The notes under the pieces: generated by a model
Database searches by the model: none
Told to the model about the DNA's origin: nothing
The model's input: only the letters and a program-made list of their open reading frames with translations
Source of the DNA: Branchiostoma floridae
Lineage: Eukaryota > Chordata > Leptocardii > Amphioxiformes > Branchiostomatidae
Assembly (NCBI RefSeq): GCF_000003815.2
Contig: NC_049987.1
Coordinates: 2,977,395 to 3,041,394 of the forward strand
Length of the DNA stretch: 64,000 nt
Direction: 5' to 3'
Shown here: positions 1 to 64,000 of the stretch, one piece after another
Layout of the letters: each line of letters starts with the position of its first letter
Numbering within the stretch: the stretch's first letter is position 1
Program-made: the position numbers and the translations under genes

Positions 1-19394
<19,394 letters not shown>

Positions 19395-19828
19395 GTTTTC
19401 TTCGCCCGTATACGCTGACAGCCCCTCTTCCAAACTTCTCTCTGTGACCGCTGCTTAGGCCAAGCGATCAAGGAAGACTGTGGCAAGACTGCTGCTGCGG
19501 GTTGACTTTTGTAGTCAGAGCTGCCAAAAGTTTTAGGGCCGACTTCGGAGAAATCCGCCGATCTTTACCCCGGGCTTGTCACGGCACGGTACAACACGCC
19601 CACTAGGTCATGACCTCACACCGGATGTACTCCTCCGGAAGTTCTCTTTACCTTAGCTTAAACGTTTCAAGACGTCTTGGATCAATGTTCTCAAGAAGTA
19701 CACATGCTACGAATGTACTTAAGTTCAATTTGAGTCGTAATACGTAAAAGACAGGGTCAGATTTGGTAGAATTTAAAGTGTATTTTTCTTTTCAACCACC
19801 TTGCTATACCGCGGTTGACTCGAAGATT

Positions 19829-19864
19829 GTTACCTCCATGAGAAATGGAGGTATAGTTTTTAGT

Positions 19865-19939
<75 letters not shown>

Positions 19940-20640
19940 TGTTTCCGGATATTTGTGGGCATCATAACTTGAGAACCTCTTGATGGACTGCAATGATATT
20001 TGGTATGTGGGTAGGGGTTGGAGAGATAAAGGTCAAGGTCAATTTTGGGCCCCCTGGTGTGTGACCTTGGTACTGCAGCAGAACTTCAATTTTTTGTATC
20101 TTTTTAGCTGGACATACTAAAAATCTTGATTTCTTGGTGGCAGATAGCTTGTGACATGAGGAAAAGGGTATATAGGTTTGGGCCCCCTAGCGGCTTGCTC
20201 TGGAAATGCAGGAGGAATTTTGTCAAAATCTTCCAGGGACCATAACGGAACATAGGAATGATGGATTTGCATGTAGGTGTGTTTGGCAGAGATGTACATA
20301 ATGAAGTGCAAATTGAATTTGCATACTTAATGAGGAAAATCTATATTTCCAACATTTTCCATTATGGGACTCAAATACATGTACCATGTGTAACTTGTGG
20401 AAGGTGGAAGATTAGCAGATACAAATTATGCAAATAAGGCCCTAATTTGCATAATTAATGTAAAAGTGTCCTAATTCATCGAAGTACATGTAATAAATGA
20501 TTGGATTGTCAACGTAGTGACCTGTGTAAGTTATTTAAAGGCGTACATGAAGAAGCATTAATTATGCAGATGTGCAAGTCATTTGCATAATCAGAATATT
20601 TCATGGAGGTATGAGGTCTCCGAACTCTTGTTTTGGTTGG
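19829..20640 (+). repeat. Interspersed repeat with (GT)n and octamer-rich body
   Basis: Starts near gttacctccatgagaaatgg, includes a ~70-bp (GT)n tract at 19864-19935, and ends near catggaggtatgaggtctcc. The 3' half repeats atttgcat/atgcaaat motifs. Shared phrases such as aaggtcaaggtcaa and gggccccct recur in reverse orientation at about 23640-25140, 55831-56052 and 59030-59270, so this is a dispersed family. No coding capacity seen. Confidence 0.55.
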
Positions 20641-21583
20641 CACACGAGTCTGTCAACATGATACGAAGCGTTTGTCTCTAACTGGGACAGAAGGGGGTTA
20701 GTGTGTTTTTACTTAGCGGTTGTTACGCACGGAAAGTGGTCTGCTAAGCATAAATCGTGGCCAACGACCCTAAGACAAGCCCGGGCATGGTCGGGGTTCC
20801 TTCCTTTCGCTGGAAACGTTCCAATTATTACAGATTTTTAAAGACCGCAAGGAGAGAACAAAAGGGGTGATTACGTAAGATCACACTAGATTCAGTCTTG
20901 GGCATTAACTCGAGTACTAAGTGCTATCAACTTGTTCAAACTTCTGAAATTTCATAATCAATATATTGCCATCATAATAAAAATAATACCACATTGCCAA
21001 TAAACACAATTTTCGAAAATATACCGTAGACAACAAAAAGAAGGTTTCAAAGATAGTCTGACAATAGCAATGACGTTTCAAATAGTTCCTATGATTTTTT
21101 TTAAATAAAAAAACAGTAATAGTTTTTGATAAAACATGGGTATATGACATCTTCTTTTTATTCAATAACAAATATCTAACACGATATCAAAATTTTCCAC
21201 TAGACTGGGTGCAATATGACGTCAGTCAACAGGTGGCGCTCTCACTTCCCATAGCCTTCTTGGAAGCCGATGAAAGAAAATGTTGGGCGTAACAATCTAA
21301 CGGGGTCATATTCCTGGAAAAGGTCGGCGAGTTCTTTTGTACTCAGCGCTATTCATATTCACAGCGATGCCTCCCGCCAAAACGCAGCTGTTAAGTTGTA
21401 ACATCATAGCTGAATGTACAATACTGACATTTCATGCGCCACTGATGTCATCCGAGGCCATGTTGATTTCATTATATGGATCGCGTCATGTATAGTTAGT
21501 ATAGGTTAGTATACGTTTCCGATATTTTTTGTACAATCTACTTATGTAGTATATATTTGCTCTTTCTTGTAGCTGCTTTGTAC
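20641..21583. other. No gene recognised
   Basis: A/T-rich unique-looking sequence. Short open frames lack splice context, domain features or coding-like composition. Confidence 0.5.
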
Positions 21584-21788
21584 TACAGTCAAACCTGCCC
21601 AAGCGACCACCTCTTCTTAGAGACCAACTGGCCATTACGACCGCTTTTTCTCGGTCCCGAAATTTTTAAACCATTTATACTATGCATCGGGCATGTTGTG
21701 AGTCCATATTCTTCTAACCGACCACCTGTCCAAATCGACCGCTTTTTCTCGGTCCCCCGGGTGGTCGACTTGAGCAGGTTTGACTGTA
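21584..21788. mobile_element. ~205-bp MITE with TACAGTCAAACCTG termini
   Basis: Left end tacagtcaaacctgcccaag and right end cttgagcaggtttgactgta are inverted. Internal gaccacctgtccaaatcgac and gctttttctcggtccc phrases repeat within the element. Fragments of the same family lie at 52057-52197 and 53203-53319. The possible TA target is consistent with a Tc1/mariner-type origin (inference). Confidence 0.75.
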
Positions 21789-23640
21789 TTTACAGTATGG
21801 TTGAAAACAATTATTTTAGGAAACGGCTGGAATTTGATGCGCCCGCAGATTTCGTCCATGTAATCAAATCAACGTGGCCCGAAAAGAATCAAAAGCTTCT
21901 AAAATTCGTTTAATACACTGATTTTGCCACCAATCAAATGCGTCAGTTATAGATCTCCTACCCACCCAACCCTTATATTCAACTTATATCCAAGCAGATG
22001 TTCGGAGCAAAATCACGAGCATTTCTCAATGGCCATGACCCCTAACCGCTATGGCCCCCGAAAAAAAAAACGGAATATTCTTTGATGTCGCTACACAGCA
22101 TTCATGCAGGAAAACACATGACTGAAAGAACGGTAAAATCTACTTATAAAATAAAAAAAATTTAAAACAACAAAACTAAAGTCAAACAAGTGACGGTAGG
22201 TAACAAACTCTGTGACGTAATTATGGTTTGTTGATGGTGACATAACAATCTGTGTGTATGGTTCAAACATAAACACCGTTCATAACAGTCCCTTTCTGTT
22301 CCTGATCATCACGCCTTACTTTCAGGGAGCCGGAACAAAACATACTAGTACTCAACCTATGTCGTATACAACGCACACGCTCCTCCAAGTCCTAAAAATA
22401 TAAGGTACACAAATTATTTCCTAAAGTTTGAGTTCCCACTGACAATGGCTTAATTCTGTGTATATGCCAAATATATAATTTCCATTCATGAAAACTATCC
22501 TTCAATCCCTGGTGCAAAATATAATTACCCAACATGAACATACTCTTTCTGCCCCTGCTAATTCCCTCTACTTTCGGAGTTCCGGTCACAAAATACACAT
22601 TCCTACCCGTCAGATTAAGAGCGTGGCCACCCTACCTATATAGTAGTGAATCGCATACAGGACACATCACGTCAGCTTATACCAAAAACTTACTTAAAAG
22701 CTAACATACCTATCACTGCCAAATTTAAAACACAGCGAAGTCAGCATCTCAATCGAACGACACCAAATGAAAAAGTAGGTCAATGACAGCTGTGGATATA
22801 GGCCAGCTGGTTTACAATACCAGGGAAATAGGGGTGACATCTCAAATTATTACATCGATAATGAAAACAGCTACCGCAAAAAAAATCATCCCAAGGATCA
22901 AACACGTTCTAACCATAAAATGCATATGACTATCAACCGCGCAAAATGTTAACAGTATGCTATGTCAAACAAACCTCAATATTGGAAACGCAAAGCCCGA
23001 ACGAGATGGCATATTCCGACAAGGACAACATCTGCTTGACGGTATCAAATTACTACAAGGCTTTAGGCACAATCATAGGAAGACCTGAACCACTATACCG
23101 GACAATGTAGGGGAGACGATTCCATTAGAATTTCAGCCAGTAATACATGCGTTCCTATGGGAGAGTTGAGGAAACAAATATGCAATTACCTCAAGAATTA
23201 AAAGATCAAGCCATACAAACTTACCTTCAAATGATAGCAAACTATGTCCAGTCTTAGCAAATTCAGTTGCAAGAATTTCTATACGGCTAATCTTTTGATA
23301 CACCCCCCTAATTAGAGCCCTTGGTTTGGCCCATTTTGCTGAAAACAGCATTCTGGCGACGATGCCACTATTTCAGGGGGGTGCGGAAACCCCCTCGATC
23401 GAGAAAGGTCATTTTTTACAACTAATTCTACCAGTGTAGGGTCTTCCCTACTGCAGCCACTCCCAAAATGCCCAGATTTCACATAAAATCCCACCAAGAA
23501 AGGCTTTTCAATGGTTTAAAGCCTTGTTTTTATTTGAGCTCTCTCACCGTGGGCTCTAGGCGCATGTGCTAATGCTTACGTCACCCCTGTAGGGGTGAAA
23601 ACTGAAATTTAACATCCATAACTAGAGTTCCACGAACACA
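21789..23640. other. No gene recognised
   Basis: Open frames up to ~70 codons only, with no domain features. Function, if any, would be regulatory. Confidence 0.45.
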
Positions 23641-25145
23641 TACCTTTGCCAAATAAACCAGTTTTTTTTTATGTAGAATGATGTCTGTAGACAAATGCGT
23701 TACTCATTTCATTTTCTTTATAATTATATGCTTGGGGTTGGTTTATAAAATTTCGGCATTGATTATGCAAATTAGATCCCGAGTTACAATTACTTGATAT
23801 CAAATTGTATCAAGCATTACTTAAGCTATCAGCATACCAAAAATCATGATGATCCTTTGATCCATTCTTGACTTATTCTCTTTCAAAGTCTTTAAATACA
23901 CCTCTTACTCTCTTCTCTATTTCTCAGTTACATATGTGACAACTTTGATGAAAGAACTATAATGGAATGCAGTGGATTTATGAACTTTTCCTAATCAATT
24001 GTGCAAATTAGCTGTTAATTTGCATAATAAGTATCACATTATATAAGTCTTCACTTAGGCTATCTACATGCCAAAAATCATGACGATCCGTCAACACGTT
24101 CATATTTTCTCATTGATTATACAAATAAGATCATCATTTGCATGATAAATATGTATTGACATTTCTCTCTTTCTCAGCAACATATGTGACAATTAATAAA
24201 GTCCTATCATGGAATTTCGTGAATTTATAAAATATCCTCATTTATTATGCAAATTAGCTGTTTATTTGCATAATTTGTATCTCATTATGTAGGTCTTCAC
24301 TTACGCCACCTACATACCGAAAAACATGATGATCCATCAACATGTTTATATTTCCTCATTAATTAAGCAAATGAGGTCATCTTTTGCATAATTGATATCT
24401 ATCGACATTTCTCTCCTTTCCAGAGCATATGTGACAAGTTTGAAAGTCATATCATGGAATGCAGTGGATTTATAAATTTTCCTAATTTATTATGCAAATT
24501 AGCTGCTGATTTGCATAATTAGTATACCATTATATAAGTTATCACTCATTGTATCTACATACCAAAAATCATGACGATCCGTCAACACGTTGTAGAGTTA
24601 TCCTTGTCCAAAGTTTGAAAGGAAACCGGTGCTTGCAGTTTTAAAAAAAAGTCGCTAGGGGGCCCAAACTCACAGCACTTACTCTCTGCCTCGAGGGCTA
24701 TCTACCACTCAAAAATCATGACCACAGCATGTCCAGAACACGAGATATAAAAAAATAAGTTTCCGCTGCAGTACCTTAGGAAGCCGCTAGGGGGCCCATT
24801 ATCGAACTTGACCTTTGTTTTCCCGAATCCTACCCACCTATTACATATCATTAGGATCCATCTTAGGCTTCTCGAGTTATGCTGTTGACACACAGACACA
24901 CAGACACACACACAAACACGCCCAAAACATAACCTTAGCCATTCTGGCAAAGGTAATAAAAACAGCTACGGCGAAAAAAAAAACAACGTGCATCATTTCC
25001 CAACCGAGTACAGACGACATGCCAATCCACATGCGATTGCGGCATACGGAACATAGAGATATAGGTGCGAACACTCAACGCACAAAGTGATTACAATACT
25101 CTGTTACTGGAGGTTACCCTCCAGTGTCACAGAGTAATAATTGTT
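23641..25145 (-). repeat. ~240-bp tandem array with paired octamer motifs, in a dispersed repeat
   Basis: The phrase aaaaatcatgatgatcc or a close variant recurs at about 23840, 24077, 24321 and 24567, a period of 237-246 bp. Each unit carries ATGCAAAT and its complement ATTTGCAT close together, for example tatgcaaattagctg then atttgcataat. The right part (24680-25140) continues into (AC)n and a diverged copy of the 4772-7201 repeat. It is the opposite orientation of the family at 19829-20640. Confidence 0.6.
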
Positions 25146-25276
25146 ACATGAGAAATTAAATTATGCCTCATTACTTCCGAGGCGGACAGAAGAGACTCCG
25201 GTGCTATATAGTGCGACTGGATACCAAACTAACTCTGAGAATAAATGGGTTGGATAGGGGGTTACATCCTCCTACA

Positions 25277-25529
25277 CAGGGTACATCCAACTGCCAAACG
25301 GCCTGTCTGGATGTGCCCTGCTCTTTCAACCGTCACCCTTAGTTCCTGACCGCCCTGCTTATAAATATTAATAAGGTTACTCATACATACGAGACAGCTT
25401 TTGAAAACGGAAAGCCTAATCTTTGATTGGCTGAAAGCTGGTCTGGGGGGACGTCCACAGGTACTAAGAGTGACGGTGAAAAGAGCAGAGTACATTCAGA
25501 CAGGCCGTTTGGCTGTTGGATGTACCCTG
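25277..25529. mobile_element. ~253-bp MITE with ~70-bp inverted repeats
   Basis: Left cagggtacatccaactgcc and right ggctgttggatgtaccctg are inverted. The match continues through aaacggcctgtctg/cagacaggccgttt, gctctttcaaccgtcac/gtgacggtgaaaagagc and on to cttagt/actaag. The interior is short and A/T-rich. No ORF. Confidence 0.75.
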
Positions 25530-28500
25530 CTAAAGAATAACTGATCTTCTTCGTTGACCTTGGAATTGACCTTATCTATGGAATCAGTATACAGTTGCGA
25601 TCTTTTTTTTTTAGTTGACGGAAAATATGATATTTACTCATTAGTAAACAACAGTATAGATACGAACGGATACGTTTTTGGCGAACAATTCATGTTTCGT
25701 CATCAACGTCCTGCAGCATACAATCATTCCGATAGGTGGCGCTTCTGTCATGTCAGGCGAAGCTGTGCATTCAGAACACACACAAAAAACGCAGTAAGAA
25801 ATCTGATACAAAAATAACACGAAAACAACACAGACTATCGACACCACTTTGAGTAGGTCGTTGTTACGTCATTGCGTCTATCAAATCTTGGAATCGTTGA
25901 TTCTGTAAACCCTGATAATTTATTTTTCTCTTCCGCTGAAGACGTCTAGTTTGGGCTGAGATATGAGAAAATAGCATGTTTAGTTGATTGTCCACCATCT
26001 TTTGGTCAGGGTGAATGTAGCCCCCCCCCCCCCCCCGCTAGTGATCTCGCCCNNNNNNNNNNNNNNNNNNNNNNNNNNNNNNNNNNNNNNNNNNNNNNNN
26101 NNNNNNNNNNNNNNNNNNNNNNNNNNNNNNNNNNNNNNNNNNNNNNNNNNNNATATACACGAGTTTGATACATAACTCCCTCCATAGTATCAATATTAAC
26201 GTAACACGATGGTCCAAAAGGGCATGAAAAATCCCCACTTGTGGGACATGAATATTGATGATAATTAGATGTCAATCACTGTTGTCTCCATTGGAAACTG
26301 TCCGTGATTGGTTGAAAATTTAAAAGGCGGGCCGTAGTAATGTTTATGTTACGATATCTCCCCTGTGTCAACGTCGCTATTCATATGCGTTACCTGCCAC
26401 TGGTATCAATTGTTATTATATTAGCACGTTTTAACAATACCAATTCGTTGCCTGACTCAAAACCAACAGGATTTTCAGTATAGTTTTGTCCATCTTATGG
26501 TCAAAATACCTAAAGATATTCCATCATCAAAAAATACCAGCCAGCTCCCCGCTGGTGAAGTTGGACGATTTGTGCTGGGTTTCGACGGCAAAAGATTCAA
26601 TATGGCGCTAGTAGTAGTAAAATATTCCAAACTGAACGTATTTGTAATATAAACAGCTTTACCAAGCCACTTTTCAGCGAGAAATTATTGACAGGATACG
26701 GTTTGAAAGTTCCTTCCGATAAAATAGAACAAGATAGCGCAACAGTTGGAACGGATTGGTTGCACCGAGCGCTACTGTGCTCAAATAGAAGACACCATTT
26801 ATTAAACACACTGTGTCCATGGCCAGTCCCAGTTTGTACGTTTTTCTCTCCAATCATTGCCCAGGTTGTAGACCAACCTTAAAGTTTAGTTGTAATCCTG
26901 ATCTGGCATTTTAGACCTTTTCAAAAAGGTGCCTTGTAAATTGTTACGAATTACCGACGCCGTCAGTTCTTGACAACAATAATCCCACTTGGGTAACATC
27001 ATTTGTAGCAGCATGGGTGAGTTGTACATTAAAAAAACACAGACACCATTTATTTTGAAACCAATTATCTAATTGAGTCACATATTCTGTGAAATGTGTT
27101 CTGGTTATTTTGAATAAAAGTCCTGCAATGAATTAACTTAGTAATACGTTCTGTTTAGTTTGCTAAAGAAAACAATCCGAAACCACACGCAACATTTCCC
27201 ACCACAATACAGTAGACTATCCCATTGACCTGAGATGAACCGGCGGGCGCCATGTTTGATTTCCCAAGCGGTCACGAAAACTCGACCCAAACACAGAATA
27301 AAGAAGGAAAAATACACAAGCATACACAAAACACACACAACTTAGGAGGATGAAAACTTAAGTCTGATTCATGTAACCGATGACCAGAATATAGTTGCCT
27401 TTGATACACAATCAAATCAAATTACGGAACGATAGTGAAAAAAAAAAAACGTGGTTCGTCCAAAACTAGCTTAAAACAAGCAGCTTTGATCAAAACTCCT
27501 TGCTTGTAACTTACAGGACAAAAGTACTGAATACACACACCAAACAATTTCAGAGACTTTGCATTTGATTTACAGTTGAAAACCCCGCTCCCAGCACAGG
27601 CACAAAGAGATGATTTGCATGAAAGTGCCCGCGAAGACAAAGGGGCGCTAATAAGGCTCTGTCATCTATGCCAACACCGCCTCATTATAGCTTCAAAACA
27701 TCTCTTTTTCAGCGTGGAAACTCTGAATAAAGTGCTCATTTCATATTTTGACCGATATTTTCCGATCCTACCGATAAAATGAAACAAAAACTACTCCATT
27801 TGAAAGAGCAAAAGCCGCCCACCATCTTGGTTTTCGTATTTGTTTTTCTATCGGTGCGTTCAGGAATTATGGGAGAAAAAAGTATCGGTAAATAGGAACA
27901 GAATTTTAAATGTATCAGACATAAAAAACTACACAGTAGAAATTTATTTTAGAAAGTTTGAGCTTAGATAAGGGTATAAATGTTTGATTCCAACGTAAAT
28001 GAGAAAAAAAAGTCGGTGGGGTTCAGAGTTCAGAGACTGAAAGTGACTTTTGCCACGTCCCGTGAAAGCGGGGATTTGAGCACTGTATTGCACTGACACT
28101 TTTTGAGTTTTACGTCGTTTCAAGGCTGACATTTTTATTTGTCATGTATATGCTTTTGTTAATTTATATCATAAACTAATCGATCATAATCTTGGGAAAT
28201 ACTTCTGCTGCTTTCTGTATATATGCCGTGCGGCACTTCAGACCCGCCTGTGGGTGTGGCCTATTAGCATAGCAACGAGAAGAATGGCCTAGCAACAGAC
28301 CAGCGTGAATTACATGGTAATAAGATAGTTGAACTTGTTTCAGACAAGGAGGGTTGGGTCCCTTGTATTCCCGTTATTGCACGTACCCTAGTCTTGACAT
28401 AAGATGTGTTTCATTGTATTTACCTGTCCTCTAGTGTATCTCCAATATGAAGTCTCTACCATGAATTGACCACAAAAGAACTATGTAATGTCTTTATAAA

Positions 28501-28989
28501 TTATGCAAATAAGGTATTCATTAGAATAACGCACATTTTGGTATATGCACCTGGCCAAGGGATATCTTCACCTCCAACATGACTCTTTTTTCTAGTATTT
28601 AGGAACTGGTGCGTTTGCCCGTGTTTCTTAAGACTGGTACTTTACCAGTGTTTGTGTAGCATTTAGCAACAGGTATATCAACTTGCGTGTAGATAGTGTT
28701 TATAATAAAAACTGTTATTCACTTGTGTTTTTATTTAATTGTGCTTTGGAAATGTTTCCTGCACAAGATAGAAAATACTGTGACAAATCGAAAACATATA
28801 GCTGACTTATTCGGTGCATAGATGGTGTTCATTTATGCGTTCGCGATAGCGCTGTCTTTTTATGCCACCTCAACTGCAAAAAAAAAAAAGCATTTTTCAT
28901 TTCAATGGCTTGTTTGCACCGAACCGCATAGTATCGACTTTCGAGGTATAACATCTTCAGGTAATAAGGTGACATATACGTTACTCCCT
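25530..28989. other. No gene recognised; includes assembly gap 26053-26152
   Basis: About 3.4 kb with no supportable exon. A C17 run precedes a 100-N gap at 26053-26152. Short open frames across the gap are meaningless. Confidence 0.45.
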
Positions 28990-29089
28990 NNNNNNNNNNN
29001 NNNNNNNNNNNNNNNNNNNNNNNNNNNNNNNNNNNNNNNNNNNNNNNNNNNNNNNNNNNNNNNNNNNNNNNNNNNNNNNNNNNNNNNNN
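28990..29089. other. Assembly gap (100 N)
   Basis: Exactly 100 N, followed directly by a G10 run and cgagatcgct. The first bases resemble the reverse complement of the left edge of the gap at 26053. Confidence 0.99.
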
Positions 29090-31310
29090 GGGGGGGGGGC
29101 GAGATCGCTGTCACACCGGCCCTTTTTTATTGCTGGCCGGGGTGGATTCTTGCTCTCCCTACCTTTTGAAACTTCTTACCTATGTGTCTGGGCGATAAAA
29201 TCTCACCAGCACTCCCTACACCTTTCGTATACAGCACTGCTTGCGATCTATCATACTTTTTGTTTCCGAAAGCTGCCCGGTAGGTACATACAACGTGCAG
29301 TAAGTACGGCAATATATTAAAGACAACATGTTTTGAGAGAACTGTGGAACCTCGCGTTGCCGCTAGGTGGCGTGTGTTGTTTACGTTTACGACGATGACA
29401 CCGTCAAGACTCATCTCACATACAGCGATCCATTAAGACCTGTCATTGACAGTTACTCTTTACTCATATTCGTGCTTCTACTATTTATCACCTTGTACTG
29501 AACTTCCAGGTAAGGCTGCAATAAGTAAAAAAAAATATCTTTATTTTGTTTTAAAACACTAAATGTACGAATCTTAGTTTTGGAATCGTATATCACTATG
29601 TCCTAACCTGATATCCAGCCGTATTATAGCTCCCGTGTCTCTTCCGTATTTGTGGAGAGGACAGAAGAGACTCTGGTGCTTTGATACGCCAAGCTACCTA
29701 TGTCACACATATGACTTTTTGACACGGAATGTTCTAGACATGATGTTTTAGGTCATCCTTTTTTGCACAAGTACAGCGGAATTTCATGACGCCTGATATT
29801 TACAGATATCTTGTAAAATTTGACAACCCTCCTAACGTGAGTTGCGTCCAGTTTCTACTACTCCTTTGGCAAAAAAAAAACAGTAAAAAGTATATTTTGA
29901 TTGTGGTACACTATCATTATCTCACCATGAAATGCCAATGCTTATACACAATAGATGCAGTCACCCAGAGTGACAGATAAGATTTGGCCTAGAGTCAAAG
30001 CCGATTTTCTCATTATTACATGTCAGTAGAGGCACTTTGGGAACGCCCCAAAACATTTCACTTGTGACGTGTATCCCAAATACAGTTGTTTCTGAGGTAA
30101 GGGTAATTTACAACTTAGAAATATAGTTGGTTGTGATGTAATTAGGATTTACAGAGTACACATTTGACTGTTTGTGATGTAATGGCAATTTCCAAGGTAG
30201 AAATCAGACAAATTGCACGTACGGAGGGTTGTGCCCTTAGATTTACAGCCTCACTTATGTATTTACTAGTATATAAAATGATGTAAGTGTCCGCGAAAGA
30301 TATTTCTCTTCAAGTCTTGGGCATGATTTTTGTTTACTTCTAGGTATACATTTTTATTTTTCGTTTCCTAAAACAACCCGGCCAGGCCCAGGTTTGTGAC
30401 CTCGGTTCATTGAACGGTTATCCCACTTTTGAACAGGGGGTTGTTGAAGAATGTTTTGTCACGTTCTATATAACGAAATCATTAGAAATTTTTCAACATT
30501 CCTGGCACATTTGGCCCGATTGTGGCATAACAGACCACCCAGATCCTGCGTATTCTTTAAATGTTTTGTTCAGCCATGACACCCCGTGTATTGAAATAGT
30601 ATGTCCCTAATCATATGTTTATACGCAGAAGAAACCGATATCTCATTGATATATAACGAATAAATAACGAATCAGCAACAATATGTTTTCACGACTGTAG
30701 CGTGTACTGGATACTCGTCCATGTCAGCCCCTTTTGTACATCGTGACTTTAACCCGATTTGTGGCTAATAAGATAAGAACGTCCCTGACATTAAATGGTA
30801 GTGCATCGTTTAGCTATTCCACGAACAAACACCTAACTGGAAATCCTTACATCTGCACCGGTTAAAAATAGCACAAGGAAACGATTAGTTTGTGCAGCAC
30901 AAACCCTGCAGACGAGGGATGTAACTCCTCCACGCAAACAGAGGAGGCCGGCCGGCCGAATGTTGGGCGGGCTGCTATAAGCGAGATTTAGTCAGGCTAG
31001 AAAAATGTATGTTGAGCTAGCAGATTGATTCTTAATCTTTTATCGAAATGATTGGCACGGGGTCGCGTCTCTTCTGTCATGTATGCTCTGATTTATAAAC
31101 TCTATGAAAATGAAGGTGTTGTAATAATCATGTTGTCTGCTTTTTCTCTGTCCCTACTCTAAATAACGCAATGAGCACCGCAATGCTCAAAAATGTAACC
31201 AAATTTACTTCTTTGACATGTCGTTACAGTTCTTTATAGGAAGCATCAGTAACAGTATTTCTAACACACAGTATTGTGCTCAAAATGTGTATGTGTATGG
31301 GTCTGTAATG
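29090..31310. other. No gene recognised; MITE fragments
   Basis: No supportable exon. At 30211-30242 the text caaattgcacgtacggaggg and ttgtgcccttag matches ends of the element at 45002-45135. At 30335-30400 it matches the right end of the 12354-12553 MITE. Confidence 0.45.
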
Positions 31311-31321
31311 TCATTAACCCT

Positions 31322-31545
31322 CAAACACCCAAGTGGGGTCCATTTGGACCCCAGGCATATATTTTGAAGTGTCATTTGAACATTTTTGATCGGAGGAAAA
31401 ATTCCTTCCGTGACTTTGTCAGTCAATATCTGCCATACCTTTCCCTACGTTTTTACGACAATTGGTACAATACTGTGGAAACAATAAGGAAAGCCTGTGA
31501 TCCGTCCGTCTGGGGTCCAAACGGACCCCAGCAAAAATATACACT
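31322..31545. repeat. Pair of near-palindromic hairpin repeats
   Basis: tggggtccatttggacccca at about 31334 and tggggtccaaacggacccca at about 31511 each form an 8-bp stem with a 4-base loop. Similar A/T-rich text follows both. They are probably the ends of a short nonautonomous element. Confidence 0.5.
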
Positions 31546-31941
31546 TAAAACCAACTTTTGGGATTAACTCCTAGACTTCTTATCGTATGACCACCAAACT
31601 TTTATGGGATACTACAAGACAAAGTAAATCCTCACAAAAAATTCTGTCATCACCATATAATGGGACGACATTATGACGTCATTTGAAGTGACGATATTTC
31701 AATGTCAACGCCATTTCCTTGACAGAGACGTTTTGTGATAACACAAAGGTCTAACTATGCCGCAGGCAGAAAGGGGATTCCCCTAAATGTCAACTTTCAA
31801 CTCTGTTGCAAAGCAGTCCCATTGGTGCCCTTAACTGTCAAGCTATTGTTCATATAATGATAGCCACATGTAAAGCTATACGTATATATGGACCGACGCG
31901 CGTACAAGGTCAGGTAGCCAGGGCGACTCTGTGTAGACCAC

Positions 31942-31991
31942 TATAAGAACAAGTGTTGCGCCGACTGACCGGTCAGGATTGTCTGACACAG
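31942..31991 (+). promoter_or_regulatory. Possible TATA box and noncoding first exon upstream of the Sushi/EGF/CTLD gene
   Basis: ctataagaac lies at 31941-31950, and a good donor cacag|gtacgt follows at 31991/31992. A TTTCAG acceptor lies at 35208, nine bases before the ATG of the plus-strand gene. A short 5' UTR exon here is compatible but unproven. Confidence 0.22.
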
Positions 31992-32392
31992 GTACGTTTT
32001 CACCAGCTACATTCTACCTCTGAACGTCCTTAATGATGATTATATGTAGGTTGCAGAAGACTTTAAAAATGAAAGGTACGGTCTAAACTATGTCTGAGCA
32101 TGTCGTTAAACTGATTGGTGGGCGGTAGCCATGCTAAACCCCAAAGAAGGCGATCGACGAGTGAAAAAACTGGATGTGTGTGACCTTTCATGTGGATGCG
32201 ATGTACAATTACAATTCAAAAGCAAACGAAACGAACAAAGGTTATCTGTAAAGTTTGTTGAACGATCTGTCACACAGTGTGGCACACTAGTAGTCTTCAC
32301 AAGACACTCAGTGGGAGGGCTAAGATCGCCTTTTTTATCTTTTCTTCCGGGCAGACAATGTGGCACTGCACTCAAGTTAACTTATATTTAAA

Positions 32393-32588
32393 TTGCCACA
32401 TAAAGAGATCCCCGACCGTAGTGAAGTACCCATTTTACACCCGGGTGAAGTGAAGAAGGTCGTGTTAAGTGTCGTTTCCAACGCCGCAACGTCGGGGGCA
32501 TGACGAGTATCGAACCCGGGGTTTCTAGGTTTCGAGCACCGGGACTGGTAACTGCCAGTTACGCCAACACAAGGCCCTTGTTTCGTGT
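32393..32588 (-). mobile_element. tRNA-derived SINE
   Basis: On the minus strand it reads ttggcgtaactggcagttac (A-box-like), then gggttcgatactcgt (B-box), then a body containing gacacttaacacgacc and cacccgggtgtaaaatggg. This is the usual order of a tRNA head and unrelated body. Related copies are at 50268-50400 and 62574-62765. Confidence 0.75.
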
Positions 32589-33061
32589 CTGTCTTGCAAA
32601 ACGGCAGGTGGAAGATGCCACTGAATGCCGCAGATCCAAGTGCTGCAGAGTGGAGGGCTATTCTGTGCATATTTGTCAGTTTACTGTTTTGTCCACTGCA
32701 CTGTAGTTGGCACAAAGGTACATACTGCTTTCTCTGCTTAGCACTCAGCATTCGGGAAAGAGCATGGAAGTTGAACACACACCACTACCAGTGGACTAGC
32801 CCCCTGCAGTAGTGATTGCACAAAGTTGTGTGGCCCGGGGCTACTGAAACAGAGATCGGCACCACCCTATGCGCCATCAGGCACAGGAAGGACTTTGACT
32901 ACGACCATGTACATAGTATCATTTCAAAGTTTTCATTCTTTTTTATTTTTCACAAAACTGTGTGCACATAAAGTTGGATTTGATCAAAACAAATTTTGGA
33001 CGCAGTGAGCTGGCTATAATGGCAGATGCAGGCACACCTCAGGTGATCGTAGGTCAAAGCT

Positions 33062-33524
33062 CCATTTTTGCTAAAGGTCATTTCCTTGTGACGTTTCAAA
33101 TCATCCAAGTAGAATGATACCAAATACCAAAACATAAACATTTCTCTTGTTAGTATGAAACCATTTCAATACGTTATATTGATAGAAATGTGACAATAAT
33201 GTAAACACATGAAGGGGACTTTGATTTAAAAAATCCTGTTGATATTAGATATATTCGAAACGTCACAAGATCTTAATCTAAGCTGGTTATGACATCGTTA
33301 TCCATAGACAAGTTCTAGCCAATCATGGGGCCTCTTTTGTCGAGCTAGTAATACAGTTAACAACAAAATCATTAATACTCCTCCCAAAATGTGCCATACG
33401 CATTGTGTTACACCGCCGAGGGTTTTAATTCAGTCAGCTGTGTGATATTAACATACGCGTGCACACTTAGAATAATTACAAGTGAACGTGCCATTTTTGA
33501 CGAAGGTCATTTCCTTGTGACGTT
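33062..33524. promoter_or_regulatory. Repeated AGGTCA / TGACGT motif pair (two sites)
   Basis: ccatttttg plus two variable bases, then aaggtcatttccttgtgacg and tt, occurs at 33062-33096 and 33491-33524. Each holds an AGGTCA nuclear-receptor half-site and a TGACGT CRE-like core with fixed spacing. It lies about 1.7-2.1 kb upstream of the plus-strand gene. Enhancer function is inference; it may be a repeat remnant. Confidence 0.25.
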
Positions 33525-33990
33525 AGCCCATACATGCAACACGTTTTCTATCTGAGGTAGGTACTGTACTAAATTTTTCCTTTGATTTGGAAACAAAACA
33601 AAACAAGACTTGTCAACGGCTTTTACACCCTGAAGATTTTACATATTAACTTTTCCCATTATATTGTTATAGCCAGGACACGTTTCTTCAAAGTTTTCAG
33701 GCCCCTAAATCGACATGCAATTCATCACTGGTTGCCAAAAAAACAGCAATAGTTTTACAATTAAAGCCAAATCTCAGGTAGTGACGTTTTCCATTTCCAA
33801 TGTTGTGTAAAAGATGGTATCTGTTGACATGACGTCATGCTTTCCAAAGCTGTCGTATCGCTATGACCTATAGTTCTAAACAGTTGGATTTGTTATACAA
33901 AATTGCCCTCTAGTGGTGAAGCTGCGATGTTCAGGCAAGCGTGGAAAAGTTAGGGATTGTAGCTGGTCTTGTTGTTAGGATCAATCTGGA

Positions 33991-35056
33991 ATATAACGGG
34001 GGCCGTCCTAAGATGACCCCTGCCCTAAGATGCCCGGATTTTTTGCTGATCTTATTATGCATAAGTGCGCCGTGTTTGTTGCCACTGACTATGATGATTA
34101 GAAAGGTAAATAAACCAAGTCCAAACAAACAGCTTTTTTTTCTATCAAAAAAATGTTTACAAATATTCACTTCCCTTTTTTTTAAGACAGAATTTTCACA
34201 ATAATGTTGGTAGCGCCGAATCACTGTGGTCACCTGTTACTAGGTATTGGTGGCCCGTGTCCATGAATAAACAACCAGTAAAAAACAGCCACACAACTGT
34301 CATACACATAAGAAATAAAGCTTCACAAAACGCTACAAATATTGGTCTTCAAATGTTTGTTGAGAAGAAGACCGGCCATAGAAAAACAACATAAGCATCA
34401 CCGCTGCTGTTTTCCCCAGGGAGTGTGGCCCCGCAGGTGGCAGATGAGCGATCGCCCCAAAGATTTGTTACTCTAACAAATGATTCGTACCGTCTATAAA
34501 AATGAAACGTCACGGAGTGATGTCGAATATGTTTCCCAATACGTACACAGAGCTTTTTGGTGATTTTGGTGTTGTCGTTTTTCGTAATGATTTTGTTAGT
34601 CGGGCCGCCACATTCAGTGCATTTCGCCCATTTCCCATGAAAACACGACCTGGATTGTGAAAGATTTAGCCCTCCTCGCGGGAGACAAGAAGCACACACA
34701 ATCACAATTCTACGTCAAAGGAAAGCTAATATATCATAAGATTAGAATTTTTATTTATGTTTGTCTAAATTGGTCACCAGCTTCCGAAGAGCGGGGCAAG
34801 TTAGAGCGCACTGTTTAACGCAGCTCAAAATCGGAATTTATATTCACGATAACGTCCTCGGTGTTTGCCAGTTTTTACGCGTAGGTTGAATGGTTCATGA
34901 TAAGTATGGATGCCTTCCTTATTCAAGTATGGTCTCTAGATAAATGTTTTGTAAATTCATTGATCAAAACTTGACCACTCTTTGGCAACTAGTGATGGAA
35001 CGCCGTGAGTTCGAGCGCGTAAAAAGGCGAGCATCTTAGGGCGGCCCTCGTTATAT
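33991..35056. mobile_element. ~1.07-kb nonautonomous element with ~25-bp inverted ends
   Basis: The left end atataacgggggccgtccta and agatg matches the right end catcttagggcggccctcgt and tatat as its reverse complement with about three mismatches. No transposase-like ORF inside. It ends only ~160 bp before the ATG of the next gene, so its right end lies in that gene's proximal upstream region. Confidence 0.5.
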
Positions 35057-35217
35057 TTGTTACCTCAGATCACGAATATACATTCTCCAAGGCTAGGTGC
35101 AGCTACTAAAAAGGTAGAAAATAAACTGCCTCAGAGTTGATTAGTGCCTCAAATCCAACCGTGAATGCTACAGTTGCGTAAAAACCCAGGTTCTGCCGTC
35201 GATTTCAGGCCACAAAG

Positions 35218-35623
35218 ATGAACTTTCGATTGGCCAAATATTTGGCTGTGACTGCGGTGCTATTGATCCTGTTCATTGATGGCACCGCCCCAGCTCCTGA
35301 ATGCGTTGTTCCAACACCTCCCCTCCACGGAGCAGTGACGTGTGGTGTGGCCGAAGGTGCTCAGAAATACTGCAGCATAAGCTGTGATGACAGGTAAATT
35401 TCTTTTCATATTTCATAACTTTTCAAATTTGCCTCAAATTCCTCTTTTAAAGTGATACAATAAAAATATGTTTTCAGTTAATTTCACTTTGAAACTAATA
35501 TTTTAACATGAAATTATTTCTAATTGAGGTATGACTTTGCGCATGAGCCAGCGGACACGTATCGGTGCGATTGGAACGCTATGTGGTATCCGGCAGAAGA
35601 CTTACCGTGGCCTGACTGCTCTC
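35218..35623 (+). CDS. Signal peptide plus first Sushi (CCP) domain
   Basis: The exon from the ATG at 35218 encodes [20 protein letters not shown] and [10 protein letters not shown]: a clear signal peptide with cleavage near the Ala-Pro run. Half a Sushi module follows ([25 protein letters not shown]). The second half is at 35529-35623 after a phase-2 intron: [20 protein letters not shown], then PDC. Four Cys and the terminal Trp-Tyr-Pro pattern fit CCP. The same split Sushi occurs at 37380-37712 and 39463-39804. Confidence 0.8.
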
Positions 35624-38600
35624 GTAAGTGCAAAATAAACGTTTTCATGAAGGGTCTTTAACAATGCTTTGAAACGAGATGTGATGTATACCCTGTAGCA
35701 TAGAATCCAACTGACCTTAGGCTTATTAGGTTCCAAGTGTAAAAAGGGGCCCTGCCGGGCTGTTTTTTGGTAAGGGGCGTTACCCTTACGAGGCACCGTG
35801 GGACACCTTGCGGCTCATGTTTTTGAAGGCCCGGCAGGGCACCGAGTAAAATTACAGTCGGACTGAACATGAAGTCGGGACCTGGTAACAAATAGACGCC
35901 GTGACCTATTTGTGGGAAACACCGATGATATCCGGTAGTCCCGCGGGGCAAATTTGTGTCTTCGGAGCCCGGCCGGGGCTACATCCCTGATGGGCACCGG
36001 TGCCATCGGAACCTAAGCCTAATTAAAAGCATGCCCAGACCCTGATATCATTTTCTGATCGCATTCTATTCCTAGGTTTCCACCGCCCTGGGCGAGCCCG
36101 GCAAAAGAATGAGCTTTACTACTACAGTGGTCCATGTACGTTTAACGTAGAAGAGATCAAACGAGACTTCCTACGACTCTACGCGACCCTGGGTAACTGC
36201 AGCGCTGGTATCAGATGTGGGATTACTGACATTAGGGTGTCCTGTCTCAGTGGGATTTGGACAGATGAAGAAGGTGAAAACATTCGGTGCAGTTTGTAGG
36301 GAGTAAAATATCAACATACGCATTCATACACTAGTTTTATTTGTAGCTTTGTTTATATATTGTTATTTTGTCTGTATGTATGCATTGACATTTATGTTAA
36401 GATGTACTGCTAGAATAAATTTGAGAGCAGTGCCACTCTGTTCCGTTTTGTTAGTATTTTCAACAAAAAACAACAAATTTTGAAACAACAACAATATACT
36501 TCTGTAATATGGACTGGGTGGGTAGAATAGAAATGTAAAACGGAAAACACCAGAAATTTTCACCTGGTAGTTACAATTGTGAATGAAATGACGGATACTC
36601 TGGCTCTGGCAAAGAATTCCATCTGCAGCGCAACATATAATTTTCTGACGTAGATGAGTGTGCCACGGGCATGGACAACTGCCATGAAGACGCGAGCTGT
36701 ACCGATACTAACGGCAGTTTCACCTGTACATGCAACGATGGATTTACTGGGAATGGACTTTACTGTGGTCAGTGAATATTTCCATCACTTAGGACTCCAC
36801 TTCAGGTTCTATATGGCTTACTGATAGAATAACAAAACTGCATGTAAAACGACATTTTGTATACGACGTGCGCGTACTACCCGGAAAGACCGCCGGATTT
36901 TGTTCACTTTCTACACAAGCAATAATATGTTCAAAAAGTATCAAAGATATAGTTTAAATTTTGAATATACTTTTGTCAATTTCTCCGGTTAGAAAGGAAC
37001 GCTCCCAACCTTGTATCCTGCCCCGCCGACACACGGATAACAGTTAACTCCCCAGACGGAGGTCTCCTGGACTGGACCGATCCAGAGTTCCGTTTCCAAC
37101 CGTCCAACGAGCTGGCCAATCACGAGTGTTCTGCTAACAAGGGGGACGCCGCTCCCATTGGAACCCGCAACGTCCTGTGCTGGGCTGAAGGCTTTGCTGA
37201 TAGGACTACATGTGACTTCGATATTGTTATCGAAGGTATATATCTTGCAGTTTAAGGATAAACAGATATTTAAAGGACTTTAGAGTTCTTGAATAACTAT
37301 AAATTACCTAGCTTGATCCTACTCTATATACAGCCTTCCTGTACATGTCATAAGCTTTATCATGTTTCTCTATCCCCAGCCCCTGAATGCGTTGTTCCGG
37401 CACCTCCTCTGAACGGGGCAGTGGCGTGTGTTGTGGCCAAAGCCGGTGCTCAGAAATACTGCAGCATAAGCTGTAATGACAGGTAAATTACTTGTCGTAT
37501 TTCATAACTTTTCAAATTTGCCTCCAATTCCTCTTTTATAGTGATATACTGAAATTACGTTTTAAGGTAATTTCACTTTGAAGCTAACATTTGAACATGA
37601 AATCATTTCTCATTAAGGTACGACTTTGCGGTGCAGCCAGCGGACATGTATCTGTGCGATTGGCACGCTGTGTGGTATCCGGCAGAAGACTTACCGTGGC
37701 CTGACTGCTCTGGTAAGTGCAAAATAAATGTGTTTATGAAGGGTCTTTAACAATGCTTTGAAACGTTGTACTGTATACCCTGTAGCATAGCATCCAGCCC
37801 ACCTTAGGCTTAGGTTCCAAGTGTAAAATGGGGCCCTGTGGGGCTGTTTTTTTTATTGGCACGGGCGTTACTCCTACGTGGTCCCGTGGGACACCTTGCG
37901 GCTCATGTTTTGTAGGCCCTGCCGGGCACTTGGTTGAATTAAAGTCGGACTTAAAATGAAGTCGGGACCTGGTAACAAATAGACGCCGTGACCTATTTGT
38001 GGGAAACACCGATGATATCCGGTAGTCCCGCGGGGCAAATTTGTGTCTTCGGAGCCCGGCCGGGGCTACATCCCTGATGGGCACCGGTACCATCGGAACC
38101 TAAGCCTAAATAAAATCATACCCAGACCCGTATATCATTTTCTGATCGCATTCTATTCCTAGTTTCCTATCGCCCTGAGCGAGCCCGGCAAAAGAATGAG
38201 CTATACTACTACGGTGGTACTTGCGCCTTTAACGAAGAGGACATCAAAAGAAACCTCCTACTGCTCTACACGTCCCTGGGTGACTGCAGCGCTGGTATCG
38301 GATGTGGGGTTACTGACATTGTGGTGACCTGTCACAGTGGAATGTCGACAGATGAAGAAGGTGAAAACATTCGGTGCAGTTTGCAGGGAGTAAAATATCA
38401 ACATACGCATTCATACACTAGTTTTCTTTGTAGCTTTGTTTATATATTGTTATTGTTTCTGTATGTATGTATTGCCATTGATGTTAAGATGTACTGTTCG
38501 AATACGTTTGAGAGCAGTGCCACCCTGTTTTATCTAGTTAGTATGCTGAACAAAAAACAACAAATTTTTAAACAACAACAACATACTCCTGTATAATGGA

Positions 38601-41600
38601 CTGGACGGGTAGAATAGAAAGGTAAAACGGAAAACACCAGAAATTTCACCTGGTAGTTACAATTGTGAATGTAATAACAGATACTCTGGCAATGGACTCC
38701 ATTTGCAGCTCAACATATATAATTTTCAGACGTAGATGAGTGTGCCACGGGCACGGACAACTGTCATGAAGACGCGAGTTGTACCGATACTGACGGCAGT
38801 TTCACCTGTACATGCAACGATGGATATACTGGGAATGGACTTCTCTGTGGTCAGTGAATATTTCCATCACTTAGGACTCCACTTACGGTTCTTTGTAGCT
38901 TACTGATAGAATAACGAAACTGCATGTAAAACTACATTTTGTATACGACGTGAGCATACTACCCGAAGAGACCGCCGGATTTTGTTCACTTTCTATACAA
39001 GCAACAATATATTCAAAAGGTATCAAAGATGTAGTTTATATTGATGTATATACTTTTGTCAATTCCTCCGTTTAGAACGGAACGCTCCCAACCTTGTATC
39101 CTGCCCCGCCGACACACGGATAACAGTTAACTCCACAGACGGAGGTCTCCTGGACTGGACCGATCCGGAGTTTCGTTTCCAACCGTCCAACGAGCTGGCC
39201 AATCACGAGTGTTCTGCTAACAAGGGGGACGCCGCTCCCATTGGAACCCGCAACGTCCTGTGCTGGGCTGAAGGCTTTGCTGATGGGACTACCTGTGACT
39301 TCGATATTGTTATCGAAGGTATATATCTTGCAGTTTAAGGATAAATAGATATTTAAAGGACTTTAGAGTTCTTGAATAACTATAAATTACCTAGCTTGAT
39401 CCTACTCTATATACAGCCTTCCTGTACATGTCATAAGCTTTATCATGTTTCTCTATCCCCAGCCCCTGAATGCGTTGTTCCGGCACCTCCTCTGAACGGG
39501 GCAGTGGCGTGTGGTGTGGCCGAAGCCGGTGCTCAGAAATACTGCAGCATAAGCTGTAATGACAGGTAAATTACTTGTATTTCATAACTTTTCAAATTTA
39601 CCTCCAAATTCTCTTTTATAGTGATACACTAAAATTATGTTTTAAGTTAATTTCACTATGAAACTAACATTTGAACATGGTTTTTAACATGAAATCATTT
39701 CTAATTGAGGTACGACTTCGCGCATGAGCCAGCGGACACGTATCGGTGCGATTGGAACGCTGTGTGGTATCCGGCAGAAGACTTACCTTGGCCTGACTGC
39801 TCTGGTAAGTGCAAAATAAACATTTTTATCATATCAAGGGTCTTTAACAATGCTTTGAAACGAGATGTACTATATACCCTGTAGCATAGCATCTAGCCCA
39901 CCTTAAGCTTAGGTTCTAAGTGTAAAAAGGGGCCCTGCAGGGCTGTTTTTTAGCACGGGCGTTACCTTGCGGCTCATGTTTTTGTAGGCCCTGCCGGGCA
40001 CGGAGTTGAATTAAAGTCGGATTTAAAATGAAATCGGCACCTGGTAACAAATAGACGCCGTGACCTACTTGTGGGAAACACTGATGGTATCCAGTAGTCC
40101 ACCGGGGCAAATTTGTGTCTTTGGAGCCCAGCCTGGGCTACATCCCTGATGGGCACCGGTACCATCGGAACCTATCAAAGCCTAAGTAAAATCACAAAAT
40201 CGCATTCTATTCCTAGGTTCCTACCGCCCTGGGCGAGCCCGGCAAAAGAATGAGCTGTGCTACTTCAGTGGTCTATGCGCCTTTAACGAAGAAGACATCA
40301 AAAGAGACCTCCAACGGCTCTACGCGACCCTGGGTGACTGCAGCGCTGGTATCAGATGCGGGATTGCTGACCTTGAGGTGACCTGTGGAATGTCGACAGA
40401 TGAAGGTGAAAACATTCGGAAGATATATACCATATGTAGGGCGTATTCAAGGGCTGATTAATGAATGAATGAATTAATAAGTTAGATATATGATAAGTTG
40501 ACATCAAACACGAATTCTTTTCTGTGCAGATGAAGACGAGTGCACCCTCCAAACAAACAACTGTGACGAACATGCCACCTGTACCAATACACCTGGGAGC
40601 TACACCTGCGCCTGTTTGGAAGGATTCAGTGGCGATGGATACACATGTACAGGTAAGATCGGTCAATAAGCATTTTCACAGAGTTCACTACGCATGGGCG
40701 AGCGACAAGAATTATGGGTAATATGTCAATGTTGAAGGCCTCATGAACGTAAACATTTCACCATTTTGCAGGCGCTAGTATTTCGGACATTTTCATGGAA
40801 TTCGTCATGGTGGCAAACAATGGTAGAGACGAGACTGTTTACTTCTTATGCCATGGGCCTTCACCTTTGACATATTGTCCAGGATTTCTGTCGCTCGCAC
40901 ATGCGTAGTGAACTCTGTAAAAGATTATTGTTTGCCAAATCATTGAATGTTTGACTCACTGCATTAACGCGATGTTGAGGACTACCTCCATTGTTCACTA
41001 AAGTACATTGCAAACGCATAAACACGTATGTAAAGATACGCTGTAACTCAATGCGCTCCTCTTCGTCAGATGATGACGAGTGTGCTCAGGAGAGTACCTG
41101 TGATGAACATGCCACCTGTACCAACACACTTGGGAGCTACACCTGTGCTTGTAACGAAGGATACACTGGCGATGGAAACACTTGCACGGGTAAATAATAA
41201 GTGTATTAGCCTGTCTGACGTATAAATTGAGCTATAATAACTATATTCACTATATTCTGTGGGACAGTATGATAATTGAATCGTAAAAACTGTAGATTAT
41301 TAGACAAATATGGAAATCTTTGGACTCTCTGGCTGGTGAAATCATACCAAATTGATGACCGAAACGCGACATTGCTTACTGAATGAGGACTACCATCCAT
41401 GACTTTGACTAGTCGTCTAGTCTTGTAGTGGTTACATGTTATCACCCTATGCTTCCTCAAAGTATTTGACAGACGTGTTCTTTTGTCTTTTTTTTCTGAT
41501 GCAGAGAGATGCTCTTCAGGTTTTGAGTATTGGAACGAAGCCTGCTACTACCTCTCGCCAAATAGAAAAACATTTTTTTTCAGCCGAAAGGGACTGTGAC

Positions 41601-42929
41601 AGTCGTAGGGCGAAACTAGTTGTTTGGCCCGACTCAGCCACTCACCAATATCTGATTGAAAACGCGAAAAGCAAGAGGTAATATGGAGTTGTATAGCATG
41701 TACTATTTACTGACATACATCATGGACTAATGCTATAGAATAACCTGTTACATTCAATACAATTCAACTTATAATTGAGATGTAGAACCAGTATTTCTTT
41801 TGACTATCGCCTAATGGACCTTTTCCAACTTTGCTAGTCCGGTGAACCAGTATTTTATGCTTTATCTTTGCTGTAATGCCCATATGGCTGTGGAGTATCA
41901 TTAAAAAGAAACCGTACACTTACCATCTAGTACAATGTATATAGTTTGAACAAATGGATGTAATGGAATATTACATTTTATAAGTCGTATTTTTGTTGAC
42001 TATGTCATCTTCAGTAAATTATGTATTTTGTCTATGTAGCAAACAATCCTACTACATTACAAAGAAACCACTATCTAACAAAGAATTTAACTGTTACCCC
42101 AAGCCTTTACTAGCTGTGTGTAGAAGCTTCCACGGGGAATCCGCCATCTTTCATCAGCTCTGGTAGTAGTCACGTAAATTGGAGGTCAAAGGTCACCTGA
42201 AGTTCTAAATAAGTATTTTTCTTTTCGGCAGAAACATCTGGATTGGACTGAGTGACCGTGGACAAGAGGGTGAGTTCGTCTGGAGCAATGGTGACTCTCT
42301 CGGGTCCTTCCACCACTGGAAGGGGCACAACTTTCCACGTGCTCACTGTGTGGCGATGATGAAAAGGAGGGGGACCTATGTGTTGGGAGTGAAGCTCTGC
42401 GCGGCAAATTGCAACTATTTCTGCCAACGAAGTAAGTACTGTACATGTATTCCTTCGTGGGTCGAAAGATGTGACCAGATCTGTTTGGATTGGTGACCTT
42501 GTGGTGACGAGTGACACTTTCTAACATTACAGTTCTTCACAGTTACGTCTCCAAGGGCACTGATATATCTGTCGTGGTCAAAACTGTTATTAAGGCTTTT
42601 GAAGAAAACTTTGTTGTGATGCACCAAAAGTAGTTACTCAAGCAACTGGATATACTCAAGCAACCGGATTTGGTTTTGAAAATGGTGGTGTATCTTATTG
42701 TTGCATCTTATTACCTGGATGTCTAACCTACATCGACGTTTGTTGTGATGCATGCGTGGTAAAAGAACCAAAGACACAAAAGTTTCTAAATGTGCTTTAT
42801 ACATACATACATACATGTACATGTTAAATGGTCAGTTTCTTTGGACACCTCAATTCCCACCCTTAACAAACATTTTAAAAGATCTGTTGTATTTCAGATG
42901 GCCACCAGTCAGAGATCATGATCTTATAA
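35218..42929 (+). CDS. Secreted Sushi / EGF / HYR / C-type lectin mosaic protein
   Basis: Exons: 35218-35393, 35529-35623, 36076-36273, 36654-36767, 36993-37235, 37380-37482, 37618-37712, 38163-38360, 38730-38849, 39076-39318, 39463-39565, 39710-39804, 40217-40405, 40530-40652, 41070-41189, 41505-41677, 42232-42431 and 42898-42929. Total 2620 nt. One extra T in the lectin exon accounts for the single surplus base; without it the model gives 872 residues. Plan: signal peptide, Sushi-Z-EGF-HYR twice, Sushi-Z-EGF-EGF-CTLD, where Z is an unrecognised Cys domain. It is a secreted adhesive or recognition protein by composition. The three cassettes share high identity including introns, with a period of ~2.08 kb. 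As assembled, the frameshift would truncate the lectin domain. Confidence 0.75.
35715..36022. mobile_element. Intronic MITE in cassette 1 (family CCTTAGGCTTAGGTTCC)
   Basis: The ends ccttaggcttattaggttcc and ggaacctaagcctaa are inverted. The interior holds ggggccctgccgggctgttt and a ccgcggggcaaatttgtgtc phrase. It lies between the second Sushi exon and domain Z. Copies in the equivalent introns are at 37802-38109 and 39901-40186; a diverged relative is at about 3765-3960 in the first gene. Confidence 0.7.
36076..36273 (+). CDS. Unrecognised Cys domain Z, first copy
   Basis: A 66-residue exon, phase 1 to 1. It contains [40 protein letters not shown] and a [10 protein letters not shown] core, and ends in an acidic TDEE. 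Four Cys. I cannot name the family. It always follows Sushi and precedes EGF here; copies are at 38163-38360 (66 aa) and 40217-40405 (63 aa, three residues shorter). Confidence 0.7.
36654..36767 (+). CDS. EGF-like domain, first copy, with displaced acceptor
   Basis: Encodes [27 protein letters not shown] and [12 protein letters not shown], a six-Cys EGF with the C-x-D/N-x4-F-x-C hydroxylation consensus. In copy 2 the acceptor is ttttcag|acgtagatgag; here it reads ttttctg, so the nearest usable AG is six bases downstream (acgtag|atgag). Phase is kept but two residues of the calcium-binding DVDEC start are lost. Confidence 0.72.
36993..37235 (+). CDS. HYR domain, first copy
   Basis: An 81-residue exon, phase 1 to 1. 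It has [38 protein letters not shown] and CDFDIVIEG. The CP start, W-x-DP and terminal CxFxIxI strand fit the hyalin-repeat (HYR) immunoglobulin-like fold. A copy almost identical in sequence lies at 39076-39318. Confidence 0.72.
37380..39318 (+). CDS. Second Sushi-Z-EGF-HYR cassette
   Basis: Exons 37380-37482 and 37618-37712 (Sushi), 38163-38360 (Z), 38730-38849 (EGF with intact DVDEC) and 39076-39318 (HYR). Each has the same length and phase as the first cassette except the EGF, which is six bases longer because the standard acceptor is intact. Near-identity extends through introns, including a shared MITE, so duplication was recent. Confidence 0.78.
37802..38109. mobile_element. Intronic MITE in cassette 2
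   Basis: Same family and intron position as 35715-36022, with ends ccttaggcttaggttcc and ggaacctaagcctaa. The left end lacks the three-base insertion seen in copy 1. Confidence 0.72.
39463..40405 (+). CDS. Third Sushi-Z pair
   Basis: Exons 39463-39565, 39710-39804 and 40217-40405. The Sushi halves match cassette 2 closely. Z has lost three residues near its C-terminal end (VTCGMSTDE instead of [12 protein letters not shown]). No HYR follows; the next exons are two divergent EGFs, so the third cassette is a junction with the older 3' part of the gene. Confidence 0.75.
39901..40186. mobile_element. Intronic MITE in cassette 3
   Basis: Same family and position, about 22 bases shorter because of an internal deletion near 39955, with a small insertion in the right inverted repeat (cctatcaaagcctaa). 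Confidence 0.7.
40530..41189 (+). CDS. Two calcium-binding-type EGF domains
   Basis: Exons 40530-40652 ([40 protein letters not shown]) and 41070-41189 ([39 protein letters not shown]). Both have six Cys, the D-x-D-E-C start and the C-x-N-x4-Y-x-C consensus of calcium-binding EGFs. Both are phase 1 to 1. The intron between them holds a MITE (40678-40918). Confidence 0.82.
40678..40918. mobile_element. ~240-bp foldback MITE between the two EGF exons
   Basis: Left acagagttcactacgcatg and right catgcgtagtgaactctgt are inverted. Pairing continues through ggcgagcgaca/tgtcgctcgc and gacatatt/aatatgtc for about 60 bp per side. No ORF. Confidence 0.75.
41505..41677 (+). CDS. C-type lectin domain, N-terminal exon, frameshifted
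   Basis: Reads [19 protein letters not shown] then, after a run of eight T at about 41573-41580, [18 protein letters not shown] and [10 protein letters not shown] in the next frame. With seven T the CTLD reading is continuous. As assembled, a TGA follows within a few codons. The downstream exon is intact and the total coding length is off by exactly one base, so a homopolymer error or a very recent mutation is likely. Confidence 0.72.
42232..42929 (+). CDS. C-type lectin domain, C-terminal exon, and short terminal exon
   Basis: Exon 42232-42431 encodes [37 protein letters not shown] and [11 protein letters not shown]: the WIGL core and terminal Cys are present. There is no EPN/QPD or WND motif, so classical calcium-dependent sugar binding is doubtful. 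It ends A|GTAAGT in phase 1. A candidate terminal exon at 42898-42929 (acceptor TATTTCAG) adds [10 protein letters not shown] and a stop. Reading through the donor instead would add about 24 residues to a TGA. Confidence 0.68.
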
Positions 42930-43520
42930 GTGAGCAATGGAAAGAGAACAAAGACTGATTCAGTGAAATGAATTTTATGGGGTCTTTGTTAACCAATTGT
43001 TTCAATTCTTACCCATAGCTGCTGCAACCAATCCTTAGGACAAGGATGGGAAGAGAGGACGGACCAACAACATTGACCAATACTGAGGGTATTGAGAGGT
43101 AGAGACTCTCCAGTCCGCTTATGAGGCTTAACTGTACATGTAATGCTTACGAATTATCAAATGTTCAATTCTCTATTACTTACTTTTATAAAGCTAAGAC
43201 ATTATACGCCAGAAAAAGAAGTTACTCAATCAGTTGGATACAATTTTGGAAATGGTTAGATAATATCCACTATCATTCGTCAGTGACACCGATGTGATCC
43301 GAAAGAAACTTTATACCCTAATTATAAATGCAAAAGAGCTGAAGACAATTTTGTATAGTCAAAGAGGATAAGGATTATATTTGACGTTTTCTTTTGAGGT
43401 GCCAGGTTACAAGACGTTATCCAAATTTGGTGACGAGTTTGCTTTCTATCTATGTTTAAAGTAGGACAAAATAGAAAGAAAATGATATTAGCTGCCAGAG
43501 AAACTTTTTATCGCGTATAT

Positions 43521-43526
43521 AATAAA
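43521..43526 (+). terminator. Candidate polyadenylation signal (AATAAA) for the lectin gene
   Basis: aataaa lies about 590 bases after the stop at 42929. Weak evidence alone, but no nearer canonical signal was seen. Confidence 0.3.
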
Positions 43527-43745
43527 CCGAACAATGTTTTCGCGTTTGAGGCCATAAAAAGTTATCACTTTCTGCACTGTTTCCTTAACTTATACTATAA
43601 TCAGGTTTCTGTCCTATGTTTTCAAATAGGAACTACATCGGTTGAAACCCAGTTCAAATAATCCTGCTGTTTATTTCATCCGATCTAAAGTGTAAATTTG
43701 CATACGGTATTCATATAAAACTATTATGATGTAGTCACTCGTGTA

Positions 43746-44128
43746 CAGGGTTGTAGCCAACACCTGTCCTTCAGTCCTTTGAAGGAATTTTGCAACTGGG
43801 GACTGAAAAAAAGTTTTCCCCATTCCGTCCCCTTGGACAGACAAAAACTGATATGTAAAGATATAAAAAAACTGAAACATATGTGTTCTTCTTCACCAAA
43901 ACCAAGGATCCTTGCCAAAACAGATGCCATTGAACAGCTTAGTCTACAAGCAAAATTTGCACCTCAAATGCAGGAAATAGTGTTTCAGAGGGTCTAGATT
44001 TCAAAATTTTCTGGAACCCAGACCCCCTAGAAATGAAACGCAACGTCACGCCATGCCTTCGGTGCTCGATAGGATTCCCATTCAAAATCAAGGGGACTGA
44101 AAATGATTTCAGGCTGGCTACAACCCTG
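43746..44128. mobile_element. hAT-like nonautonomous element with perfect 8-bp target duplication
   Basis: The ends cagggttgtagccaa and ctggctacaaccctg are inverted, and ctcgtgta flanks both sides exactly (43738-43745 and 44129-44136). CAGGG ends with an 8-bp duplication are hallmarks of hAT elements. The interior (about 43920-44040) is a reverse-complement relative of the tandem array at 11385-12110. No transposase. Confidence 0.85.
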
Positions 44129-44391
44129 CTCGTGTATATGCTACACATGAGAAAAGAATCAATTTGTATCAAGTCTTCCTGCCTGCTATGAATTTACCCA
44201 ATGAAGTTATTCAAAGTAAAAGGTATTTTGTTAATGTGTAAGTGCAAGCTTTCCTTGGTTTCGATTTCGGAAATTGCCATAAACTACACAACTAATGTCC
44301 ATGATTTCTTTTTTCGCACTTCTTATTAGTATAGTCTATTCCTTTTACAAGTTGTATAACGCTCTATTATATCTACATTTCCCTTCAACAG

Positions 44392-44468
44392 CCCCAAGTA
44401 TCATTGGCCTGGTATTCATACCCATCATAGCTGCCCCGTGGCTTCGTCCTCTCAGTAGGCAGCGTTGA
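44392..44468 (+). CDS. Possible alternative terminal exon of the lectin gene (hydrophobic tail)
   Basis: After a strong pyrimidine tract and CAACAG acceptor, phase 1 reading gives PSIIGLVFIPIIAAPWLRPL then SRQR and TGA. The hydrophobic stretch could act as a membrane tail or GPI-type signal if spliced to the lectin exon donor at 42431. An AATAAA at about 45321 would serve it. Speculative. Confidence 0.28.
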
Positions 44469-45001
44469 CAGTGCTGCCTAGTGAGAGGCTGTGTATTGGT
44501 ACATTCACGTGTATTGATTAACAGTCATGTGCCGCAGGTGCACGAATGTCGTAATACCACAAAAGAATCACCTCAGATATTCCAACGTTACATGTGAAGC
44601 TTTACTATAGCAGCGAGGCAACAGTGATTAAAAATGATCTCGCCACCAATTGTGCTCCACACGCACTGAAAGATATTATGATGATAATCGAACGGAAATA
44701 ACATTGTCCTTCTTCACTGTACTGCGCCACAAACCTTTCGTATTGTCGTAATGCACACGAAGAAATTAGAATTTTCATATGCGTCAAGTCTGCCCGGTTG
44801 TCTTCACTATTCGCATAGTTTTGATATCAGTAAATACCAATCGTTAAGTATGTTTATTACGTATTTGTACTCCAATGTTCTATTGGGACCTTGTTATGTC
44901 TTCATCAGAGCCAAGGGGTATATAGGTTTTGTACTTTCAGATTCCTTCAAGTCTATGTCTGAAAACTAGTGCTCAACACAGGAAGGGAGCGTACCTTAAG
45001 C

Positions 45002-45135
45002 CAAGGGCACAACCCTCCGCACGTGCAATTTGTCCGTAAATATTGAGAGGCCATATGCATATCCCAAAATATTGCCCACGTTTTGGTACGTAGACAGCAC
45101 GTATTTGCACGTACGGCTGGTTGTGCCCCTAGCTG
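45002..45135. mobile_element. ~135-bp MITE with GGGCACAACC termini
   Basis: The left end agggcacaaccctccgcacg and right end cgtacggctggttgtgcccc are inverted, including a shared gtgcaa/ttgcac step. Related ends occur at 30211-30242 and 58263-58302. It is followed by a GC-rich segment to 45240 with several ccgcgg motifs. Confidence 0.6.
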
Positions 45136-45339
45136 TAAGTATGGCAGCTCGTTCAGTCTTAGTCCCAGCCCTCCCGCGGGTCGGATCACCCTCCGGCCTT
45201 CGGGCGATCCTTCCCGCGGTCGGGCTGGTACCTCGGGTGATACGGAATACACCGTGTTGTATTCTATATATATGCAAATCAATGAGAAAGGGAGAAATAT
45301 GTATAGAATTGATTATTTACAATAAACACTTTATTTGAC

Positions 45340-47039
45340 ATACCATGATGCCAATAAGTTTGATATCATTTGACGAAGGTATGAGGTCACGTTACTTAAG
45401 ATATGATATTTTATTATACACCAAAAAGTAGTTACTCAAGCGACTGGTTATGGTTTGGAATATTTTAATCTAAAATTAAAAACGTGTACTATGCAAATCA
45501 CTCTATTATTCAATATGTAGTGGAAGATATTTCACTAATCCTATCCATTCATATGACATTTTTAAATTTACAACTTTTGAACTCATTAGTTAAATCATGG
45601 GCACATGAATGTGTTCTTAAATCAATATTTGTCCCTTGGCGATTACTAGTTCTTTATATTTAATATGCTCAGACGTAGATTTGGTATGTTTTATGTCCAG
45701 GGAGCTTAGCTGCTCGCAAATCTTGTATACTAACTTATTAACTTGATCAAGTGTCCGAGTAAAAGTCTTTTTTCATGAACTGTTTTGGATAGCTTTTTTG
45801 CCTGTAACATTCTCATGTCCATCTCCTAAGTATGTAATAACGACTATATAAAATGTATTTTTACTTAATAATATCGCGTTACATTAATGCCGTTAATAGG
45901 ACTATTTTACTTAAAGTCATCTCAGATTTTCAAACTCTTTATCTAGGGCCCGGGTAATAATCACGGCTAAGTACAGCAGTACATACACTGTAAGTTGCAT
46001 AGATATTAAGATTCCTATAGTCTAATCAAAGTCACCGAAAAAGTGAGTTTCATAATCATTTGTAAATATTTTGAATTCTATGTACTTTTTTGCCTAAGAG
46101 ATTTGTTACTTTGGAAATATGTTGAACGTTATTCCAGCCTTTAAACAAATTCCCTGGCTATTCAATATTTTCTTAAATTTATAACAATAAACAGGGTATC
46201 TATAATAAACAGCATTCTTTAATTATAAAAATTCTTTATTCATGTAACGTCTTGTACATGGGGCAGTGGGTTTGAAAGAAAGTGACACACACATGCAAAG
46301 TATGGTTGTATTATGCATGATGGTTCACCACAAGTAAAGGCATGCTAGCAGTGACCAGTATAGGTGTACTTTAACGGTGGCAATATCACAAACAGACAGG
46401 AAGAACCTAAAATGTAGTAGAGAAGTTGTAGAGCCCATGTTTTAGATTATAGTTACAAGTCGTCTCAATGTCAACGTGTGTTCTTTTATTACGACATTTG
46501 TATATGCATGTACTTAGCTTGATAGGGCATGAATGTGCAATTGAGGGAATGAGTATCATTGATTACAAAAACTAACAATTTACCCATTTGCAAATTAAAG
46601 TTTACAAAATGTTTGTAGATGTCTATATATTTGAAATATATGAAGGAATTCCAACGAATTCCAATGTTTATGTTTTTTTACAAATAATGTGGCTTAGCTT
46701 TTATGAAATCTAAAAGATCTAGAAATTCATAAACAGTTCCGAAAAAGTCGTCTAATGGACTCTAATTTAAGGCATGAGGTAAAACTTAAAAATTAGTAAC
46801 TTTGTAGGAGTTTCAACGCGTGTCTAATAATATTACTCAATATAATATTATATTATATGATTCAGTCTGTCCTAATGCTTTAATTACATTACATTATTCC
46901 TTACATGAAAATCTTCCAACTCGTTTTTATTTATTTAATAACTAAAATATTTTGTCCTTTCTAAATCACCGGTAAAAAGTACAAGCCATTGTTCCATAGT
47001 CATTTTCTGTCCCCTTGCGAAGGAAAGCTATACTCCAAA
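45340..47039. other. No gene recognised
   Basis: A/T-rich sequence between two genes that converge on it (plus-strand lectin gene to the left, minus-strand lipase-GTPase gene to the right). No exon, repeat family or hairpin stands out. Confidence 0.5.
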
Positions 47040-47045
47040 TTTATT
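47040..47045 (-). terminator. Polyadenylation signal of the lipase-GTPase gene
   Basis: AATAAA on the minus strand, 40 bases after the stop codon that ends at 47085. Confidence 0.55.
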
Positions 47046-47084
47046 GGCAATCTACTAGTGTAAGCCATGCATCTAGCAACGATT

Positions 47085-48402
47085 TTACGCCTTAGTCATG
47101 TTCACTGCAGCGTAGAGCTGATCTTCACCCTCTTTAAACACATCATATTTGATCAGCCAATCTTTCAACCAACTCCTCACCCCGTCCGGCCCGACTATCC
47201 CTCTGCTCTCCAAGTCGTCAACACTCTCCACAAGCTCCGTGAAGAGGATGTCAGCAGGGTCGATATCTAGATTCTTTATGAAGTCCTCCTTGTAAGCAGC
47301 CACAGTCTTCTCATCCTAAAAAAAGGAATTAATTTCAAACCAAGTTCAAGTGTCAACCAAACAGAGATATGCAGCTTGAAAAGATTCAAGTCCAGATATT
47401 TACCTAAGCCATGGCTCGGGCAGGTCTTAAAACTTGCAAGGGTGTGTGTGTGTGTGTTGGGGGGGGGGGGTGCATGGAACTTGTGAACGCTCTATGTAAA
47501 GTGATAGAGGAACTAAATTTTATTTATTTATTTGGCTTTTCAAAATGACTTGATGATCTAATGAAAAGTATATCTTGTACCCTAGTTCTCGACTTCTTAT
47601 CAACATTAACATGATCACCGATGCAAATCTCAAATCATGCACGTTTAGGACGTCTAAAAATTTGAATTGATTGCTTTAGTCACATCGTACGTAAAATAAA
47701 CGGAGTCGTACATCACTTGGATATCCTGTAGTACAAGAATATGCCCACCTTTAGAATGTCCTTAAAGCGACCACACTGACTGATGCACAGTAGAATACAA
47801 CAGTTGTAGTCGTTCGCCAGGATACGAGCTTGTGCAAGCTGTTTGACGTGATCCGTGCTGGTGTCCCCTTGGAACGGCATGACGAGGATGAGGACGCTCG
47901 ACAGTCCCCCACAGCTGTTAGCCAAGTTCGCAACCTGTTCATCGATTGCTGTCGTGCCTGGGAAGTCCATGATCTGAAAACAAACAATGCGATTTTTCAG
48001 GCAGACGCAAATAAAAAGATCGGTTGTCAAATATACATATATGGCTAAAAAATTATACTGTGTTCAGTTCAGATATGCAAAACTTCTTACCACCATTTTC
48101 TTTGCTCCCCTCGCTTTGTAGAGACTTGGGACTGTGGTGTGAGCCCTGTATCCCCTCTCCGGTACGGCCAGACCCCAAACCTTCTGGATAAGTGTGGATT
48201 TACCAGCATTTTGGGGTCCAAACAAACCAACGAAGCAAGACTTTTGCAGGTGCTGGCGAATCTGAAAAAGGTCACAAGCCATCTGGCATCGGCGAAGAGC
48301 TTCCCTCTGGGACTTGTCTTTTGCATCTTTCAGCATTTTTGATGCTTTAAATGGTTTCGATTTCATGATGACTTCTTCATCTTTGTTCAGAAAGTCGAGA
48401 CC
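47085..48402 (-). CDS. IRG/dynamin-like GTPase domain and C-terminus
   Basis: Exon 48402-48091 has the P-loop GPQNAGKST (residues 989-997) after a basic helical stretch, then AHTTVPSLY as probable switch I. Exon 47973-47749 has the DFPGT switch II motif (G3, residues 1034-1038) and LILVMPFQGDTSTDHV. Where TKxD (G4) should be, the chain reads CCILLCISQCGRF, so guanine specificity is uncertain. The last exon, 47315-47085, ends in an amphipathic helix VRSWLKDWLIKYDVF and stop. All exons are phase 0. The DxPG motif favours IRG/dynamin-like over Ras-like families; exact family not certain. Confidence 0.75.
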
Positions 48403-51400
48403 CTAAGACATAAGAAAACATTACAACAGAGTATATTAAAAGACGTTACGACTGCCAGGAAAGTAGCAGTAGCCTATTTTTCGGAAAGACATATTCAATT
48501 CGTACTTTTGTCATGACCTTGGTGATGAACCATTAAAGGAAAAGTACTTAAATCAATCATTTGATTGAGAATGCTGATTGTAACGATTATCAATCAATTC
48601 ATAAGTAGCTCGTTTGTCGTGTCCTTTCCTACAAATTTAAGATATGATGTCGAAGCATTGTGTAAAGTTGGAATGGCGTGACCTTCAATGCAAATTAGAT
48701 CATAGTAAACAACAACTAACTTTGTATTTCTTGTACAAGGTGCGTTCCAAGTTGTACACGTCATCAGTGTTGTCACTGTCTTCCTGCTCGCTCGGTACTT
48801 CGGGTAGCTCCTTTATCAGCATTCTAAATATCACAAGGGGAATAATGGTGTGCTGATGTACCTGTCCCTAGTGACTATTCTACTGTGTAAAATCATTTGC
48901 AGTACATACATAAACATATACACATAAAATAAGACTGATGTCCGACCTGAGAATAGCCTGGTAGTTTTGCTCTTTTTTCCTCAAGTACCAAGCTGCGGCG
49001 GCGGCAGCCGCAGCCGCAGTACCAGCAGCACCCGCAACGGCGCCGGCCCCGGCAGCACCCATGGCTCCACCTGCCACACCGGCCCCGGCAGCACCCATGG
49101 CTCCACCTGCCACACCGGCCCCGGCAGCACCCATGGCTCCACCTGCCACACCGGCCCCGGCAGCACCCATGGCTCCACCTGCCACACCGGCCCCGGCAGC
49201 ACCCATGGCTCCACCTGCCACACCGGCCCCGGCAGCACCCATGGCTCCACCTGCCACACCGGCCCCGGCAGCACCCATGGCTCCACCTGCCACACCAGCG
49301 CTAGCCCCGACAGCACCCATCGCTCCACCTGCCGCACCGGCAGCGGCAGTTTCCGCGGCAGCGGTCAGCAGATACATAGGTGCGGATCCGGCGGCTGCTT
49401 CGGTGGCGGCCGCGTAACCGGCTGTACCCAATCCGGCGATTCCTCCAACCAACAGGACAGCAGCCCCTCCTACAGATGGGTTATAGATACACATGCATGT
49501 TTAAACGTTGAATACTGCTTGGCAGTCAAATACTTTTGTTGCTTGTAGATTCCATATACAAAACATTGTGAAAGAAAGGAAAAGGCGATGCTTCCGGTCT
49601 ACTGGTCACGTTTATAATGTACAGGAGATCTATCAAAGAAGGCTATTTTGCGTAATGTATAAAAGAATGTTTCATACACAGCGAATGATATGAGACAAGA
49701 GCGGAAATACGCTATATAGCCTGATTGACATAGAAAGCCAGACTCCCTAAAGTACCGGTTACACATCCGGAACAAGGCCCCGACCATTGTTAGGAGACTG
49801 AGCTTAACTCGGTTGGCTTGTTTGCGTGTGTGTGTGTGTGTGTGTGTGTGTTAGACTGTTGAGATTCAAAAGTTCACCACTAGATGTTGGAATGGATTGG
49901 TTAGAAGAAGAATAGATAGTACCGAGGTTGTGTTGAGAGTAAGTCTTTCTTTTTTGCACTTTCTTTTGACTGACCTAGACAAGAAGGTAAAGGTAGTCCG
50001 CTTCCGAAGTCAGGTACCTCTTTCTATACCTGGTTGTAGCAATACCCCTGTCACATTATTTACGATCTTCGGGCGTATCGATGGAAGATCAGCCATATTC
50101 AAGATCAACAGACGGTTGCGCGGTTACCAGAAAACCTTCCCTGTCACATATATGCTATACTTTGCACTTTGTACAATTGTTGTGCAATAAAGTTATCATT
50201 ATAAGCGAGGCTCGGGCGATTGCCGCAGAATCGTCCTCCGTTCGATTTTCGCCAAATGTGACAGGGGCATAAGGGCGGTCGTGTTAAGTGCCTTTTTCAA
50301 TGGCACAACGTCTGGGGCACGGATGGTATCGAATTCGTGACCTCTAAGCTGCGAGTCCAACACTTTATCAGTTACGCCACTCACGACGCTACATATCATT
50401 TACCTATCGGGAGATGGTTGGGAAATGGTTAGGACATTGGCACCAATATAGACAAAAATAGATAGGCGTAGGACTGCGAGGGAACCAGTGCCGATTTTAC
50501 CTACGGGCTGTTTGTAGAACCTAAAAATAGAAATGTATTTGCAAAAACGGACACGCCATCATTACCTGCTAGAACACCAGCAACAGTCACCATTCCTTTA
50601 AAGGACGTCAGCCATTGCAAAAGTGACTCTGGGTACTCCACTTTCAATGATTGGCCGAATTCGTCTATGATTTCCTTGACAACTTGGTCCAAGTCTTCGA
50701 TCTTCAGATCGTTCAGACCCGCTGCGTTGTCAATGATTTCATTCAGCTTTACCACGTTTTTCATCCCTATAAACAATTAAATTAAGTTAAATAAAACATT
50801 ACAGAATATGCTACAATTTGCTCTTAGTATTCAAATATATTTTGAACTTTCAAGTATGAAAGAAAAGTTGCAGTGAAGATTTTGCCAATATATCTAAGTA
50901 GAGAGTGTGCTTACATCTTTTTTCGAAATAACATTAGGTACGTATAAATAAGTAAGGACTATGTGTACATATTTCTACGGAAATATTTAGCCTTAGCTAC
51001 GGACGTGCTCCATGGGGTTTTAAGAAATCGTTAAGCCTTCAAATTGTACTATACATAGCAGATAAGATACCGTCGGTACGACAGATAAAGAAAACGTACT
51101 GGGTACCAAATATTGAATAAAACTATGACATACAGAAGCTATGATATACATACACATACCTTCCCTCACTGTTTTTCGCTGACCATCCAGACGATTTAGA
51201 AGCTTTAATACAGTATCTTCCTTTGTCGCCTCCTTTCTGTTTGGTGCCAGCAAGATGTTGGAAAAACTTTGCTGAATGGCTTTGACAAGGACGGCTGGTT
51301 TCAGGTCTTTGACAGCCCACTCTGATAGCGTTAAGCCTCTGGCTTCCTGAAAAAAAAGTCAAAATACTTGAAGTAAGCGTGTAGGATTTGACAATAAACT

Positions 51401-54400
51401 TCAAATGCATAAGCAGTGCTTCCTTTTGTAAAAGTATGGAACAGGGCAATGAGAAGCTAGAAACTAGAAAGGCCGACATTTGCTTGGGTGCAAATACAGC
51501 ATATTTCAGCCATACCCATTCCCACGCAACATTGGACTGTTCCAAGTCAACTGTAAGTTATCCCCAAAAGAGAACTAATATTGTGAATTGATTCCAGGTC
51601 AAAACAGAGCTTGCCCAATATGCCCCGGGCCCATATGGAATAATATAATCTTCCACAGGAGCGCCTATGCATAACTAATTGTTTTTTAGAATCGCGGCAG
51701 CTCCTATTTTTCCGAAAGTGAAAAAAAACGGTATCTTCCATTTAGAAGATTTTCTTCATGAAATTATATGACGGACGCCACTCAACAAATCTCCACTACG
51801 ATAACTAGGTCTGATGCGGGTACATCTATTATTGCGGTGAACTTTTTTTAATCAAGTAGACCATACGTTTTAATAATTATCAAGCAGGTGCAGGTACTGT
51901 GTAGCAGGAGTGTTTTTTTTTCAAGCTAAAAACTTAAATCTTCTTCTTGTTTTGTATGAGCCATTACATAAACGGAGACGTCTCGATTTTTTACAAGAAT
52001 TTTACCACCCTGTCGCTTCATTTCTTTTCTGAAAAATTCCAGGACCAACAAGTTAAGTTGATTTGGGACCACCTCTTCTCAGCGACCACCTGGCCATTTC
52101 GACCGCTTTTTCTCGGTCCCGATTTTTTTTCCCATTGACGTAAGCATTAAGCGACCTTTTCTCAACGACCACCTGTCCAACGCGACCGCGACCGGCCAAA
52201 AATGGGACCCATAACGACCGCGTCATTTTCAATCTTGATGTTTTCATCGATTTTTGATGATAACCAGCGCGATTTTGTGCCGAAATCGGCCAGTTTGCGT
52301 CGATGTTATGTTTAGAATAAAGATGGCGGCGGTCAATGGGTGTGTCAATGTGGCAGTCTACTGTAATATGGGATGAAATTTCGTTGTAAGAAAATCTGAA
52401 TTTAGTTGTTTCGAAGTTTTTTTTTCAAATCTTTATCATTATAAAGTGAACGAATGTTGAAACGTATATAGCTTCATACCTTTTAAAGAAAGATCTGTGT
52501 AGCTCATACCTTTTTAAGAAAGATCTGTACATGTCGCATTCCTGCGTCTAAGATCGTCTTAATATTTGTACACTAACGTTTTAGACAGTAGGGGAACTTT
52601 GATGCTGTCAGTTACCATGCAAGCCTTTATGCGTCGCTGTGTTCTCGATCGCCGTATCTGAAATAACTACGGTGTACATTTCGAATTCGATGCCTGCGGA
52701 GATGCCCGGTACGTCCCAAAGCGTGCTTACCCACGGGTGAATGTACAGTACAATTACTCTTCAAGCAGAGGTTAGGCTCCGGCTGTTTTTTTAAAACGTT
52801 TTTTAGTCGTTTTTATCGGGCTTTCTATTTTGTATTTCATTTTCAGGAAAATGACAAAATAGAAAGCACGATAAAAAAGACTAACAAAACGTTAAAAAAA
52901 CAGCCGGCGCCTAACCTCTGCTCGGAGAGTACAGTACAGTTGGACAAAAGCACTCACACAATAGATTGAGTAGACTGTCTTTTTGACCTCCCTGAGTAGA
53001 GTTTTTCTGGCGCAGGTAGGAACGTCCTGATCCAATTTGCTCCAATTTCTGTTTATTTACTGTATTAAAATTAATCAGGCTTACTGATGATTATTACTTA
53101 CGTTTTTGCGTGCGTGTGCGTGTTTTACTTGACATTAAAGACTTCGCTTACTTACTTCTTTGCGTGCGTGTGTTTGCTATTTGCTATTAAACACAACGGA
53201 AACCATTTATACTATGCATAGGGCATGTTTTGAGTCGATACTCTTCTCAGCGACCACCTGTCCAAATCGACCGCATTTTTCCGGTCTCCCGGTGGTCGTC
53301 TTGGGCAGGTTTGACTGTATTTCAATTTACCTTCAATTTCTTTGTTAAGTATATGCCCCTGCATACCACTGTTAAATTGTTTTACTTTGTATGCAATCAG
53401 CCATCGGACGTAATCTTGTCTTAGTGTTATAATTTCATGCTCGTAGCGTGCGAGACCCGGAAGATAGGAGTTTCTACCTTGTTCGGGGGTTTCTTTTCAG
53501 AGGTCAGTGGTGATACTGGTGGTACTGAGAGTGTTTTATTGGGCTCAAACTCTGGCAGTTTAAAGTTACTTACAATTTGAATGTACAAAGTTTACGTCAA
53601 AAAAGAACAACAACACTAGAAGTACCTACATTTGCTCGGGAAAAAATACATGCATTCTCGCCACTGTCAAATTACGTATCAAAACTAAACGCAAACAGTC
53701 CAAATTTCCCGCGTTTTCCGCCAATTAACATTTTCTCGATTGTCTCAACTAACCCCCAAACGAAAATGATTGATATTGCCATGCGGAATGTTGGTAAATT
53801 CATCGACACAGACTTGTATTCTAACTTTCAATGCACGCGTACGGTCCGCTACCGCTCAAATGACCCTGTCTGAACTCCAAATCCTCGCAAACTACAATTT
53901 CAAACCGTGCACAGGGTGACATAAGGCCACTGTAAGGCTGTAATATGCATCTGTTTGTGTATATACGGGATAGCAAGGCCCCGCTTATGAATATTAACTA
54001 GCATTCTCTTTCCGCGTCGCTGATTGGCTGGATCCATAAAGTAATTAACTCCCGCTCTCCCCAGACCGCTGGCACCTGGCACGTATGGGCTCTGGGGTCA
54101 CGGGAGTTCACGGGAGAATGCCGAAAGAAAACCAACTTCCCCTCAGAAAAGTGCAGAAATTAATAATTTGAAATTGGTTTATGCCAAAAATTTTACTTGG
54201 ATCATTTTAACAACTATCTAATGCCTATCTACACCAAATTTAAAGTCATTCCATTGTAATTCAAGGGTACAGGCCGCCAAAATATACCGTTTTGGTCAAA
54301 ACATGATCTTTAAACTTCAATAAAATCATTTTAGAGGCAGATATGAAAAAAATGAGAAAAAAGCACCTGGGTATTGACCAACTCTACCCTTGTGCCAAAT

Positions 54401-57400
54401 TTCAGGTCATTCGGTCCAGGAACGACGGAGATGATTCGATTTGAAGATTTGACAGGAGAAAGAAAGAAACATTACGAATACAATATATTTCACCATACCA
54501 TATATGGTATGGCTGAAATATAATGAGTTATTTACATATATTCTATTGTGGCAGAGTAGTGGAAATAAAACAACAAGGTGGATATTAAGTGAATAGTCAG
54601 GTACAGAGAAGTAGATACGTATCACATAGATAACCAGACATTGTGATATATTCTCTTTTTAATGAGCATTGGTAATAACTTGGATGGCTTACCTTCACCA
54701 TCTCCCCAGTGACTGGAACGTCTTTCACCTCAAAATGTGTCGTCACGTGGATCTTTGGTACTCCATCCCACGGTATGTTATCTTTCAGCTCACACTCCAA
54801 GGTGACCTCATCATCATTGACAGCCAGTTGCTGTATACCCTTCTCCATATCAACCGGGATTCCTTAACCAAAATTTAAATGGAAAATGAATAAGATAATA
54901 AGTTAAAGAGATTCATTAGTGACGTATAAGCACAGATGATAGTTTTTTCTTCCTCTAACATTGACTTATTTTTAAAGGTAAACACATGTACCTCCAAATT
55001 TTCGATGTCTCGCGAGAATATGAGACTAGGTCGACACTAGGAAGGTGTGAAGCTTACGCAATGTTGGCTGGGAGCTGCCCAAGTCCCACTTACTCCTACT
55101 CCGTAAGGAGGCGGGGGTGAGGGGCAGAAGATCTACACAAGTCTCGACCTACTTTTGCACTCTCGCGAGACTAGGTCAATCCGTGGACAAGATGGACTGA
55201 TAGCCATCGGAAATTTTTAGGTATGTGTGTTTACTTTAAAACATAAGTCACAGTTAGAAGAAAAATTTCTATTAGCTAAGTTGATGAGGTCTTCCAAAGT
55301 TAATCATTTGTGTGGATACTAGTGTATCAACCTCCCTCAAACTGTTGCCCTTAGCTGTTCTATATTCTTGTACGAATATAAACTATTGCAAGCTTTTTCA
55401 CGAACCTTAATGTAAAGTTTCCATACCACGTAATATTATTACCATTACCACTCATGCGCATACATGTAATTGGTACTATACATTTGCATACCTGTTGAAG
55501 GAGTTTCTCCCAAAACGAAGAAGTCAAGGTGTCCTCCATTGATCCTTATTCGGAGTTTCTTCTGTTTTCGAGCTCCCTGAGGACCTATTGGGTGGCAAAA
55601 TAAGTAAATAGAAACTAAAGTAGACTAAAGCGACTGATGACCAACTGACTGACATTTTAAACAGTATACCACGGTTCAGTTAGAAGACCCGTGGCCCTCC
55701 TGTTCACATTTATACAGGTTCTGGGCTGGCCCAAGTAGCGAAAGAACCCTTTAAACATCCGCCACGCTGACGGTACACTGCAACCATATATTGCTGGTTG
55801 CCATTCTTCACATTATACCTTTCATGATATGTGACTAGGCACGAGGCATGCAAAACTCTGAAACTAAAACATCAAGACCATAGCACGCCCAGGACAAAAA
55901 CCGTAAGTTTTGCTGCAGTACCAAGGTCACACACCAGGGGACCCAAACCTGACCATGACCATTATCTTACCAAAAACTACCAACATTACAAATGTCATCT
56001 TAACCCAACCAGTTATGCTGACCACAAATATCTGAAACACACACGCATACACACGTACAGAAAACTTGCCTTCGGTAGTCAAAGAGACATTTTTGATGAT
56101 CAGCGGGAAGGGATTGTACTGCACAGCCGCCAACTCGAAGTTACGTGTGACACTTAATTCCGTTGGCTTTCCTAAGACTGTAGTCTTGGGGTAGACTGTT
56201 GCATATTCGCTGATCGCATGCTCCTTTAGACTGTTTGCTAGAATAGTTAGAGAACAGGGGAATAATATACGAAGGATGCTTGAAACCTTGAACATTTGAT
56301 ATCACTGTATCTTAAGAGCACGCAAGATGAAGAAAGTGAGATTTCAATCTACAATTTATCTATCTTATTAATTTCAAAGAATGCAAGCAACAGTTTCAAA
56401 CTGTTATAGTCGCATATTTCAATGCAAACTGTTAGAATGTAAATAGTATTCTTATACATACGCGTAGATTATGATAGCTTTTGGACCGTAATTTAATTCT
56501 AAAAATAATGGTATATTAGGAGGCACTTACGCGACAACTCCAACTTTCCAGTCCCTCCCATGGTCCTGACGACTTCCTCCGCAGCTTTTTTGTAGGACAC
56601 GTACCACTGGTTCTCCTGTTCGGCGTTCGGTGTTCTGTAGTGTGTGATGATCATATACCAGCCAAGAGGAGTGTACTTCAGGACGTCCTCCAACTCTTGC
56701 ACGTAGCCTTGTAGAGACTGGCTGATGCTCTCAACGTACTCGGGGAGTTGGTTCACCTTACTGATGGCTGAAGCAGCGCTAGCTAGTGCTTGGCCTCCGA
56801 CGCCGGTGAATGAGAGCACCTTTAAACTCTCCATTAGAGTCGGTAAGACCTTCTTGACGATTCGACGGAACTTCGTGAACAAAATAACAAAGTGTGCAAA
56901 GTCAAACATAAACATTCATGCATATGATGTAGAAGCTATGATCATGGAATCACTTTTGCAACAAAACATAAAAAACAAAAGAGAAAACGGAAGCATGTCT
57001 AGTCTTATTTTGAGTCTGAGTGGTTGACTAACACTCCGTAGAGCAGGGAAAGTCTAAAGCTATAGTCACAGTTTGTTTGCTGACCGCCTCTACTGACGTT
57101 TAACTTCGGGTGTAGTCCGCAACTGTCGGACGTCTTTTGATACCATATAGAAAAGCTTTTAAAATTGTAACATTAAAATCCTGACTACCACTCGTGTTTC
57201 AGGAGATGCAGACATCGAATAAGGCCGTATTCTCCAAGCATAGATTTTTGCCGGCAGTCAGCAATCGTAGCGTTGCAGACGTATCAAACAGCGACCATTC
57301 ATAGTGCCCGACAGAAATCTATGCTTGGAGTATACATGTACCACTTACAACTACTACACATCTATGTAAGGGACATACCTCCCTCGTTCCACCTGCTGTA

Positions 57401-59564
57401 GCGCATTGAAATGCCTCTGCCAACTGCAGCAGCCGCGGTACCGGGTCGTTCTGGTTAACGATGGTGAGGAGGTTGTCTGACAGGTCGTGCTTTTCTGCGT
57501 AGTTGCGCATCTCGATGTCACCAAAGAACGGAGCTCCGATAGCGATGGATAGGACCTTCTCTGTGTCACGAGCGCATCTTTTCAAGTCAGCAAGCATGGT
57601 AAGCGTCACAATGTGAGCCACTGCACCTCCCATGCTGTGCCCACACACGACAATACGCGCGCAGTTGTCGCCATAGACGTACTTACGCAGAATTGGATCA
57701 ACGGGAAAGCAGGAGGCCAACTTCAGGAAGCCAGCGTGACACTTCCCGCCCATGGCAGACTCACCTTCAGTGCCAGAGCCTTGCCAAATGGACAGATCTG
57801 ACAGTATGTCTTCATAGCTCTGTGTACCTAACAAGAGATGTTTCAATCTCAATTTTTCCCAAATGGATTTTATGAGGTAAAAAAAGAATTATCAATATCT
57901 CAAAGAATATAAATGAACCTTTTAACAACTTATAACAAAAATAACAAAGGAAGTTGTTACAAAACTAATATAGGATACTGAATGCATTATATATCAGCAA
58001 ACATGTTTCACACGAAAACATAAGACAACGAACAGTGGTAAGTACCGCCTCCCGTACGAATTCGTTGGGAATCCGACGGATTTGGAGCACACAGACACAC
58101 CGTAGAACTTTACGTGCAGGAAAAACTTTGTGTGCCATCGGGCTGCGGATTCGCCCCCACCCTCCCTCCCCGTAAGTGCCAGCCGAGTGCGGGCGACGCA
58201 CCTACCATGTACAGTACGAACGTTTGCAGACATACGTGGCGGACGTGGTCTCCCCAAAAAAACGTACGGACAAATTGTACGTGCGGCGGGTTGTGCCCTT
58301 ATTATTATTAGCTTTACTGACTACTAACTGCTTACCTCTAAACGCAATGAACAGCTCTTCCTTATCGTCTGTCTCAGCCAGCATGTAGGTGAGCCTCCCG
58401 TGTCTGGACACGCAGACTTCCCCGAAGTTGTGCAGACACCGGTTCTCTGGTTTGTTGAGAAACTGCACGACCTTCTCGGGTCCGTCCTGGTAGATGGCCT
58501 GGCAGCACATCATGGCCCGCTGGATGTCGTCCATGCCGACTTTTGCGGACAGACGAGGCGGCATTGACGAGGCTGAAGCTTTTTTAGGCGGTCCATCTGT
58601 AACTACAAATTCCATAACATTGTACACATAACCGGCCTAGAGGTTTGCATTGTAAATTGTAATGTCTAATCATCTTCGTTTGCATGTGCGAAATTCACAG
58701 TATCTACAGCTGGGAGAATGGAGATGAAAGGTAAAAGAGAGGGAGAGAAATTGATTAAATAAATTAGGAACTAGGAAAGCAAAACAGTATACGTATGACT
58801 TCCATGATATGATGACAGCAAACTTCAAGCGCGGAGATTTTGCCATTCTTTGCACTTTGCACCTCCTTGAGTTACCCTCGTACAATGTTTTTTTTTTTAA
58901 GCAAAATCGTCCCGTGCAGTTAGTAATGCTGGTGTTTTGCGTCGATGAGCGGTTATACCTTACGGTAAGGTTAACGTTATGTCCGATACTTAAAAATACA
59001 GATAGAGAAAAAAAATAGTAGACTTGTCCTTATCTCACTCACTCTCTGCCATAAGAGCCCTGTATCACTCAAAAGTCATGTCCACAACAAGACGTTCCGT
59101 TGCAATACATTACAAATCCGACAGGGTGTTCATCACCGTACATGACCGTCGTCTTTTCGACCCCTGCCCATCCATGCATAAAAATCATTAGGAGCCACCT
59201 TCGGCTTCTTGAGCAATGCTTGTCACACAAACACACGGAAAACATTCTTGGCAGGGTAGCAAGGTGCTTTCTACTCACCTGGACCATCAGTTTTAACCTG
59301 GACCTTGCACTTGACCTCGTACTCTTTGTTGGCCTTCAAGTTGAACAGGCTGTCATTCCCATCTCCATTTGAGAAAATGAACTCGTTCTGCTCTACGTCG
59401 ACAAGACCGTAAGGATACTCAGGAAGTTCAAGAGCTTGTTTGAGTTTATTTGGTGTTACATCCTTCAGTTTGAGTTTAAGCTTTGTTTCAGAATAGACAA
59501 ACACAGCTGTGGAAGTGGCTAACACAGCTGTGGAAGTGGAGTTCTTGCTTTCTGCATTCCCCAT
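47085..59564 (-). CDS. Class 3 lipase fused to an IRG/dynamin-like GTPase domain
   Basis: Fourteen exons: 59564-59279, 58596-58336, 57827-57379, 56870-56531, 56237-56070, 55584-55492, 54862-54693, 51346-51160, 50766-50566, 49469-48947, 48823-48721, 48402-48091, 47973-47749 and 47315-47085. They sum to 3549 nt, exactly 1182 codons plus stop, and every junction agrees in phase. Domains: Met-Gly N-terminus (1-95), class 3 lipase (about 96-460), beta-rich and helical middle (460-718), hydrophobic Gly/Ala segment (719-890), GTPase (928-1182). Predicted cytosolic and membrane-attached, hydrolysing lipid esters, with a nucleotide-dependent module. One intron uses a GC donor (56070/56069). I know no well-characterised gene with this architecture; an immune or membrane-remodelling role is inference. 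Confidence 0.78.
48721..48823 (-). CDS. Acidic connector exon
   Basis: A 103-nt exon (phase 2 to 0) encoding MLIKELPEVPSEQEDSDNTD and DVYNLERTLYKKYK between the membrane segment and the GTPase domain. Acceptor ATTTAG, donor AAA|GTTAGT. Confidence 0.65.
48947..49469 (-). CDS. Glycine-zipper membrane segment
   Basis: A 174-residue exon: a hydrophobic helix (AAVLLVGGIAGLGTAGYAAA), an Ala/Gly stretch, then seven near-identical copies of the 12-residue unit GGAMGAAGAGVA preceded by one diverged unit, and an Ala8 run into WYLRKKEQNYQ. The GxxxG spacing is typical of glycine-zipper transmembrane helices that pack or oligomerise in membranes. The basic residues after Trp-Tyr suggest a membrane boundary. 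Acceptor TGTAG, donor CAG|GTCGG (phase 2). The repeats are encoded by the 36-bp minisatellite at 49048-49305, so length may vary between individuals. Confidence 0.72.
49048..49305. repeat. 36-bp coding minisatellite
   Basis: About seven near-perfect copies of a GC-rich 36-bp unit. All forward and reverse frames stay open across it, explaining several spurious overlapping frames. It is in frame with the lipase-GTPase gene. Confidence 0.95.
50268..50400 (-). mobile_element. tRNA-derived SINE fragment
   Basis: On the minus strand: gtggcgtaactgataaagtg (A-box-like), then aggtcacgaattcgatacca (B-box-like), then ccccagacgttgtgcc and gcacttaacacgacc. Same family as 32393-32588. Lies in the intron between 50566 and 49469 of the lipase-GTPase gene. 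Confidence 0.7.
50566..51346 (-). CDS. Helical segment before the hydrophobic region (two exons)
   Basis: Exon 51346-51160 encodes LTLSEWAVKDLKPAVLVKAI, then QQSFSNILLAP and KEDTVLKLLNRLDGQRKTVR. Exon 50766-50566 encodes MKNVVKLNEIIDNAAGLNDL, EDLDQVVKEIIDEFGQSL and a final GMVTVAGVLAG running into the next hydrophobic exon. Predicted mostly helical; no domain name. Confidence 0.65.
52057..52197. mobile_element. Fragment of the TACAGTCAAACCTG MITE family
   Basis: Contains gcgaccacctggccatttcg, accgctttttctcggtccc and cgaccacctgtccaa, as in 21584-21788, but no terminal inverted repeats. Intronic. Confidence 0.6.
52755..52931. mobile_element. 177-bp foldback element
   Basis: Left tcaagcagaggttaggctcc and right gcgcctaacctctgctcgg are inverted. 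Pairing continues through ggctgtttttttaa/ttaaaaaaacagcc, acgtttt/aaaacgt, gggctttctattttgt/acaaaatagaaagcac, about 80 bp per arm around a ~15-base loop. Intronic. Confidence 0.8.
53203..53319. mobile_element. Right half of a TACAGTCAAACCTG MITE
   Basis: Matches 21670-21788 from accatttatactatgcat to the terminus caggtttgactgta; the left end is missing. Intronic. Confidence 0.7.
54693..56870 (-). CDS. Post-lipase helical and beta-rich region
   Basis: Exon 56870-56531: FRRIVKKVLPTLMESLKV, a hydrophobic helix with GGQALASAASAI, then TPLGWYMIITHY. Exon 56237-56070: HAISEY and GKPTELSVTRNFELAAVQY. Exon 55584-55492: ARKQKKLRIRINGGHLDFFV. Exon 54862-54693: DDEVTLECELKDNIPW and KIHVTTHFEVKDVPVTGEM. 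The alternating strands suggest one or two beta-sandwich domains. No family assigned. The intron between 56070 and 55584 has a GC-AG form with an otherwise perfect donor AAG|GCAAGT. Confidence 0.65.
55831..56052 (-). repeat. Dispersed repeat copy (family of 19829-20640)
   Basis: Shares ctgcagtaccaaggtcacac, gggacccaaacctgac and an ending tatctgaaacacacac with that family, inverted. It lies immediately downstream of the GC donor at 56070, so the intron start borders the repeat. Confidence 0.5.
57228..57333. mobile_element. Second CTCCAAGCA foldback MITE
   Basis: tattctccaagcatagattt and aaatctatgcttggagtata are inverted ends about 106 bp apart. Same termini as 17673-17813 but different centre. 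It sits between exons 57379 and 56870, only 46 bases from the lipase exon donor. Confidence 0.68.
57379..58596 (-). CDS. Class 3 lipase catalytic exons
   Basis: Exon 58596-58336 ends KEELFIAFRG and exon 57827-57379 starts GTQSYEDILSDLSIWQG. Together they form the IAFRGT.s..D...Dl block typical of Lipase_3. Then GKCHAGFL, the nucleophile elbow IVVCGHSMGGAVA (Ser247), GAPFFGD and LTIVNQNDPVPRLLQ (Asp310). A His in LKEHAISEY (residue 452, exon 56237-56070) is placed as expected for the third triad member. Class 3 lipases hydrolyse acylglycerols or phospholipids; the true substrate is unknown. No signal peptide, so it is intracellular. Confidence 0.85.
59030..59270 (-). repeat. Dispersed repeat copy at the end of lipase-GTPase exon 1
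   Basis: Shares tctctgccataagagccctg-like text, atcactcaaaagtcatg, aaaatcattaggagccacct and a tail of cacacaaacacac with 24680-24950. It begins eight bases beyond the donor at 59279. Confidence 0.55.
59279..59564 (-). CDS. First coding exon with N-myristoylation-type start
   Basis: The ATG at 59564 begins MGNAESKNSTS: Gly2, small residue 3 and Ser6 fit the N-myristoyltransferase pattern MGxxxS. Next comes a beta-type region with VFVYSETKLKLKLKDV, LELPEYPYGLVDVEQNEF and NKEYEVKCKVQVKTDGPG. Donor CCAG|GTGAG, phase 1. The start was chosen because it is the first Met of the open frame and because the myristoylation signal follows at once. Confidence 0.68.
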
Positions 59565-59972
59565 TTTGCATGTGATGTGTCCTGTGTTGAAAATGAGGCA
59601 GATGTCAACCGTGAAGTGTAGAAAGCAAGTAAAGGAATGGAAATAACTGATTTTTTAAAAACGTTTTCATATGTTTTTGTGATGTAGTAAATGCCACTCT
59701 TTGATTCTTCGGAACAATAATTTTTAGCATAAAAACTTGAATGGAGTCATTTTTCATGAAATAAAATTCATATTACCTGTTTCAATGTGTTACAAGTAAG
59801 GTAAATCGTCTTGATTAATATTATTTTTAATCACAACACTCATAACTACGTTATGGGCGTATATAGCTAGTGCAGGTCGATACAAGCCAAAAGCAGCCCT
59901 TTCAATTACTAACATTTACAATTACTACAGGCAAACGTAAGAGGAGTTTGTCCTTTATATAATATGGAATGT

Positions 59973-60230
59973 GTAGTGTCTTGTGGAGACTATCTAGTGT
60001 CTTGTGGAGACTATCTAGTGTCTTGTGGAGACTATCTAGTGTCTTGTGGAGACTATCTAGTGTCTTGTGGGGACTATCTAGTGTCTTGTGGAGACTATCT
60101 AGTGTCTTGTGGGGACTATCTAGTGTCTTGTGGGGACTATCTAGTGTCTTGTGGGGACTATCTAGTGTCTTGTGGGGACTATCTAGTGTCTTGTGGGGAC
60201 TATCTAGTGTTTTGTGGGGACTATCTAGCA
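59973..60230. repeat. 21-bp minisatellite, 12 copies
   Basis: Unit tagtgtcttgtggagactatc, about 12 copies; later copies have ggg in place of gga. As 21 is divisible by three, three frames stay open, but there is no start context or splice signal supporting coding. It lies ~410 bases upstream of the lipase-GTPase ATG. Confidence 0.95.
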
Positions 60231-60299
60231 CCCCATTCTGTTGTCATTAGCGTTTCTTGTCGTTAAAAATGGGAAATTATTAGGCGATAGTGTCGGGTA

Positions 60300-60535
60300 T
60301 AGATTACGATCCAATGTTCCAGATCGCTGTCATTAACGAGAGTTGTCGGTGGTAGATTAAGAGGGAGCTGCCGCGCAATGCGTGATGGGAGTCGAGCAGA
60401 CCAGCTGATCAGCATGATCAAAATGGCGGCCTTTTCGTAGCGATAGCCCGGTATCCAGCCTGGCGTCCATCCCTGGCGTTATCCGGTCGGCAGTCGAACG
60501 GACTTCCCTGGAAAGAAGGTTCTTTGTCCAAAGGT
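60300..60535 (+). promoter_or_regulatory. Candidate divergent promoter and noncoding first exon
   Basis: A locally CpG-richer segment with catgatcaaaatggcggcct (YY1-type AAAATGGCGGCC) at about 60414-60433, followed by a good donor ccaaag|gtaaag at 60534. The frame from that ATG stops within six codons, so the exon would be 5' UTR. A gene running right, out of the window, is plausible. Confidence 0.35.
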
Positions 60536-60559
60536 AAAGTATACTACTAGTAAGGCGGT

Positions 60560-61832
60560 TTTCAGACCATGGCTAAAATGTTCCTTTGTTCTACCGGGAT
60601 CAGAGTAACCAGACCAGTTATAAGGTATTTGACAAAATTTGTCTTGCATGCTTCAATATTCAGTTTAATTTAGTAGACTTCTTGATGCAGGCCACTCAAA
60701 ATGCTGAGGAGACCTTTTCAAGTAACAAGTAAGTAAGTTAAGGCACTGAAGTTAGATATTTGCTTGGCTCTCTGGTCCACATATTGAGATATTTTCCCAG
60801 TTTATGCATATGGCTAATAAAGTAGTGCTTTAGGGGGTTCCAAGAAAAGATGGGCTAGGCTAGGCAGTGCAGGCTACCTCGGCAGCTACTAGCAACCTCC
60901 CCATTTTATAGGGCTTTTTCAGTCACATAATCCTCCACCTAGCAACTAAACGGCCACCATATCGCAAGTGAAGTCTGCCATTTTGGTGTACCAGCTGCAG
61001 ATTCAGCCCTCCTATGTAGTGAGGCCCTACTGCAACTCTCCATAAAAATTGTAAATATTTCCCAAAACAATGCACAATTTACCTTCAAAAAATTTAGTTT
61101 CATAATCGCAGTGTTTTGCCATGTGGTGGGATGTTGGTTCTGCACCGGCAAAGCGCACACAAATTGGGTAACAGTAAGATTTGTTCTGCGATTCTCCAAC
61201 AAAGCTGGAACAAACAAACAAAGGGAAACACTATTGTGATGACTCAGGGATAATATTTGATTTCTGCAATACGAAGAGCAGATCTAACTGTGTGTAGTAC
61301 ACATTTCGTATCAAGACAAGGCAGCAAGCGATGGGCTAGTTTCAATGTCCACTGGATACCCACTTCCGGTGATAGTTAGTGATTAACTCTAGTAGCAGGA
61401 AGAGCATATCCCCTAGTTCTCTGATGAATTTCTATGGAACACAAAGAAGACTACATGATGCTGACTGTGCACTCAAAATGGTCCTGTCTTGACACATGCT
61501 AGGTCAGGGATAGATAGGGCTGTTGTGAAAATAATGCTGCTATGTTGCTACCGATAGCAAAGGATGTCCAGAATGATTGTTAGATCCTTGTCAGCTGTTG
61601 TTTCTGTCATAGCCTGCATGAAAATTTTCACCGCTCCACACCTATGTACCCCTTGACCTCTGCATGGGTCGTTGGAGCATCATGACTGTTCCGTTGAAAA
61701 TTCTACGGCATTGAAATTGCACAATGGCCTACAACAAATGTGACTGCGCCATTACCAAAATCAAGCGCCAGTTGAAAACAGTACCCTTTCTATTATGCTT
61801 GGTTAATTAGGTGGGTATCAGTACAGGGATTG
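60560..61832. other. No gene recognised
   Basis: No convincing exon. A minus-strand frame at about 61090-61215 has plausible flanking AG and GT but mismatched phases and no family match. Confidence 0.4.
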
Positions 61833-62150
61833 CAGGGCTCGAAATTCATTTTTGGGATTAGGTGCACTGGTGCACCCAGCTTAAAAAATTGGGTGCACCA
61901 AAAAATTTTGGGTGCACCAGTTGAATTTAAGTAATAACCTAATAATAAAACTTAGTTACAAGCTATCAAATTCTTAAACAAGTACCATGACAGACATTTT
62001 TATTATCTTTCTAACACTTAGATTTCAAGAATATGATGTATACTTTGATATCTTTACATACATGAACCTAAGAAATACAAATGTATTTGGGTGCACAGCT
62101 CCAATTTTGGGTGCACCTGGGTGCACATGCACCCAGTATTTCGAGCCCTG
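61833..62150. mobile_element. hAT-like short element with CAGGGCTCGAAAT ends
   Basis: The ends cagggctcgaaat and atttcgagccctg are perfectly inverted. Inside, gggtgcacc and its complement recur at both ends as subterminal repeats. Adjacent 8-mers do not match, so no target duplication is visible. Confidence 0.6.
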
Positions 62151-62573
62151 GACTGTCACAAAATTCTTGTATCACCGGGCAGGAAAAACTGACAGGAAAG
62201 AGATCAGTTATTCGTCTTATTCTGTCTTTTAAATTTAAGGGAGATAGTTTGCTGAGTTCGCTAATATTAAACAGTCACCCAGCCATGCCAAAGGAGAAAA
62301 AAGGAAGTATGTTGAAACAAAATTAACTGATGAATGTTACGCCTTCGTTTTCTATCTGCCTATTAGTTGTTGATAATGAAAATAACTTAAATGTTCTTCC
62401 ATTGTACAATTTGAACATACACATAATACAGATGGTAACTTGCAACACAGAGACCTCTACACATACTAGTACACATGTCTTGCTCTCCAAAATATGATAT
62501 GGCACTACTGTACTACTATAGTAGGTCCGGACTTGAACCTGATCCTATGAACTGTGGTGTCAACCTGACCTTG

Positions 62574-62765
62574 GTGTCATATTGGCATAACAATTACTAC
62601 TTAGGATGTTTGACCCAGAACCCAGAGGTCCTGGGTTTGAATCCCCTGACATCATGAGTGACATGCCACTGATATTGTGCCCATTGGAAAGTCACTAGAC
62701 ATTACTTTCCTCACTTCACTTAGGTGGAAACTGGTACCTACATGTAACTGTGGTGCATCCCTTTG
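62574..62765 (+). mobile_element. tRNA-derived SINE
   Basis: ttggcataacaattactact (A-box-like), gaggtcctgggtttgaatcc (B-box), then body text gacatgccactgatattgtg, ggaaagtcactagacatta and cttcacttaggtggaaactg. Head and body match the SINE family at 32393-32588. Confidence 0.72.
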
Positions 62766-64000
62766 ATCATGATAGGAATCCGATGTTAAAACTTAAATGG
62801 TGGCCCAGTGTTTGAAGAGAGAGACACCTCGGTCATGTTAAAGAGTCCACCACACAGAGTAGTACCACTACTACTAGTAATTTATGGCATATACATGTAT
62901 TTATCTTGTAGGGTCATCTCTTCAGTTTTCGAGAAGCTGATTTCCAAGGGAGCCCTTCAAATTAACAGTAATCATATACTGTATAATACATGACATAAAT
63001 GAAATACAATACTGCATACTCTGTATCTCTCTTTATTTCTTAAATTCTATCTCCCCCTCCCCCTCTTCACTATTACATTTATCTGTCCTCAAAACTTGCA
63101 AGAAATTCTGAACAGTGTGTTAAATTGTGGAATGGCTCAAACTTAAAATGATAGATCAGCCATGTCAGTGTCAGCAGCAGCATTGAAGTTGGGTTCAAAG
63201 CAATGTAGCAACTAGCACATCAGTGTGCCACATTAGTCTACTGTACCAGTTTGAAAGTGCAACTCATTGTGGTACACAATAACTGCTTCCATCTTTCTAT
63301 TTTATATTATTTGGTGTTGCTCAAGTCAATGCAACGCTAGTGTAGGCCACCTCTAGAAACTGAACTAAGGCCATGTTCATATGTAGATTACATCCTATGG
63401 GAACCCATTTTGGCCAAAAAATTGGTCTTCATTATGAAATCTAAGTGGCCAGGAAGGTTAGGCAAATGACCAGATATTGAGTATTGAATATAGAACAATA
63501 GAAATTATTTTTGTTATTTGAGTCTAATTTTGACATCTTCTTTGTCCATGGAATTGATGTTGGCATACTGAAACATTAGCATAGTATATTTAGAATGTTT
63601 TTGTTTTTTTTTGCAATTTGCCTCATATTTGCAGCAGCTTTGTACGGTTTACATCATGGTTGAAATTTTTTTTTTTTAATGGTGGAAAATTGACTTTTGT
63701 ATAATACCACAATGTACTAAAGTTGATTGATTCTATGATTGCATGTGGTGAGAAGGAATATTGAAGTAGTGTCAGAACAGTCATAGCTGTAACTTCCTTG
63801 TAGGGCTGTGTACCTAGATACCCGTACCTGAATAGTCTGAACTGTACCGGTAACATAGTCTAGGTACTGGTCCGGACCTGTTCTGTACCTAAACAAACTA
63901 CATGCAGTAGTGGGTTGTATTGTTATAAGCTTGCAGTTGAAAATTAAGAATCAAACAATGATGACAAGTACATTACTATAACAGTCAGTTGGCTATTTTT
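62766..64000. other. No gene recognised
   Basis: A/T-rich sequence with no supportable exon or repeat family. Possibly intron of a rightward gene starting near 60.4 kb. Confidence 0.4.

Follow-up and report, generated by a model that had tools for sequence, protein, structure and literature searches.

The lipase and NTPase gene in the window

The window analysed here is a stretch of 64,000 bases (C9:2977395-3041394) from Branchiostoma floridae, for which a lancelet assembly with 19 chromosomes is available (PMC7269912); the genome searched comprised 513 Mb in 431 contigs. On the minus strand of the window, fourteen exons between 59564 and 47085 splice into a frame of 3549 nt that encodes 1182 residues followed by a stop, with zero internal stops. 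GT-AG borders were found in 12 of the 13 introns, and the intron after exon 5 is of the GC-AG type, with donor GCAAGT. A previous sequence-only reading of this DNA had proposed fourteen in-phase exons joining to 1182 residues, and the open spliced frame and the consensus splice sites bear it out. Our confidence in the anatomy of this gene is high.

All the features of the gene lie on the minus strand. Exon 1 (59279-59564, residues 1-95) holds the MGNAESK start and an unnamed N-terminal domain, exon 2 (58336-58596, residues 96-182) the beginning of the lipase domain, and exon 3 (57379-57827, residues 183-332) the lipase core with the motifs FRGT, GHSMGGA and NDPVPR. Between the Asp and the His of the predicted triad, exon 4 (56531-56870, residues 333-445) encodes a Gly/Ala-rich insert and a Y-P-GWYM motif, and exon 5 (56070-56237, residues 446-501) carries His452 and ends in the GC-AG donor. 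Exon 6 (55492-55584, residues 502-532) is of a type also present in lipase loci on C4, and exon 7 (54693-54862, residues 533-589) is the last exon type in common with them. Intron 7 (51347-54692), of phase 0 and 3346 bases, is the longest of the gene. Exons 8 (51160-51346, residues 590-651) and 9 (50566-50766, residues 652-718) form a bridging region, at whose end a hydrophobic segment begins, and exon 10 (48947-49469, residues 719-892) encodes a putative hydrophobic Gly/Ala hairpin within which lies a tandem array (49043-49349). Exon 11 (48721-48823, residues 893-927) leads into the NTPase domain, whose P-loop (G1) is in exon 12 (48091-48402, residues 928-1031), whose G3 and degenerate G4 are in exon 13 (47749-47973, residues 1032-1106), and whose end is in exon 14 (47085-47315, residues 1107-1182, stop TAA). 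A putative polyadenylation-type signal AATAAA was found by eye at 47040-47045, about 40 bases past the stop.

Other features were observed in the window. A 21-bp tandem repeat of 12 copies (59974-60228) lies 0.4-0.7 kb upstream of the start of the gene. At 7926-8522 and 9181-9675, on the minus strand, there are two exons of uromodulin-like D8C domains (PF23283, E 1e-19 and 1e-16), and at 12971-17018, on the plus strand, open frames resembling a LINE-type retroelement, with a reverse transcriptase recognized by eye and a first frame that has no Pfam match.

With respect to the lipase half, residues 178-316 match Lipase_3 (PF01764) with E 6e-21 and 75.2 bits, over the curated Pfam cut-off of 22. 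The class 3 lipase with an apparent Ser247/Asp310/His452 triad that had been read from the sequence is thus upheld, with the residues at the positions claimed and His452 as a candidate. The GHSxGG nucleophile (in the window, the GHSMGG Ser247 codon at 57634-57636) and the catalytic Asp (Asp310 of NDPVPR, codon at 57445-57447) were present in all nine members of the family described below and in both C4 lipases read. The candidate catalytic His452 (codon at 56218-56220) is His in every one of the nine copies, in an E/A-H context. When a lipase profile built from four of the nine copies was compared with solved structures, the best matches were PAD4 (8zf0_C, 6e-9), a triacylglycerol lipase (1lgy, 8e-9), another lipase (6a0w, 8e-9) and EDS1 (8zf0_B, 9e-9). 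Of the alignments to solved structures, three were listed: Ser was aligned in each of them and Asp with the D of QHDVVPRLL in PAD4; since His lies beyond these three, its candidacy rests on conservation and spacing.

A family of nine loci

The search of the genome with the NTPase exons 12-14 gave 27 matches at nine loci, with three per locus; one locus is in the window, another at C8:10.46 Mb and the remaining seven at C9:24.02-24.17 Mb. When exon 13 of a cluster copy was used as the query (E up to 10), the same nine loci were found, together with one chance match (E 0.92). A similar search with exons 8-10 of a cluster copy (E up to 1) gave 22 matches, of which 21 fell within the family and one outside it (E 0.88); eight of the nine loci were recovered, the one missed being p8, whose exons 8 and 9 were found with the window query. 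Lipase_3 had 14 matches in the genome, 12 of them strong; nine of the strong ones precede an NTPase on the same strand, and the other three are on C4. In all nine loci the lipase, the bridging exons, the hairpin and the NTPase keep the same order and strand.

Splice models were built for the eight paralogues, imposing the phases of the window gene and refusing exons with stops, so that phase and openness are partly assumed in them. Exons 3-6, 8, 9 and 11-14 were present in all eight models. Exon 7 was modelled in seven (p145 shows a search match alone), as was a counterpart of exon 10 (that of p8 was read by eye), while exon 2 was modelled in five, being outside the models of p8, p13 and p145, where the upstream DNA was not covered or did not match. 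Splice sites fell exactly at the predicted codon in 72/92 acceptors and 60/84 donors, and within two codons in 86/92 and 74/84, respectively. The end of exon 5, at least 5 codons off in seven of the eight models, is unsure, and so are exons 8 and 9 of p8. No internal stops were found at the junction codons of the joined segments.

The lipase tree (11 rows) and the NTPase tree (9 rows) both placed the window copy with p8 and p166, apart from the six other copies, with support of at least 98/96, although the program warned of long branches near C4. Within the six the trees differ in detail, as p09 joins p02 and p05 in the NTPase tree only. The dN/dS values were 0.15-0.39 for the lipase (33 of 36 pairs computable, 3 without dS) and 0.08-0.41 for the NTPase exons (21 of 36 computable, 15 without dS). 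In the middle region they were 0.14-0.43 in 16 of 28 pairs, with 11 pairs lacking dS and a value of 0.92 between p02 and p05, where dS is only 0.026; many of the dS values between clades exceed 1 and are saturated. That the exons recur at eight paralogous loci, and that every computable pair except one has a dN/dS below 0.5, is more than chance would give. Both halves have been kept by purifying selection and have travelled together. In exons 2-3 (58596-57379), dS between the window copy and p166 (C9:24.165-24.167 Mb) was 0.35 and 0.47, compared with 0.60-2.12 in the other exons, which hints at gene conversion.

These data bear directly on whether a lipase gene and an adjacent NTPase gene were wrongly joined. 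The gene model is known from genomic sequence alone, and an ATG stands at the start of exon 12 in six of the nine copies, all six in the cluster. However, the window copy, p8 and p166 lack this ATG, no free NTPase copy was found in the genome searches, and the linkage, the bridging exons, the order and the strand are conserved in the nine loci, with the main split shared by both trees. Two separate genes are rejected by this conservation, and we regard such an artefact as hardly credible. The lipase and the NTPase are almost surely one gene, as the fusion read from the window sequence had proposed.

The hydrophobic segment, the NTPase and the origin of the fusion

Hydropathy analysis of the window protein showed a strongly hydrophobic peak at residues 707-740, encoded by exons 9 and 10, and a peak at the equivalent place was present in the six other full paralogue models tested. 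Exon 10 encodes about 53-66 residues in all eight paralogues versus about 174 in the window copy, and this difference is due to an in-frame tandem array of a 36-bp (12-residue) unit in 8.4 copies, which is absent from exon 10 of the eight paralogues. Spots of the form (GAS)xxxGxxx(GAS) number 37 in the window protein, most of them in the repeat, and 5-9 per model in six paralogues, few of them in the hairpin; no Pfam family of glycine zippers matched the window protein. Because exon 10 is short in the paralogues and the window copy carries the repeat, the long zipper looks, as far as tested, like a private expansion and not part of the family core, probably a recent lengthening of a short hairpin by the 36-bp repeat, and perhaps variable in length. 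What holds for the family, then, of the glycine zipper originally described is a hydrophobic, Gly-rich segment; its great length belongs to the window copy.

The other end of the protein presents a comparable case. MGNAESK fits the N-myristoylation pattern. The domain of exon 1 was matched at seven other places of the genome, each time from query residue 6 or later and none with an MGN start, and the equivalent position in p166 and p02 reads MASAGS. The myristoylation-type start is therefore not a trait of the family in the copies checked and, if real, looks private to the window copy as far as tested. In the N-terminal and middle regions, scanned in four pieces, no Pfam family exceeded its cut-off.

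Two AlphaFold models, one of the lipase core and one of the hairpin, were also obtained, with low mean pLDDT values (47.1 and 56.5), and neither serves as evidence. The lipase-core model, of a C4 lipase with the family exons as alignment, presents a strand-elbow-helix at GHSLGG as well as an insert that is long and helical; that of the hairpin presents three helices.

At the C-terminus, residues 985-1078 match MMR_HSR1 (E 9e-7, 29.5 bits against a curated Pfam cut-off of 21.9), and the best solved match to the NTPase is mitochondrial IF-2 (E 2e-6). The TRAFAC hallmarks, GxxxxGK[ST] at G1 and DxxG at G3, are present in the nine copies. The P-loop of the window protein is GPQNAGKST (48193-48219, residues 989-997), with the form GPQ[ND][AGS]GK[ST]T in 9/9, and G3 is DFPG (47956-47967, residues 1034-1037) in eight copies and DFHG in one. 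In classical GTPases the G4 motif reads guanine. Mitochondrial IF-2 has NKCD at the place where the window protein has a degenerate SQCG (47770-47781, residues 1096-1099); across the family this place reads SQCG, NQCG or SHCG, and the K and D of [NT]KxD are missing in all nine copies. As G4 is degenerate throughout, specificity for GTP is doubtful and should not be assumed: with G4 lost, the domain may take ATP as its ligand, bind no nucleotide at all or serve as a scaffold. A prokaryotic or viral origin of the NTPase was also considered and rejected, since none of the 65 and 66 matches of short patterns in prokaryote and viral contigs was confirmed, with the reservation that distant relatives may escape such patterns.

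The C4 lipases offer a view of how the fusion may have arisen. They lie at 29.26, 29.64 and 29.67 Mb, and the first two were read. Both share lipase exons 2-4 with the family and have the exon 7 type (E 2e-7 and 2e-4) and, more weakly, the exon 6 type (E 0.005 and 0.034); one of the matches to exon 1 adjoins the lipase at 29.26 Mb. While the C4 lipases are alike to the family in the lipase exons and the exon 6 and 7 types, they differ from it in that the bridge, the hairpin and the NTPase were not found there. The best match of the exon 8-14 queries at the two loci (E 0.05) was inside a lipase exon, in another frame. A genome search with PF01926 found nothing in the vicinity of the C4 lipases, a weak result because this profile also misses the family's own intron-split domain. 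The NTPase-free state of the C4 lipases rests on two of the three loci, over about 8 kb downstream of each, together with the genome-wide NTPase searches; as the search with exons 8-10 missed one known family locus, a diverged free copy could have escaped as well.

Given that these searches found exons 8-10 and 12-14 in the family loci only, intron 7 is the best position for the joint, which probably lies there. A lipase like those of C4, contributing exons 1-7, would have gained there a unit of bridge, hairpin and NTPase (exons 8-14); the fused gene would then have been duplicated into a family, and the hairpin of the window copy lengthened by the repeat. The NTPase unit may instead have been lost from the C4 lipases rather than gained in the family. 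In the case of a gain, the C4 lipases without this unit and the fused genes would show the states before and after such a fusion.

Proposed function, rival readings and comparison with known families

What the nine copies show directly is a common gene model and order of domains, conservation of the catalytic residues and of the P-loop, a hydrophobic stretch, and the mark of purifying selection. From these elements we propose that one gene, which arose by fusion and was then duplicated, encodes one membrane-seated serine lipase with a C-terminal NTPase control, a reading that we hold with slightly better than even confidence. The enzyme would be a class 3 alpha/beta hydrolase, controlled by a TRAFAC-class NTPase that lacks a guanine-reading G4, with the order N-terminal domain, lipase with its Gly/Ala-rich insert between Asp and His, bridge, hydrophobic hairpin and NTPase. 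The protein is presumably intracellular, and its hydrophobic segment would form a hairpin that inserts in a membrane or a monolayer. Nucleotide binding, turnover or oligomerisation of the NTPase might then position or uncover the lipase at the membrane, and this step we infer purely; lipid cleavage would be confined to the places and times of NTPase engagement. We rate our confidence in a lipase mechanism under NTPase control as middling. If true, the pairing would let a nucleotide directly control lipid cleavage, and the nine copies would provide natural variants for its dissection, with SQCG, NQCG or SHCG at G4, DFPG or DFHG at G3, and a repeat-expanded hairpin.

Other functions have to be weighed against the one proposed. 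The protein could be a lipase that resides at lipid droplets or the ER, with the hairpin in the monolayer, a neutral lipid or DAG as substrate, and an NTPase serving for assembly or targeting and not for gating. The complete candidate triad of the class 3 lipase and, in the paralogues, a short, hairpin-sized hydrophobic segment would suit this function, but Gly/Ala-rich segments also suit insertion in a bilayer. Although the data at hand do not tell this function apart from the one proposed, we consider it unlikely. The loss of G4 also allows a pseudo-GTPase scaffold in which G1 and G3 remain without acting as a nucleotide switch, the lipase being constitutive or controlled by a partner. The absence of the K and D of NKxD from every copy and the DFHG of one of them are consistent with such a scaffold; nevertheless, the conservation of GK[ST]T and DFxG in the nine copies, together with the low dN/dS of the NTPase (0.08-0.41 in the 21 computable pairs), argues that nucleotide chemistry was kept, and TRAFAC NTPases without a normal G4 exist. 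We assign to the scaffold a small share of the probability.

The sequence-only reading had also raised cell-autonomous immunity, in which an IRG-like effector would direct the lipase against the membranes of intracellular microbes under control of the NTPase. The seven-copy local array within 160 kb, the remote similarity of the G domain to those of lancelet IRGs, and the presence of PAD4 and EDS1, which act in plant immunity, among the nearest solved lipase domains could all be taken in its favour. Against it, the profile, G4 and layout are all non-IRG, as detailed below, the similarity to PAD4 concerns the lipase core alone and comparable scores are reached by other class 3 lipases, and metabolic genes form arrays too. 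Immunity is suggested by the local array and the family resemblance only, and we find an immune effector of this kind improbable. On a wider scale, it could be speculated that the membrane-seated lipase proposed above represents a new animal enzyme class, switched by its own NTPase with an altered nucleotide preference, and that its members are lancelet effectors that destroy or remodel microbial or organelle membranes, with an in-frame minisatellite varying the length of the hairpin; taken as a whole, this is a long shot.

The comparison with known families begins with the IRGs, to which, or to the dynamin-like GTPases, the C-terminal domain had been ascribed. The family resembles IRGs in GKST, in DFPG and in a remote similarity of the G domain, and it differs from them in the G4 SQCG, in a hydrophobic part located before the G domain and in the fused lipase. 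With E values of up to 1 allowed, the IIGP profile (PF05049) did not match the window protein, and among the eight family members scanned (p05 of the nine was left out) it gave one match, at E 0.075; elsewhere in the genome it had 12 matches, zero of them at the family loci, which served as a positive control. Two lancelet IRGs that were read have SKFD and SKID at G4 and, by eye, a hydrophobic part after the G domain. The helical domain that follows the G domain in IRGs has no fit here either, as the protein ends 83 residues past G4. Comparison of the family with the lancelet IRG G domains by hhalign gave 96.6% over 144 columns, which supports a remote G-domain fold common to both; since the alignments were small (8 and 2 sequences) and IRGs were the sole G-domain family compared, this match does not single them out. 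IRG membership was thus rejected by the IIGP profile, by the G4 lost in 9/9 copies and by the domain layout, while the P-loop GTPase-type domain stands: judged by its motifs, the switch belongs to the TRAFAC-class NTPases and resembles IRG and dynamin G domains from afar, without being an IRG. At C9:22228703-22238139, two open frames of 922 and 1017 aa match MMR_HSR1, the former also IIGP (E 6e-4), and are possible multi-G-domain proteins.

With the dynamin superfamily there is a weak match to Dynamin_N (PF00350; E 1e-5), whose best stretch, residues 1027-1081, surrounds G3. It reached 25.7 bits with the whole protein and 30.2 bits with the C-terminal 289 residues, versus a cut-off of 27. Among the profiles proposed for checking the gene, Lipase_3 was therefore confirmed over its cut-off, IIGP failed to match, and Dynamin_N remained just short of its threshold with the whole protein and exceeded it with the C-terminal part. 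Past the G domain of the window protein there is no space for the stalk and GED helices of dynamins. By analogy, a membrane hairpin is coupled to a G domain in atlastin and mitofusin.

As regards lipases, no match to the EP domain of the plant proteins EDS1 and PAD4 was found with Pfam at E up to 1, a search that a diverged EP domain would escape. No animal lipase-GTPase fusion appeared in the literature searched, which covered titles and the beginnings of abstracts among the matches listed, most subscription papers being outside it. The family is like the class 3 lipases in the Ser of GHSxGG, the Asp of DPVPR and a conserved His downstream, and unlike them in the insert between Asp and His and in the C-terminal hairpin and NTPase. 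Its parts are known singly; what is unusual is to find a lipase paired with a P-loop NTPase across a hydrophobic hairpin in a single animal protein.
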